Positions 1-58,034 of a stretch of DNA of 58,034 bases are shown piece after piece. The notes beneath the pieces are model-generated. The model was given only the letters and a program-made list of their open reading frames with translations. It was not told where the DNA came from and searched no databases. Source of the stretch: Nitrospiria bacterium (GTDB lineage: Bacteria; Nitrospirota; Nitrospiria; JACQBZ01); assembly GCA_035498035.1 (NCBI GenBank), contig DATKAN010000009.1, forward strand, positions 1 to 58,034. The letters are read 5' to 3'. Numbering within the stretch: position 1 is the first letter of the stretch; each line of letters opens with the position of its first letter. Position numbers and translations under genes: made by a program.

Positions 1-744
1 CTGGATACCTCCCCGGAGATCGTCCAGGCCGTTGTCGGGCTTTCCGAGCGGCTTGGGAAGACGCCGATCCGCGTCCGGGAATGCCCCGGCTTTGTCGTGA
101 ACCGGCTGCTCATGCCCTACTTGAACGAGGCCGCGCTCGCCCTCCAGGAAGGGGCGGCACCGGCCAACGATATTGATGAGGCGATGAAGGCCTTTGGCAT
201 GCCGATGGGTCCCTTCACCCTGTTGGACATGATCGGCATCGATATCGCCGAAAAAGTTTCGAATATCCTCTACGACGCCTACGGTCCCCGCATGGCCGTG
301 GCGGGGATTTTGCCCGAGATGGTTCAGGAGAAGCGTTTCGGCCGAAAGAGCGGCGCGGGGGTTTATCGCTACGACGGGGAAAAAGACGAGGCCATGAACA
401 AGATCCTTCAAAAGGTCCGGAAGGACACCGGAATCGTCGGAACGGGGTTTGCTCCCGAACGGCTGCTTCTCCTGATGATCAACGAGGCCGCGATCTGCCT
501 TCAAGAGGGAACGGCCACGGCCGGCGATCTGGACCTCGCCATGGTCCTCGGGACGGGCTTTCCGCGCGAGAAGGGAGGCCCGCTTCATTATGCCGATCAG
601 GTGGGGCTCGATGTGCTCCTAAAAGAGCTTCAGCGCTACGCCGCCGAGCTCGGTCCGCGTTTCTGGCCCGCGCCGATCATCAAGCGGATGGTTGGGGCGG
701 GATATACCGGTCTGAAGTCCGGACGGGGATTCTTCGGCTATTAG
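1..744 (+). CDS. 3-hydroxyacyl-CoA dehydrogenase, C-terminal part (5' truncated by window edge)
   Basis: The reading frame is open from base 1 to the TAG at 742-744, so 247 C-terminal residues are visible and the NAD-binding domain lies outside the window. Residues 20-46 carry the hinge typical of the family (GKTPI, then PGFVVNRLL), which leads into the first 3HCDH C-terminal domain. A second homologous domain starts near residue 140 (APERLLLLMINEA) and ends at LKSGRGFFGY. Tandem C-terminal domains are known from FadB/FadJ trifunctional proteins and from PaaH-type dehydrogenases, and the missing half would decide which. The reaction is NAD-dependent oxidation of 3-hydroxyacyl-CoA in fatty-acid beta-oxidation. 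The enoyl-CoA hydratase gene follows after 8 bp, which supports one operon. Confidence 0.9.
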   Translation: MDTSPEIVQAVVGLSERLGKTPIRVRECPGFVVNRLLMPYLNEAALALQEGAAPANDIDEAMKAFGMPMGPFTLLDMIGIDIAEKVSNILYDAYGPRMAVAGILPEMVQEKRFGRKSGAGVYRYDGEKDEAMNKILQKVRKDTGIVGTGFAPERLLLLMINEAAICLQEGTATAGDLDLAMVLGTGFPREKGGPLHYADQVGLDVLLKELQRYAAELGPRFWPAPIIKRMVGAGYTGLKSGRGFFGY

Positions 745-752
745 GAGACGCC

Positions 753-1535
753 ATGCCGCGGACTTTGATCGTATATCAAATTGAAGACGGTGTGGCGACC
801 CTGACGCTGAACAACCCTCCGGCCAATGCCCTGAGCAACGCCCTCCTGGAGGAACTGGACCAGGCCGTCGAGACGTTGGGAGGAAAGACCGAGGCCAAAG
901 CGGTCGTGATCACGGGGGCCGGCAAGATATTCGCGGCCGGGGCCGATATAAAAGAAATTGCCGAAATTGATACCGAGGATCGCGGTCGCCGGCTCACCGC
1001 GCGCGGCCAGGCGATCCTGGATCGGATCGAGCGCTTGAACAAACCCGTTCTTGCCGCCCTGAACGGCCTATTTTGCCTGGGCGGGGGGTTGGAATTGGCG
1101 ATGGCCTGCCACCTCCGGATCGCGGGGGACCGCGTCCGGCTGGGCCTTCCCGAAATCACCCTCGGGATCATGCCCGGTTTCGGCGGAACCCAGCGCTTGC
1201 CCCGACTGGTGGGGACCGCCAAGGCGCTGGAACTGATCCTGACGGGCGATCGAATCAAGGCCGAAGAGGCCCGGGAGATCGGGCTGGTCAATGAGGTGGT
1301 TCCGGATTCCGAAGTCGTGAATCGGGCGCGCGCGGTGGCCAAAAAAATCGCCGGGATGGGTCAAGCGGCGGTGCGTGCGGCGCTGAGGGCCGTCATGGAA
1401 GGACAGACGCGGTCCCTGGACTCCGGATTGGAATTGGAATCGAAATTGTTCGGTTCGCTTTGCGAGACGGCCGATATGAAGGAGGGCGTCAAGGCGTTTC
1501 TGGAGAAGCGTCCGGCCCGATTCAAGGAAGCGTGA
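753..1535 (+). CDS. enoyl-CoA hydratase/isomerase family protein
   Basis: A 260-residue crotonase-fold protein of normal family length. It hydrates trans-2-enoyl-CoA to 3-hydroxyacyl-CoA in beta-oxidation. The oxyanion-hole segment is AGADIKEIA (residues 62-70) together with GGGLE around 110-114. Both usual catalytic glutamates are present: E114 (GGGLE) and E134 (LPEITLGIMPGFGGTQ), 20 residues apart as in the mammalian enzyme, so it is a hydratase rather than a pure isomerase. It starts 8 bp after the upstream dehydrogenase fragment, and the lipase gene follows after 14 bp. Substrate chain length cannot be read from the sequence. Confidence 0.93.
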   Translation: MPRTLIVYQIEDGVATLTLNNPPANALSNALLEELDQAVETLGGKTEAKAVVITGAGKIFAAGADIKEIAEIDTEDRGRRLTARGQAILDRIERLNKPVLAALNGLFCLGGGLELAMACHLRIAGDRVRLGLPEITLGIMPGFGGTQRLPRLVGTAKALELILTGDRIKAEEAREIGLVNEVVPDSEVVNRARAVAKKIAGMGQAAVRAALRAVMEGQTRSLDSGLELESKLFGSLCETADMKEGVKAFLEKRPARFKEA

Positions 1536-1549
1536 CGGATGGAGTCCCT

Positions 1550-2680
1550 GTGAACGATAAGACCGGTCTTGGCCCATCGCGGGCATCCGCCCGGGAAGGG
1601 AAGACCGCCCTGCTGCTGGCCGGGGGAGGCTTTCCGGGGTGGATGTATGAAATCGGCTGCCTCTCCGCCCTGGACGAGTTCTTTGACGACGGGTTCAGCG
1701 TCAATGACTTTGATATCTACGTCGGCACGAGCGCCGGGGCGGGCGTGGCCGCCCTGATCGCCAATCAAGTCAAACCCATCGAAATCTTTGAGGCGATCCG
1801 GGAAAATAAAGACAGCCCGTTCAATTTCAAGAGCAGCAATATCTACAGCTTCGGCTATCAGGAAACCTGGCAGCTGTTCAGAAAACTGGTCCGGTCGCTG
1901 GGCCCGATGATGAGTTATCTGTGGCGGAACCGGAAGTGGTTTTCCATGATCGACCTGGTCCATCTTTTCGAGGAATATCTCCCCTCCGGAATCTTCACCC
2001 TTCGCAATTTTGACGAATACCTCGGATCGTTCCTGTCCCAGCCCGGCTACACGAACGATTTCCGAAAGCTGAAGGGAGAGCTGTACATTCCGGCGATTGA
2101 CGTGGATCTGGGCCGCTACGACGTTTTCGGCGAGGGCGAATTCGCCGATGTGCCGATTTCCCAGGCCGTCACGGCCTCGTCGGCCGTTCCGATCGTCTTC
2201 CAACCGGTCCACATCAAGGGACGGGACTATATCGACGGAGGCGTCGGCCGCGTCGCCTACATGGACATCGCCATCAATCACGGCGCGTCTCTGGTGATCG
2301 TAATCAACCCCATCGTTCACATCGTCAACGACCGGACAAAGGTCTGCCTGCCCACCTTGTACGGGTATTGCGGCGGATTAAAGGAAAAGGGGATGTCGTA
2401 CATCTTTGATCAGGGCAACCGAATCAGCACGGGCACCCGGATCTATCTCGGCCTGAAGCGGTATCAGGCTGAACATCCCGACAAGGACTTTCTTCTGATT
2501 CAACCCGATCCCTCCGACGCCTTGATGTTCTTGTACAACGTCATCAATCTGGCGGCCCGCCTGGAAATCATCAATTACGGTTACGTCTCGACCGTGAACG
2601 CCTTGAGATCCCAGTTTGAATCCTATGAAAAAAATTTCGCCAAACACGGGGTCAAGGTGACCCTGAAGCGATTTCGTTGA
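1550..2680 (+). CDS. patatin-like phospholipase family protein
   Basis: A patatin-type serine hydrolase (acyl-lipid hydrolase). The oxyanion-hole motif AGGGFPGWMYEIG lies near residues 24-36, the nucleophile elbow GTSAG has Ser61, and the catalytic Asp is in the later YIDGG motif, giving a complete Ser-Asp dyad. I chose the GTG at 1550 because GGAG stands 5 bases upstream and it clears the preceding gene; an in-frame ATG at 1460 would overlap the hydratase by 76 bases. There is no signal peptide, so it is probably cytoplasmic or membrane-associated. Being third in a beta-oxidation operon, it may release fatty acids for that pathway; this is inferred from context. Confidence 0.88.
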   Translation: MNDKTGLGPSRASAREGKTALLLAGGGFPGWMYEIGCLSALDEFFDDGFSVNDFDIYVGTSAGAGVAALIANQVKPIEIFEAIRENKDSPFNFKSSNIYSFGYQETWQLFRKLVRSLGPMMSYLWRNRKWFSMIDLVHLFEEYLPSGIFTLRNFDEYLGSFLSQPGYTNDFRKLKGELYIPAIDVDLGRYDVFGEGEFADVPISQAVTASSAVPIVFQPVHIKGRDYIDGGVGRVAYMDIAINHGASLVIVINPIVHIVNDRTKVCLPTLYGYCGGLKEKGMSYIFDQGNRISTGTRIYLGLKRYQAEHPDKDFLLIQPDPSDALMFLYNVINLAARLEIINYGYVSTVNALRSQFESYEKNFAKHGVKVTLKRFR

Positions 2681-2695
2681 GATCGAAGGAGGGGA

Positions 2696-3403
2696 TCAAC
2701 CGGCCCCTTTGGGCGGCCAGATCACGTAGAGCATCGCATAGGTGATGGTGCTGGTGCAGAGGGCAATGAGGAAAAGCACCATCGTAAACGTTCCGATCAT
2801 TCGATGGCGCCGCTCTCCGTCGGGAATCAGGCGCTCGATCCCTTTTTCGATCAAAAGCACAAAGGCCACCAGTAAAAAACCCGAGATGTAGACGATGAGA
2901 CGTGCGATGCTGTGCCAGCGGATCAATCCCGCGACGGCGAAGAGGATAAACGCGCCGCCGAGCGTTTTATAAAAAGCGCTTCGGCTGATCGACAAGGGTC
3001 CGGGCCGCAAGACCCGGCGTCCGCTCTTCCGCACGGCGACGCGAAATCCCAGCACGATCATATAGACCGCGAGAACGAGACCGGTGCTTACCACCAGAAT
3101 ATGAAGGGTGAGCAGAGGCGTGAAGATGAAGTGATAAACCCAGTCCGGTCCTCCGAAACCTTCCTTCCCTTCGGTGGCCAGGGCCCCCAGACTGCGCGCC
3201 AGATAGTAAAGCGAAAAATAAGCCAGCATGCTGACCATGGCCCAGAGGGTCAGGACGTGATGTCGGTCCCCCTGTTTATTTCTTCCCATTCTCCATCCGA
3301 CCATGAACAGGAGCGTGAACGCCATGGCCATGAGAAAACTCAGATCCGCCCCCAGCGTGCCGTGAGCCGGTAAAAACCCGGGCCTGCCCAGCCATTCTTT
3401 CAT
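2696..3403 (-). CDS. DUF420 domain-containing membrane protein
   Basis: A 235-residue integral membrane protein with about six hydrophobic segments (e.g. FLMAMAFTLLFMVGW, MVSMLAYFSLYYLAR, LLTLHILVVSTGLVLAVYMI, TLGGAFILFAVAGLI, LIVYISGFLLVAFVLLI and the C-terminal FTMVLFLIALCTSTITYAMLYV). The arrangement and the HILVVSTGL and RRHRMIG elements resemble DUF420 (PF04238), a family often found with cytochrome oxidase maturation genes, although none is present here. Its role is unknown. It converges on the lipase gene (15 bp between the stops) and has its own promoter-like sequence at 3449-3477. Confidence 0.75.
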   Translation of the reverse strand: MKEWLGRPGFLPAHGTLGADLSFLMAMAFTLLFMVGWRMGRNKQGDRHHVLTLWAMVSMLAYFSLYYLARSLGALATEGKEGFGGPDWVYHFIFTPLLTLHILVVSTGLVLAVYMIVLGFRVAVRKSGRRVLRPGPLSISRSAFYKTLGGAFILFAVAGLIRWHSIARLIVYISGFLLVAFVLLIEKGIERLIPDGERRHRMIGTFTMVLFLIALCTSTITYAMLYVIWPPKGAG

Positions 3404-3448
3404 GTTTGGACCTCGATAAGGATGGGGGTTGATTTCCCCCGCTTCGTT

Positions 3449-3477
3449 CTTATAACATTCCCTCCAAGGCCCGTCAA
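3449..3477 (-). promoter_or_regulatory. sigma-70-type promoter for the DUF420 gene
   Basis: Read on the minus strand: -35 TTGACG (3477-3472), 17-base spacer, -10 TATAAG (3454-3449). Transcription would start near 3442, giving about 40 bases of leader. Predicted from sequence only. Confidence 0.5.
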
Positions 3478-3504
3478 GGAGATCGTGCGCGGCCTCCGGT
3501 TTTA

Positions 3505-3533
3505 TTGACAGGCGGGATTGGGTGTGGTAGGTT
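3505..3533 (+). promoter_or_regulatory. sigma-70-type promoter, possibly giving a leaderless mRNA
   Basis: A perfect TTGACA -35 (3505-3510), a 17-base spacer and a TAGGTT -10 (3528-3533). The ATG of the next gene (3540) lies where the transcript should begin, and no clear Shine-Dalgarno sequence precedes it except a weak TAGG. Confidence 0.5.
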
Positions 3534-3539
3534 CATTTT

Positions 3540-4115
3540 ATGGCAGATGAAAACAAGTATTGCCTCTGTTGCGGGGAGCAGGTGCCCCTCAACAAAGTAC
3601 AGCGGGATGGAAAGCTGGAGACCACCTGCGTTTACTGCGGATTTGTTTTGGACGTCGCGGTGGAGGAAGGAGGCTATGCGGCCGCTTGCATTATGACGGC
3701 CGATGATTCGGAGCTGACGCGGGACCTTCTCAAGGGAGCGATGCTCGAGAAAAAACTGGCGCGATCGGTCATTTCGGCCAGGAACGGTCAGGAATTCATC
3801 ACATTGTTCACGAAAAGGTTGACCGAAAAACAGGCCGTGGATTTGGTGATTCTCGATCTGGAGATGCCGGTCATGGATGGGGTCACGGCCGCGCGGATGA
3901 TGCGCGCGATCGAAGAGAAATACAAGACGGCCAAAGTTCCGATTTTATTTTTCTCCGCCCATAAATGCGATGAGAATTTGAAGCGACAGATGGCCCTGTT
4001 CAGCCCGGCGAGCTACGTCAATAAGGGAAGCGATTCCAATCCGACCAAACTCGTGGAACGAATTGATCAACTGATCGGCTATTACATGATCAATCGCGAG
4101 TCGACCGCCTCCTAA
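3540..4115 (+). CDS. zinc-ribbon plus response-regulator receiver protein
   Basis: A 191-residue protein. The N-terminus has two CxxC pairs (C8/C11 in CLCCG and C30/C33 in CVYCG), forming a likely zinc ribbon of about 40 residues. The rest is a CheY-like receiver: acidic pair in TADDSE (about 55-56), phosphoacceptor D106 in LVILDLEMPVMDG, and conserved K162 in YVNKG. No output domain follows. It probably receives a phosphoryl group from an unlinked kinase and signals by protein contact. It lies just upstream of trpE with an 86-base gap, but trpE has its own promoter-like sequence, so a functional link to tryptophan is not implied. Confidence 0.8.
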   Translation: MADENKYCLCCGEQVPLNKVQRDGKLETTCVYCGFVLDVAVEEGGYAAACIMTADDSELTRDLLKGAMLEKKLARSVISARNGQEFITLFTKRLTEKQAVDLVILDLEMPVMDGVTAARMMRAIEEKYKTAKVPILFFSAHKCDENLKRQMALFSPASYVNKGSDSNPTKLVERIDQLIGYYMINRESTAS

Positions 4116-4150
4116 CCCGCTGATTATTCAAATCTCTTCCATGAGATCGA

Positions 4151-4179
4151 TTGACTTTTCCGCTCCCGCGTGATAACGT
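4151..4179 (+). promoter_or_regulatory. candidate promoter of the trp operon
   Basis: TTGACT (4151-4156), 17 bases, then TAACGT (4174-4179) preceded by TG, an extended -10 type (TGATAACGT). The -10 match is weak. Its position argues that trpE starts at 4202 or 4217 rather than at the in-frame TTG at 4151. No Trp-codon leader peptide or terminator/antiterminator pair was seen between here and trpE. Confidence 0.35.
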
Positions 4180-4201
4180 CAAAAATTCACGAGTCGACGG
4201 A

Positions 4202-5746
4202 ATGAAACGAATATCGATGAAAACAATCCCGCGCGAAGCGGCGTATCATCCTTCGTTGGATGAATTTATCCGCAAGTCCGGGAAGGGGAATCTGATTCCG
4301 GTCTATCGGGAGATCCTGGCCGATCTGGAAACGCCCGTGTCCGCCTTTCTCAAAATCCGTGATGAGCGCTATGGCTTTCTCCTGGAAAGCGTGGAGGGCG
4401 GGGAAAAATGGGCGAGATACTCCTTTCTGGGAAGTCGTCCGTCGCTGGTCATCAAGGGGTCGCTCGATGAGTTGGCCTTGATCCGCCCTAAGCGGGTGGA
4501 CCGTCTTCCGGTCAAGACGGACCCCCTGGAAACGCTCAAAGAGATTATGGCCGACTATCAGCCGGTGGAAGTGGAAGGGGTCCCGCGGTTCTTTGGGGGC
4601 GCCGTCGGGTATCTTGGCTACGATTTGATCCGAAGCATCGAACGGCTTCCCGATCTAAATCGCGATCGTCTGGACCTGCCGGTGATGTCTCTGATGGTTA
4701 CCGACACGCTTTTGATCTTCGATAATGTGGCGCAGACGATCAAGGTGGTTTCGAACGTTCATCTGACCGGCGGAGAGCGGAGGGGACCCGATGCGGCGCG
4801 CCGGGCCTACCGCGAGGCGGTGGACAAGATCGAGGCCATTATCGCTCGATTAAGGAAGCCGGGTCGCTTTCCCAAGGAACGGCGGCGTCCCCGCGGGAAG
4901 TCTTCGGAAGTGAATATCACCTCAAACATGAGCTCGCCGGCCTTTCAGAAGATGGTGCGGCAGGCCAAGGAGTACATCCGTTCGGGTGACATTTTCCAAG
5001 TCGTGCTCTCCCAGCGTTTTGAGACCGAGGCGGGGTCCGAGCCCTTCGATATTTATCGGGCTCTTCGGGTCATCAACCCGTCGCCGTACATGTACTATCT
5101 CCAGTTGGACGGCATCGAGCTGGTCGGATCCTCGCCGGAGGTGCTCGTCCGGTGCGAGGATCGCAAAATCGAACTGCGACCGATCGCCGGCACCCGGCCG
5201 CGCGGTCGGAATGAGGAGGAGGACCAGGCGCAGGAGCGGGAGTTGCTGAACGATCAAAAGGAACGGGCGGAACATATCATGCTGGTGGATCTGGGACGCA
5301 ATGATGTGGGGCGCGTCTCCGAGGTCGGAAAGGTGCATGTGGAGAAATTGATGGCGGTCGAACGGTATTCCCATGTCATGCATCTCGTCTCGCAAATCGA
5401 AGGCCGGCTCCGGAAAGACCAGGACGTTTACGATGTGATGCGGGCCGGCTTTCCCGCCGGGACCGTTTCGGGAGCGCCCAAGATCCGGGCCATGGAAATT
5501 ATCGAGGAATTGGAACCGACCGGCCGCGGTCCGTACGCCGGCGCCGTGGGTTACTTCAGTTTCTCCGGAAATATGGACACATGCATCAACATCCGTACGA
5601 TCGTGATCAAGGACGGGCGGGCCTATATTCAGGCCGGGGCCGGGATCGTGGCCGACTCCGATCCCGGACGCGAATATCAGGAAACGGTGAACAAGGCCAA
5701 GGCGATGCTGGCCGCGATCGAAAAGGCCCGACACGGTTTAGAATAA
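4202..5746 (+). CDS. trpE: anthranilate synthase component I
   Basis: Converts chorismate to anthranilate with ammonia supplied by TrpG; first committed step of tryptophan synthesis. The product is 514 residues from the ATG at 4202 (an ATG at 4217 is the alternative). The N-terminal domain carries the feedback-binding LLES motif ([19 protein letters not shown]). The chorismate-binding domain has [51 protein letters not shown] and [13 protein letters not shown]. All expected active-site segments are present, and the LLES element suggests inhibition by tryptophan. It leads the operon trpEG-psiE-DCFBA; trpG follows after an unusual 96-base GC-rich gap. Confidence 0.97.
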
Positions 5747-5842
5747 ATCAGAGACCCGAAAGGCCGGCCCGGCGGGAGGCGGGGTGGGCTCCCACGCACG
5801 GCAAGAGATGGGGACAGGGCGACGCGACCCCCTATAAAAAAT
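5747..5842 (+). other. GC-rich spacer between trpE and trpG
   Basis: 96 bases with no coding signal. The 3' end holds GGGCGACGC followed by CCCCCTAT just before the trpG start. A closely similar GGGCGACGC...CCCCTAT element occurs in the trpB-trpA spacer (10643-10661), so this may be a small dispersed repeat or a hairpin acting inside the trp mRNA. Confidence 0.4.
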
Positions 5843-6406
5843 ATGCTGTTGATGATCGACAACTACGACTCCTTCACGTACAACTTGGTCCAATATTTCG
5901 GGGAACTGGACCAGGACGTGCGCGTTTACCGCAACGATCGGATCACGCTGGACGAGATCGCCGAGCTCCGGCCCGAGCGGATCGTGATCTCCCCCGGACC
6001 CTGCACCCCGAAGGAAGCCGGCGTCTCGATCGAGCTCATCAAACAGTTCGCCGGCCGCCTTCCGATCCTGGGAGTCTGTCTCGGTCACCAGGCGATCGGA
6101 GAGGCCTTCGGCGGCGAGGTGGTGAGGGCCCCCCGCTTGATGCACGGTAAAACCTCGATGATTCACCACGATGGAAAGACGATTTTCAAATCGCTTCCGA
6201 ACCCTTTCGAGGCGACCCGGTATCATTCACTGATCGTGAGGCGGGAGACCCTCCCTCCCGTATTGCAGGTTTCGGCCGAAACCCGGGAGGGAGAAATCAT
6301 GGGCCTTCGGCATTTGAATTATCCGGTTGAAGGGGTGCAGTTTCACCCGGAATCCATCCTGACCAAGGCGGGGATGGATCTTTTGAGAAACTTTCTGAAG
6401 ATATAG
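5843..6406 (+). CDS. trpG: anthranilate synthase component II (glutamine amidotransferase)
   Basis: A class I glutamine amidotransferase of 187 residues, supplying ammonia to TrpE. The catalytic triad is visible: Cys79 in [10 protein letters not shown], and His168 and Glu170 in VQFHPES. The oxyanion segment SPGPCTP lies at 50-56. The start [19 protein letters not shown] is the standard N-terminus. It is a stand-alone amidotransferase, not fused to TrpD. The same subunit could also serve aminodeoxychorismate synthase (PabA role), as in many bacteria with a single copy. Confidence 0.96.
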
Positions 6407-6417
6407 GGGAAAAGCCG

Positions 6418-6891
6418 ATGAGTCCGAGTGAAGCAGAATTGCGACAGCTCCGTTTCATGGAGCGGTTGGAAAAATACGGCTACATCGCGGCCGGACTCAG
6501 TTTTCTGATATTAGGGATGGTGGTATTTTTCTACGGCTGGCTCGAATTTGTCCTCAAGATGACCGAGGGGCCTTCGCGCGCGACCCTGGTTTTGATGAAC
6601 GACCTTCTTTTGGTGGTCATCCTACTTGAGCTCTTTCGGACCGTCATTAACTTTCTCAAGAGCCGAACGATCAGTCTGGAGCCCTTCCTTCATGTCGGCA
6701 TCATTGCGGCCGTCCGGCGGCTTTTGACGATCGGCGCCGAAATGACCCTCCGGGGGGATATCTCCGAGACCCGCTTCAATCAATACCTGCTTGACGCGCT
6801 CGTGAGCATCGGGATCATCCTGGCCTTGGTCATCGCGCTTTATATTTACGGCCTGCGATCGAACTCGGCCGAACCCACCGGCCCGAAATAA
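6418..6891 (+). CDS. PsiE-family (phosphate-starvation-inducible E) membrane protein
   Basis: A 157-residue membrane protein with four predicted transmembrane segments (about 18-42, 58-80, 93-110 and 130-150). The central LLLVVILLELFRTV and SLEPFLHVGIIAAVRRLLTI segments are typical of PF06146 (PsiE). The family has no assigned biochemical role. It sits 11 bp after trpG and 65 bp before trpD, so it is probably co-transcribed with the trp genes. Why a PsiE protein should lie there is unknown. Confidence 0.72.
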   Translation: MSPSEAELRQLRFMERLEKYGYIAAGLSFLILGMVVFFYGWLEFVLKMTEGPSRATLVLMNDLLLVVILLELFRTVINFLKSRTISLEPFLHVGIIAAVRRLLTIGAEMTLRGDISETRFNQYLLDALVSIGIILALVIALYIYGLRSNSAEPTGPK

Positions 6892-6956
6892 AGGGGATGC
6901 GCGGTACCAATTCGGTCTGAAATATGGTAAAGTTTGTTTCCGGGTAACGGGGTAAC

Positions 6957-7967
6957 ATGATTAAGGAAGCGATTGCAAAAGTAGCGGACGAGGTCAACCT
7001 GACCGAGGCCGAGGCCGAGGCCGTGATGCACGAAATCATGGAGGGCCAGGCCACCGCTTCCCAGATCGCGGCCTACCTAACGGCCCTCCGGATGAAGGGC
7101 GAGACGGTCGAGGAAATCACCGGCTCGGCCCGGGTCATGCGCGAGAAGGCCGTCCGGATCCACGTGAACGACCCCTTTGTCGTCGATACCTGCGGCACCG
7201 GCGGGGATCGGATGAGCACGTTCAATATATCGACCACCACGGCCTTTGTCGTCGCCGGGACCGGGATCACGGTCGCCAAGCACGGCAATCGTTCCGTATC
7301 GAGCAGTTGCGGCAGCGCCGATGTGCTCAAGGCCCTGGAGGTGAAAATTGACTATCCCCCCGAGAGCGTCGAGGAATGTCTCAACACGATCGGCATCGGG
7401 TTCCTGTTCGCCCCGCTCTACCACGGCGCGATGAAGCATGCCATCGGGCCGCGCCAGGAGATCGGGATACGGACCCTGTTTAACATCCTGGGTCCGCTGA
7501 CCAATCCGGCCCGGGCCTCCATCCAGGTCCTGGGGGTGTACGATCCGAACCTGAGCGATCTGATGGCCCAGGTCCTGATGAACCTCGGATCGCTTCATTG
7601 TTTCTGTGTGAACGGGATGGACGGGTTGGATGAAATCACGATCACGGCGAAGTCCAAGATCTGCGAGGGGAAAGAAGGGAAGGTCAAGTGCTATCACATC
7701 GAACCGGGAGATTTTAATCTTCCAACGGCCCGCGTGAAGGATCTCATCGGCGGAACGCCGGATCAAAACGCGCGGATTGTCCTGGATGTTCTCGGCGGCC
7801 AAAAAGGACCGAAACGGGACGTGGTTCTCCTCAACGCCGCGCCGGCCATCGTCGCCGCCGGAAAGGCGCGCACCCTCCAGGACGGGGTTCACCTGGCGGC
7901 GGAATCGATCGACAGCGGAGCGGCCCTGGAGAAACTGAGACGCCTCCGCGCGATGACAAACCGGTGA
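6957..7967 (+). CDS. trpD: anthranilate phosphoribosyltransferase
   Basis: Transfers phosphoribose from PRPP to anthranilate. The product is 336 residues, the usual length. PRPP/Mg-binding motifs DTCGTGGDRMSTFNIST (about 75-91) and KHGNRSVSSSCGSADVL (about 104-120) are present, as are the conserved RTLFNILGPLTNPA (about 175-190) and the later acidic DGLDEIT. The ATG at 6957 gives a helical N-terminus normal for the family. The stop overlaps the upstream GTG alternative of trpC, indicating coupled translation. Confidence 0.97.
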   Translation: MIKEAIAKVADEVNLTEAEAEAVMHEIMEGQATASQIAAYLTALRMKGETVEEITGSARVMREKAVRIHVNDPFVVDTCGTGGDRMSTFNISTTTAFVVAGTGITVAKHGNRSVSSSCGSADVLKALEVKIDYPPESVEECLNTIGIGFLFAPLYHGAMKHAIGPRQEIGIRTLFNILGPLTNPARASIQVLGVYDPNLSDLMAQVLMNLGSLHCFCVNGMDGLDEITITAKSKICEGKEGKVKCYHIEPGDFNLPTARVKDLIGGTPDQNARIVLDVLGGQKGPKRDVVLLNAAPAIVAAGKARTLQDGVHLAAESIDSGAALEKLRRLRAMTNR

Positions 7968-7981
7968 CCCGTTCAGGGACC

Positions 7982-8764
7982 ATGACCTTTTTGGAAGAAA
8001 TATTGATCTCGACTCAAGAGACGGTTAGGAGTGCCAAACTCAACCGGCCGCTGGCCGATCTCAAGCGCCGCATCAAAGACCGGGAATCCCCGCGGACTTT
8101 TACGGGATCCCTCTCACAGAATTCGGGCCTGTCACTGATCGCCGAGTTGAAACGGGCCTCTCCCTCCCAGGGCCTGCTTCGGAAGGCCTTCGATCCGGTG
8201 GAAATCGCGACGATCTACGAGGAGGAGGGGGCGGCAGCCCTGTCGGTGCTTACGGAGGAGCGCTTCTTTCAAGGCTCCTTGAACTATCTCGTCCAGGTCC
8301 GCGCCGTCGTGCAGCGTCCGTTGCTCCGGAAGGATTTTTTGATCGACGAGTACCAGGTCTATGAAGCGCGGGCCTTTGATGCCGACGCGGTTTTGCTCAT
8401 AGCGGCGATTCTGGACGACGGCCCTTTGAAGGATTACCAGGCCCTCGCGGGGGACCTCGGCATGGACAGTCTGGTGGAGGTCCATACCGAGGCGGAGCTC
8501 GAGCGCGCCTTGCAGGCGGACGCCCGTGTGATCGGAATCAACAACCGCGATCTGGCCACGTTTAAAACCGACCTGGAGACCACGTTCCGCTTGATTCGCA
8601 AAATCCCGGAGGACCGGGTTGTGGTGAGCGAGAGCGGGATCGTTCAACGAAAGGACGTCGAGCGCTTATTCGAGGCCGAGGTGGATGCCGTCCTGATCGG
8701 GGAGACCTTCATGAAGAGTCCCGACATTCGGGCCAAGATTCGGGAACTTTTCGGGAAAGAATAG
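7982..8764 (+). CDS. trpC: indole-3-glycerol phosphate synthase
   Basis: Closes the indole ring from carboxyphenylamino-deoxyribulose phosphate. A (beta/alpha)8 enzyme of 260 residues. Motifs: AELKRASPSQG (active-site Lys), RKDFLIDEYQVYEA, GINNRDL, and VVSESGI near the C-terminus for phosphate binding. I chose the ATG at 7982 (AGGGA just upstream; MTFLEEIL resembles family N-termini); a GTG at 7964 that overlaps the trpD stop is possible. It is not fused to TrpF, which is the next gene (10 bp). Confidence 0.95.
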   Translation: MTFLEEILISTQETVRSAKLNRPLADLKRRIKDRESPRTFTGSLSQNSGLSLIAELKRASPSQGLLRKAFDPVEIATIYEEEGAAALSVLTEERFFQGSLNYLVQVRAVVQRPLLRKDFLIDEYQVYEARAFDADAVLLIAAILDDGPLKDYQALAGDLGMDSLVEVHTEAELERALQADARVIGINNRDLATFKTDLETTFRLIRKIPEDRVVVSESGIVQRKDVERLFEAEVDAVLIGETFMKSPDIRAKIRELFGKE

Positions 8765-8774
8765 GCGGACGGGG

Positions 8775-9383
8775 ATGCGGGTCAAGATTTGCGGGATCAT
8801 GAACGTCCATGACGCGCTGGCCGCCGCGGAGCTCGGAGCGGATGCGGTGGGCTTCGTCCTGTACCGGAGCAGCCCCCGTTATACGGATCTGAAGACGGTG
8901 AAGAACATCATCGCGCAGCTCCCCCCGTTCGTCACGACGGTCGGGGTCTTTGCCAACGCGGAGGAAAGAGAAATCCTGTCGACGGTCAACGAATGCGGAC
9001 TCGATCTGATCCAGCTTCAAGGAGACGAGCCGGCGGATCTCTGCCGGCGTTTGGGCAACCGGGTCATCAAGGCGATCCGGGTTCGCGACAAATTCAGTCT
9101 CAATCGAATGATTCCTTACAAGGTCAGGGCCTTTGTGCTGGACACGTTTCGCGACGGACAGCTCGGGGGAACGGGCGAAATCTTTGATTGGAATCTGGCT
9201 GTCGATGCCAAAAAATTCGGGAAAATCATCCTGGCCGGCGGTCTGACGCCGGAGAACATCGGGGCGGCAATCGAGCAAGTCCGGCCCTACGGCGTAGATG
9301 TCAGCAGCGGTGTGGAAGAGCGCGTGGGAAAGAAAGACATAACAAAACTTAAGCGATTCATCGAAATCGCCAAACAGACATGA
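8775..9383 (+). CDS. trpF: phosphoribosylanthranilate isomerase
   Basis: Amadori rearrangement of phosphoribosylanthranilate. A 202-residue (beta/alpha)8 protein. The N-terminal RVKICGI holds the conserved catalytic Cys; LIQLQGDEP, the general-acid Asp in [15 protein letters not shown] and [10 protein letters not shown] are all present. The stop overlaps the trpB start by 4 bases (ATGA), so translation is probably coupled. Confidence 0.96.
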
Positions 9384-10573
9384 CGACACAACCCGATTCG
9401 AGCGGCCACTTCGGTATTTATGGGGGTAGGTTTGCCCCGGAGACGTTGATCCCGGCGCTTAACGAACTTGATAAATATTATCAATTATCCAAAAATGATA
9501 AGGAGTTCCAGGATAATCTTAATAAATTTCTTAATGAATTTGCCGGCCGACCCACCCCGCTTTATTTTGCCCGGGGCTTGACCCGAAAATTTGGCGGAGC
9601 CAAGATCTATTTAAAACGCGAGGATCTGTGTCATACGGGAGCCCACAAGATCAACAACACGATCGGGCAGGCCTTCCTGGCCAAGCGCATGGGCAAGCGA
9701 CGGGTCATCGCCGAAACCGGTGCCGGCCAGCATGGCGTGGCCGTGGCGACGGTCGCGGCCGTTTTCGGGCTTGAGTGCGAAGTGTACATGGGCACCGAAG
9801 ACATGGAGCGTCAATCCCTCAATGTCTACCGGATGCGCCTGATGGGGGCGAAGGTGTCGCCGGTCGATTCCGGAAGCCGGACGCTTAAGGATGCCATCAA
9901 CGAGGCGATGCGGGATTGGACCACGAACGTGCGCAGCACCCATTATATTCTCGGCTCGGTACTCGGTCCGCACCCTTTTCCAGTGATGATCCGTGATTTT
10001 CAGAAGGTGATCGGGCTGGAAGCCCGCCGACAAATCCGGAAAGCGGAGGGTCGTCTTCCCGACTATCTGGTGGCCTGCGTGGGGGGAGGCAGCAACGCCA
10101 TGGGGCTGTTTTATCCTTTTTTAAACGACCGGACGGTGCAAATGATCGGGGTGGAGGCCGGCGGCCACGGGATCGAGAGCGGAAAACACGCCGCGCGCTT
10201 CGCGGACGGTTCCGTGGGGGTTCTTCACGGCACGATGACTTATCTTCTCCAGGACGACGACGGTCAGATTCGCCTGACGCACTCCGTTTCAGCCGGGCTG
10301 GACTACGCCGCGGTCGGACCGGAGCACAGTTACTATCACGACCGGGGTCGGATCCGATTCACGAACGCCACGGACCAGGAGGCCCTGGCTGCGTTCGACC
10401 TCCTGAGCCAGGTGGAGGGGATCATGCCGGCGCTCGAATCGGCCCATGCGGTGGCCCACGTCGTGAAACTGGCCCCCCGCCTCAGGCGAAACCAGATCAT
10501 CGTGCTCAATCTCTCCGGCCGGGGCGACAAGGACGTCATGCAGGTGGCAAAACTCCGGGGGGTGAAACTATAA
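9380..10573 (+). CDS. trpB: tryptophan synthase beta chain
   Basis: PLP enzyme joining indole and serine. A 397-residue TrpB1-type protein. The PLP lysine is in [10 protein letters not shown] (near residue 90), followed by [10 protein letters not shown], the phosphate-binding GGGSNA and [16 protein letters not shown]. The last codons (ending KLRGVKL) and the stop are part of a 56-bp sequence repeated 134 bp downstream. It probably forms the usual alpha2-beta2 complex with TrpA from this operon. Confidence 0.97.
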
Positions 10574-10589
10574 CCGTGGCCATGAAACA
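10534..10589 (+). repeat. 56-bp direct repeat, copy 1 (3' end of trpB)
   Basis: Identical over 56 bases to 10668-10723 (offset 134). This copy contains the last 13 codons and the stop of trpB plus 16 bases beyond. The match continues imperfectly for several more bases. Confidence 0.95.
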
Positions 10590-10667
10590 GCGGGTGTAAG
10601 CGTGTGTGAGGGGGAGGCTCCATCCGGCTGGGCCGGTGGAGGGGGCGACGCAAGCCCCTATGATAGT
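10590..10667 (+). other. GC-rich spacer between the two repeat copies
   Basis: 78 bases with inverted-repeat character: CCATCCGGC/GCCGGTGG (one base missing) around 10620-10640, then GGGGGCGACGCAAGCCCCT around 10642-10659. The latter resembles the end of the trpE-trpG spacer. No coding signal. Confidence 0.5.
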
Positions 10668-10723
10668 CGTCATGCAGGTGGCAAAACTCCGGGGGGTGAA
10701 ACTATAACCGTGGCCATGAAACA
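10668..10723 (+). repeat. 56-bp direct repeat, copy 2 (trpB-trpA spacer)
   Basis: Second copy of the trpB 3'-end sequence, including a duplicated but unused stop codon. It lies 30 bp before the trpA start. This suggests a local duplication or an insertion that copied its flank. Confidence 0.95.
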
Positions 10724-10752
10724 ACGGGCGTCGGCGAGCGAGAGCATGCATT

Positions 10753-11559
10753 ATGTCTAGAATTGGGAAGGTCTTTGCAGGCCTACGAGCCAAGGAGGAG
10801 AAGGCGCTCATTCCGTACATCATGGCCGGCGATCCTTATCTTGAAAGAACGGAGGAATTGGTGCTGGCGATGGACCGGGCCGGCGCCGACATCATCGAGC
10901 TGGGCGTCCCTTTTTCCGACCCGATTGCGGACGGCCCCGTGATCCAGAAGGCCGGTCAGCGGGCCCTGCAAAGGAAAACATCCTTAAAGGATATCTTAAA
11001 GTTAGTCGATGATATTCGTAAAAAAAGTAATATTCCTGTTGTCCTAATGACCTACTACAACCCGATTCATAAGTTCGGTGTCGGGAAATTTTTCAAGCAG
11101 GCAGAGACCGCCGGCGTGGACGGGGTGATCATTCCGGATCTTCCTCCCGAGGAAGGCCGGACCGTGTCGGAGGAGAGCCGGAGGAGCGGGTTAAATTGGA
11201 TTTTATTGTCCGCGCCCACCACACCGATCAAGCGTCTCCGCTTCCTGTCCGAACAGACACAGGGTTTTCTCTATTACGTCTCCTTAACCGGCATCACGGG
11301 CGCTTCGCTGAAAGACCTGTCGGAAGTCCGGGCCCGCCTGAAGCTCATACGACGAATGACGGATAATCCAGTGGCGATCGGGTTCGGAATTACTACCCCG
11401 GAGCAGGCCAGGGCTCTGGGAAAACTGGCGGACGGGGTGATCGTGGGCAGCGCGATCGTCCGCTTGGTGGAACAGCATTTAGAAAACCCCGAGCTCCCCT
11501 CCGTTGTTTCGGAATTTGTGAAACGCTTGAAACAGGCCTTGACCCCGAGGCCCTCCTGA
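10753..11559 (+). CDS. trpA: tryptophan synthase alpha chain
   Basis: Cleaves indole-glycerol phosphate to indole, channelled to TrpB. A 268-residue protein. Both catalytic residues align in number with the Salmonella enzyme: Glu49 (ADIIELGVPFSDP) and Asp60 (ADGP). GVDGVIIPDLPPEE and the phosphate-binding GFGITTPEQ and GSAIV are present. It is the last trp gene. A 34-base gap with no visible terminator separates it from the HD-GYP gene, so read-through is possible. Confidence 0.97.
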   Translation: MSRIGKVFAGLRAKEEKALIPYIMAGDPYLERTEELVLAMDRAGADIIELGVPFSDPIADGPVIQKAGQRALQRKTSLKDILKLVDDIRKKSNIPVVLMTYYNPIHKFGVGKFFKQAETAGVDGVIIPDLPPEEGRTVSEESRRSGLNWILLSAPTTPIKRLRFLSEQTQGFLYYVSLTGITGASLKDLSEVRARLKLIRRMTDNPVAIGFGITTPEQARALGKLADGVIVGSAIVRLVEQHLENPELPSVVSEFVKRLKQALTPRPS

Positions 11560-11593
11560 AGCACGGCCGTTCCAATCTTGCGCAGATGAAATC

Positions 11594-13297
11594 ATGATCA
11601 CAAAACGATCCTCCAAAGGACGGCGGAGCACGGATCAAACCGGTGCCGTATTGAGGCTCAAAAGAGAGCTCACGCTGGAACGGGCCAAGCGGGAAGTGCT
11701 CCAAGGGGTAAGCCGAATAGCTCTGGAGGCTCGATCGCTCGATCGTCTTTACGACCACTACCTCGGCGTGATCCTGAAACTCACGCGGACGAGGGCCGGC
11801 TCGATCCTGCTTTTGGACGAGGTGACGAAGGATCTCATCGTCGCGGCGTGCAAGGGTAAGGGTTCGGAGGGTCTGGTCGGAAGGCGTATCCCGGCGGGGG
11901 AAGGCATCGCGGGTTGGGTCCTACGAACCGGTCGTAGCTATTTTACACTCGACGTGGAACAGGATGGGCCAATCAGGAAGGTATTCGGCCAGGGAGTCGG
12001 GGCGGGGCCGCAGAACAGGCTCTGCGTTCCTCTCAAGATCGCGCGGCGCGTGTTGGGCGTCGTTGAAGTTTTAAATAAAAAGGACCGGCGGTCCTTTCAG
12101 CGTGAGGATCTCCGTCTTCTGGAAGCGCTCGCGGCCCAGGTCGCCACGGTGATCGAGAACACCCGGTTGTTTAAAAAATACGACAACAAGGTCCGGAAAC
12201 TCAAGACCCTGAAGGAGATCAGCCAACTGCTCAATTCGACGCTGGATGAGAAAGAAGTCAAACGACGGGCGATGGAGGCGGCCACCCGTTTGATGGAGGC
12301 CGAAGTGGGATCCCTTCTTCTCATTGATGAGGCGACCCGTGAATTGTATTTCGAAGTCGAACTGGGGAAGCGTGGAGAGCGGGTCAAGGAAGTCCGCCTG
12401 AAGGTGGGGGAGGGGATAGCCGGCTGGGTGGCCAAAACGGGAGAACCGGTGATCGTGGCGGACGTGCGGAAGGATCCGCGTTTCAGTTGGAAAGTCGAAG
12501 AGAAGAGTTTGTTCAAGACACGCAACATGATCTGCGTTCCGATCAAGATCAAGGGCAGGATCGTCGGGGTATTGCAGGCGATAAATAAATCGGGGCCCCA
12601 GCCCTTTTCCAAATGGGATCTCGAGGAGTTTCAGAGCTTGGCCGACCAGGTGGCGGTCGCCATAGACAACGCAAATCTCTATAAGGAGTTGCAGGAGACC
12701 TTTTTCGGCACGGCCGAGGCCCTGGCCGATGCGATCGAAGCGAAGGATCCCTACACGGCGGGGCATACACGGCGGGTCTTGGCTTACTCGATGGCCATGG
12801 GTAAGGTTTTGGCTCTCTCGGATTTGGAAATGGAAAATCTGAGGCTGGCCTCGCTGCTCCACGACATCGGAAAGATTGGAATCGAGGACCGTATTCTATT
12901 AAAACCGGGCAAGCTTGAGGAGGCCGAACGCCTGAGGATGGAAGGGCACACGACCATCGGCCCAAAAATCGTCGACCGCGTCAAACAGTTGCGCAAGATT
13001 GTCCCTGGCATCATGCACCATCATGAGAAATATGACGGGACCGGCTACCCCAGCGGATTAAAAGGCCATCAGATCCCGCTGATCGCACGGATCATCGGCG
13101 TGGCGGATTGTTTCGATGCCATGACCACGAACCGCCCCTATCGGAAGGGGCTTTCCGTTCAAACGGCACTGGACGAGATCCAAAAGTTGGCGGGGACTCA
13201 ATTGGACGAAAAAGTGGTCGAAGCGTTCGTTCGAACCTATCGGAGGAATGGACTGAAAGAGACCCTCAAGGCCCGTTCTTCAGCCCCCGCCCCCTAG
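11594..13297 (+). CDS. GAF-GAF-HD-GYP protein (probable cyclic-di-GMP phosphodiesterase)
   Basis: 567 residues: a short coiled segment, GAF domain 1 (about 40-190), GAF domain 2 (about 205-365), then an HD-GYP domain (about 375-555). The metal-binding HD is in LLHDIGKIGIEDRIL and the diagnostic signature is HHEKYDGTGYPSGLKG, followed by ARIIGVADCFDAMTTNRPYR. HD-GYP proteins hydrolyse cyclic di-GMP; the GAF domains should sense a small ligand. There is no membrane segment, so it is cytoplasmic. The window also encodes an active-looking GGDEF enzyme (35632-36552). Confidence 0.92.
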   Translation: MITKRSSKGRRSTDQTGAVLRLKRELTLERAKREVLQGVSRIALEARSLDRLYDHYLGVILKLTRTRAGSILLLDEVTKDLIVAACKGKGSEGLVGRRIPAGEGIAGWVLRTGRSYFTLDVEQDGPIRKVFGQGVGAGPQNRLCVPLKIARRVLGVVEVLNKKDRRSFQREDLRLLEALAAQVATVIENTRLFKKYDNKVRKLKTLKEISQLLNSTLDEKEVKRRAMEAATRLMEAEVGSLLLIDEATRELYFEVELGKRGERVKEVRLKVGEGIAGWVAKTGEPVIVADVRKDPRFSWKVEEKSLFKTRNMICVPIKIKGRIVGVLQAINKSGPQPFSKWDLEEFQSLADQVAVAIDNANLYKELQETFFGTAEALADAIEAKDPYTAGHTRRVLAYSMAMGKVLALSDLEMENLRLASLLHDIGKIGIEDRILLKPGKLEEAERLRMEGHTTIGPKIVDRVKQLRKIVPGIMHHHEKYDGTGYPSGLKGHQIPLIARIIGVADCFDAMTTNRPYRKGLSVQTALDEIQKLAGTQLDEKVVEAFVRTYRRNGLKETLKARSSAPAP

Positions 13298-13388
13298 GTC
13301 GTCGCGGCATTTCGAATTACACTACTCTCTTTAGGGTATTTTTTAAACAGGAACAAGATATGGTGAATTAATTTTTCGGATTAAAGGA

Positions 13389-14087
13389 TCAGGATTGGAT
13401 GATTCCGTGTCGAATCGCGTATCTGACCAGATCGGTAATCCGGTGAACGTTCAGTTTTTTCATGATTTTCTTGCGATGGGTTGCGACGGTGGACGGACTC
13501 AGGTGAAGGGATGTTGCGATCGTTTCATTGGAATTTCCCTCGGACAGGAGCTGTAAAACCTCCCGTTCCCTCCCCGTCAGGGGCTGTTCAACGGTTTCGG
13601 CCGGCGCGCCCTCCGGGGTTCCAAGGTACTCCTTGATGAGTTTACGCGAAAGAGAGGGGCTCAAATAGGAATTGCCTTGATGGGCTTCCTCAATCGCCAG
13701 GAAGAGCTCATCGGCGGTTGCATCTTTTAAAAGATAACCGCTCGCTCCGGCCTTCAAGACCCTTCTCAGAAATTCGTCATTATCATGCATGCTCAGGATC
13801 AGGATCTTCGTTTCCGGGCTGGACTGCGAGATGATTCGCGTGGCCTCGATCCCATTGAGGTTGGGCATCGAAATATCCATCAGGACGACATCCGGCCTGA
13901 GAGCCGGTATTTCTCTTAACGCCGCTCGTCCGTCCCGGGCCGTTCCCACGACCTTTATGGAAGGATGATTGTGGATCAACCGGACCAGCCCATCCAGGAG
14001 GACTTGATGATCATCCACCAGAAAAACTTTAATGGGATTCGCGTTCCGTCCCGGCCGGGCCTGATCCACTAACCCTATCGGACTCAT
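13389..14087 (-). CDS. LuxR/NarL-family response regulator
   Basis: 232 residues: a receiver (about 18-140) with D25-D26 in LVDDHQ, phosphoacceptor D71 in VVLMDISMPNLNG and Lys in GYLLKDA; then a LuxR-type HTH (about 165-228) with LTGREREVLQLLSEGNSNETIA and STVATHRKKIMKKLNV. It is a DNA-binding regulator. Its start overlaps the stop of the histidine kinase by 4 bases, so the two form a cognate pair. Targets are unknown. The gene converges with the HD-GYP gene across about 90 bp without a clear terminator. Confidence 0.93.
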   Translation of the reverse strand: MSPIGLVDQARPGRNANPIKVFLVDDHQVLLDGLVRLIHNHPSIKVVGTARDGRAALREIPALRPDVVLMDISMPNLNGIEATRIISQSSPETKILILSMHDNDEFLRRVLKAGASGYLLKDATADELFLAIEEAHQGNSYLSPSLSRKLIKEYLGTPEGAPAETVEQPLTGREREVLQLLSEGNSNETIATSLHLSPSTVATHRKKIMKKLNVHRITDLVRYAIRHGIIQS

Positions 14088-17000
14088 TCCGCCCTCGGAA
14101 CTTTCACGGAGATTTCGGTCCCCTTGCCCGGGCTCGACATAATTTTCAGGGTCCCTTTAAGAAGGTTGGCCCGCTCTTGAATGCTGATCAACCCGATTCC
14201 ATGGAGCCCTTTCCCTTCTTTTGCGGATTGATCCAGGGAGAATCCAATCCCGTTATCCTTGATCGAGAGGTGAAGCTCTTTGCCGGTTTCTTCCAATCCG
14301 ACGACGGCATGGGTGGCGCGGGCATGTTGGGCTATATTATTTAGGGATTCCTGGACCATCCGATAGAGATGGGTGGCCACGTTGGACGGGAGCACCTTAT
14401 CGGTTGTATGGTTGACGAATTTCATCTGAATGCCCGTCAACTTTTGAAAGTCCTTGATATAGGATTCCAGTGTGGCGGTCAACCCGAGCTCGTCCAGAAT
14501 TTCAGGCCGCTTTTGCTTGGATAACTTGCGAACCTCTTGCGAGATTTTCTTTAACTGGTCCACAGCGGCACGGATTTCCTGACGTAATTCCCGAAGTCCC
14601 GAGGCCCGGTCTCGATCGAGTCTTTCCAGCCCCATTCTCACGGCGTTGATCGATTGTGCGATGTTGTCGTGTAATTCACGCGAAATGAATTGATATTCGT
14701 TTTCCTGGATTTGGAGGACATGGTGGGAAAGCTGTTGGAGTTTCTTGAGCGCGTCCTGGAGGGCCTTTTCCGCCCGTTTACGCTCGGAGACCTGTTGCTT
14801 TAATACTGTATTGGCATTTGATAGCTGGGCGGTTCTTTGCTCAACGCGTATTTCCATCCCGTCGAGAGCCTTGCGCAGCGCTATTTCGGCCCGCACCCGC
14901 TCGGTGACGTCACGAAAACTCCACACCCTTCCGACGCTTGACCCTCCGATCCGTTGTGGCTGCGAATAGCGCTCAACGATCCGGCCGTCTTTAAATTCCA
15001 GGATGTCGTAGCCCGTCGCATCCGGATCGTCGTACAATTCATTCAATCGCTTAATAAATCCTTCCGGGTCGTTGAGTAGATTCTTGGAAACGGCCCGCGC
15101 TATTTTGGCATCCCTCAACGCGATTATAGAGTCGGGCAGTTGCCAAATCTCGACAAACTTTTGATTATAACTCACCATCATTCCATCGCGGTCGACCACG
15201 AGGATGCCGTCGGCGGTTGATTCAAGCGTTGCGCGAAGAAGCGAAACCGATTTTTCAAGTTCCATCGCGGCACGGTCCCGCTCGGTGATGTCGGAGGCGA
15301 TGATCAGGGCGGTTTCGATTTTTCCCTCCTGAATGATCGGAACCAGGTTGCTTTGCCATCGGGTCGGGCCCACGGAGTCCAACACAATGGACTGCGGCTC
15401 TCCGGTCTCGAAAAGCTTTTCGATTTTTTCCCTGTATACGGCGGCCTGGCCGGGCGGGATATAATCGGTCACATTGGTCCCGATAACGCCCTCAACCGTA
15501 TATTGGGGTAGGGTATGATTGATAAATAAAATCGTCCCCTGGCGGTCGATATTCATAATCACGTCCGGAGAGGCTTCTACGAGGGTCCGATACCTTCGTT
15601 CCGACCTTCGCAGTTCCTCTTCGGCCCGCTTCTGCTCGGTGACGTCCCTGATGGTTGCGATGGCGCCCACGATCTTGCCCTGTGCGTTGCGGAACGGGCC
15701 GTAGCGGACGGAGGACCAGCCCGTCATGCCGGTTTGCTTGATCACGTAGGGGACATCCAGATACGAAAAGGTCTCGCCGGTCATCGCCCTCCGGAGACTG
15801 GCCTCCATTTGCTCCACGGTTTTTTCGTTTATCATGTGTTTTCCGTGTGCCTCTAATAACAGAGACGGCAAATCCCGGGGGCATTTTCCCAACATCTTTT
15901 CGGCCCGAAGTCCGCTTAATTCCTCCATGAAGGAATTCCAGACCAGGTACCGAAGGTCGCGATCGTAGACGATGATACCCTCCCGGGCGTTGGCGATGAC
16001 CTGATGGTTGAATTGGCTCGACTCCCGAAGCGCCTCCTCGGCCTGCTTGTGCTCGGTGACGTCCATTGAGGCGCCGACGGTGCGCACCGGGCGGCGCACG
16101 CCCCCCACCTCGGCAAAAAAAGTTTGCGATCGCGTGGTAAGCCACCGGACGGCGCCGTCTCGACGTATGATTCGAAATTCCACGTCAAATCGGCCGTCTC
16201 CCGCCGGATCGTGAGCGCCATGGGCGGCCGCCGTGATTCGCTCGCGGTCTTCCGGATGGAGGCAATCAAGGAATCGGGGGAGGCTCACGGGTTCATCCGG
16301 GGACCACCCGTGAATTTCCCGTTGCTCGGGTGACCAGTAATGGGATTCGAGGAGGTGGTCGTGAACAAAGATGCCGGTCCGGGAGGCACGCACGGCCTCA
16401 TGCAACAGCGCCTCGTTTTTGCGCAAGGCCTCCTCTGCCCGCCTGCGTTCGGTGATATCCCGGAAACTCCAAACTCTTCCGACGCTCTTTCCGCCGATCC
16501 GCTGCGGCTGCGAATAACGCTCAAAGACCCTTCCGTCCTTAAATTCCAGGACGTCGAAGCTCTCGGCTTCCGATTGATTATGCAGAGTCTTCACTCTTGT
16601 CAAAAATCCTTCAGGATCTTTGACCTGCTTCATGGCAAATTCCAGCCCTTGATTGGCATCCTGAGAAGCAATAATGGATTCGGGCAATTGCCACATTTCC
16701 AAGAATTTTTGATTATAGGTAACAATTTTTCTCTCGAGGTCCACCACGAGGATGGCGTCGGCGGTTGATTCGAGCGTTGCGCGGAGAAGGGAATAAGACT
16801 TTTCGAGTTCCTCCTCCGCTTTCTTGCGCTTGTGTTCTTCCATCACCCTGGAAACAATATCCCCCAGGGTACCGGCGAAATTCTGTTCGTCCGGGGCCCA
16901 CCGGCGCGAGGGTCCGATATGTTCGTGACAGATGACCCCGACGGTTTGGCCGTCGAGGCGGATGGGCGCGTCCAGCATGGAGGTGATACCGAGGGGAAAT

Positions 17001-17458
17001 AGGTAGGAGGTGGAGAATTCCTTGGTTTGGGGATCGGTCCGGGCATCATGCGCCGCAATGGTCCGCGCGCTTTCCAGCGCCGTGAAGTAAGCGGGGTAGG
17101 CTTCGGCGCTCAGCTCCGCTCCCTCCGAATGTTTCCCGGTGTTCCGCTCATAGAGGTCCGCGCAGCAAATCTTCGAGTGATCGTCATTGTACAGCCACAC
17201 GCCGACCCGCTCGACGTCAAGGATCCGAGCGGCCGCCTCGGTGATTTTCCTCAGGCCGGACCCAAGATCGCGGGATTTCAAGGAACATTCCCTTGTCAGC
17301 TTGACAAGGACATCGTTCTGTGACCGGAGTCTTTTTTCGCTCGCACTTAATAATTCTTCCGCCGGTCGGCTCTGAGAATATGTTCCTGCCGCCGGGGATG
17401 ACACACGAGCCCCCGAATCATCGGTTGGTCCTCCTATATCCTTATTTTTATCAAGCAT
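14084..17458 (-). CDS. multi-PAS sensor histidine kinase (HisKA_3/NarX type)
   Basis: 1124 residues: GAF (about 60-205), five PAS domains (about 221-347, 350-478, 480-615, 620-735 and 737-863), a coiled coil, a dimerisation domain with phosphoacceptor H930 in SRELHDNIAQS, and an ATPase domain with SLNNIAQHA (about 1038-1046), IKDNGIGF and GLHGIGLISIQERA. PAS1 and PAS5 are near-duplicates (LLRATLESTAD, YNQKF, WQLP, ILEFKDGR, RYSQPQRIGG). There is no obvious membrane segment, so it is probably a cytoplasmic sensor. It should phosphorylate the LuxR-type regulator encoded just downstream. Confidence 0.93.
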   Translation of the reverse strand: MLDKNKDIGGPTDDSGARVSSPAAGTYSQSRPAEELLSASEKRLRSQNDVLVKLTRECSLKSRDLGSGLRKITEAAARILDVERVGVWLYNDDHSKICCADLYERNTGKHSEGAELSAEAYPAYFTALESARTIAAHDARTDPQTKEFSTSYLFPLGITSMLDAPIRLDGQTVGVICHEHIGPSRRWAPDEQNFAGTLGDIVSRVMEEHKRKKAEEELEKSYSLLRATLESTADAILVVDLERKIVTYNQKFLEMWQLPESIIASQDANQGLEFAMKQVKDPEGFLTRVKTLHNQSEAESFDVLEFKDGRVFERYSQPQRIGGKSVGRVWSFRDITERRRAEEALRKNEALLHEAVRASRTGIFVHDHLLESHYWSPEQREIHGWSPDEPVSLPRFLDCLHPEDRERITAAAHGAHDPAGDGRFDVEFRIIRRDGAVRWLTTRSQTFFAEVGGVRRPVRTVGASMDVTEHKQAEEALRESSQFNHQVIANAREGIIVYDRDLRYLVWNSFMEELSGLRAEKMLGKCPRDLPSLLLEAHGKHMINEKTVEQMEASLRRAMTGETFSYLDVPYVIKQTGMTGWSSVRYGPFRNAQGKIVGAIATIRDVTEQKRAEEELRRSERRYRTLVEASPDVIMNIDRQGTILFINHTLPQYTVEGVIGTNVTDYIPPGQAAVYREKIEKLFETGEPQSIVLDSVGPTRWQSNLVPIIQEGKIETALIIASDITERDRAAMELEKSVSLLRATLESTADGILVVDRDGMMVSYNQKFVEIWQLPDSIIALRDAKIARAVSKNLLNDPEGFIKRLNELYDDPDATGYDILEFKDGRIVERYSQPQRIGGSSVGRVWSFRDVTERVRAEIALRKALDGMEIRVEQRTAQLSNANTVLKQQVSERKRAEKALQDALKKLQQLSHHVLQIQENEYQFISRELHDNIAQSINAVRMGLERLDRDRASGLRELRQEIRAAVDQLKKISQEVRKLSKQKRPEILDELGLTATLESYIKDFQKLTGIQMKFVNHTTDKVLPSNVATHLYRMVQESLNNIAQHARATHAVVGLEETGKELHLSIKDNGIGFSLDQSAKEGKGLHGIGLISIQERANLLKGTLKIMSSPGKGTEISVKVPRAE
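14870..15250 (-). repeat. internal duplication in the kinase gene: PAS5 copy
   Basis: Encodes residues 737-863, closely similar in protein and DNA to 16418-16798 (PAS1). Shared stretches include SLLRATLESTAD and SQPQRIGG. Confidence 0.85.
16418..16798 (-). repeat. internal duplication in the kinase gene: PAS1 copy
   Basis: Encodes residues 221-347. Partner of 14870-15250, about 1.5 kb away within the same gene; a recombination-prone repeat. Confidence 0.85.
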
Positions 17459-17539
17459 AATAATTTACCCGGTCTGAATCCCATCAGGATCATAAGCGGA
17501 TAAAAACAGGTAACTCGCCTTTTCGGGAAAACCGACCCC

Positions 17540-17568
17540 AGTATAGTAGGATTTTCAATTTTAAGCAA
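17540..17568 (-). promoter_or_regulatory. candidate promoter of the kinase-regulator operon
   Basis: Minus strand: TTGCTT (17568-17563), 17 bases, TATACT (17545-17540). About 75 bases of leader to the kinase start at 17458. Confidence 0.42.
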
Positions 17569-17684
17569 CCTTCGCCTAAGATAATCCACCCTGCATCCGG
17601 GGTGAGGATTGCGCCTGCGATTCGACTCATTTTGAATTGTACCGACCCTCCTTTCGGGGGGAGCACCCCCTCCCTTTGCCCGGA

Positions 17685-17715
17685 TTGACCATTCGGTAAT
17701 CTGTGGGTATATAAT
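17685..17715 (+). promoter_or_regulatory. candidate sigma-70 promoter in a long intergenic region
   Basis: TTGACC (17685-17690), then TATATAAT (17708-17715), with 17 or 19 bases between depending on the -10 register. The first plausible downstream gene starts at 18137, leaving over 400 bases of untranslated sequence. Confidence 0.45.
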
Positions 17716-18136
17716 CGTCCAGAAAATAAACGGAATTTATTTCAATGGAAAAACTTATGGACTGGAATAACGGGAATAAGGCTTGAGATTTTTGAGGTCG
17801 GTCTCGTAAAAAATCGGAATTCGAGATATTTATTGATTAAATTTTGAAATTTGGTGACCGGCCCCACCCCAAAAGGCCATCCGTTCAGATGGAAGTTGAC
17901 CCGCTTAAACTGCCGTCGGCGTACCATTGGCATACGGTGAAGGTGGCCGCCTTTGTCGGAGTTGATCGGGCCGGTCACATTCAATAGATCAATAATTCTA
18001 TCCCGCCTTCGCCGTCATGGAATTACCTCCTCCACTTGGATCAATCTCCATAACGAGGCCCGAGGGAATCCTGTGCTATACTCAATGGCATGAAATCATA
18101 GGGGTCCGGCTCACGGCTGACGGGGAGGGAATCGCG
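17716..18136 (+). other. long non-coding leader with an inverted-repeat element
   Basis: No convincing gene. A minus-strand open frame of 80 codons (17742-17984) and a 32-codon plus-strand frame (17889-17987) have no family features. An 11-bp inverted repeat (GTGACCGGCCC at 17854-17864, GGGCCGGTCAC at 17968-17978), extended by TTGAA-type ends, brackets about 100 bp. It may be a small non-autonomous mobile element remnant or a structured leader RNA. Confidence 0.4.
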
Positions 18137-18922
18137 ATGCGCGTATTTGAAATGCGGTTTGTTGCGATGGCGGGGCTGATGGCGCTTTGGTTTTCAGGCT
18201 GCGGAGATAACAATAATGTGCTCGGTGGCCTGGCGGACGACAGTTCGATTCAGGCCAAGACTCAAGACGGGCAGGCGGCGCTCGATCAAGGGGACTGCCA
18301 GGCCGCGATCAATAACTTTACCGAGGTCTACGACCACGATCCCAACGATGTCAAGGCACGAATCAATATTTCCGCGGCATATGCCTGCCGCGCCGGCTTC
18401 AGCGCCACGACGCTGATACGGATCGCGGCGGATTTTATCGCCTCCGGACAGTCCGTGGATCAATTCAACCTCTTCAAGGCCATCGCGGATGACGTGGTCC
18501 CCCACGCCTCGGCCACCTGGGATGCCGACACGGCCCAGGCCCTTTCCTATTTGACGGATCTGAATCTGCCCCCGACCGGAAGCTGCAATCCGGCGCCGTT
18601 TGCCTACGATTCCAACGCGGCTTTCCATGCGGCAATCATTTCGACCGCCCGGTCGGTATTCGCCCTTTCCCAGATTCAAGGCGCGACCCCGGATGTCATC
18701 CAGATCAATCTGATTACTCCAACCGTCGTGATGCAGATCGGCAACGCACTGAGCGCCGCCGATGGGGGGATGGTCTGCGCCAACAGCCTTATCGGAGGAA
18801 CGGCAATATTAGATACCGATCTGGCCCAGGCGATTCACGACCTGAACCTGGCGGCCGGTACACTTCTGGCCCCCGCCGATCTGGAAGCGTTTCTGACGGG
18901 CCAGGGGTTTACGCTTCAATAA
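18137..18922 (+). CDS. lipoprotein of unknown function (TPR-like)
   Basis: 261 residues from the ATG at 18137, chosen because GGGAGGGA precedes it and the N-terminus is then a lipoprotein signal: hydrophobic stretch, lipobox WFSGC with Cys22, followed by GDNNN. An upstream ATG at 18017 would bury the signal. Residues about 40-90 (GQAALDQGDCQAAINNFTEVYDHDPNDVKARINISAAYAC) look like one or two TPR-type helical repeats. The remainder is Ala/Asp-rich and unrecognised. It precedes an outer-membrane barrel gene by 47 bp, probably in one operon. Confidence 0.75.
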   Translation: MRVFEMRFVAMAGLMALWFSGCGDNNNVLGGLADDSSIQAKTQDGQAALDQGDCQAAINNFTEVYDHDPNDVKARINISAAYACRAGFSATTLIRIAADFIASGQSVDQFNLFKAIADDVVPHASATWDADTAQALSYLTDLNLPPTGSCNPAPFAYDSNAAFHAAIISTARSVFALSQIQGATPDVIQINLITPTVVMQIGNALSAADGGMVCANSLIGGTAILDTDLAQAIHDLNLAAGTLLAPADLEAFLTGQGFTLQ

Positions 18923-18969
18923 GCACAACTTAACCGGTCATGCGTTTAATTCGGAGGAGGAGAAAAGGC

Positions 18970-20055
18970 ATGCGAAAATGGATCGCGGCTTTGCCGATTC
19001 TGACGATTTTTATGGCGGGGACGGTCGCCGCGGACGAGTTGCCGATTTTCTATAAGGGCATCCGGCCGCTCGGGATGGGCGGTGCCTTCACCGCCGTGGG
19101 GGACGATGAGAATGCGATGTTCTACAACCCGGCCGGTCTTAACAGCATCAAGGGATTCGGGGAAGCGGAGGTTCTCAACCCTTACGCGGAAGCCGATAAA
19201 AATGTCATTCCCTTTTACAACGACGTTCAAGATATCGCGGATGCCTCGAACGACACCGAGCAGGCCCAGCTGGCCGCGAATCTGCTCGACAAATGGCTCG
19301 GAAAACATGTCCACCTCCGGACCGGATTGTTTCCCAATGTCACCATGCATAACTTCGGGATCGGCTTTCTGGGCCAGGCCGCGGTCGACGGGGAGGTTCA
19401 CAATCCGCTGGGCGTCAATACGCTGCAACTACGAGGAGGCTATGACCTGGCGCTGGTGGTGTCGGGTGCGTATGGTTTTAAGGTTTTCAACGGCCCGCTC
19501 CGAATCGGGGTTACCGGCAAGGTGATCGACCGCCAGCTGCTCGAACAAAACTACACGGTAACTGACCTGGTCGAGGAAAACGGGATCGATCTGCACAAGG
19601 GCCTCCAACACGGAAACGGTGTCGGTGTGGATCTGGGGGTGATCTACGCCTTGCCGGTCATTTTTGAGCCGGCCCTTGGGGTTTCCCTTCAGAACGTCGG
19701 GGACGTGAACATGGGCGACGCCGGCACAATCCAGCAGCAGCTGAACCTGGGCGTCGCCCTTCGTCCGCCGGTCGGCTTCGGGAAGCTGCTCCTGGCCCTC
19801 GATTACATCGATGCGACCCACCAATTGGGAATTGACAATGATATGGCAAAACGGGTAAATATGGGTGTGGAGTACAAATTCCCGTTCCTGGTCACGCTTC
19901 GGGCCGGGCTGCATCAAGGGTATCCGAGTTATGGGGCCGCGGTGGACTTCTGGGCGGTTAAGGCCAGCTATGCCTATTACATCGAGGAGCTCGGGGCCTA
20001 TGCCGGGCAGCGGCCGGATCGCAGGAACATGGTCCAGATCTCGTTTGGGTTTTAA
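18970..20055 (+). CDS. outer-membrane beta-barrel protein (PorV/FadL-like)
   Basis: 361 residues from the ATG at 18970, which has GGAGGAGG 9-10 bases upstream. Signal peptide MRKWIAALPILTIFMAGTVAA, cleavage before DELP. The segment GIRPLGMGGAFTAVGDDENAMFYNPAGL is the hallmark of the PorV/UPF0164/FadL-like barrel superfamily. The rest alternates as beta strands and ends in the outer-membrane signature Phe (MVQISFGF). Transport of a hydrophobic substrate or a protein-secretion partner role are both possible. It lies between two lipoprotein genes. Confidence 0.8.
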   Translation: MRKWIAALPILTIFMAGTVAADELPIFYKGIRPLGMGGAFTAVGDDENAMFYNPAGLNSIKGFGEAEVLNPYAEADKNVIPFYNDVQDIADASNDTEQAQLAANLLDKWLGKHVHLRTGLFPNVTMHNFGIGFLGQAAVDGEVHNPLGVNTLQLRGGYDLALVVSGAYGFKVFNGPLRIGVTGKVIDRQLLEQNYTVTDLVEENGIDLHKGLQHGNGVGVDLGVIYALPVIFEPALGVSLQNVGDVNMGDAGTIQQQLNLGVALRPPVGFGKLLLALDYIDATHQLGIDNDMAKRVNMGVEYKFPFLVTLRAGLHQGYPSYGAAVDFWAVKASYAYYIEELGAYAGQRPDRRNMVQISFGF

Positions 20056-20091
20056 TGAGAATTTTATAGAAAGAAATGGAGATTAAGTTAT

Positions 20092-20511
20092 ATGATTAAA
20101 TTTCTATTGGGTCTCTTGTTGATTCCCGCTTTTTTAATGGGCTGTGGGCAGAGTAACAATTCCAATACCAACATTCAAGAAGGAAAATCCGGCGGGAACA
20201 TTATCGTCCATGTTGCGGATGGCGACCCGACATCAAGACCTCTTTATACGTGGGAAGACCTTAACAATGATATGACGGCGATGAAAATCGCAGTAGCACG
20301 GACATCGGATCTAAAAGACGTCTGGAGTATCCAGTCCACTACTCTCTCTGACACTATTCAATCTCCATGGCAGCAGGGTACTACCGGCGGGTCAGTTAGT
20401 GAGACCGTTAGCACAGAACGCGATTTACAGACAAACATCGAGTATCGTGTAACGATAACAAAGGCCGATGGTATCACTTCTGGATACCGGAATTTTACGA
20501 TTATGCCGTAG
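20092..20511 (+). CDS. small lipoprotein, unknown function
   Basis: 139 residues with a lipoprotein signal (MIKFLLGLLLIPAFLMGC; Cys at 18) and an Asn/Ser-rich linker (GQSNNSNTN). The mature part is short and beta-rich (GGNIIVHVADGD, IEYRVTITKADG), suggesting a small immunoglobulin-like or jelly-roll fold; no family is recognised. Base composition is visibly more AT-rich than its neighbours, compatible with recent acquisition or relaxed selection. RBS ATGGAGA lies upstream. It is third in the lipoprotein/barrel/lipoprotein group. Confidence 0.7.
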   Translation: MIKFLLGLLLIPAFLMGCGQSNNSNTNIQEGKSGGNIIVHVADGDPTSRPLYTWEDLNNDMTAMKIAVARTSDLKDVWSIQSTTLSDTIQSPWQQGTTGGSVSETVSTERDLQTNIEYRVTITKADGITSGYRNFTIMP

Positions 20512-20541
20512 GGACAATTGAAATAACCTCCGTTTTCGGGT

Positions 20542-20553
20542 GTGATCAATCAC
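20542..20553. promoter_or_regulatory. 12-bp palindrome upstream of the folate/pantothenate operon
   Basis: GTGATCAATCAC, a perfect palindrome 14 bases upstream of the -35 box at 20567. The position suits an activator site of the CRP/FNR superfamily, but the half-site spacing fits neither CRP nor FNR consensus exactly. Confidence 0.35.
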
Positions 20554-20566
20554 GTTATAGGTCTTG

Positions 20567-20596
20567 TTGACAACCCGACAATCCGCCTGATATCCT
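20567..20596 (+). promoter_or_regulatory. sigma-70-type promoter for MTHFS-folD-panB
   Basis: A perfect TTGACA (20567-20572), 18-base spacer, TATCCT (20591-20596). Transcription would begin about 12 bases before the first ATG (20615). Confidence 0.52.
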
Positions 20597-20614
20597 ACCT
20601 CCGGATCAACGCCC

Positions 20615-21226
20615 ATGACCCACGTGACCACGATCGATGAAGAAAAGCGACGTCTGCGCGCGGATGTTTTGGCCGCACGAAACCGGCTCACGACGGCCCA
20701 GCGGGTGATCCGAAGCGCGGACATTCTTGGAAACCTGTTCGAGCTGGAGGCCGTGCGTGATGCGAATTGGATTCATTTTTATGTTTCCAACGGCAGCGAG
20801 GTCGAGACGACCGGGATGATCGCGCATGCCTTGTCGTTGGGAAAACGGGTTACCGTGCCGAAGATGGAAACGTCGTCCAAACAATTGATGCTCTCGGAAT
20901 TGAAGGACCCGGTGCGCGAGCTCGTCCCGAATTCGATCGGAATCCCGGAGCCGAGGCCCGAAGCCGTCCGTCCGGTCGAATCCGACCGCATGGACCTGTT
21001 CATCGTACCGGGTATCGCCTTCGACCCCGCCGGAAACCGGCTGGGACAGGGCGCCGGATACTACGATCGTCTCTTGGCGCCTGTGTCGGTGGGTGTTCCA
21101 ATTATTGGGCTCGCGTTCGAGTTGCAAATCGTGGAGCGGGTCCCGACCGGGGATCACGATATCCGGGTAAATTGGATCATCACGGAAAAAAGAACCATTC
21201 TATCAACGCGCGAACGGGACCACTGA
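20615..21226 (+). CDS. 5-formyltetrahydrofolate cyclo-ligase (MTHFS)
   Basis: 203 residues. ATP-dependent conversion of 5-formyl-THF to methenyl-THF, a folate salvage step. The signature LGQGAGYYDRLL is present near residues 145-156, with the N-terminal RLRADVLAARNRL basic helix and the FIVPGIAFD segment. Its stop overlaps the folD start (TGATG), and the neighbour FolD uses its product, so the two form a one-carbon module. Confidence 0.92.
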   Translation: MTHVTTIDEEKRRLRADVLAARNRLTTAQRVIRSADILGNLFELEAVRDANWIHFYVSNGSEVETTGMIAHALSLGKRVTVPKMETSSKQLMLSELKDPVRELVPNSIGIPEPRPEAVRPVESDRMDLFIVPGIAFDPAGNRLGQGAGYYDRLLAPVSVGVPIIGLAFELQIVERVPTGDHDIRVNWIITEKRTILSTRERDH

Positions 21227-22071
21227 TGGCGGAAATCATCGATGGCAAGAAGATTGCGGCCGAGATCAGAGAACGGATCAAAGAAGACGCCAAACTCCTG
21301 ACGGCGGAAGGACGCCGGCCCGGGCTGGCCGCGGTACTGGTGGGGGACAACCCGGCCTCGGTGATCTACGTCCGGAACAAGCGCAAGGCTTGTGAAGAGG
21401 TCGGGATCTATTCCGAGGAGCACAAGCTTCCGGCCACCACAAAACAGGAGGACCTGCTCAACCTGATCTACCGGCTCAACAACGATCCGAAGATCCACGG
21501 CATCCTGATCCAGCTTCCGCTTCCGAAGCATCTCGAAGCCGAGCCGGTGTTGTACGCCGTTTCTCCCAAGAAGGATGTGGACGGTCTCCATCCCAACAAC
21601 GTCGGACATCTCACGATGGGCTCCCCGGTTTTTGTTCCCTGCACGCCGGCGGGGGTGATGGCCATGCTGGATTACCACAAGATCCCGATCGAAGGGCAAC
21701 GGGCCGTGATCATCGGGCGGAGCAATCTCGTGGGAAGGCCGGTCGGTCTTTTATTGATGCACCGGAACGCCACGATCACGGTCTGCCATTCGCGCACACG
21801 CGACATCGAAGCGGTCTGTCGGGAAGGGGACATCCTGATCGCCGCGATCGGAAGGCCGCGCTTTGTCACGGCAGAGATGGTCAAGGAGGGCGCCGCCGTG
21901 ATCGACGTGGGGATCAATCGCCTTCCGGACGGCAAGCTGGTCGGGGACGTCGATTATGAAGCGGTCTCAAAAAAAGCCGGCTGGATCACGCCCGTCCCGG
22001 GAGGGGTCGGCCCCATGACGATCGCCATGTTGCTCCAGAACACCTTGGAATCGGCCAAACGGACCTTGTAA
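21226..22071 (+). CDS. folD: bifunctional methylenetetrahydrofolate dehydrogenase/cyclohydrolase
   Basis: 281 residues from the ATG at 21226 that overlaps the upstream stop; the open frame extends further 5' but without family similarity. Catalytic YxxxK (Y48, K52) in SVIYVRNKRKACE. Substrate motifs QLPLP and VDGLHPNNVG; NADP-binding IGRSNLVGRPVG; C-terminal TPVPGGVGPMTIAML. It interconverts methylene-, methenyl- and formyl-THF, supplying purC/purine synthesis and PanB (which uses methylene-THF). Confidence 0.97.
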   Translation: MAEIIDGKKIAAEIRERIKEDAKLLTAEGRRPGLAAVLVGDNPASVIYVRNKRKACEEVGIYSEEHKLPATTKQEDLLNLIYRLNNDPKIHGILIQLPLPKHLEAEPVLYAVSPKKDVDGLHPNNVGHLTMGSPVFVPCTPAGVMAMLDYHKIPIEGQRAVIIGRSNLVGRPVGLLLMHRNATITVCHSRTRDIEAVCREGDILIAAIGRPRFVTAEMVKEGAAVIDVGINRLPDGKLVGDVDYEAVSKKAGWITPVPGGVGPMTIAMLLQNTLESAKRTL

Positions 22072-22116
22072 GGGCGGATATATCGGAGCGGGGCCGGGAG
22101 CTCCCTGCGGTGGATT

Positions 22117-22917
22117 ATGGTAAAGAAAATCACCATTCTCGATCTTCTCAAACGTAAGCGCGACGGCAAAAAGCTCACAATGCTCACCGCCTACGATTTT
22201 CCCTTCGCCCAGATCGTGGATGAGGCGGGGATCGATATGATCCTGATCGGGGATTCCCTGGGCGTCGTGGTTCAAGGCCACACCAACACGCTTCCCGTGA
22301 CGATGGAGGAGATGCTCTACCATACCCGGATTGTATCCCGCGCGGTGGAGCATGCCTTGGTGATCGGCGACATGCCCTTCATGTCGTTTCAGCCCGGCGT
22401 GGAGGATGCCGTTCGCAACGCCTGCCGCTTTCTTCAAGCCGGCGCCACGGCCGTGAAACTGGAAGGGGGCGAGGCGGTCCTCGATCGGATACGGGCCCTG
22501 GCCCGTATGGATATTCCGGTCATGGGTCATATCGGCCTCACGCCGCAGTCGATTCACCGCATGGGCGGTTACAAGGTCCAGGGCCGCGAACCGGCCATGG
22601 CCGAGCGGATCATGGCCGATGCGAGAGCGGTCGAGGAAGCCGGCGCCTTCGCGGTCGTTCTGGAGGGAATTCCGATGGACCTGGGCCGGAAGATCACGAA
22701 GGCCCTATCGATCCCCACGATCGGCATCGGGGCCGGACCGCACTGCGACGGCCAGGTCCTGGTGATCCATGATTTATTGGGTTTGTTTGAGCGCTTCCAT
22801 CCCACCTTCGTAAAAACCTACGTGAATCTCAAGGCCCAGGCTCTCGAGGCCATCCAGCGCTACAAGGAGGAAGTCGAGCTGGGGAAGTTTCCGTCCGAGG
22901 ATGAGAGCTATAAATAA
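22117..22917 (+). CDS. panB: 3-methyl-2-oxobutanoate hydroxymethyltransferase
   Basis: 266 residues, the normal length. First step of pantothenate synthesis: transfer of a hydroxymethyl group from methylene-THF to 2-oxoisovalerate. Motifs [22 protein letters not shown] (metal-binding Asp), [24 protein letters not shown] and [24 protein letters not shown]. It follows folD by 45 bp, which makes sense as FolD interconverts its one-carbon donor. Confidence 0.97.
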
Positions 22918-22952
22918 GGCCCCATACCGTTTCGCCGGATTCCGTCTATATC

Positions 22953-23285
22953 ATGTGGTGGCGGTTTAAAAAGCGACAGGAGGATGATCTCGCCCGTTTG
23001 GTCTCGGCCTACCGCTTTCTCCTCAAGGTCTCATTGCAGAACGCGCCCGACGCCTTGCAGCCGTGGCGGGGGGCCTTCGGCCAGGCCTTCCGGCTTTTCT
23101 TTTATGACTGGCCCTCCCCGAACGAGTTGCGACGCTTTGAAAAGAAAATGCTCCGCCGACTCAAGAAGACCGTCGATGTGCCCCGGGCCTTCATCATGGC
23201 TTTCAACGATTTTCTGGATCAGAAGGCCTTGAGCCCGGAGGAGTTGGATGAGGTGATCAAACGGGGTCAGGAGGCCTTTTATTGA
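22953..23285 (+). CDS. small hypothetical protein
   Basis: 110 residues, mostly helical and basic (MWWRFKKRQEDDLARLV at the start), no signal peptide or membrane segment, no recognised motif. It follows panB by 35 bp and is probably the last gene of that transcript. Its stop overlaps the 3' end of the convergent aminotransferase gene by 7 bp. Composition is like the neighbours, so it is likely a real conserved gene of unknown role. Confidence 0.6.
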   Translation: MWWRFKKRQEDDLARLVSAYRFLLKVSLQNAPDALQPWRGAFGQAFRLFFYDWPSPNELRRFEKKMLRRLKKTVDVPRAFIMAFNDFLDQKALSPEELDEVIKRGQEAFY

Positions 23286-24505
23286 TTCGTAGCCCTCGAG
23301 AGCGCTTCCCGCATGATCTCGAGTCCCTGATCGAGTTCCGCTTCCGTGATGATCAGGGGCGGGGCCAGACGAACGACCGTATTGGAATGCAAGGTCCAGC
23401 CGAGGATCAGGCCGGCGTCGCGGCAGTTGGTCGCAAAGCGTTTCGTTAAATTTGCATTGTTTAATTCGAATCCAATCAGCAATCCTTTCCCTCGGACGTC
23501 CTTCACGCCGCCGATCCGCGACAAGGTATTTAGCCGGTCCCTAAGGTATTGACCCAGCCGCTCGGCGCGCTCCGGAAGTTTGTTCTCAATCAGAAAGTCC
23601 AGCGCCGCCAGTCCCGCGGCGCAGCAGACCGGATGGCCTCCGAAGGTCGTCACGTGGGAGAGGGGCGGATTTTCGGACAGCGTCCTCATGATTTCCGGCC
23701 GGCTCACAAAGGCGCCCAGCGGCATTCCGCCTCCAAGGGCCTTGGCCAGTACAAGAATGTCCGGCACGACATCCCAATGTTGGGAGGCGAAAAGCTTTCC
23801 GGTCCGGCCCATTCCGGTCATGACTTCATCGAAGATCAGCAGCGCGCCGGTCTCGTTGCAGCGTTGGCGAAGGGCCGGGAGGAAATCATCGGTGGGAAGA
23901 TTCACGCCGCCCTCGCCCTGTATCGGCTCGACGATCACGGCGGCCGTCCGGCGGTCGATCGTCTTCAGAGAATGCAGGCGGTTGAACGGGATGAAGACGA
24001 CGTCGGGCAACAAGGGACGGAAGGGTTTCCGATACACCTCGCGTCCCGTTACGGAGAGCGATCCTTGAGAATCGCCGTGAAAGCCGCCTTTGAACGCGAC
24101 AAGTTTTTTTCGCTTCGTGTATTTCTTGGCCGTTTTGAGCGCGCCTTCGTTGGCTTCCGTTCCGCTGTTCGTGAAGTAGGTGACCGAAAGCGGAAGGGGG
24201 ACCACCTGAGCCAAGCGCTTGGCCAGGCGGACCTGCGGTTCCTGAATATACTCGCCGTAGACCATGACGTGAAGATAGCGCGCGGCCTGATCCCCGACGG
24301 CCTTGACCACGGCCGGGTGGGCATGTCCCAGATTCGCCACGCCGATGCCCGAGATGAAGTCGAGATATTTCTTCCCTGATCGATCCGTAATCCGGCAACC
24401 CTCGGCACGGTCCACCTCGATTCCCATCGGCTCGGACGAAGTCTGGCAGACGTAGCGCAGGAAATCTTCTATTTGGTCGTCCCGACTTATCTCCTTACTC
24501 TTCAC
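23279..24505 (-). CDS. class III PLP-dependent aminotransferase
   Basis: 408 residues. Motifs: TNSGTEANEGALKTAKKYT (PLP phosphate), FKGGFHGDSQGSLSVTG, VEPIQGEGG, the PLP-ring Asp in LIFDEVMTGMGRTG, and the Schiff-base Lys in LAKALGGGMPLG. The family includes acetylornithine, ornithine, GABA and fatty-aldehyde/diamine aminotransferases; the acceptor cannot be read off. It is last in a minus-strand operon after LuxE-like and LuxC-like genes, 10 bp behind luxC. By context the natural partner is the aldehyde made by LuxC, giving a long-chain amine; this is inference. Confidence 0.88.
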   Translation of the reverse strand: MKSKEISRDDQIEDFLRYVCQTSSEPMGIEVDRAEGCRITDRSGKKYLDFISGIGVANLGHAHPAVVKAVGDQAARYLHVMVYGEYIQEPQVRLAKRLAQVVPLPLSVTYFTNSGTEANEGALKTAKKYTKRKKLVAFKGGFHGDSQGSLSVTGREVYRKPFRPLLPDVVFIPFNRLHSLKTIDRRTAAVIVEPIQGEGGVNLPTDDFLPALRQRCNETGALLIFDEVMTGMGRTGKLFASQHWDVVPDILVLAKALGGGMPLGAFVSRPEIMRTLSENPPLSHVTTFGGHPVCCAAGLAALDFLIENKLPERAERLGQYLRDRLNTLSRIGGVKDVRGKGLLIGFELNNANLTKRFATNCRDAGLILGWTLHSNTVVRLAPPLIITEAELDQGLEIMREALSRATNQ

Positions 24506-24515
24506 GCCTCACTCC

Positions 24516-25946
24516 TCACGGCATCTCAAGATCCACCCACCGCACGCGGTCCGCGATGAAACGTCTCCCGTCCTGCGGCCACCCGGCCGGCGGCTGTTGC
24601 ATCCGCCCGACCGGGCATATTCGGCTTGCACCGGTGCGTCCGAGGCATTCGGCCAGCGCGGGCCGGCGGGATTCATGAACGGCGACACCGACCCCCTGAA
24701 GATACGGCCGCCAGGATTCCAGAAAGGGCGGGACATGGATCAGATCATCGATCGGCTTGACCCGGACGGTCCGGTAAAGCGGGGACAAGACGAAAGAAGG
24801 ATCGGCCTCATAGATCACGGTCCAGGATGTTCCGGTTTCGCTCCCGAAGACGATCACTTCCTCCCCATCGGCCTGTTTAATCTCGGCCACGCTTCGGACC
24901 TGATGGACTCGCGCGGCCGTGGCGGTATCGAGGGTGCCCCGGGGCAGTTCGTGTTCCAGACGTTTCAGCTCCTCCGCCAACGCCCTGGCGAACTGACGGG
25001 GAAAATGGTCGCCTCCGGTTTCAACGTAAAACAGATGCGGGGAGAGACAGCCCTGTTGATCATACATCGCGACGTCGAGGGCGGCGCCCCGGGTTACCTG
25101 TTTGAGATCGCCCAGGGCTTCCCGGCCGATCAGGCCCAGGCTAGCACGATGCCCGTACCCGATGAAGCGGCCCGAAACCGCTTGGCGCTGAGCCGCGGAA
25201 TGCCGAACGTCTGTGACGGCTTCATCGCCTCCGGTGGCCGTGACCAACTCGCTTCGGCTGAAGGCCACTCCTTCAAGGCTTTCGGCCTCGGGCCGGCCTC
25301 CGGGCCAGGCGACCATCGCGAGGCAGTGGGCGAGGCGGGGTTCGATTCGAACGAGCATCTGAGAGAACAGAACCGGCGATAACGGCTCGTGGGAGGAAAC
25401 CTTGCAAAGGCAGGCCGATTTTGTGAGCAGGGTAGCGATGATGTCGGAGATCCCGAGTCCGGGGATGTTTCCGGCGAGGATGTTCGTCGTGATTCGGGGT
25501 CCGACGGCTCGGGTCAGACGGGCCGGATCCTCCTGTCTCGCAAGAAACCCGTCCAGCATGCCCTCATTTCCCAATTCGTGTCGTAGGACCCTGAAAAGGG
25601 CGTCTTTCCGGTAACCCTCCATAATTCGCGTGAGGCCGACTCGGATCATCGCTGGGGACAGGCCGGTGATGTGCGGCAGGACACGTTCGGCCGTTTGCCG
25701 CGCGGGATCGTCCGGTTTCAACCATCGCGCCGCGGCCTCGTCGATCAAGTCCAGAAGGACCGCGGTGGGTTGTCTCGAAAGAAACTGGTCCTGCGCCCCC
25801 AGGAGATGATTGATCACGTCGGAGAGGGTGGTGGCGGTCAAGAGGGGGAGACGGATTTGAACCGGCCCGAATTTCAGGGTCGTAAAATTCGAGATCTTGA
25901 TGGGGGGCGGGAGGAAGAAACCGTCCAGTGTCAGGGGATCGATCAT
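24516..25946 (-). CDS. LuxC-family acyl-CoA/acyl-protein reductase
   Basis: 476 residues, close to LuxC. The family (PF05893) reduces an activated fatty acid to the aldehyde with NADPH. The nucleotide-binding GNIPGLGISDII and the catalytic Cys in YDQQGCLSPHLFYVE are present. The start overlaps the LuxE-like stop by 4 bases, so subunits are probably made in fixed ratio, as in the bioluminescence fatty-acid reductase complex. No luciferase (luxAB) or transferase (luxD) gene is present. The aldehyde is probably passed to the aminotransferase encoded next. Confidence 0.86.
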   Translation of the reverse strand: MIDPLTLDGFFLPPPIKISNFTTLKFGPVQIRLPLLTATTLSDVINHLLGAQDQFLSRQPTAVLLDLIDEAAARWLKPDDPARQTAERVLPHITGLSPAMIRVGLTRIMEGYRKDALFRVLRHELGNEGMLDGFLARQEDPARLTRAVGPRITTNILAGNIPGLGISDIIATLLTKSACLCKVSSHEPLSPVLFSQMLVRIEPRLAHCLAMVAWPGGRPEAESLEGVAFSRSELVTATGGDEAVTDVRHSAAQRQAVSGRFIGYGHRASLGLIGREALGDLKQVTRGAALDVAMYDQQGCLSPHLFYVETGGDHFPRQFARALAEELKRLEHELPRGTLDTATAARVHQVRSVAEIKQADGEEVIVFGSETGTSWTVIYEADPSFVLSPLYRTVRVKPIDDLIHVPPFLESWRPYLQGVGVAVHESRRPALAECLGRTGASRICPVGRMQQPPAGWPQDGRRFIADRVRWVDLEMP

Positions 25947-27028
25947 TGGATACCCAGTATGTCTTCGACCAGCAACGAGCAGCCTCGGGTCTCCGTGCCG
26001 GCGAGGCGTCCGGTGATCTCAAACCCGTCCGCGACTTCCAGACCGATGTCCTCGGTCTGGAGCGCCGATACCGAACCGCAATTCGCCAGGTCAAAATGGC
26101 GAAGAACGCCCGTGGACCCCTGCGGCCGGTCTTCCAGCGTTTCCGGGTCCACCGCCCGCGTTCGGACCCAGGGCGGTACTCGTTTGTGGCGCGGTCGCGC
26201 GATGCCGTTGAGATGGTCGGACAACGAGTTGTCATAAAATTGGGATCCCATTTCGGTCATGCCGTACTCGTTGACGATGTGCGTTTGGGGGACCCCCAGC
26301 GCTTCTTCAAAACGACGGTAGAGTTCGGGTTTTGAAAGATCGATCTTCCGACCCTTCAATCCGCCGGTGTCCATGATCCGACTGCCCGGCGGCAATCGAA
26401 AGGACGCGCGTCGCGCCTGACAATAATCCAAGAATTGGTGAAACGCAAGCGTAACCCCGGACAGCAGCACCGGCCTGTTTTGTTCACAGGTCTCTCTCAG
26501 CGATCGAAAGAGCCCTTCGAGGTCGAGGCCCGCGTCGCTTATAAAATAGACCGAGTCAGGTCCCCCGTATTCCTGCCGGACGACCTCCATCATATGGGCC
26601 AACGAAGAGTGAGGCCAGACCTCCGGAGAGCCCGTCAGGATAAGCATTCGGAGTTCGACAAGATCCGGCAGCAGGTGGACTGTAAAATTAGGAAGAATCG
26701 ATGCACGATAGATATCCAATCTCGGGATCAAGTGCCGTCCGCGTTTGGTCGGGCCCTGCGATGTGCCGCTGGTGAAAAAAACCTTCTCGGGACGATCGCA
26801 GGCGAGATCGAGTTCTTTGAATGCGGCGGTGGGAACAGCCGGAATTTCGCGCCAGGATCCCACCCTGTCCGGCGTTTGATTCTTGGCCTCACAGTATCGC
26901 CGGTAAGAAGGATTGCGCTCGTATTGAAACGCAAACACACGGAGGGCCAATGTGTCAAATCGTCCCTCGACAGGGTGCCGGATAAAATCCAGAACTTCTT
27001 CGTAAATGACGTCTGTTTTCCTGTTCAT
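25943..27028 (-). CDS. LuxE-family acyl-protein synthetase
   Basis: 361 residues. LuxE-type enzymes (PF04443) activate a fatty acid with ATP and hold it as a thioester. The adenylate-forming motif is FTSGTSQGPTKRGRH; later YGMTEMGSQFYDN resembles the adenylation-domain YGxTE motif. The C-terminal flexible arm has Cys350 (ETRGCSLLV), 11 residues from the end, matching the position of the acyl-accepting Cys of Vibrio LuxE. It is first gene of the operon, with its own promoter-like sequence at 27043-27071. Confidence 0.83.
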   Translation of the reverse strand: MNRKTDVIYEEVLDFIRHPVEGRFDTLALRVFAFQYERNPSYRRYCEAKNQTPDRVGSWREIPAVPTAAFKELDLACDRPEKVFFTSGTSQGPTKRGRHLIPRLDIYRASILPNFTVHLLPDLVELRMLILTGSPEVWPHSSLAHMMEVVRQEYGGPDSVYFISDAGLDLEGLFRSLRETCEQNRPVLLSGVTLAFHQFLDYCQARRASFRLPPGSRIMDTGGLKGRKIDLSKPELYRRFEEALGVPQTHIVNEYGMTEMGSQFYDNSLSDHLNGIARPRHKRVPPWVRTRAVDPETLEDRPQGSTGVLRHFDLANCGSVSALQTEDIGLEVADGFEITGRLAGTETRGCSLLVEDILGIQ

Positions 27029-27042
27029 GGCGATGAGGCCTT

Positions 27043-27071
27043 ATTATACGCCGGAGTGGCAAGGGTGGCAA
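27043..27071 (-). promoter_or_regulatory. sigma-70-type promoter of the LuxE-LuxC-aminotransferase operon
   Basis: Minus strand: TTGCCA (27071-27066), 17 bases, perfect TATAAT (27048-27043). The transcript would start about 8 bases before the LuxE ATG, too short for a normal ribosome-binding site. Confidence 0.55.
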
Positions 27072-27094
27072 CTGAGGATTCGACGCATTTCTTG

Positions 27095-27124
27095 TTGACT
27101 AAGGGACGGAATCTGATTTATAGT
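27095..27124 (+). promoter_or_regulatory. promoter 1 of the 2-oxoacid:ferredoxin oxidoreductase operon
   Basis: TTGACT (27095-27100), 18 bases, TATAGT (27119-27124). A leader of about 170 bases. It lies back to back with the LuxE promoter. Confidence 0.5.
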
Positions 27125-27161
27125 AACTAGGTTGTGGGAGAAGGAAAAAAATGGGTGGGCC

Positions 27162-27190
27162 GGGCCTTTATAAAGCTGGGTCTTTATAAA
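27162..27190 (+). repeat. short tandem repeat GGGYCTTTATAAA in the OFOR leader
   Basis: GGGCCTTTATAAA (27162-27174) and GGGTCTTTATAAA (27178-27190), 16 bases apart start to start, between the two promoters. It could be a two-site operator; each TTTATAAA is itself palindromic. Confidence 0.4.
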
Positions 27191-27215
27191 AATGCAGAAT
27201 AGGTCTTTTGGCTCA

Positions 27216-27244
27216 TTGACGAATGCAGTGAATTTCGATAGGAT
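27216..27244 (+). promoter_or_regulatory. promoter 2 of the 2-oxoacid:ferredoxin oxidoreductase operon
   Basis: TTGACG (27216-27221), 17 bases, TAGGAT (27239-27244). Start expected near 27251, about 50 bases before the ATG at 27300, which has AAGGAGG. Confidence 0.5.
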
Positions 27245-27299
27245 AAACACAAATTTCCAGGGTTTTCCGAAGTAAATCCATCGTAGAAGGAGGCGGGCA

Positions 27300-28193
27300 A
27301 TGAGTTTAGATTATGTCAAGGCGACACCCGGTTTTGAGAAATACATGCCGAAGGATTACCGAGACCTGATCGAACACGGTCCGTTCGGAAAAAAGGTCTC
27401 TGTCTCCCAGGTTGGAACGTTCAAAGAAGTTCTTGAAGAGCATCCGATGTGCGCGGGTTGCGCCATGACCCTCTTCATCCGTCTTTCCCTCATCGCCTTG
27501 CCCAATCCGGAGGACACCATTACGGTCGGCACCGCCGGTTGCGGTCGCCTGGCCCTCTCTCAGGCCGCTATCCCGTTTGTGTACGGAAATTACGGCGACA
27601 CCAACGCCGTGGCCTCGGGGCTAAAACGCGGCTTGATGACGCGATTTCCGAATAAGGCCAAAGACGTGGTCGTGATGGCCGGAGATGGCGGGCTGGCCGA
27701 TATCGGGTTCTCCATGCTGATGCATTCCTGGTTCCGGAAGGAAAAATTCACAACCATCATGCTGGATAACGAAGTCTACGGGAACACCGGGGGCCAGGAA
27801 AGCGGAATGACCAATATCGGTTCGGTCCTGAAGATGGCCCCGCTGGGCAAGAAGTTCGAAAAGATCGATATGCCGGATCTGGCCAAGACGGCCGGCTGCG
27901 CCTATGTGGCGGTCGTCGTGCCCAACAATCCCCGTCGGGTGGAACAGGCCATCAAGAAAGCGGTCCTGATCGCCCGGGAGGTCGGACCGACCTATATCCA
28001 GGCCTATACCTCCTGCAACATCGAGTATGCCATCCCCACCGACAAAGTCATGGAGGACGCGAAAAACGTCGAGAACGACCGGTATCAATTCAAGGAGTTT
28101 ATCACCGACGAAGCCAAGGAATATCTGGCCGAGAAATGGGGCTATAAGGAGTACGCCAAGAAAGCCATCCAAACCACGGAGGTGGCGAAATGA
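27300..28193 (+). CDS. 2-oxoacid:ferredoxin oxidoreductase, beta (TPP-binding) subunit (ForB/PorB type)
   Basis: 297 residues. Binds thiamine diphosphate: MCAGCAMTLF (iron-sulfur/TPP region), GTAGCGRLAL, and the TPP motif AGDGGLADIG...LDNEVYGNTGGQ. In the reductive TCA cycle such enzymes carboxylate succinyl-CoA or acetyl-CoA with reduced ferredoxin. The gene set (beta, gamma, delta, epsilon, alpha) matches the five-subunit type known from Hydrogenobacter (ForDABGE / PorEDABG). Sequence alone does not say whether the substrate is 2-oxoglutarate or pyruvate. The stop overlaps the gamma start by 4 bases. Confidence 0.93.
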   Translation: MSLDYVKATPGFEKYMPKDYRDLIEHGPFGKKVSVSQVGTFKEVLEEHPMCAGCAMTLFIRLSLIALPNPEDTITVGTAGCGRLALSQAAIPFVYGNYGDTNAVASGLKRGLMTRFPNKAKDVVVMAGDGGLADIGFSMLMHSWFRKEKFTTIMLDNEVYGNTGGQESGMTNIGSVLKMAPLGKKFEKIDMPDLAKTAGCAYVAVVVPNNPRRVEQAIKKAVLIAREVGPTYIQAYTSCNIEYAIPTDKVMEDAKNVENDRYQFKEFITDEAKEYLAEKWGYKEYAKKAIQTTEVAK

Positions 28194-28900
28194 GATTCAA
28201 CATCCGGATGGCGGGAGTCGGTGGCCAGGGCGTCGTGACCGCGTCTCACGTCTTTTCGACCGCCGTGATCAATGCCGGCGGCGAGAGCACGATCGTTCCG
28301 TTCTACGGATCCGAAAAGCGCATGGCCCCGGTCGAATCGTATGTTCGCGTCTCCAGCGAGAAGATCTACGAGATCGGGGAGATCATGTTTCCCCACATCA
28401 TCATGGTGTTCCATCCCCAGGTCATCACCCACGGCAAGTCTTACACCATGCCGTTTCATTTCGGAATCAAAGACGGGGGAACAATTCTGGTCAACTCCAA
28501 AGAAGAAATTCCCTTGCCCGGCGATGAAATGGCCGATCTCGTAGGCCGGGGTGTTCAGTTCCGTTATCTCGCAGCGACCCAGATGGCGCTCGATGTCGCG
28601 GGGACGGACTTGGCCACCAACATGGCGATGGTCGGAGCGATCTCCGGCATCACCGGCCTCACGACACGGGAGGCCGTGGCCCAGGCGGTCAAGGAACGGT
28701 TTCTGGGAAAAGGGTTCGTCGTCTCGGGCGGCACCGCCTCGCTGGACTCGGTCGTCGAACGGAAATTCAAGCACAAACAGGAATTGCTCGAGAAAAACAT
28801 CGCTGCCGTAAACGCCGCCTGGGATTATGCCGAAGCCCACAACTGGCAGATGGGCAAGCAGGCGGCCAAGGAGGTTCCGGCCCAGTCCGGACGGAAATAA
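28190..28900 (+). CDS. 2-oxoacid:ferredoxin oxidoreductase, gamma subunit
   Basis: 236 residues. The N-terminal MRFNIRMAGVGGQGVVTASHVFSTA and FYGSEKRMAPVESYVRVS are typical of the gamma (POR domain III) subunit that helps bind coenzyme A. It overlaps the beta gene by 4 bases, and the delta gene follows after 24 bp. The C-terminal 60 residues form a helical extension usual in the five-subunit type. Confidence 0.92.
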   Translation: MRFNIRMAGVGGQGVVTASHVFSTAVINAGGESTIVPFYGSEKRMAPVESYVRVSSEKIYEIGEIMFPHIIMVFHPQVITHGKSYTMPFHFGIKDGGTILVNSKEEIPLPGDEMADLVGRGVQFRYLAATQMALDVAGTDLATNMAMVGAISGITGLTTREAVAQAVKERFLGKGFVVSGGTASLDSVVERKFKHKQELLEKNIAAVNAAWDYAEAHNWQMGKQAAKEVPAQSGRK

Positions 28901-28924
28901 CCCGAACCCCATACAAGGAGCCTC

Positions 28925-29224
28925 ATGTATCTTGTCGCGAATATCGATCCGGGAATCTGCGGCGCCACCAGTTGTACGCTGTGCACCCAGTTCTGCCCCG
29001 AAGCCAATACGATTCAGTACGATAAAGTCCGGAAGACCGCCTTCGTTGCGGTGGACCGGTGCAAAGGATGCGCGCAATGCGTCTGGGTCTGCGACAACAT
29101 GGCGAAGCATCACGCCATCAAGATGGTGATGATCGACCAACTTCCGGAGGAGTTTACCTCCAAAAACACCCGGACCATGTCGTACGAGCAGGAAGATCTT
29201 AAACCCTCACCCATCAATAAATAA
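28925..29224 (+). CDS. 2-oxoacid:ferredoxin oxidoreductase, delta (2x[4Fe-4S] ferredoxin) subunit
   Basis: 99 residues. First cluster: CGATSCTLCTQFCPE (an expanded CxxxxCxxCxxxCP), second: CKGCAQCVWVC. These carry electrons from TPP chemistry to or from soluble ferredoxin. The extra residues in the first motif are an observed deviation from the plain CxxCxxCxxxCP pattern. AAGGAG precedes the ATG. Confidence 0.92.
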   Translation: MYLVANIDPGICGATSCTLCTQFCPEANTIQYDKVRKTAFVAVDRCKGCAQCVWVCDNMAKHHAIKMVMIDQLPEEFTSKNTRTMSYEQEDLKPSPINK

Positions 29225-29247
29225 AATTTAAGAGCGAGCGGGGACCC

Positions 29248-30012
29248 ATGTACTTAAAAAAAGAGCACCTTCTGACAAAAGACGAATCCTATGTGTTGAA
29301 ACCCGGTCCGGAGGGCTACGTTCCCCCCGCGGCCGCGTCCATGGGGATCGAGTTGCCGGACCCGGGCGAGGGTCTGGTTTACGGTCGCAAGGTGAATGAA
29401 GATGCCGTGATGGAAGAGATCGCGAGGCAGATGCTGACCCGGAAAAACCCGACGATATTCCCGGGGCCGCTGGTTTTGTGGGCCTGGAATGAGCATGCCG
29501 TGATCAAGGGACAGGCCGTCCTCGAGCTTGCGAGCGAGATCCCGGGCGTGATGATCATCCCGATGCCGGATTACCGTCCTAAATACCCCAAGATCGAACC
29601 GGAGGAAGAAATCAATCCCAATCATCCCAACTTAACGATCTGGCACAACAAGATCGAGGTCTGCATCTTCATCGGCGTGCATTGTCATTATGCCAACCTG
29701 ACACTGAAGATGATCCGCGCCGGGACCAACTGTCTGACGGCGGCGGTCTGCGCCGAACAGGGGCATGAGGACGCGATGCTGACGATTCGGGATTCGGAAG
29801 AAAACAAGATCCGGCGGCTGGGCCAGGTGATCCGGAAAGTGCGCGAGTCCATGGGGATCCCTGCCCCGGCCCGTCCTCCCTACGGGGGCGGAAAACGCGA
29901 AATCGTAACGGCGGAGGAATGGGCCAAGATCCGTGAACAGGGGCTGGCGATGTCAATGGCGGGCGCGCCGAAGGGAATGCCGCTTCGCGAAGGCCAGATG
30001 CCCCGCGTTTAA
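29248..30012 (+). CDS. 2-oxoacid:ferredoxin oxidoreductase, epsilon subunit
   Basis: 254 residues between the delta and alpha genes. Matches the fifth subunit (ForE/PorE) of Hydrogenobacter/Nitrospira-type enzymes, often labelled 'carbon monoxide dehydrogenase beta subunit family'. Visible segments: FPGPLVLWAWNEHAV, VCIFIGVHCHYANLTLKMIRAG, and LTAAVCAEQGHEDAMLTIRD. No cofactor motif is evident. Its biochemical role in the complex is not established; presence of this subunit is what distinguishes the five-subunit group. Confidence 0.82.
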   Translation: MYLKKEHLLTKDESYVLKPGPEGYVPPAAASMGIELPDPGEGLVYGRKVNEDAVMEEIARQMLTRKNPTIFPGPLVLWAWNEHAVIKGQAVLELASEIPGVMIIPMPDYRPKYPKIEPEEEINPNHPNLTIWHNKIEVCIFIGVHCHYANLTLKMIRAGTNCLTAAVCAEQGHEDAMLTIRDSEENKIRRLGQVIRKVRESMGIPAPARPPYGGGKREIVTAEEWAKIREQGLAMSMAGAPKGMPLREGQMPRV

Positions 30013-30027
30013 AATGGGGAGGAGACG

Positions 30028-31389
30028 ATGAGCGAATCAAGCGAGACCGAGCAGAAAACGAATCCTCAGGGAGACCCGATCACCTCGGCGGCCGTCAAAA
30101 CCGAACCCGGAAAAGACCCGCATGCCGAGGCCAAAAAGCAACGGGTCGTCACGCCGGAATATCTGTTTTTCGAGGCCCCGCGCGAGCGCGTCTTCATCAC
30201 CGGTTCGGAGGCCGGAAAAGAAGCGATCCGTCGGGCCAACGTGGATTTCTCGGTAGCCTATCCGATCACGCCCCAAAGCGAGACGATGCAGTTGATCGGT
30301 GTCCTGTACGGCGAAGGGTACGTCAAGGAATACTATCGCGGCGAAGAAGAATACGGGGTGATGTCGGCCATGGCCGGGGCTTCCCGCGCCGGAGTTCGCT
30401 GTTTCACGGCCACCGCCGGACCGGGCACCCTGCGCGGAATCGAGGCGATCGCTTCCTGGCCGGGCCATCGTCTTCCGGCCGTCGCGATCTTTACCTGTCG
30501 CGTGGTCAACGCCCCGCTCGCGATTCAGCCGGATAATATCGAAATTTCCTATCTATTGAACACCGGGATGATCCTGTTCCATGCCGAGAACCAACAGGAC
30601 GTGTTCGATTTCATCCTAAAGTCGTTTATCATTTCGGAAATGAACGACGTGACGCTTCCGGTGGGCATTGCCTACGACGGCTTTTTCGTCACCCATGCCC
30701 GCGGTTACGTCATGATGCCCCCCAAGGATATTAAGCTTCCTCCCCGCGAGGCGTATCACGGGGCGGTCCCGGTTCTGGACGCCGAAAATCCCCCGGCCCG
30801 ACTTTCCCGCGACGCCCCGGTCCAAAAAAGCAATTTCATGTCGTACAACATTCATGCCGTCTGGCAGCAGGAAGTCTGGGCGGCGCAGGAGCGTGCGAAA
30901 AAATATATCCGCCGGTATATGGACGGGCTGCTCGAAGTGAACAATCCGGACGCGGACATTTTCCTCGTGGCCTCGGGTTCGGCCGCGGCGCAGTCCCGTG
31001 AGGCCGTTCGGCTTCTGGAAGAACAGGGAGTCCATACCGGTTTGATCAAGCTCCGGTCCTTGCGGCCGTTCCCGACCTTGGAGCTCCAGGAAGCCTGCCG
31101 GAACGCCAAGCTGATCGTGATCCCGGAGTTCAATTACCCCGGTTGGATGGCCCGGGAGGTTTCGACCGCACTGTACGGCGAATGCCATGCCAAAATGATA
31201 GCCGGTCCCCGGGTATTCGGCGGGATGACGATGCCGGTCGAATTGATCGTCGAGCGTGTTCTCGGCGGCCTGCGCCAGGTGGACCCGAAGCGGGTTCCGG
31301 TGGGGGTGAATGTCGGCGGAGCGCCATCGATCGAGACCGCGAAGCTGGTTTCCAAGGAAGATGTGACCCGATTCATGCAGAATATTTAG
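30028..31389 (+). CDS. 2-oxoacid:ferredoxin oxidoreductase, alpha subunit
   Basis: 453 residues. The first 45 are a low-complexity charged extension. The pyrimidine-binding domain follows with ANVDFSVAYPITPQSETMQLI, EEEYGVMSAMAGAS and FTATAGPGTLRGIEAIASWPG; the C-terminal domain has LVASGSAAAQSREAVRLL and IKLRSLRPFP. It completes the enzyme; a strong terminator lies 24 bases after the stop. Confidence 0.93.
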   Translation: MSESSETEQKTNPQGDPITSAAVKTEPGKDPHAEAKKQRVVTPEYLFFEAPRERVFITGSEAGKEAIRRANVDFSVAYPITPQSETMQLIGVLYGEGYVKEYYRGEEEYGVMSAMAGASRAGVRCFTATAGPGTLRGIEAIASWPGHRLPAVAIFTCRVVNAPLAIQPDNIEISYLLNTGMILFHAENQQDVFDFILKSFIISEMNDVTLPVGIAYDGFFVTHARGYVMMPPKDIKLPPREAYHGAVPVLDAENPPARLSRDAPVQKSNFMSYNIHAVWQQEVWAAQERAKKYIRRYMDGLLEVNNPDADIFLVASGSAAAQSREAVRLLEEQGVHTGLIKLRSLRPFPTLELQEACRNAKLIVIPEFNYPGWMAREVSTALYGECHAKMIAGPRVFGGMTMPVELIVERVLGGLRQVDPKRVPVGVNVGGAPSIETAKLVSKEDVTRFMQNI

Positions 31390-31412
31390 CAGGTTTGTGT
31401 TCATAGTCAAAC

Positions 31413-31449
31413 AACAAGGCCCTCGGATCATCCGGAGGGCCTTGTTTAT
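31413..31449 (+). terminator. intrinsic terminator of the OFOR operon
   Basis: A 12-bp perfect stem: AACAAGGCCCTC (31413-31424) with GAGGGCCTTGTT (31435-31446), 10-base loop, then a short T-rich tail. The flanking A and T tracts make it plausible in both directions. Confidence 0.9.
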
Positions 31450-31473
31450 TCCGTCGGATTAATTGGAGAGCGC

Positions 31474-32406
31474 ATGACGATGATCGCGAAGACAAACCGG
31501 TGGGACGGTCCGCTTGTCCTGGAAACGGACCTGAAAACCCTGGGTCCCAAAAAGCAGGGGAAAGTACGGGATATTTACGATCTGGGAAACGCGCTCCTTC
31601 TGGTGGCGACGGACCGGATCTCGGCCTTCGACGTGGTCCTGCCGGATGGTATTCCCGGAAAAGGGTATGTGCTGACCCAGCTTTCGAAATTCTGGTTCGA
31701 GTGGTTCGCGTCGGCCGATAAAACCTTCTCGCATCATTTGATCACCGCCGACGTCGAGAAATTTCCGCAGTCCTGTCTGCGGTTTAAGGAAATCCTTTCC
31801 GGGCGCAGCATGCTCGTTCGGAAGGCCAAACCCCTTCCGGTCGAATGCATCGTTCGGGGATATCTATCCGGTTCGGGGTGGAAGGAATACCGGCAGGGAG
31901 GGACGATATGCGAGCTCCCGCTTCCGTCCGGATTACGGGAGTCCGAAAAACTCCCTGAAACAATTTTCACGCCGTCCACCAAGGCCGTCGAGGGACACGA
32001 CATGAATATATCCTTCGAACGGATGAAGGAGGCGGTGGGGGAGAAGGTCGCGGAGGCGGCCAAATCCATGAGTTTGACCCTCTACAAGCGGGCCTCGGAG
32101 TTCGCGCGCAGCCGCGGAATCATCATCGCCGACACCAAGTTGGAGTTCGGCCTCGATCCGCGAACGGGGGGCCTCATGGTAATCGACGAGGTCCTGACCC
32201 CGGACTCCTCCCGGTTCTGGCCGGCGGACGGCTACGTTCCCGGAAGAGCTCAACCCAGTTTTGACAAACAATTCGTGCGCGACTATCTGGATTCCCTGCC
32301 GTGGGACCATCGTCCTCCGGCGCCGAGCCTGCCGAAAGAAGTGATCCAGAAGACGACCGACAAATACTTCGAGGCCCTGGACCGTTTAACCGACCGGAAT
32401 TCATGA
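31474..32406 (+). CDS. purC: phosphoribosylaminoimidazole-succinocarboxamide (SAICAR) synthase
   Basis: 310 residues, the long bacterial/yeast-like form. Purine synthesis: ATP-dependent joining of CAIR and aspartate. Motifs GKVRDIYDLG, LVATDRISAFDVVLPDGIPGKG, ECIVRGYLSGSGWKEY, IADTKLEFGLDP and VIDEVLTPDSSRFW. It lies alone after the OFOR terminator, with no clear promoter seen in the 25-base gap. Confidence 0.96.
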   Translation: MTMIAKTNRWDGPLVLETDLKTLGPKKQGKVRDIYDLGNALLLVATDRISAFDVVLPDGIPGKGYVLTQLSKFWFEWFASADKTFSHHLITADVEKFPQSCLRFKEILSGRSMLVRKAKPLPVECIVRGYLSGSGWKEYRQGGTICELPLPSGLRESEKLPETIFTPSTKAVEGHDMNISFERMKEAVGEKVAEAAKSMSLTLYKRASEFARSRGIIIADTKLEFGLDPRTGGLMVIDEVLTPDSSRFWPADGYVPGRAQPSFDKQFVRDYLDSLPWDHRPPAPSLPKEVIQKTTDKYFEALDRLTDRNS

Positions 32407-32413
32407 AACGGGG

Positions 32414-32668
32414 TTATCGAGGATTCGGATCCCGGACGACCTCGGGATTTTCGGGATCTTCCAAGTCTCCCCGGGCGATGTAGTCCGCCCAGATCAAGAC
32501 CATATTCCCGCTGTCCCGGATGGCCCGGATTCCGTCCTTGAGGTGCTGGATCATCGAGGGGGTGGCGCCGTTGCGTTCGATTTCGTCCAGCTCGTTCGAC
32601 AGCGTTCGATTCAGTTTTTCAAGGGCGCCGGCCACCTCGGCCAGTGCCTGTTTCATTTCGGGTGTCAA
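32414..32668 (-). CDS. small helical hypothetical protein
   Basis: 84 residues, acidic and helical (LAEVAGALEKLNRTLSNELDEIE looks like a coiled coil), ending in a Pro/Asp-rich tail. No family recognised. Convergent with purC (8-bp gap). It lies 39 bp downstream of the zinc-ribbon gene and is probably co-transcribed with it. Confidence 0.55.
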   Translation of the reverse strand: MTPEMKQALAEVAGALEKLNRTLSNELDEIERNGATPSMIQHLKDGIRAIRDSGNMVLIWADYIARGDLEDPENPEVVRDPNPR

Positions 32669-32707
32669 CGGCGCCTCCGTTTCTTATTGGCCCGGGCCGC
32701 AGGACGG

Positions 32708-33067
32708 TTATTCATATGCTTCCGCCGGCATGGACTCGTTGAATTCAAAGTGACAGCTTTTGCAGTGGAGAAAGATCCGGCTGTCCCGAACGGTGAATGT
32801 GCAACGAAAATCCATCTCAGCCCCGCGCTTCGTACATTTTGGGCACACGGTATCCTTGAGCCAGGAAACGATGTCCGGATTGGATAGGCGGTAGAGATTG
32901 TTTTCGGAGCTGACGGGGAAGGAATATCGGCACCCGACGCAGACGGCGGTGTAGACATTCTCTCCATCCGGATTTTCCGATTTGATGCGGACGGAAAAGT
33001 CCTGTTTGCGACAGATCGGACAGGCCGCCTGGCCTAATTGGCGTTGTATGGTTTCCAGAGTGGGCAT
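32708..33067 (-). CDS. double zinc-ribbon protein, unknown function
   Basis: 119 residues with four CxxC pairs: C16/C19, C43/C46, C75/C78, C102/C105, which would make two zinc ribbons of similar spacing. Phrases such as ENVYTAVCVGCRYSFPV and SRIFLHCKSCHFEFNE resemble nucleic-acid-binding ribbons. Diverges from icd over a 211-bp region. Confidence 0.65.
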   Translation of the reverse strand: MPTLETIQRQLGQAACPICRKQDFSVRIKSENPDGENVYTAVCVGCRYSFPVSSENNLYRLSNPDIVSWLKDTVCPKCTKRGAEMDFRCTFTVRDSRIFLHCKSCHFEFNESMPAEAYE

Positions 33068-33149
33068 GTTTTTTTAACGATCCCAGTATAACAGACCCCG
33101 ATCTTGCCGCGCAAGCGTTGGGAAGCCAAGGTGCATGATGAAGACTCCC

Positions 33150-33165
33150 TTACGCGCATACGTAA
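33150..33165. promoter_or_regulatory. inverted repeat upstream of icd (possible operator)
   Basis: TTACG (33150-33154), 6 bases, CGTAA (33161-33165), ending 22 bases before the icd -35 box. Speculative. Confidence 0.25.
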
Positions 33166-33187
33166 TTATTTTTGGAAAAATATCCTG

Positions 33188-33217
33188 TTGACAAGGATGC
33201 GATGGACTAAATATACT
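33188..33217 (+). promoter_or_regulatory. sigma-70-type promoter of icd
   Basis: A consensus TTGACA (33188-33193), 18 bases, TATACT (33212-33217). Start near 33224; the ATG at 33279 has GAGGAGAAGG upstream. Confidence 0.65.
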
Positions 33218-33260
33218 TATAAGCTCCCTGGCGATGTTGCATTTACAAACCGGATCGTAA

Positions 33261-35510
<2,250 letters not shown>

Positions 35511-35543
35511 AAGGAAAAAATAAATCCAGGACCGTTTTAAGTC

Positions 35544-35585
35544 AAAGCCTGAGACAGAACGAGTGTCCTGTCTCGGGCTTTGCTT
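35544..35585 (+). terminator. intrinsic terminator after icd
   Basis: A 14-bp stem, AAAGCCTGAGACAG (35544-35557) with CTGTCTCGGGCTTT (35568-35581, one G-T pair), then a T-rich tail. Confidence 0.9.
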
Positions 35586-35631
35586 TTCCCCGCGTCCCCT
35601 TAAAAGGGAACCGGTAATTTGAATTATAAAG

Positions 35632-36552
35632 ATGAGAGCGGGTCGGAAAATTCTAGACGGCTTCGCCCGAAAAGGCGGGTTCTTAATTTTGACCCTAGGA
35701 TTCGCAAGCATCGCCGTCTTGGGCGTCCTCGATTATGCAACGGGCTATGAGTTCTCATTTTCGCTGTTTTACCTGATCCCCGTCTCCTTTGTCGCATGGT
35801 ACCAAGGCCATCGGGCCGCCCTGGCGACGGCTTTATTAAGCGCCGTAACATGGGATCTGGCAAACACGCTGGCAGGCCAGACTTATTCCAATCCGGCCAT
35901 CACCCTTTGGAACGGCGCGAGCCGGCTCGGCTTTTTTGTCATTGTCACATTCCTCATCTCGAGATTGAAAAAAGAACTGGATCGTGAACGGGAACTGTCC
36001 CGAACCGATCATTTGACGGGGGTGGGCAATAGCCGGGGCTTCTACGACATGGCGGCCGTCGAGATCCTCAGGGCGGAAAGACACCGGCATCCATTTTCCA
36101 TTTGCTACATCGATCTGGACAATTTCAAGATCATCAACGACCAACACGGGCACAGCGTCGGCAACGCCGTCCTTCGAACCGTCGCCGTAACGCTGGGGGA
36201 GAACCTGCGGAAAATCGACCTGGTCGCCCGGCTGGGCGGTGACGAGTTTGTGGTCCTCTTTCCTGAAACGGACCCGGATTCGGCCCGCCCGGCGGTTGAA
36301 AAAATCCAACGCCTGCTCTTGAACGCCATGGAACATCACCGATGGCCGGTGAGCTTCAGCGTGGGAGTGGTGACCTATATATCTCCGCCACGGTCGGTCG
36401 ACGAAATGATTCGGCGGGCGGATCATACCATGTACGAGGTGAAGAACGCGGGGAAAAATGCGGTCCGATTTTCCATCGGTCCGGAGGAAGCCGGGTTATT
36501 AAAGACCGACCGGGCGGACCGGGATAATCCGCTGATGAATGAAACAAGTTGA
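35632..36552 (+). CDS. membrane-bound diguanylate cyclase (GGDEF)
   Basis: 306 residues. About four N-terminal hydrophobic segments (about 14-110) form a membrane sensor; a short coiled linker (KKELDRERELSRTDHLTGVGN) leads into a GGDEF domain. The active-site GGDEF is intact (ARLGGDEFVVLF), and RKID five residues before it fits the inhibitory I-site RxxD. DLDNFKIINDQHGHSVGN is standard. It makes cyclic di-GMP and is probably subject to product inhibition. The GYD-like gene follows after 77 bp. Confidence 0.93.
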   Translation: MRAGRKILDGFARKGGFLILTLGFASIAVLGVLDYATGYEFSFSLFYLIPVSFVAWYQGHRAALATALLSAVTWDLANTLAGQTYSNPAITLWNGASRLGFFVIVTFLISRLKKELDRERELSRTDHLTGVGNSRGFYDMAAVEILRAERHRHPFSICYIDLDNFKIINDQHGHSVGNAVLRTVAVTLGENLRKIDLVARLGGDEFVVLFPETDPDSARPAVEKIQRLLLNAMEHHRWPVSFSVGVVTYISPPRSVDEMIRRADHTMYEVKNAGKNAVRFSIGPEEAGLLKTDRADRDNPLMNETS

Positions 36553-36629
36553 AAATCCAATCCGAACCGGGTACTCTAACCCCGTCCCGTCAATCTTCTC
36601 AATCGCTTCCAACACAAGGAGGGTTTACC

Positions 36630-36914
36630 ATGCCGACCTATGTTTTGCTCAGCACATTGACCGATCAGGGCCGCAAAACCATCAAGGCCAAACCCAGTCG
36701 CATCAATCAGGTGAACAAGGAGATCGAGTCCATGGGGGCCAAGGTGATCGCGCAGTACGCTCTTTTGGGCCCGTATGACTTCGTAAACATCATCGAGGCC
36801 AAGGACAACAAGGCCATCGCCAAGATCTCGGTGGAACTGGGTTCCAGAGGTTCCGTTCAATTCCTGACGATGCCGGCGATTCCGATCGATGAGTTTATCG
36901 CATCCCTCAAATAG
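36630..36914 (+). CDS. GYD-domain-like protein
   Basis: 94 residues from the ATG at 36630, preceded by AGGAGGG; an upstream in-frame ATG at 36549 lacks similarity. MPTYVLLSTLTDQGRKTI, VIAQYALLGPYDFVNIIEAKDN and SVQFLTMPAIPIDEF fit the small ferredoxin-like GYD family (PF08734), with GPYD at the usual position. The family has no established activity and may bind a small ligand. Lies between the GGDEF gene and the OmpA-lipoprotein gene. Confidence 0.82.
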   Translation: MPTYVLLSTLTDQGRKTIKAKPSRINQVNKEIESMGAKVIAQYALLGPYDFVNIIEAKDNKAIAKISVELGSRGSVQFLTMPAIPIDEFIASLK

Positions 36915-36936
36915 CATCTGCGCAACGGGATGGGAC

Positions 36937-38595
36937 TTGATCGGGCGCGGTCTTAGGACGGGCCGTATCCTGGCCGCCGCTTACGCCGGACTCCTCATGG
37001 TCGGCTGCGCGTCGTTTCAGCCCGCGTCGTATACGCTGCAGGACGGCGAAATCTTTATCGCGCCCCGTCCTCAATTCTTCAATGTCGCCGTGGCGGGACT
37101 GGAAGACCGACGATCTCCGGAAGAGAGAAACTGGGCCGCCCAACAGAAGCTGCCGGCCAACCTCACCGAAATTGTGACCGAGCAAATGGTTCGACATCTT
37201 CGGGCCTCCCGGGTCTTCCGGCAAATCCAGGGCCTGTCCGAACCGTTTAACCCGTCTTCATCCGATGGGATCCGTAAACTCGGATCGCAGGGTATCGACG
37301 CGGTCTTGTTTGGAGACTTGGTTCATTTCTACGGCCAAAGCGGTCCGGACCGTCGAATCGAGGGGAAGGTAGGGTTTGCCAACCTGAAACTGATCAGCAC
37401 CCGGACCGGAAAACCTCTCTGGGAAGGAGAGGCGGACAAGTTTCTGCTCCGGCAGGAAAAAAATCCGGGCCCGGCAACGGATTACGCCACCGAAGCGCTT
37501 CGCGGGGCGGTCAATCAATTGGCCATCCAACTCTCGGACCGGTCTTTTCCCCGTTCAATCCTTTATGCCTCCGATCAGCCTGAGACGCGGTATTGGCGTG
37601 TCGGAGTGTTATTGCCCGAGGATGCCCGGCCCCCGGAAGAAAGGAGCACAGAAGCGCGATTTCTCCTGGGCGATCGGAATTACCCGCTGTACAACGATCC
37701 GGCTAAAGGAACCGATACGCTCAACGAAGTTCCGAACCAATGGGCGGAGAAACTTCAAGAGGCAGGAATCTTCCGGGAGGTCGTCGGCATTCATCACACG
37801 GGGGGAAAATCCGAGGATTTGAGGGCGTGGTCGGATCAGGGCCTGGATGCCGTCTTGGCGAGCCGCTTGACCCGCTTATTTGCCCTGGTGGTTCCTCCCC
37901 ATAATGAGCAGCCCTTTCAAACTTTGAGCGGGGGCATGGCTTATCCTCGTGTCTTTAAGGCGACCGCGCTGACCCGGATCGAGGATGTTGAGTTGATCGA
38001 GACCCGGACCGGGAATGTGTTGTGGAAGGGAGAAGCGGAGGAGGGGATCGACCGGACAATAAAGTCCTGGGTGTCCCCGATGAAACTGGTTCAGGAATCT
38101 TTAGGGACTACGCTCGACCGTTTGGTGAAGCAATTGACGTTGGCGAAGCTTGGGCTTCCTGTTCCCGTGGTGGAAACACCACCGGTGAAGACTGCCCCTA
38201 AACCAGAACAACCCCAGGAGCTGGCCCCGATCGCCAAACCTATTGAAACCCCGACTCCAGAGGAAAAAACACCGGCCGATGTCTATTTCGATTTCAATAA
38301 ATACCTCATTCGTGACGATATGCGTCCGATCCTGGAAGAAAACGCTCGCTGGCTGGAGGACCACCCGGGTGTCAAGGTTCGCATTGAAGGTCATTGCGAT
38401 GATCGGGGGACGACGGAATACAACCTGGCGCTGGGGGAACGGCGTGCAAAGACGGTGCAGAAAATACTCAAGGTGTATGGCATTGACGAGGCCAGGCTTT
38501 CAGTCATAAGTTATGGAGAGGAACATCCGGTATGCACGGATCATAACGAAGATTGTTATGCAAAAAACCGCCGGGTCCATCTCGAAATTCAATGA
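36937..38595 (+). CDS. OmpA-domain lipoprotein with a duplicated N-terminal module
   Basis: 552 residues from the TTG at 36937 (GGGATGGGA just upstream gives a compact signal peptide IGRGLRTGRILAAAYAGLLMVGC; an ATG at 36889 would add 16 residues and overlap the previous gene). Lipobox LMVGC. Two homologous modules follow (about 45-195 and 215-385): GIDAVLFGDLVHF...LISTRTGKPLWEGEAD and GLDAVLASRLTRLF...LIETRTGNVLWKGEAE. Then a Pro-rich linker and a Pal/OmpA peptidoglycan-binding domain (about 450-552; VYFDFNKYLIRDD, IEGHCDDRGTTEYNLALGERRA, SYGEEHP). It should tether the outer membrane to the cell wall; the module function is unknown. Confidence 0.85.
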   Translation: MIGRGLRTGRILAAAYAGLLMVGCASFQPASYTLQDGEIFIAPRPQFFNVAVAGLEDRRSPEERNWAAQQKLPANLTEIVTEQMVRHLRASRVFRQIQGLSEPFNPSSSDGIRKLGSQGIDAVLFGDLVHFYGQSGPDRRIEGKVGFANLKLISTRTGKPLWEGEADKFLLRQEKNPGPATDYATEALRGAVNQLAIQLSDRSFPRSILYASDQPETRYWRVGVLLPEDARPPEERSTEARFLLGDRNYPLYNDPAKGTDTLNEVPNQWAEKLQEAGIFREVVGIHHTGGKSEDLRAWSDQGLDAVLASRLTRLFALVVPPHNEQPFQTLSGGMAYPRVFKATALTRIEDVELIETRTGNVLWKGEAEEGIDRTIKSWVSPMKLVQESLGTTLDRLVKQLTLAKLGLPVPVVETPPVKTAPKPEQPQELAPIAKPIETPTPEEKTPADVYFDFNKYLIRDDMRPILEENARWLEDHPGVKVRIEGHCDDRGTTEYNLALGERRAKTVQKILKVYGIDEARLSVISYGEEHPVCTDHNEDCYAKNRRVHLEIQ

Positions 38596-38636
38596 GGAAT
38601 CGGGGTTGGACCGCAGTCGGTTAAACGGCTGGGTCT

Positions 38637-38674
38637 AAAGACCTATCCGGTTCCTAACCCATAGGTCTTTTTTT
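38637..38674 (+). terminator. intrinsic terminator after the OmpA-lipoprotein gene
   Basis: AAAGACCTAT (38637-38646) pairs with ATAGGTCTTT (38661-38670), followed by TTTT. Confidence 0.85.
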
Positions 38675-38677
38675 CTG

Positions 38678-38706
38678 TTGAGCAAACACATAAAACTGGT
38701 TATAAT
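38678..38706 (+). promoter_or_regulatory. sigma-70-type promoter of aclBA
   Basis: TTGAGC (38678-38683), exactly 17 bases, perfect TATAAT (38701-38706). Start near 38713, leader about 77 bases; the ATG at 38790 has AAGGAGA. Confidence 0.65.
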
Positions 38707-38789
38707 AAATCACTTTTTCTGTGGATACCGATAGTTCCGACCCAATCGATTAGGATACCCAAGAAGGTGAAAGGGCAAGGAGACGATAC

Positions 38790-40073
38790 ATGGCAAAGGT
38801 GCTTGAAGGCCCGGGAATGGGCTTGCTTAAGAAATGGGGGATGACTGTTCCCGGGTATATTGTCGTCACCTCCCCGGAACAACTCGATCAGGCGGCAACC
38901 GCTGAGAACTGGATCAAAGGATCCCGTCTTGTCGTAAAGGCACATGAAGCGATCGGATCCCGGATGAAACTGGGCCTGGTGAAGGTGGATCTGGATTGGC
39001 CGGCGGCCAAACAGGCGGTCAAGGAAATGCTTGGAAAGACTCTTGGCGGCGGGATGAGCGTCTCTCAGGTCATCGTCTCCGAATTGATTCTCCATAAAGA
39101 AGAATATTATATTTCGGTCAAATCGACCCGGGAAGGGGCCGAACTGTTATTGGCCAATGTGGGCGGAATCGAAATCGAATCGAATTGGGAGAAGGTCCAG
39201 AAACTTCCGGTTCCGGTCGGGGAGATCCCTTCCAAAGAAGCGCTGGCGGATCTGGCCAAACGGGCCGGGTTCGGCAAGGATCTGGCCGTAAAAGTGGCCG
39301 AGTTCGCGGCCAAGCTTTATCAATGCTACGACAACGAAGACGCTCAATATCTTGAGATCAATCCCCTCGTTCTGCGTTCAAACAATCCAGAGCTGGTAGC
39401 GCTGGATGCGGTGACCTTGGTGGACGCGGACGCCCGGTTTCGGCATCCGGACTGGAACTTTTCATTCGCGGCCGAATTCGGACGGCCTTATTCCGAGAAC
39501 GAGCGGGCCGTCATGGAGGTGGATTCCAAGATCAAGGGCTCGGTCAAATTCATCGAGATCCCGGGCGGAGATACGGCCTTGCTTCCGGCCGGGGGCGGCG
39601 CGAGCGTCTTTTACACCGACGCGGTCGTGGCCCTGAATGGAAAACCGGCGAATTACGCCGAGTACTCCGGCGACCCACCCGATTGGGCGGTCGAGGTCCT
39701 GACCGAAAAGGTCTGCTCGCTCCCCAATCTTAAGCGGATCATCGTCGGCGGCGCGATCGCCAATTTTACCAATGTAAAAAAGACCTTCGCCGGCATCATC
39801 GCCGGTTTCCGAAAAGCGAAGGCCGAGGGCAAACTCGACGGCGTCGAGATCTGGGTCCGCCGGGGGGGGCCGTTCGAAAAGGAGGGATTGGCGGCAATGA
39901 AGGCGCTTGAGTCGGAAGGGTTTCAAATTCATGTCTATGACCGATACACCCCGTTGACCGATATCGTGGACATGTCGTTGAAGAAAGAATCGATGACGAG
40001 CGGTTCATCCTCCCATAAGAAACCCGCTGCAAAGGCCTTGCGGGGAGAAAAATCCGGGGAGGCGCGACGATGA
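38790..40073 (+). CDS. aclB: ATP-citrate lyase, small (ATP-grasp/citrate-binding) subunit
   Basis: 427 residues. ATP-grasp fold related to the succinyl-CoA synthetase beta subunit (LLKKWGMTVPGYIVV, GSRLVVKAHEA, YLEINPLVLRS), followed by the citrate-binding domain (IPGGDTALLPAGGGASVFYTDAVVAL, YAEYSGDPPDW, FTNVKKTFAGIIAGF). With AclA it cleaves citrate, using ATP and CoA, to acetyl-CoA and oxaloacetate, the hallmark step of the reductive TCA cycle. The last ~25 residues are a Lys/Ser-rich tail. The stop overlaps the aclA start by 4 bases. Confidence 0.95.
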   Translation: MAKVLEGPGMGLLKKWGMTVPGYIVVTSPEQLDQAATAENWIKGSRLVVKAHEAIGSRMKLGLVKVDLDWPAAKQAVKEMLGKTLGGGMSVSQVIVSELILHKEEYYISVKSTREGAELLLANVGGIEIESNWEKVQKLPVPVGEIPSKEALADLAKRAGFGKDLAVKVAEFAAKLYQCYDNEDAQYLEINPLVLRSNNPELVALDAVTLVDADARFRHPDWNFSFAAEFGRPYSENERAVMEVDSKIKGSVKFIEIPGGDTALLPAGGGASVFYTDAVVALNGKPANYAEYSGDPPDWAVEVLTEKVCSLPNLKRIIVGGAIANFTNVKKTFAGIIAGFRKAKAEGKLDGVEIWVRRGGPFEKEGLAAMKALESEGFQIHVYDRYTPLTDIVDMSLKKESMTSGSSSHKKPAAKALRGEKSGEARR

Positions 40074-41896
40074 GCATCGTAGCCGATCGCGATACGCGCG
40101 TGGTGATCCAGGGGGGACCGGCCGGGGTCAATGCGGCCCGCCGGATGGCCGAATTCTGTCACCTGGCCAAGGCTCCGCTGACCGTTCAGGCCTTCGTCTT
40201 TCCTCCGGATGCCGGCAAGATCAACGAAGTTCCCTACGGCGGCGAGATCGTTTCGATTCCGGTTTATAAGAGCGTGGCCGAGGCGATCGCCGATCACCCG
40301 GAAATCAACACCAGCCTTGTTTATGTCGGGCCCGATCGGGCCTTCGGCGCGGCCCGCGAGGCATTGAACGTGGATGGGATCCGTCTGGTCTCGATGATCA
40401 CGGAAGGGGTTCCCGAAAAGGACACCAAGCTTCTTTCGCGCGTGGCCCGGGAAAAAGGAAAGATCTTCAACGGGCCGTCCGCCATCGGGATCATCTCGGC
40501 CGGCGAATGCCGCCTCGGCGTGATCGGGGGCGCGTTCGACAATTTGGTTCTGAGCAAACTTTATCGGCCCGGCTCCTTTGGCGTGATTACAAAATCGGGC
40601 GGACTGTCGAACGAGATCATCTGGATCTGCAGCCAGTTCGCCGACGGCATCACGACCGCGATCGGAATCGGCGGGGACGCCTATCCGGGATCGGATTACG
40701 TGACCTACCTCGAGATGTTCGAGAAGGATCCGAAAACCCATGCCGTTGTGATTGTGGGCGAGATGGGCGGCGACCTGGAGGAGCGTGCCGCCGAATGGTA
40801 CGCGGCCAAAAAGCGGCGGATCAAGCTGTTGGCGGTCATCTCGGGTTTCTGTCAGGAAGTGCTGCCGAAGGGAATGAAGTTCGGCCACGCCGGCGCGAAG
40901 GAAGGGATGAAGGGCGAGGGCAGCGCTCGGCACAAAGCGGACCGCCTTCGCGAGGCCGGGGCGATCGTGCCGTCCACTTTCGGAGGGCTGGGTCCGGCCA
41001 TCAAGGAGGTCTATCAAGAACTGCTCGCAAAAGGGATGGTCAAGGAAGCCCCGGCCGTCGAGCCGGAGGCCCTGCCCAAACTTCCGAAGACGATCGAGGA
41101 GTCCCGAAAGAGCGGCGAGGTCCTGGTGGAGCCGCTCGTCAAAACCACGATCTCGGACGATCGCGGCGAGGAGCCGCTCTATTATGGTTATCCCGCCTCC
41201 GAGCTGATCAATAAAGGGTACCAAATTCCCCATGTCATCGGCCTGCTCTGGAATAAAAAACTGATCAGCCCGCAGGAGGCCGAGATCGTCAAGCGGATCA
41301 TCATGCTGTCGGCCGATCACGGTCCGGCGGTGTCGGGGGCGCTCACGACGATCATCGCGGCCTGCGCCGGCATTTCGATGTCCCAGGCGGTGGCGGCCGG
41401 TCTGATCATGATCGGCCCCCGCTTCGGCGGAGCCGTCACGGACGCGGGGAAATGGTTCAAGTACGCCGTCGAGAACAAGCTTTCGGTCGACGACTTTTTA
41501 AGCTACATGAAATCCAATGTGGGGCCCGTTCCGGGGATTGGCCACAGGGTAAAAAGTGTAAAGAATCCGGATAGAAGGGTTAAAGAGCTCGTGAATTACG
41601 TGAAGAGTCAAAACCTTTTCACGCCGCACCTGGACTTTGCCCTGGAAGTGGAAAAGGTCACCACGGCCAAGAAAGACACCCTGATCCTGAATGTGGACGG
41701 GACGATCGCGGCCGTCCTCGTCGACCTCGGTTTCCCGGTTGAAAGCCTCAACGGATTTTTCATTACGGCCCGGACGATCGGTCTTATCGGACATTGGATC
41801 GATCAGAAACAGCAGGGGAGCCGCCTGATTCGATTGTTCGATTATCTGATCAACTACGCGGCCCCGAAAAAGAAAGAAGTCCCGCCGCTCAAATAG
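40070..41896 (+). CDS. aclA: ATP-citrate lyase, large (CoA-ligase/citrate-synthase-like) subunit
   Basis: 608 residues. The N-terminal half is related to SucD: CoA-binding ITEGVPEKDT and FNGPSAIGIIS, and the phosphorylated His273 in KFGHAGAKEGMKGEGS. The C-terminal half is citrate-synthase-like (LLWNKKLISPQEAEIVKRII, ADHGPAVSGALTTIIAACAG, GIGHRVKSVKNPDRRV, NVDGTIAAVLVDLGFP). This fusion is what distinguishes a true Acl from separate citryl-CoA synthetase plus lyase. The aconitase gene follows after a promoter-bearing 113-bp gap. Confidence 0.96.
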   Translation: MSIVADRDTRVVIQGGPAGVNAARRMAEFCHLAKAPLTVQAFVFPPDAGKINEVPYGGEIVSIPVYKSVAEAIADHPEINTSLVYVGPDRAFGAAREALNVDGIRLVSMITEGVPEKDTKLLSRVAREKGKIFNGPSAIGIISAGECRLGVIGGAFDNLVLSKLYRPGSFGVITKSGGLSNEIIWICSQFADGITTAIGIGGDAYPGSDYVTYLEMFEKDPKTHAVVIVGEMGGDLEERAAEWYAAKKRRIKLLAVISGFCQEVLPKGMKFGHAGAKEGMKGEGSARHKADRLREAGAIVPSTFGGLGPAIKEVYQELLAKGMVKEAPAVEPEALPKLPKTIEESRKSGEVLVEPLVKTTISDDRGEEPLYYGYPASELINKGYQIPHVIGLLWNKKLISPQEAEIVKRIIMLSADHGPAVSGALTTIIAACAGISMSQAVAAGLIMIGPRFGGAVTDAGKWFKYAVENKLSVDDFLSYMKSNVGPVPGIGHRVKSVKNPDRRVKELVNYVKSQNLFTPHLDFALEVEKVTTAKKDTLILNVDGTIAAVLVDLGFPVESLNGFFITARTIGLIGHWIDQKQQGSRLIRLFDYLINYAAPKKKEVPPLK

Positions 41897-41945
41897 CGTC
41901 CCTTGAAAGGCGGTTTCCACCGATCGAGCCGACTCCTCAAACGGC

Positions 41946-41974
41946 TTGACTAGGGTTGAAGCGGCCCTTAGAAT
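41946..41974 (+). promoter_or_regulatory. sigma-70-type promoter of the aconitase gene
   Basis: TTGACT (41946-41951), 17 bases, TAGAAT (41969-41974). An additional TATAAT (41985-41990) lacks a fitting -35. Confidence 0.55.
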
Positions 41975-42009
41975 AAAGTTTCCGTATAATCATGAGGGAG
42001 GACCTTTCC

Positions 42010-44256
42010 ATGTCGGTAGATTTCATCAAAAAACTGTACGCCTCCATGCCGGACAAGCTGGCCAAGGCCCGCAGGAAATTTGGCCGTCCGCTGACCCTGA
42101 CCGAGAAAATACTGGTTTCCCACGCCGAGGATCTTGAGACGCAGGTCTGGGAGCGAGGCAAGGCCCAGCTTCTTTTGCGGCCGGACCGTGTTGCGATGCA
42201 GGACGCGACGGCCCAGATGGCGCTGCTCCAGTTCATTCAGGCCGGGAAGAAAAAAGTGGCCGTTTCCAGCACCGTTCATTGCGACCATCTCATCCGGGCC
42301 CAGAGCGGCGCGAAGGAAGACGTTCAACGGGCGATCGACGAGAACAAAGAAGTCTACAACTTTCTCCGCTCGGCCGCGCGAAAATTCGGAATCGGTTTCT
42401 GGAAACCCGGGGCGGGGATCATTCATCAGGTCGTTCTGGAGAATTACGCCTTTCCGGGCGCGCTTCTGATCGGGACGGACTCCCACACCCCGAACGGGGG
42501 CGGCCTCGGCATGCTGGCGATCGGCGTCGGCGGGGCGGATGCCGGCGAGGTAATGGCCGGGCTGCCGTGGGAGGTGCTCCATCCTAAACTGATCGGGGTC
42601 CGTCTGACGGGGCAGTTGCAAGGCTGGAGTTCCCCGAAGGACGTCATTTTGTATCTCTGCGGCCTGCTCACGGTGAAGGGCGGGACGAACAAGATCCTGG
42701 AATATTTCGGACCGGGCGCCGAGACGATCAGCTGCACCGGCAAGGGAACGATCACCAACATGGGCGCCGAGCTCGGGGCGACCACGTCTATCTTTCCGTT
42801 CGACGACAAAATGGCGGCCTATCTCAATCTGACCGAACGGGCCGAATGGGCCGATCTGGCGCAGGCCAACCGCGAGAGTCTGACGGCCGATCCCGAAGTT
42901 TTTAAATCCCCCGAAAAATATTACGACCAGATCGTCGAGATCAATCTGTCCGAACTGGAACCCCATGTCGTCGGTCCGCACACCCCGGACCTGGCCCGGC
43001 CTATCTCCAGGTTGATGTCCGAGGCGAAAGAGAAAAACTATCCGGTCCAGCTGAAGGCCGCGCTGATCGGGAGTTGCACGAACTCCTCGTACGAAGACAT
43101 CTCCCGCTCCGCCCATATCGCGCAGCAGGGGCTCAAAGCCGGACTCAAGGCCCGGACGAGCTTCCTCGTCACGCCGGGCTCGGAGCGGATCTACCATACG
43201 ATGATCCGCGACGGATTCATGAAGACCTTCGAAGAAATGGGCGCGACGGTCCTGGCCAACGCCTGCGGCCCCTGCATCGGGCAGTGGAAGCGGTCCGATA
43301 TCCAGCCGAAAGAGTCGAATTCGATCATCAGCTCGTACAACCGCAATTTTCCCGGCCGCAACGACGGGAACGCCGAGACGCTGTCGTTTCTTTCGAGCCC
43401 CGAGATCGTGACGGCCATGGCCTTCGCGGGGACGCTGGACTTCAATCCCGTCACCGGCACGTTGACCGCAAAAGACGGGACGAAAATCAAATTCGAGCCG
43501 CCGCGGGGACAGGAGTTGCCGGCCAAGGGATTCGCGAAGGGTGAAGAAGGGTATGAGGCCCCGGCCGAGAACGGCGACGCGCTTCAGGTGGAAATCCCGC
43601 CCACGAGTGATCGGCTTCAGCTCCTCAAGCCTTTTCCGCGCTGGGACGGGAAGGATTTCGCGAAGCTTCCAATTCTGATCAAGGCCAAGGGAAAATGCAC
43701 CACCGATCACATCTCGCCCGCCGGGCCCTGGCTCAAATACCGCGGCCATCTGGACAAGATCAGCGACAACATGTTTCTCGGCGCGAACAACGCGTTCGCC
43801 ACCGAGGCCGGCAAGGGAACGGATGTCCTGACGGGCGAACCCAATCTGACGATCGCCGCGATCGCCCGGAGATACAAGGCCAAGGGGATCGGCTCGATCG
43901 TGATCGGCGATGAAAACTACGGCGAGGGATCGAGCCGCGAGCATGCCGCGATGTCCCCGAGGTTTCTGGGCGTCCTGGCCGTGCTGGTCAAGAGTTTCGC
44001 GCGGATTCACGAGACCAACCTGAAGAAACAGGGGATTCTTCCGCTGACCTTTGCCGATCCGAAGGACTATGACAAATTCGAGCCGAAGGACCGTATCAGC
44101 GTCCTTGGTTTGTCCGGTCTCGCTCCGGGAAAACCGGTCGAGGTGGTCATCCACAAAACGGATGGAAAAGAATTGAAGATCGAGGCCAACCACAGCCTGA
44201 CCCAGCAGCAGATCGGATGGTTTGAGGCCGGTTCGGCATTAAATGCTTTAAACTGA
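42010..44256 (+). CDS. aconitate hydratase
   Basis: 748 residues from the ATG at 42010, which has GAGGGAGGA upstream; an ATG at 41992 lies on that ribosome-binding site. Mitochondrial-type aconitase. Iron-sulfur ligands in [11 protein letters not shown] and [10 protein letters not shown]; substrate motifs [24 protein letters not shown] and [19 protein letters not shown]. It interconverts isocitrate and citrate between Icd and Acl, here in the reductive direction. A hairpin at 44256-44282 separates it from frdB-like. Confidence 0.95.
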
Positions 44257-44282
44257 CCCGCAAACCCCCGGGGTGTGCGGGT
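44256..44282 (+). other. GC-rich hairpin between aconitase and fumarate reductase genes
   Basis: ACCCGCA (44256-44262) with TGCGGGT (44276-44282), and an inner ACC/GGT. It has no T-run, so it is an RNA-processing or partial-attenuation element rather than a clear terminator. Confidence 0.45.
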
Positions 44283-44308
44283 GAAAGTCCATCCAAGCGG
44301 AAGGGATA

Positions 44309-45013
44309 ATGACGGAACGCGTTGACGAAAGCTCAATCGGCGCTCATGGCCGCACCATCACGGTCGAAATCATGGGCCGGCCGTATTCCGTGCCGGAGGG
44401 TCTGACCATGCTGCGCGCGATGTGGTACACCGGCCATGAGGTCGTCCGCGGCGCGGGATGCCTCGGGGGCTTCTGCGGCGCCTGCGCCGTCACGTACCGG
44501 ACCCGGGACGACGTCCGTCTGCGCAACGGCCTGGCCTGTCAAACGGTCGTCGAGGACGGGATGTCCTTCTACCTGAATTTCTCCTACTACCCGGGCCGCA
44601 AGGCGCTTTACGACCTCGAACAGCTTCAGGATCCCAAACAGGACCTTTTCAAGATCTATCCCGAGGCGACGCTTTGCCGGAATTGCAACGCCTGCACCGA
44701 GGCCTGCCCTCAGGGGATCGACGTCCGGGACGGCGTCTGGAAATCGGTCTTCGGCGATTTCGAAAAAGTTTCGGAAATGTTCATGGACTGCGTGATGTGC
44801 GGCCAGTGCATTCCGGTCTGCATCGCCGATATCGCACCCAATTATGTCGCTCTTTATGCCAGCCGGATGCAGGGGGCCCGACTGACCAAGCCTCCGGAAA
44901 ACCTTTCCAAGCGGGTCGGGGAGATCGAATCGGGGAAGTACGCCTCGGAATGGAAGCGGATCCTCTCGATGAATGAAGAGGACCTCAAAGCGGCCGCTCA
45001 ACCCAAAAAATAA
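44309..45013 (+). CDS. frdB: fumarate reductase/succinate dehydrogenase-type iron-sulfur subunit
   Basis: 234 residues. Plant-type [2Fe-2S] site C51, C56, C59, C77 (GCLGGFCGACA...LACQT); then two 4Fe-4S-type motifs C123/C126/C129/C133P (CRNCNACTEACP) and C161/C164/C167/C171 (CVMCGQCIPVC). Standard SdhB/FrdB has [2Fe-2S], [4Fe-4S] and [3Fe-4S]; here the third site keeps all four Cys in ferredoxin pattern and may be a second [4Fe-4S]. The flavoprotein gene follows after 15 bp. No membrane-anchor gene is present. Confidence 0.85.
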   Translation: MTERVDESSIGAHGRTITVEIMGRPYSVPEGLTMLRAMWYTGHEVVRGAGCLGGFCGACAVTYRTRDDVRLRNGLACQTVVEDGMSFYLNFSYYPGRKALYDLEQLQDPKQDLFKIYPEATLCRNCNACTEACPQGIDVRDGVWKSVFGDFEKVSEMFMDCVMCGQCIPVCIADIAPNYVALYASRMQGARLTKPPENLSKRVGEIESGKYASEWKRILSMNEEDLKAAAQPKK

Positions 45014-45028
45014 AGGTGAGCAAGTTCG

Positions 45029-46645
45029 ATGACCGATATCATCAACGAATCAAAGGATCGGGTTCTCCACGGACGCGATGAGCGCCGAAAACTGACAATC
45101 CCCAGCCAGTCGGCGGAGGAACGGGACCGGCTCGTCCATGCGTTTCACCCGGATTATAAGAAAGAAGAGTACCATCGCATTCGAATCGGTCCCAACGCGG
45201 GCGAACGGACGGTCCGGGAAGTGGCCGAACTTCTGGAATCGGACAGCGCGCTTCCGGACCATCTGGACCTGACCCCCCAATATCGGGTCGATGTGCTCGT
45301 CGTCGGCGGCGGCGGGGCCGGGGCCACCGCGGCCCTGACGGCCAAGGCTCAAGGCGCGGAGGTGATGCTCGTGACCAAGCTGCGCCTGGGCGATTCCAAT
45401 ACCGTGATGGCTCAAGGGGGGATGCAGGTCGCGATCACGGACGACGATTCGCCAGTCACCCATTTCTTTGATACGCTTCGCGGCGGGCATCACAAAAACG
45501 ATCCTAACCTGCTCAAGGTCCTGGTGGATGAAGGCCCGAAGGCCGCCCAGTGGTTGATCCAACTCGGGGTGTTGTTCGACCGGGACGAAAAGGGAAATCT
45601 CAAGACGAAGAAGGGGGGCGGCAGCACGCAGCCCCGCTTGTTGACCTGCAGCGACTATACCGGTTTGGAAATCATGCGGGTTCTGAAAGACGAGGTTCTG
45701 AACCGACAGATTCCCGTTCTGGAATTCTCCCCCGTGGTGGAGCTGCTCTCGGATGCGGATGGAAACTGCACCGGCGCGGTGCTCAAGAACATGGACAACG
45801 GCCAACTCATCGTGGTCTCGGCCAAATCGGTCATTCTGGCGACCGGCGGAAGCGGACGGCTTCACATCGAGGGTTTTCCGACCAGCAATCATTTTGGCGC
45901 AACGGGAGACGCGCTCGTCCTGGCTTACCGGCTCGGCGCACGGCTCAGCCACATGGATACGTTCCAGTACCATCCCACGGGCTCGGTTTATCCGGAACAG
46001 TTGGCCGGCGCCTTGGTGACGGAGGGGATCCGCTCCGATGGAGGGCATCTCGTGAACTGCGACGGTCGCCGCTTTATCAACGAGCTGGACACCCGGGACG
46101 TCGTGGCCGCGGCCATCATACGGGAATGCGCCGAGGGACGGGGGGTGAAGACCCCGGCCGGACGCGTGGGGGTCTGGCTGGACGTGCCGATGATCGATCT
46201 GCTCATGGGCGAGGGTAGCATCACGAAGCGGTTTCCGGCCATGGTGCGGCAGTTCCAGCGCTACGGAATCGATATCCGGAAAGACCCGGTCCTGGTTTAT
46301 CCCACCTTGCATTATCAGAACGGCGGGGTCGCGATTGATGTGGACGCCCAGTCCCAGGTCAAGGGGTTGTTCGTCGCCGGTGAAGCCTCCGGCGGATTGC
46401 ACGGCCGCAATCGTCTGATGGGCAATTCGCTCCTCGACCTGATCGTCTTTGGGAAGCGGGCGGGCCTGGCCGCTGGGCAGCGTGCCAAAAAGACGCCGGC
46501 CGGAACCCTGACGCTATCCCATGTGAGGCGATTCCGCCGCGAACTTGAAAAAAACAATATCCGTCCGACCCGGGTGGCCCCGATCCTCCTTCCCGATTAC
46601 GTCCGCCGAGAAGAAGCCGCCCCGGCGGTTCCGTCCAGACAATAA
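45029..46645 (+). CDS. frdA: fumarate reductase-type flavoprotein subunit
   Basis: 538 residues. FAD-binding VDVLVVGGGGAGATAALTAKAQGAEV (from about residue 87), HPTGSV, active-site GIRSDGGHLVNCDGRRF and ELDTRDVVAAAI, and the C-terminal GLFVAGEASGGLHGRNRLMGNSLLD. The position of the covalent-FAD His of membrane FrdA is Asn124 here (GDSNTVMAQGG), so FAD is probably non-covalent, as in soluble fumarate reductases and L-aspartate oxidase. An 85-residue N-terminal extension precedes the fold. By context it reduces fumarate in the reductive cycle; the electron donor is unknown. Confidence 0.87.
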   Translation: MTDIINESKDRVLHGRDERRKLTIPSQSAEERDRLVHAFHPDYKKEEYHRIRIGPNAGERTVREVAELLESDSALPDHLDLTPQYRVDVLVVGGGGAGATAALTAKAQGAEVMLVTKLRLGDSNTVMAQGGMQVAITDDDSPVTHFFDTLRGGHHKNDPNLLKVLVDEGPKAAQWLIQLGVLFDRDEKGNLKTKKGGGSTQPRLLTCSDYTGLEIMRVLKDEVLNRQIPVLEFSPVVELLSDADGNCTGAVLKNMDNGQLIVVSAKSVILATGGSGRLHIEGFPTSNHFGATGDALVLAYRLGARLSHMDTFQYHPTGSVYPEQLAGALVTEGIRSDGGHLVNCDGRRFINELDTRDVVAAAIIRECAEGRGVKTPAGRVGVWLDVPMIDLLMGEGSITKRFPAMVRQFQRYGIDIRKDPVLVYPTLHYQNGGVAIDVDAQSQVKGLFVAGEASGGLHGRNRLMGNSLLDLIVFGKRAGLAAGQRAKKTPAGTLTLSHVRRFRRELEKNNIRPTRVAPILLPDYVRREEAAPAVPSRQ

Positions 46646-46656
46646 CCCAGCCGATA

Positions 46657-46686
46657 TTGACGCATCCAATCCCATTTACGTAAAAT
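46657..46686 (+). promoter_or_regulatory. sigma-70-type promoter giving a probable leaderless transcript
   Basis: TTGACG (46657-46662), 18 bases, TAAAAT (46681-46686). The ATG at 46693 falls on the expected start point and no Shine-Dalgarno sequence is present. Confidence 0.5.
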
Positions 46687-46692
46687 ATCGTC

Positions 46693-47595
46693 ATGTCTCT
46701 TCTCCGATGGATCCGATCGGCCAATTTTGTCTCCATCCCGGTCCTTCTCCCGGTGATCCTCCTTTCGGGCTGCACATCGGGCCCTCCCGAAACGCCGCTG
46801 CCGCTTCCTCCGGCTCGTCAGGCGCGGGATGACGGACGATTTAAAGATGTTCAGTTCATCACGGCGAAGGACGGGCGCGAGATGGTGCTGATCCCCGAGG
46901 GTCCCTTTCCGCGGGGATCCCGGCGGCTGGGCGGGGAGGGCGAACAGCCTGTCCGGGAAGTGACGGTCGGCGCATTTTATATGGATTTGTTCGAAGTGAC
47001 CAATGAGGAATACGGCCGCTTCGTGGCCGAGACCGGACACAAAAAACCGGACATCATGGTTTTTTACAAAGACCTGCGTCTCCTGACGGAGCCGAGGCAG
47101 CCGGTCGTCGGAGTGGACTGGGACGACGCACAGGCCTATTGCCAGAAGGCCGGGAAGCGGCTTCCCACGGAAGCCGAATGGGAAAAGGCGGCCCACGGCC
47201 CGGTCGAGATGGATTGGCCTTGGGGGCCGAGCTTCGTTAAATGGGCGGCCAACGTGGATGGGGATGAGGACGGATATCGGTACACGGCCCCGGTCGGGAG
47301 CTATGAAAGCGGCCGGAGTCCTTACGGCCTGTATGACATGGCCGGCAACGTCTCCGAATGGGTTTCGGACTGGTACAGCTCAACGTATTATCGGGACGGA
47401 CCCACCGCCATGCCGACCGGGGCCGATTCCGGCGATATGCGGGTTCACCGGGGAGGATCCTGGAACGATCCGATTTCGGACAGCCGTTCGACGAAGCGGT
47501 TCCAGGTCTTTCCTTACCGGCGGGATGCAACGGTGGGATTTCGATGCGCCATGGACGTACCCGTTCCCAGCGTGCCGGCGCGGAAAGGCGAATAG
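46693..47595 (+). CDS. SUMF1/FGE-fold lipoprotein
   Basis: 300 residues. Lipoprotein signal ending LLSGC. The sulfatase-modifying-factor fold follows: MVLIPEGPFPRGS, MDLFEVTNEEYGRFV, VVGVDWDDAQAYCQKAGKRLPTEAEWEKAA, YDMAGNVSEWVSDWY, VHRGGSWNDP and VGFRCAMD. The catalytic Cys pair of true formylglycine-generating enzymes, just after RGGSW, is missing (NDPISDS), so it is more likely a binding or structural member. Anchored at the cell envelope. Possibly translated from a leaderless mRNA. Confidence 0.85.
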   Translation: MSLLRWIRSANFVSIPVLLPVILLSGCTSGPPETPLPLPPARQARDDGRFKDVQFITAKDGREMVLIPEGPFPRGSRRLGGEGEQPVREVTVGAFYMDLFEVTNEEYGRFVAETGHKKPDIMVFYKDLRLLTEPRQPVVGVDWDDAQAYCQKAGKRLPTEAEWEKAAHGPVEMDWPWGPSFVKWAANVDGDEDGYRYTAPVGSYESGRSPYGLYDMAGNVSEWVSDWYSSTYYRDGPTAMPTGADSGDMRVHRGGSWNDPISDSRSTKRFQVFPYRRDATVGFRCAMDVPVPSVPARKGE

Positions 47596-47723
47596 TTGAC
47601 CGAGGGCGGCGATATCTGGAAGGGGATTTTGCTGCCCTCGTCTGGCCATCCCGTTTATGATGATTTAGGGTTTTCATCCCGCTCATTCATTCCTCCCTCA
47701 TCGCATCTGGTCCAACAAAAATA

Positions 47724-47752
47724 TTGACCCGCTAAAATTAGGACGCTATAAT
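47724..47752 (+). promoter_or_regulatory. strong sigma-70-type promoter with long 5' leader
   Basis: TTGACC (47724-47729), 17 bases, perfect TATAAT (47747-47752). Start near 47759, about 238 bases before the protease ATG. Confidence 0.6.
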
Positions 47753-47774
47753 TTCGTTAAGTCAATCCTCCGGC

Positions 47775-47788
47775 GCGGGACGTCCCGC
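47775..47788. promoter_or_regulatory. 14-bp perfect palindrome in the protease leader
   Basis: GCGGGACGTCCCGC, about 16 bases after the predicted transcription start: an operator or the first hairpin of the leader. A second small hairpin, ATCCG-CCGGA-CGGAT, follows around 47816-47830. The remainder of the leader to 47996 shows no gene. Confidence 0.4.
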
Positions 47789-47996
47789 CCTTTATAAGAC
47801 TTACACACAGTCCCATCCGCCGGACGGATAAATGAGGCCCGATGCTTCCTCCCGGTTCAATCATCCCTGGATCCCAGCAAGTCCAAGCCTGCCACCTAAC
47901 TCATTTTCAAGGATTAATGGATTATTTTATCCAACGAACAAGGGGGAGCCTGTCTTCTCTTTTCTAATTTCAATCCATGTCTCGAGGAGGGTTTCC

Positions 47997-48797
47997 ATGG
48001 CGAAAGGGAAGAATACTGTACCGGAGAAAAAAATCCAATCGCAAAAACGCGGTTACGGATGGGTGCCCGATCTCCCGGATCGTCGCGATCTGCTTTACAG
48101 CGCGATTCGGATGGCGCCGGTGGTCCTCCCCCCCACGGTCGATCTGCGACATCTTTGCTCCTCCGTTGAAAACCAGGGGGCCTTGGGCAGCTGTACCGGG
48201 AACGCCCTGGCGGGCGCGCTGGAGTTCTTAGAGAAGAAGGACAAAATTCCCTTTATAAACCTGAGCCGTCTTTTCATCTATTACAACGAGAGAGTAATCG
48301 AGCATTCGACCCGATCGGATTCCGGGGCGATGATCCGGGACGGAATCAAGACGCTCATAAAGCAAGGGGTCTGCTCGGAGAAGAAATGGCCGTATCTTAT
48401 TTCAAAGTTTGCCGTGAAGCCGGGTCCCCCATGCTATAAAGAGGCGAGGGATCACCAAATCACCTCCTACCACCGCCTGACCACCGTGAATGACATGCGG
48501 GCCTGTCTGGCGGAAGGCTTCCCGTTCGTTTTCGGTTTTACGGTTTACGAAAGCTTCGAATCCCCGGAGGCGGCCGCCACCGGGGTCGTGTCGATGCCGA
48601 CATCGAGGGAGCGCGCCATCGGCGGACATGCGGTGCTCGCGGTGGGATACGACGATACGAAAAGAAGGCTCCTGGTTCGCAATTCGTGGGGCACCGACTG
48701 GGGCATGAAAGGGTATTTCACGCTGCCCTACGAATACGTCGCGGACCGGGATCTCTCGGATGATTTTTGGACCATTCGGCGTGGAGAGCATCTGTAG
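47997..48797 (+). CDS. papain-like (C1 family) cysteine protease
   Basis: 266 residues from the ATG at 47997 with GAGGAGGG upstream; an earlier in-frame ATG (47832) has no similarity. Catalytic triad visible: Cys66 (NQGALGSCTGNA, with the oxyanion Gln60), His211 (GGHAVLAVGYDD) and Asn229 (VRNSWGTDWG). Most bacterial C1 proteases are exported, but this one has a basic N-terminus (MAKGKNTVPEKK) and no signal peptide or clear propeptide, so it seems cytoplasmic. Substrate unknown; monocistronic. Confidence 0.88.
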   Translation: MAKGKNTVPEKKIQSQKRGYGWVPDLPDRRDLLYSAIRMAPVVLPPTVDLRHLCSSVENQGALGSCTGNALAGALEFLEKKDKIPFINLSRLFIYYNERVIEHSTRSDSGAMIRDGIKTLIKQGVCSEKKWPYLISKFAVKPGPPCYKEARDHQITSYHRLTTVNDMRACLAEGFPFVFGFTVYESFESPEAAATGVVSMPTSRERAIGGHAVLAVGYDDTKRRLLVRNSWGTDWGMKGYFTLPYEYVADRDLSDDFWTIRRGEHL

Positions 48798-48852
48798 TGC
48801 TTCATTGGAAAATAGCGGGTCTAAGAAAAACCCGATCTGGAGAACGGGGTGA

Positions 48853-50070
48853 TTATTTCCGTTTTTCCGGATGCCCGTGTCCGACGGCATAGACGATCGC
48901 GCCGGCCAGACTGCAGCCCGCGATCGTCAGGGCCATCGGGTATGCCGTTCCGTTATGGAACCAGCCGACCAACCCTCCGGCCAGCGCGCCGGCCGTGAAC
49001 TGCATCATCCCCATCAGTGACGAAGCGCTCCCCGCATGATGACCGCTGGCCGACATGGCGATCGCGACGGCGTTGGGACTGATAAACCCGAGACTGGCGA
49101 TGCACAGCCACAGCGGAATCAGGAAGACGACGAGGCTGGAACTGCCGGCCGCCGCCAGCAAAATCAACGCCGCCCCGACGTTTCCCGCGATCGCCCACCC
49201 CAAAATCGTCCTCGGTGACTGGCGTGAAAGCATCGCGCGATTGATCTGCGAGGCCGTGACCAGGCCCAGGGCGTTCAACCCGAAAAGAAGACCGAATTGC
49301 CTCGGGGTGACGCCGTGCAGTTCGATGAAGACAAAGGGCGAGTTCGCGATGTAACCGAACATCCCGGCCATGATCAGAGAAGCGGCCAGGGCGGGCGCGA
49401 TAAAGCGACGGTTGACCATGAGGCGGGCGTAGGTGCGGAACACCCCGGCCAAATCATCCCGGCGGCGCGACTCGGCCGGAAGCGTTTCGCCCAGGCCGGC
49501 CCAGGAGGAGACAAGGGCCAGCAGGCCGAAGCCCGCCAGCGCCAGAAATATCGCGCGCCATCCGGCGATCGTCAGGATATAGCCACCGACCATCGGCGCA
49601 AGGATCGGCGCCAATCCCATCACCAGGATTAGCGTCGAGAAGACACGGGCGGACTCGCGTTCGTCGAAAAGATCACGCACAACTGCGCGGCTGATCACCA
49701 TGCCGGCGCATCCACCGAGCGCCTGGACCAGGCGCAATGCGATCAGGCCGCCGATGGTCGGCACGAAGGGGGCGATCAATGATGCCACGACATAGATCGA
49801 CACACCGGCCAGCAAAGGCCGTCGCCGGCCGTAGCGATCGGCGAGGGGGCCATAGATGGCCTGACCGAAAGCGAGACCGATGAAAAAGATGGACAGGGTC
49901 ACCTGGACCCGGCCGGGATCGACCGAATAGGCTTTCGCCAGAATCGGGAAACTCGGGAGGTAGAGGTCGATCGAGAGCGGGGCGATCGCCGTCAGAGCGC
50001 CGAGCATCAGCACCATCCGGAGCATCGGAGTGGATGAGCGGACCGATATCGCGATGATATTTTCCTTCAT
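48853..50070 (-). CDS. Bcr/CflA-family multidrug MFS transporter
   Basis: 405 residues, twelve predicted transmembrane segments. Family motifs: SIDLYLPSFPILAKAY in the first loop, and the MFS motif GPLADRYGRRRPLL between TM2 and TM3. Proton-driven export of drugs (bicyclomycin, chloramphenicol class) is typical. Single minus-strand gene among rTCA genes, without obvious link to them. Confidence 0.9.
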   Translation of the reverse strand: MKENIIAISVRSSTPMLRMVLMLGALTAIAPLSIDLYLPSFPILAKAYSVDPGRVQVTLSIFFIGLAFGQAIYGPLADRYGRRRPLLAGVSIYVVASLIAPFVPTIGGLIALRLVQALGGCAGMVISRAVVRDLFDERESARVFSTLILVMGLAPILAPMVGGYILTIAGWRAIFLALAGFGLLALVSSWAGLGETLPAESRRRDDLAGVFRTYARLMVNRRFIAPALAASLIMAGMFGYIANSPFVFIELHGVTPRQFGLLFGLNALGLVTASQINRAMLSRQSPRTILGWAIAGNVGAALILLAAAGSSSLVVFLIPLWLCIASLGFISPNAVAIAMSASGHHAGSASSLMGMMQFTAGALAGGLVGWFHNGTAYPMALTIAGCSLAGAIVYAVGHGHPEKRK

Positions 50071-50361
50071 GGGGCATCAATCCTATCCAAGTCGGCTGCA
50101 CATTCACATCCGGGAGGGAACGGAACCGGAGGTCGGCCACTCGATCTTGCAGAAATCCGGCAGCGCGGAACATCGACCGTTTATCGCTCGGCTTGAACAG
50201 GAAACAGGGTTCGAGCCGCCATTTTTATTATAGATGATGGGTAAGATCGGTGGGAAGCGGAAAATTCAAGGGTCGACCCGTCCATAAAACCCAGTTGCTT
50301 TCAGGCCCTGTCCTCTGATAAAATTCCCTCCCGTTAAATTAATGATACAGGATGCCACCCG
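50071..50361. other. divergent intergenic region between the MFS transporter and sucC
   Basis: About 290 bp. A 67-codon open frame (50030-50233) has no family features and overlaps the transporter start, so I do not call it. The only signal seen is a sucC promoter candidate. Confidence 0.5.
50295..50324 (+). promoter_or_regulatory. candidate promoter of the suc operon
   Basis: TTGCTT (50295-50300), 18 bases, TAAAAT (50319-50324) preceded by TGA (extended -10-like). Confidence 0.42.
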
Positions 50362-51525
50362 ATGAACATCCACGAATTTCAGGCGAAACAGTTGTTTGCC
50401 CAGTACAACATCCCGGTGCCCCGGGGGAAAGGCGTCGCATCGGTCGAGGAGGCGAAGGCCTGGGCGGAGGAACTCCGGCCGGCCGTCTATGTCGTCAAGG
50501 CCCAGATCCATGCCGGCGGACGGGGAAAGGCCGGGGGAGTCAAATTGACCAAGGATCCGGCCCAGGTTGGAACGCTCGCACGTGAACTGTTGGGGAAGGT
50601 CCTTGTCACGCATCAGACCGGCCCGGAAGGCCGAAAGGTGCTACGCCTCTTGATCGAGGAAGGCGCCGATATTGCCAGCGAACTGTATTTGAGCCTTCTG
50701 GTGGATCGCGCCTCCGGCTGGCCCGTTTTTGTCGCCAGTCGCGCGGGGGGAATGGAGATCGAGGAAGTCGCTGCCCATTCGCCGGAGAAGATACTCAAGG
50801 GAGCGATCGACCCTTCTTCCGGGTTCCAGGCCTTTCACGGCCGAATGCTGGGCTTTCGGCTGGGTCTTGAAAAGGAAGTCCTGGGATCGTTCATCCAGAT
50901 GCTGGGCCAACTCTACCGCCTCTTCATGGAAAAGGGGGCGTCCCTCATCGAAATCAATCCGCTCGTAATCACCCGGGACAAAAAACTGATCGCGCTGGAC
51001 GCCAAGGTGACCTTTGACGACAATTCGCTCTTCAGGAACGACGACATCAAGGCGTTCAGGGATATCGGGGAAGAAGATCCCCTCGAGGTACAGGCCTCCC
51101 AATACGGTCTGAACTATGTGAAGCTGGACGGCGAGATCGGATGCATGGTGAACGGGGCCGGGCTCGCGATGGCCACGATGGACACAATCAAGCTGGCCGG
51201 ATCTTTCCCGGCGAATTTTTTGGACGTCGGGGGCGGGGCTTCAAAAGAGACCGTAAAACAAGCCTTCACCATCTTGCTGTCCGATTCCCACGTGAAGGGG
51301 GTGTTTATCAATATCTTCGGGGGAATTGTGCGCTGCGAACGAATCGCCGGCGGAGTGATCGACGCGGCCAAAGAGGTCTCGATACGGGTTCCCCTCGTCG
51401 TGAGGCTGGAAGGGACAAACGCCGACGAGGCCCGGCAGATGCTGGCCGCATCCGGACTGAACCTCGTCGTGGTGCGGACGATGTGGGAGGGGGCCCAAAA
51501 GATCGTCAGCCTAATCCGGGGCTGA
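50362..51525 (+). CDS. sucC: succinyl-CoA synthetase (ADP-forming), beta subunit
   Basis: 387 residues, normal for SucC. MNIHEFQAKQLFAQYNIPVP at the N-terminus; ATP-grasp VVKAQIHAGGRGKAGGVKL; IEINPLVITRDKKLIALDAK; GCMVNGAGLAMATMDTIKLAG and FINIFGGIVRCERIAGGVI. Makes succinyl-CoA for the OFOR in the reductive cycle. Its stop overlaps by one base (TGATG) the start of a lipoprotein gene that separates it from sucD. Confidence 0.96.
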   Translation: MNIHEFQAKQLFAQYNIPVPRGKGVASVEEAKAWAEELRPAVYVVKAQIHAGGRGKAGGVKLTKDPAQVGTLARELLGKVLVTHQTGPEGRKVLRLLIEEGADIASELYLSLLVDRASGWPVFVASRAGGMEIEEVAAHSPEKILKGAIDPSSGFQAFHGRMLGFRLGLEKEVLGSFIQMLGQLYRLFMEKGASLIEINPLVITRDKKLIALDAKVTFDDNSLFRNDDIKAFRDIGEEDPLEVQASQYGLNYVKLDGEIGCMVNGAGLAMATMDTIKLAGSFPANFLDVGGGASKETVKQAFTILLSDSHVKGVFINIFGGIVRCERIAGGVIDAAKEVSIRVPLVVRLEGTNADEARQMLAASGLNLVVVRTMWEGAQKIVSLIRG

Positions 51526-52721
51526 TGTTTTTTCCGGGGTCGTGGAAACGGCTCGGACTGTCCGCTGTTTTAATCGGCGTGTCCTTCTTGGGGGGCTGCA
51601 CCGTAAAACCCTCGCCCGTCAAAGAGTACAAGGTTCTGGCGAGCTTTGGAACGGGCGAAGGAACAATCGTCCGCGCGCTGAAAGTGGACGGGAACTTTCT
51701 TTGGGTCGGAACCTCGGTTGGAATCCTTAAGGTCAACCGTTATAGCGGCGCCCTTCTCAAAACCTATACCAAGGCCGACGGCCTGACGAGCAACTACATT
51801 TTTACGATCAACGTGGATCCCACGGGCACGCCGTGGTTTGGCACCGACGCCGGCGGACTACTCCGCCTCGATGGGGATCGTTGGAAGGCCTACGGCACTT
51901 CGGACGGTCTGGCGGATCCCTGGGTGTACGACATCGATTTCCACCCGGACGGCTCGATGTGGATCGGTACCTGGAACGGGGCCAATCGCTATGATCCTAA
52001 GGCTCCGGAAGGTGCGCGGTTTGCCACGTACAGCGTCAAGGATGGGCTGGTCAATAAATGGGTGTACAGTTTGGCGGTGGACCGGGACGGGTCGCTCTGG
52101 TTCGGCACCGAGGAAGGGGTGAATCGTTTTGACCCCCTCGCCCCGAAGGAAAGGGCCTGGATCACTTATACCCATAAGGACGGCTTGGGAGGGCCCAATG
52201 AGTTGGCCCTTGCGCGTAAGCAGACGGCCGGGGAGGCTCAGGAGGCCTTGGAGGGTCAGAGCGGTGTCGAATTGGCTCCGGGCCGGAGCTATGCCGGCCA
52301 TTTTCATGACCTGAGCGTTCTGGACGAAAAGGGGAAGGAGACCTACAACGAAAATTATGTCTTCGCGATCCTGATCGACCCGCGGGGAAACAAATGGTTC
52401 GGGACCTGGGGCGGAGGGGTCAGCCGCTTCGACGGAACGCGCTGGACGAATTACACCACCAGGCAGGGACTGGCCGGAAACATTGTTTATGCCCTCGCGC
52501 GCGATCCATCGGGGGCGGTCTGGGCCGGGACCAACCACGGCCTGTCCCGTTTTGACGGAAGCGGATGGAGAAGTTATACACGAGCGGAGGGATTGCCCGG
52601 TGACGATGTTTATGCGATCGCGCCCTCTCCCGATGGATATGTGTGGATCGCCCAACGGGGCGGTGTCGTGCAACTTGGACCCAAACCGGTCGAAATAATG
52701 AAACAGGTGGAAATGAAATGA
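51525..52721 (+). CDS. beta-propeller lipoprotein (two-component-regulator propeller repeats) inserted between sucC and sucD
   Basis: 398 residues from the ATG at 51525; the open frame extends 5' inside sucC but only this start gives a lipoprotein signal ([13 protein letters not shown]). The mature part holds about seven repeats of the pattern (W/V)xGTxxGxxRxD...YxxxDGL, e.g. [66 protein letters not shown] and [13 protein letters not shown], matching reg_prop blades (PF07494). Envelope-anchored; function unknown. Overlaps sucC by 1 base and sucD by 4 bases (ATGA). Confidence 0.85.
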
Positions 52722-53665
52722 GCATTCTGGTCGGCAAAAACACGAAGGTGATCGTACAGGGGATCACGGGCCGGGAGGGATCTTTCCACGCCGCGGCCTG
52801 CCGGGAATACGGAACGAAAATCGTGGGCGGCGTCACCCCGGGGAAGGGGGGGACGATCTTCGAGGGCGTCCCCGTCTTCAATAGCGTGTTCGAAGCGGTC
52901 GAGGCGACGGGACCCGACGTCTCGATGATTTTCGTCCCCCCGGCCTTTGCGGCGGATGCCATCATGGAGGCGGCCGATGCGGGCGTCGGTCTCATCGTTT
53001 GCATCACGGAAGGCATCCCACTGGCCGACATGATCCGCGCGAGGCGTTTCCTCGACGGGAAACCGGTTAGGGGTATGGCGAGCCGTTCGGTTCGCCTGAT
53101 CGGGCCCAATTGTCCCGGAATCATCACCCCGGAAGAATGTAAAATCGGTATCATGCCGGGTTTCATTCATAAAAAGGGGGGGGTGGGCGTGGTTTCGCGC
53201 AGCGGCACCTTGACCTATGAGGCGGTCTGGCAGTTGACCGGCTTGGGCTTGGGCCAGTCCACCTGCGTCGGGATCGGGGGCGATCCGGTCAACGGGACAA
53301 ATTTCGTGGACGTTCTTGAGTTGTTTCAAAAAGACAAGGACACCGAGGCGATCGTCATCATCGGTGAAATCGGCGGCGACGCCGAAGAACGGGCCGCCGA
53401 ATACATCAAGGCCGCCGGCACGAAACCGGTGGTCGGCTTTATCGCGGGCGTGACCGCCCCCCCCGGTCGTCGGATGGGTCATGCCGGGGCCATCATATCG
53501 GGCGGAAAGGGGACCGCCGCCCAAAAGATCGCCACGCTGGAGGAGGCCGGCGTAACCGTCGTCCAGAATCCGGCCGTGATCGGCGAGACCGTAAAAGGTC
53601 TTCTCAAAAAAGGCAAAGTCCGGCGAACGAAAACCGCCCGGCCGAAATCGAAAGCGCGCAAATAA
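52718..53665 (+). CDS. sucD: succinyl-CoA synthetase (ADP-forming), alpha subunit
   Basis: 315 residues from the ATG at 52718. CoA-binding [45 protein letters not shown]; phosphorylated His255 in [17 protein letters not shown]-terminal [12 protein letters not shown]. About 25 residues longer than usual because of a basic tail ([15 protein letters not shown]). Forms the enzyme with SucC despite the intervening lipoprotein gene. Citryl-CoA synthetase (CcsB) is an alternative relative but unlikely because aclBA is present. Confidence 0.95.
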
Positions 53666-53691
53666 CCTCCATTTCCCGGAACGAGAGGCCC

Positions 53692-54393
53692 ATGAACCCG
53701 GTTGGACGCCGATTCATCGGTTTGGTGATTGGATTGTTCTTGAGCGGGGGCGTGGCCTGGGCGGAGAACGTGCCGCTGATGACGGGAAAAGGACATTTGG
53801 GCGTCGGTCTTGAAGCGGAACTCTCCAGCCGGGACATGAAGCTGGACGGACAGAGCGAGCGCGAACGGATAACCCGGCAGGGTATTCAATTGACCTATGG
53901 CCTGATGGATCAGCTGGACCTTTACGCGACGGCCGGCCTGGGAAATATAACGTTCGAGGAGGCCAACCTGGACAGCCGTATGCGTCCGTATTTTGGAGTC
54001 GGTTTTCGGAGCTCCTTTCCTTTACAGGGCGGAAACTTTGCGGGTCTCTCGGCTCAGTATCAGTTCGGAAAGGTTTCAACGTTTGATGAAAATAACGTTT
54101 CGGTTCCGGTGGAGGACAATTGGACCGAGACGCAGGCCCGCCTGTTCCTCGGGACAAAAGATCTGCTCCGGGACCCCGAACCGGATCTCCGGGTCTACGC
54201 CGGCATGAGGGTTTCTACCCGGAACGACAAACTCGCGCCCCAGAATCAGCCTTCGATGAAAGCCACACAGGACAGTTCTTTTGGAGGAATGATCGGGTTG
54301 GACTTTTCGGATCGAAGCGTGTTCCGCATCAATGCCGAGATCGGCGCCGGTGATTCCAACAGCATCCGGGTCCTCCTCGGTCTGCTGTTTTGA
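53692..54393 (+). CDS. outer-membrane beta-barrel protein, unknown function
   Basis: 233 residues. Signal peptide MNPVGRRFIGLVIGLFLSGGVAWA, cleavage before ENVP. The mature part alternates short amphipathic strands (GKGHLGVGLEAEL, GIQLTYGLMDQLDLYATAGLG, MRPYFGVGFRSSF, FAGLSAQYQFG, RVYAGMRVST, VFRINAEIGAG) and ends with the outer-membrane Phe (VLLGLLF), suggesting an 8- to 10-stranded barrel. 26 bp after sucD and probably in the same operon, which with the lipoprotein adds an envelope pair to the suc genes. Confidence 0.75.
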   Translation: MNPVGRRFIGLVIGLFLSGGVAWAENVPLMTGKGHLGVGLEAELSSRDMKLDGQSERERITRQGIQLTYGLMDQLDLYATAGLGNITFEEANLDSRMRPYFGVGFRSSFPLQGGNFAGLSAQYQFGKVSTFDENNVSVPVEDNWTETQARLFLGTKDLLRDPEPDLRVYAGMRVSTRNDKLAPQNQPSMKATQDSSFGGMIGLDFSDRSVFRINAEIGAGDSNSIRVLLGLLF

Positions 54394-54394
54394 G

Positions 54395-54409
54395 CCCGGA
54401 CCTTCCGGG
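54395..54409 (+). other. small hairpin after the beta-barrel gene
   Basis: CCCGGA-CCT-TCCGGG directly after the stop. No T-run; may stop ribosomes/RNases or be a weak terminator. Confidence 0.35.
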
Positions 54410-54430
54410 TCAACACACCCCATTATCTTC

Positions 54431-54460
54431 TTGACTGCGATTTAATCCCTGTGTTATAAA
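54431..54460 (+). promoter_or_regulatory. sigma-70-type promoter of the glnB leader
   Basis: TTGACT (54431-54436), 18 bases, TATAAA (54455-54460). Start expected near 54467. Confidence 0.6.
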
Positions 54461-54466
54461 ATAGCG

Positions 54467-54530
54467 AGACACAACGAGGTGTTCATGACATTGGCGTCTT
54501 CTTTGATCATCGGGAAGACGCCTTTTTAAT
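54467..54530 (+). ncRNA. glnB leader RNA with two hexaloop hairpins and an internal terminator (ANTAR-target-like)
   Basis: Hairpin 1: ACAC (54469-54472), loop AACGAG (54473-54478), GTGT (54479-54482). Hairpin 2: GAC (54487-54489), loop ATTGGC (54490-54495), GTC (54496-54498), overlapping the left arm of the terminator at 54493. Both loops are six bases with A at 1 and G at 4, the signature described for ANTAR antiterminator substrates. A 14-codon frame (54484-54528) starts behind GAGGTG and runs through the terminator. Hairpin stems are short, so this is a prediction. Confidence 0.5.
54493..54530 (+). terminator. intrinsic terminator inside the glnB leader
   Basis: A 9-bp perfect stem, GGCGTCTTC (54493-54501) with GAAGACGCC (54514-54522), then TTTTTAATTTT. 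It lies between the promoter and glnB, so full-length transcription needs antitermination. Confidence 0.9.
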
Positions 54531-54638
54531 TTTAAGGGAGCGACTGGCTCAGCCAGCGCGAGCGCGGGGTGCGGGGGCATGTGAGGACCTTGTTTCTTCT
54601 TGGCCGCAGCGGCCCCCGATGTAATCGGAGGATTCGCA

Positions 54639-54983
54639 TTGAAAAAGATCGAGGCTTATATCCGTTCCGAAAAGATCGGTGAAGTGAAGGAAGCCCTAAC
54701 CCGGATCGGTATCCAGGGAATGACGATCATGGAGGTCCGAGGGTTTGGTCGCCAGCGCGGTCACATTGAGTTGTATCAGGGCGCGGAATATACGTTGGAC
54801 TTTGTCCCGAAGATGAAGATCGAGGTATTTATCCCGGACAAGGACGCCGCGCGCGTCGTCGAAGTGCTGATGCATTCGGCAACGACCGGACGGACGGGGG
54901 ACGGGAAGATCTTCGTGCTGCCCGTCGAGGAAGGCGTCCGAATCCGGACCCAGGAGCGCGGCGAGGCCGCCGTTTCGATGTGA
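54639..54983 (+). CDS. glnB: nitrogen regulatory protein P-II
   Basis: 114 residues from the TTG at 54639, chosen because GGAGG (54627-54631) precedes it and MKKIEAYIR is the standard P-II start. The T-loop is [16 protein letters not shown] with the uridylylation site Tyr51. [20 protein letters not shown] at the C-terminus is the ATP/2-oxoglutarate-binding region. Senses nitrogen and energy status and controls partners such as glutamine synthetase adenylylation, AmtB or NifA. The NifA-like gene follows after 13 bp. GlnK would be an equally good name; no amtB is adjacent. Confidence 0.93.
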
Positions 54984-54996
54984 ACGACGGAATGGG

Positions 54997-56550
54997 ATGA
55001 AAGATCAAACCACCCCCCGAAAGATCGCGGAATTGACCGCTCTCTACGAGATCAGCCGATCCCTGGCCTCCTCGATGGACCTGCAGGAAACCTCACGCAA
55101 GATTCTTGAAATTCTCGCCTCCGTCCTCGATATGCGTCGTGGAACCCTGACTTTGCTCGACCCCGAAACGGGCGAGCTCGTGATCGAAACCGCGCACGGC
55201 CTCACGCCGGAGGAGATCGCGCGCGGTCGCTTTAAAATCGGCGAAGGGGTGACCGGACGGGTTTTTGAGAAAGGGGAGCCGATGATCGTCCCGGACGTGG
55301 GACGGGAACCGCTTTTTCTCAACCGAACCCGCTCGCGGGGCGACCTTACAAAAGAACGGATCGCGTTTCTCTGCATGCCCGTGAAGACCCATGGCGAAAC
55401 AATCGGGGTCCTGAGCGTGGACCGGCTTTTTAAGAACGGATCGCCCGACCTTGACGACGATGTCCGCGTCCTCACGGTCGTGGCTTCCCTGATCGGGCAG
55501 GCCGTCAAGCTTCAACACACCGTTTCGCGCGAAAAACGGGAACTCCTGGAACAAAACATCCAGCTTCAGAGCGAGCTGAAGAACCGTTACCGGATCGGAA
55601 ACATTGTCGGTCAGAGCAAGGTGATGGACGAGGTGTTCCGGTCGGTCCTCCAGGTCTGTAAGTCGAAGGCCACCGTACTGCTGCGGGGCGAGTCGGGGAC
55701 CGGCAAGGAGTTGATTGCGCGGGCGATTCATTACAATAGCCCGAGGGCCGACCGGCCCTTCATCAAGGTCAACTGCGCGGCGCTTCCCGAGACGCTGCTT
55801 GAGAGCGAGCTGTTCGGACATGAGCGGGGGGCCTTTACCGGCGCGACCCAATTGCGGAGGGGGAGATTCGAGTTGGCCGACGGAGGAACGCTTTTCCTGG
55901 ACGAGATCGGCGATATTCCCCTATCCACTCAAGTCAAACTCCTCAGGGTCTTGCAGGAACAACGATTCGAGCGCGTGGGGGGATCACAAACTCTGTCGGT
56001 GGACGTCCGTTTGGTGGCCGCCACACACCGTAATCTTGAGGCCGCGATCCAGGAGGGAACCTTTCGCGAGGACCTGTATTACCGGCTGAATGTCGTCCCG
56101 ATCTTTCTTCCGTCCTTGCGCGAGCGGAAGGAAGACATCCCGCTTCTGATCGAATATTTCTTGGCCCGCTGCAACAAAGAGCATCACAAGCAGATCCGGA
56201 TCGCTCCGGACGTTCTTCGGGTTATGATCCAATACCACTGGCCCGGAAACGTACGGGAGTTGGAAAACTGCATCGAACGCATGGTCGTTATGGCCGAAGC
56301 GTCGGAGATCACCTTCCATTCGATGCCCTCCAGCATCGCCGCTTACTTCCGTGACGTGCGGGAAGTGACGCGACCGTCCCCGATGGACAGGCCGACGCTG
56401 CAAACCACGGTCGAGGATCTGGAGCGGCAACAGATGCTCGACGCATTGAAAAAATGCGGTTGGGTCCAGTCCCGTGCGGCCAAAATATTGGGCATTACAC
56501 CACGCCAAATCGGGTACAAGATAAAGAAATACAGAATCGAGCCGGGGTGA
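54997..56550 (+). CDS. sigma-54-dependent activator, NifA-like (GAF-AAA+-Fis HTH)
   Basis: 517 residues. N-terminal GAF domain (about 20-170); AAA+ domain (about 205-430) with Walker [16 protein letters not shown], the sigma-54-contacting GAFTGA loop ([11 protein letters not shown]), Walker [10 protein letters not shown] and the [14 protein letters not shown]-type sensor region; Fis-type HTH at the end ([21 protein letters not shown]). Layout and glnB pairing fit NifA, but no nif structural genes are in view, so a general nitrogen regulator is possible. No Cys cluster of the oxygen-sensing rhizobial NifA type. Two sigma-54 promoters lie just downstream. Confidence 0.88.
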
Positions 56551-56626
56551 GCATGGACGGCAACCTTATGCCCCGCCAAATAACTTCTTCCTCATTCCTA
56601 CCATTTTGTCATTGAATAGCCCTTCA

Positions 56627-56634
56627 TCGAACAA
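56627..56634 (+). promoter_or_regulatory. TCGAACAA motif, candidate activator half-site (promoter A)
   Basis: The same 8 bases occur twice upstream of the second sigma-54 promoter (57632-57639, 57651-57658). Here TTTTGTC (56604-56610) lies 20 bases upstream in inverse orientation. About 130 bases before the -24 box. Confidence 0.35.
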
Positions 56635-56756
56635 AAACGTATTTTCCTTCCTCACGGTTTCTCCCGACGCCTCTGAATCCAGGTATATTTGAAATTCATT
56701 GAAAGGCTGATCATTTTCGGAAAAATCCGAGGCGCTCTCCATTCATTTTTCCGGAT

Positions 56757-56772
56757 TGGCATAAGAGTTGCT
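56757..56772 (+). promoter_or_regulatory. sigma-54 promoter A
   Basis: TGGCATAAGAGTTGCT: invariant GG at -24 and GC at -12 with the required 10 bases between. TSS near 56784, just upstream of GGAGGTGA and the ATG at 56803. A palindrome TCGGA-AAAA-TCCGA (56717-56730) lies just upstream. Confidence 0.75.
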
Positions 56773-56802
56773 CTAATTATCGAAGCAAATGGAGGTGAGA
56801 TC

Positions 56803-57099
56803 ATGGCGTCAACATCCGAAGCAACAGAAAGAACGGTTCATTTTGTATTGCAGGATTTGGCCGATCGGCTAAGCGGCGAGAACCTGGCGCGAATCATTCA
56901 GTTGTCTCATCAATCCGAGGCGATTGTTCACGTGAGCTATGATTCCTGGCAGGTTTTAATCGGAGTTCCGGAACGGAACAGTCAAAGTTTGGAGGCGGAG
57001 CTTTCTTCATTGGGTTACGTCTGCACTTATCCCTATGGAAAAGGAACAGATATTTTAACCTTTGTTCTTGGTAACGGAAATAGTGAAGCCTCAATTTAA
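56803..57099 (+). CDS. small protein of unknown function under sigma-54 control
   Basis: 98 residues from the ATG at 56803 (GGAGGTGA upstream); an earlier in-frame ATG (56689) lies before the sigma-54 promoter and cannot be used from it. The sequence alternates helix and strand (TVHFVLQDLADRL, AIVHVSYDSWQVLIGVPERN, GYVCTYPYGKGTDILTFVLG), a compact alpha/beta domain; no family recognised. Its promoter ties it to the NifA-like regulator encoded next door. Confidence 0.75.
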   Translation: MASTSEATERTVHFVLQDLADRLSGENLARIIQLSHQSEAIVHVSYDSWQVLIGVPERNSQSLEAELSSLGYVCTYPYGKGTDILTFVLGNGNSEASI

Positions 57100-57460
57100 G
57101 AGCGTTGGCCTGCTCGCCATAAAAGTCCTTGAGATCGCCTGGATGGGATCTCCATGGATCTCCGGATTTTTTCCGATGGCCTTGGTCTACATTCGGTATT
57201 GCCATGAAAGCATTCGAAAATTATCATCAAATCAGGCTCACTCCGTAGCCCTCTGGAAATAAAATCCAGTGGCAAATTCGACCTGGCATATTTCATTTTG
57301 AACATTAACTCATTATTCTTACTTTATATATTAATAAAATTAATTTACGATTTGGCTTTTGTCTATTTATCTAAAATTGCGGCCCCGGACCCCGTAAGCC
57401 ACGGGAAAAATCCCAGGATTATCCCGGTCTACGGGCGGGCCGCGATGGAGGTTGTTTTCG
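57100..57460. other. AT-rich non-coding region ending in a structured leader
   Basis: No supported gene; short open frames (57062-57262, 57298-57489) have no ribosome-binding site or family features. 57250-57378 is strongly AT-rich. The 3' end holds the folded element at 57379-57443. Confidence 0.5.
57379..57443 (+). ncRNA. predicted structured 5' leader of the orphan Fis-domain gene
   Basis: Outer stem GCGGCCC (57379-57385) with GGGCCGC (57437-57443), enclosing hairpin CCCGT-AAGCC-ACGGG (57391-57405) and hairpin CCCG-GTCTA-CGGG (57423-57435). An alternative hairpin GGGA-AAAA-TCCC (57403-57414) excludes the first. The outer stem ends 3 bases before GGAGG of the next gene, so folding could gate translation. 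I could not match it to a known riboswitch class. Confidence 0.4.
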
Positions 57461-57688
57461 GTGCGCAAGGGATTGAAAGAAGAGGTTGAAGATCTCGAAC
57501 GTCGGATGATTTTGGCCGCCTTGGAAAGAACGCATGGTGTTCAAGCACGCGCGGCGCGGGAGCTAAAAATCAGTGAAAGGGTTATCCGTTATAAAATGAA
57601 GAAATATCATTTGGAGACGAAGACAAAAATGTCGAACAACGACATTATTGTCGAACAATTAATTCCTGTAAAGGAAACAGAAGGTTAG
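57461..57688 (+). CDS. orphan Fis-type DNA-binding domain protein
   Basis: 75 residues from the GTG at 57461, with GGAGG 9 bases upstream. Nearly the whole protein is an HTH_8 domain: EVEDLERRMILAALERTHGVQARAARELKISERVIRYKMKKY, closely parallel to the C-terminus of the NifA-like protein ([41 protein letters not shown]). No AAA+ domain, so it cannot activate sigma-54 polymerase itself. It could compete for, or assist at, the same sites. A short polar tail follows. Confidence 0.78.
   Translation: MRKGLKEEVEDLERRMILAALERTHGVQARAARELKISERVIRYKMKKYHLETKTKMSNNDIIVEQLIPVKETEG
57630..57659 (+). promoter_or_regulatory. paired palindromes sharing TGTCGAACAA, candidate activator sites (promoter B)
   Basis: TGTCG-AACAA-CGACA (57630-57644) and ATTGT-CGA-ACAAT (57647-57659). 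TGTCGAACAA repeats at 57630 and 57649. They lie 160-190 bases upstream of promoter B, a normal enhancer distance, though inside the 3' end of the Fis-domain gene. Confidence 0.45.
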
Positions 57689-57693
57689 TCAAC

Positions 57694-57795
57694 GTGAAAG
57701 CTTTTATGTTTAGAGACCCTGACAAGATTGTCGAAGGAGCCGATGGTGTGTTTCCGGGAAAGCATTTTAAAATATATATAATTACAATAAGTTAG
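57694..57795 (+). CDS. possible 33-residue small ORF
   Basis: GTG at 57694 to TAG at 57795, directly before sigma-54 promoter B. It starts VKAFMFRDPDKIVEGADG; the ribosome-binding site is weak (AAGG, about 11 bases upstream). No family seen; it may be a remnant or chance frame. Confidence 0.25.
   Translation: MKAFMFRDPDKIVEGADGVFPGKHFKIYIITIS
57721..57732. promoter_or_regulatory. 12-bp palindrome with a third TGTC(GAA) site
   Basis: GACAAGATTGTC, followed by GAA, so TGTCGAA occurs here too (57729-57735), about 90 bases upstream of the -24 box of promoter B. Confidence 0.35.
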
Positions 57796-57820
57796 ATGAT
57801 AATCGATTTTTATTGGGTGA

Positions 57821-57836
57821 TGGCATCTGTCTTGCT
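57821..57836 (+). promoter_or_regulatory. sigma-54 promoter B
   Basis: TGGCATCTGTCTTGCT: GG (57822-57823), 10 bases, GC (57834-57835). TSS near 57847. Drives the structured leader and the exported-protein gene at 57970. Confidence 0.75.
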
Positions 57837-57846
57837 TAGTAACAGG

Positions 57847-57969
57847 TCCTGAAATACCTTTCGGATACGGAGCCGTATCCTAATCTCTCCCTCGGCAACG
57901 AAGCCACCTGGGACGTAAAAGATCCAAAAACAGTTCGATTTGCTTTTTAATCCGCAAAGGAGGAATGAA
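57847..57969 (+). ncRNA. structured leader RNA behind sigma-54 promoter B
   Basis: About 120 bases. Hairpin GGATACG-GAGC-CGTATCC (57863-57880), then a stacked element TCCC-tc-GGC-AACGAA-GCC-acct-GGGA (57888-57913) with a six-base loop. AAGGAGG precedes the ATG. Not matched to a known class by eye. Confidence 0.4.
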
Positions 57970-58034
57970 ATGAAAAAATTTATCAGTTTAATCGTAATCG
58001 GCTTCAGCTTGTTGATGATTGAAACAGGGATTGC
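57970..58034 (+). CDS. exported protein, 5' end only (3' truncated by window edge)
   Basis: ATG at 57970 with AAGGAGG 7 bases upstream. The 21 visible residues (MKKFISLIVIGFSLLMIETGI) form the start of a signal peptide. Identity cannot be judged. Transcribed from sigma-54 promoter B. Confidence 0.7.
   Translation, partial: MKKFISLIVIGFSLLMIETGI

Follow-up and report, generated by a model that had tools for sequence, protein, structure and literature searches.

A probable ANTAR-type transcription attenuator in the leader of a Nitrospirota glnB operon, and its likely GAF-GAF-ANTAR partner in the class Nitrospiria

The window, i.e., the whole stretch of 58,034 nucleotides that was analysed, corresponds to contig 9 in an assembly of 2.67 Mb, a Nitrospirota MAG whose relatives are groundwater Nitrospirota MAGs. 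For comparison, we used a family of seven genomes (G000–G006), with the window genome as G000. A gene for a P-II protein (glnB-like), whose UUG start is kept in five aligned genomes, is followed in the window by a gene coding for a GAF domain, a sigma-54 activator domain and a Fis-type HTH, i.e., a NifA-like architecture (Table 1). The two genes are probably co-transcribed. The initial annotation placed a promoter, an intrinsic terminator and two hairpins with six-base loops before the P-II gene, and all of these are present in the sequence. The end of the contig (position 58034) probably adjoins the start of another contig of the same genome (G000:C45), which carries amtB-glnB2-glnD-glnA, as judged from the gene order on contig C14 of G001.

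Table 1. Features of the leader and of the genes downstream of it (window coordinates).
Feature	Position	Strand	Details	Basis
Sigma-70-type promoter	54431-54460	+	-35 TTGACT 54431-54436; -10 TATAAA 54455-54460; spacer 18 bp	sequence
P1 hairpin, GACAC-AACGAG-GUGUU	54468-54483	+	5-bp stem; hexaloop AACGAG (A1, G4)	fold; kept in 7/7 family genomes
P2 hairpin (putative antiterminator), GAC-AUUGGC-GUC	54487-54498	+	3-bp stem; hexaloop AUUGGC (A1, G4)	fold
Intrinsic terminator	54493-54530	+	stem GGCGUCUUC/GAAGACGCC 54493-54522; U-run (T5) 54523-54527	sequence, fold
Dispersed intergenic repeat copy	54538-54627	+	past the terminator, ahead of the ribosome-binding site	16 matches in genome
Ribosome-binding site of P-II gene	54627-54632	+	GGAGGA	sequence
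P-II gene (glnB-like)	54639-54983	+	UUG start; 114 aa	Pfam PF00543, E 2.5e-28
GAF / sigma-54 activator / Fis-HTH gene	54997-56550	+	NifA-like architecture	Pfam

The insertion between the terminator and the ribosome-binding site was considered as a component of a regulatory switch and rejected: it is a dispersed repeat, which also has many matches in G001–G003 and is absent from the orthologous leaders of these three genomes. A nitrogen-fixation role for the NifA-like gene was likewise rejected, since matches to nifH lay far below the family cut-off in all seven genomes, which argues that the gene does not serve a nitrogenase.

The predicted transcription start (approximately 54466-54468) falls directly at the P1 hairpin; an alternative -10 element, TTATAA, is possible, with the spacer then being 17 bp. 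As the initial annotation had noticed, A occupies position 1 and G position 4 in both loops, and the second hairpin overlaps the left arm of the terminator; both features are seen in the window. More precisely, the loop and the 3' arm of P2 are part of the 5' arm of the terminator, such that P2 and the terminator are mutually exclusive. The predicted energy of the terminator hairpin is -17.5 kcal/mol versus about -1.9 kcal/mol for P2 alone. Given this far greater stability, the default outcome should be termination, and P2 would need outside help to form. The leader displays several features by which ANTAR targets are recognised: both hairpins have stems of 3 bp or more and six-base loops, and P2 overlaps the 5' arm of the terminator. 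The linker between P1 and P2 is just 3 nt (54484-54486), at the short end of the 2-25 nt range accepted for ANTAR targets (PMC8164766); a study of the eutP leader describes harm to induction when its linker was cut to 3 bases (PMC3369931). A pattern detector, which combined an intrinsic terminator with an overlapping A1/G4 hexaloop hairpin and a further such hairpin upstream, found the complete pattern at a single site when run over both strands of the window, namely at the glnB leader, compared to 0.025 sites per dinucleotide-shuffled window.

A search with a model of the leader (model R1) recovered exactly one copy in each of the seven family genomes (E 1e-14 to 1e-19). The terminator is kept in the orthologous leaders, and G4 is kept in all 14 family loops. 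In contrast, A1 is found in 8 of the 14 (six of seven P1 loops and two of seven P2 loops), with G in the remaining ones. Thus, the expectation that orthologous leaders would keep both A1 and G4 along with the terminator held for G4 and only in part for A1. In five of the seven genomes, the G at position 1 of the P2 loop could pair with C6, shrinking the loop to four bases. In the structure of EutV bound to RNA, G4 is the sole base-specific contact, while A1 makes no contact and was suggested by the authors to have a role in folding (PMC8934654). Because EutV contacts G4 rather than A1, the appearance of G in place of A1 tells against a strict A1/G4 definition and not against the ANTAR reading as such. 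Within the window genome, searches for other terminator-coupled ANTAR targets with models R1 (E<=1) and R2 (E<=0.001; described below) matched the glnB leader only, and the single match to GGACAANGRCGTCC elsewhere in the genome has no terminator. In distant genomes, R1 gave weaker matches as well (E 0.01-1).

The absence of an ANTAR gene from the window, stated in the initial annotation, is correct: a search of the whole genome found exactly one (78 bits against a cut-off of 27.3), which sits on contig 49 (G000:C49) directly before nadE. Each of the six family relatives also has a single ANTAR gene. The 419-aa protein of the window genome comprises, according to Pfam, two GAF domains (residues 43-183 and 214-352) and an ANTAR domain (361-413), with no receiver domain. 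It is thus a one-component regulator and not a response regulator, and the proposal of a GnfR-like response regulator as the partner has to be abandoned. Alignments to PDB entries brought up EutV, Rv1626 and NasR, with EutV providing the closest solved ANTAR domain. Among the RNA-contact residues of EutV named in PMC8934654, R142, K143, K149, E160, M172, N173 and R175 are identical in the alignment, and four are changed (K147 to R, Y164 to F, R168 to Q and R177 to S). As most of the contact residues are kept, the GAF-GAF-ANTAR protein looks competent to bind RNA, to judge by its sequence.

In three of the six family relatives, the ANTAR gene is found upstream of the leader, no more than about 5 kb away. 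G003 and G005 share the order ANTAR, nadE, one or two further genes, leader, glnB and NifA-like gene, with nirB beyond the latter; G003 additionally has a gene for a narK-like MFS transporter there. In G004, the order is ANTAR, nadE, leader and NifA-like gene: glnB is missing, and the leader stands directly before the NifA-like gene. These arrangements bear on the possibility that the terminator, which lies about 100 nt past the end of the upstream gene, is merely the constitutive terminator of that gene, with the hairpins arising by chance and glnB being read from another promoter. This appears very improbable: the promoter sits past the upstream gene and before the terminator; the aligned orthologous leaders share TTGAC and the -10 region; and promoter, P1, P2 and terminator are kept as a unit despite a different upstream gene in G003 and G005, with the unit staying with the NifA-like gene in G004, where glnB was lost.

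The same alignments speak to translation-coupled attenuation, which the initial annotation had offered as an alternative, and in which ribosomes on a 14-codon frame (ATG at 54485 to TAA at 54529) would melt or permit the terminator. This frame is indeed present in the window genome, where it crosses the terminator and is preceded by a weak AGG six bases 5' of the ATG. However, the AGG is missing from the other six leaders, which have GATG instead, and no stretch of regulatory codons is seen in the 14-codon frame. Further, the frame shortens to 6 codons in G002 and G006, has no stop within the leader in G003 and G005, and its ATG is absent from that place in G001 and G004. With a length that is variable, or a frame that is absent, across the seven genomes, the ATG frame is not a regulatory element, and the hexaloops and the terminator are kept where the 14-codon frame is not. 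The alternative is contradicted by this want of conservation, and we regard it as exceedingly unlikely.

The neighbourhoods of ANTAR-positive relatives revealed stronger dual hexaloops in other families, as exemplified by L193, with GCGGGAAAC-AACGAC-GUUUCCUGC followed by GGAC-AAUGAC-GUCC and a terminator. Model R2, which comprises P2 and the terminator, was built from 23 elements, taken partly from genomes that were later searched with it. Over these elements, 99.5% of the cells of the terminator stem are paired, with 22 changes on both sides of a pair (none of 500 shuffles scored as high). In P2, 7 cells are changed on both sides, affecting three of its five pairs (1 of 500 shuffles as high).

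We then surveyed 147 genomes of the class with this model, counting the RNA at E<=0.001. An ANTAR gene was found in 104 of them, always one per genome, and an RNA target in 100. Both were present in 99 genomes, the ANTAR gene only in five, the RNA only in one and neither in 42; thus, the P2-terminator element accompanies 99 of the 104 ANTAR-positive but only 1 of the 43 ANTAR-negative genomes. After removal of 14 training genomes, the relationship holds, with both in 85, the gene only in five, the RNA only in one and neither in 42 (85/90 versus 1/43). The co-occurrence of gene and RNA has a Fisher p of 5.5e-30, a value that ignores relatedness, overstates independence and is not to be taken at face value. 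The pattern is also visible within a genus: among the genomes of g4 that were listed, the RNA is present in all nine ANTAR-positive ones and missing in 13 of the 14 ANTAR-negative ones. The genome G076 has a strong target (E 1.8e-6), and no ANTAR gene was found in it, which might reflect an incomplete assembly, a recent loss or a false positive.

In 18 genomes, a target and the ANTAR domain share a strand, with the target 124-170 nt past the domain, and the next gene, where read, is nadE. The remaining targets that were read mostly precede nirC (formate/nitrite transporter family), and in some cases a cynS-like gene; further targets are situated between nadE and amt-glnB genes. The genes near these targets were named cynS and amt from the look of their sequences rather than by a family search. 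Of 65 targets that do not belong to the seven-genome family, 46 are preceded by a P1 hexaloop with A or G at position 1 (R1) and with G4, against an expectation of 1.9 from shuffled sequence. Among 54 hexaloops upstream of targets outside the family, 48 carry G at position 4, and the P1 loops there are of the type A..G in 29 cases and G..G in 18. Thus, R1 instead of a strict A1 seems to be the rule of the clade.

One of the families with these elements, f2, presumably includes Nitrospira: the 16S probe Ntspa662 matches four f2 genomes, and its reversed-pattern control does not. Nitrospira-like genomes have two ANTAR-type targets in tandem, both furnished with a separate terminator, preceding nirC/cynS genes (L128, 16500-16740; L129, approximately 2250-2560; L130, approximately 1870-2060); in the second target of these tandems, position 1 of the P1 loop is mostly G. 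A different kind of site, a double hairpin, lies upstream of the porin-amtB-glnB2 cluster (L131, 8074-8185; L125, 14102-14190; L126, 15830-15920; L134, 13279-13370). Here, a sigma-54-type promoter is followed by a conserved GGATAC-(G.YG.C)-GTATCC and by GGC-AAYGAA-GCC, both with G4; neither a terminator nor an Rfam family was found at this double hairpin, which is possibly a terminator-less ANTAR site. Outside the phylum, ANTAR-type leaders near nadE, amt or glnB were observed on Omnitrophota and Elusimicrobia contigs (L109, 294-357; L099, 562-624; L105, 634-697), and the genomes concerned have one ANTAR gene each. This suggests an old association of ANTAR, nadE, amt and glnB that extends beyond Nitrospirota.

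While the conserved terminator makes some attenuation likely whichever the effector, it is scarcely credible that the leader belongs to another known class of attenuators responsive to a protein or metabolite (a riboswitch, a ribosomal-protein leader or a PyrR-like leader) and only looks like an ANTAR target, for this leaves the dual hexaloops with G4, the tight co-occurrence with ANTAR and the gene order unexplained, and Rfam has no family at its gathering threshold in the window, with relaxed settings giving only chance-level matches in the leader.

The anatomy of the glnB leader, its conservation, the co-occurrence and the gene order together bear out its initial reading as an ANTAR-type antitermination target. 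We therefore consider it highly likely that transcription of the glnB-NifA-like operon is attenuated in its 5' leader by an ANTAR-type element, at which read-through is enabled by the GAF-GAF-ANTAR protein. Transcription would begin at the P1 hairpin, and by default the stable terminator would form and end it before glnB. A signal received via the GAF domains would activate the sole ANTAR protein, whose ANTAR domain would bind the P1 and P2 hexaloops through their G4 bases. P2, once bound, would be stabilised and the left arm withheld from the terminator, upon which the polymerase could continue into glnB and the gene for the sigma-54 activator. From the ANTAR systems already characterised, we infer the binding, the direction of the regulation (antitermination) and the signal. 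Nitrogen status is the probable signal, given that P-II, nadE, nitrite transport, cyanase and ammonium-transport regions make up the targets. The glutamine-dependent NadE is a known binding partner of P-II, and gene islands that combine PII with nadE have been described in Nitrospirae (PMC7196632). On balance, we also favour a broader proposal, namely that one GAF-GAF-ANTAR protein acts as the nitrogen-status antiterminator of the whole class Nitrospiria, including Nitrospira, via relaxed hexaloops of the R1/G4 type. In most families, it would control nadE, nirC, cynS and the amt-glnB region, and in the present one the glnB-NifA-like operon; terminator-less sites such as the porin-amtB-glnB2 double hairpin would possibly be added to these.

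Control of nitrogen genes by ANTAR proteins has precedents of several kinds. GnfR, of the GnfK/GnfR pair of Geobacter, is a receiver-ANTAR protein that serves nitrogen fixation. The present system resembles it in that nitrogen genes of a Gram-negative lineage other than the enterics would be under the control of an ANTAR protein, in a cascade with sigma-54 regulation; unlike GnfR, the ANTAR protein here is a one-component regulator, and no nifH exceeded the cut-off in the seven family genomes. The RNA is closest in form to the eut leaders controlled by EutV/EutW in Enterococcus faecalis, which have been described as two A1/G4 hexaloop hairpins with the second overlapping the 5' arm of the terminator (PMC3369931, PMC8934654). 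The ANTAR domain of the GAF-GAF-ANTAR protein shares with EutV most of the RNA-contact residues (PMC8934654). In contrast to EutV, a kinase-activated receiver-ANTAR response regulator, the protein here has two GAF domains in place of any receiver, and, unlike in the eut leaders, position 1 of the P2 loop is often G in the seven-genome family. With NasR and the nasF leader of Klebsiella oxytoca (PMC7496416), the system shares a one-component ANTAR regulator, a connection to nitrogen genes and the antitermination that we infer here. However, NasR responds to nitrate via a NIT domain, whereas the protein described here has GAF domains and its candidate targets are P-II, nadE, nirC, cynS and amt-region genes. 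By 2020, only two one-component ANTAR proteins had been characterised, NasR and the light sensor PAL, and no GAF-ANTAR protein is named in that account as having a known RNA target (PMC7496416).

Covariance searches already predicted ANTAR RNA targets before P-II and other nitrogen genes in 2012 (Ramesh et al. 2012, PMC3369931). The present leader matches those predictions in RNA architecture and in the kind of downstream gene, P-II being among the predicted targets described there; we noticed no Nitrospirota case and no GAF-ANTAR partner in the main text of that paper. Thus, the glnB leader itself belongs to a known kind of element, and the novelty appears to lie in its pairing with a GAF-GAF-ANTAR protein, in a regulon that spans the class and in loops that tolerate G at position 1. 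Our literature search brought up no study of ANTAR-mediated control in Nitrospira, and the nitrogen regulation of Nitrospira and its relatives appears to be little studied. Set beside these known systems, the present analysis gives a GAF-ANTAR protein a specific, testable set of targets, and a single RNA switch would link P-II, the glutamine-dependent NAD synthase, ammonium and nitrite transport, and cyanase in Nitrospira and its relatives.
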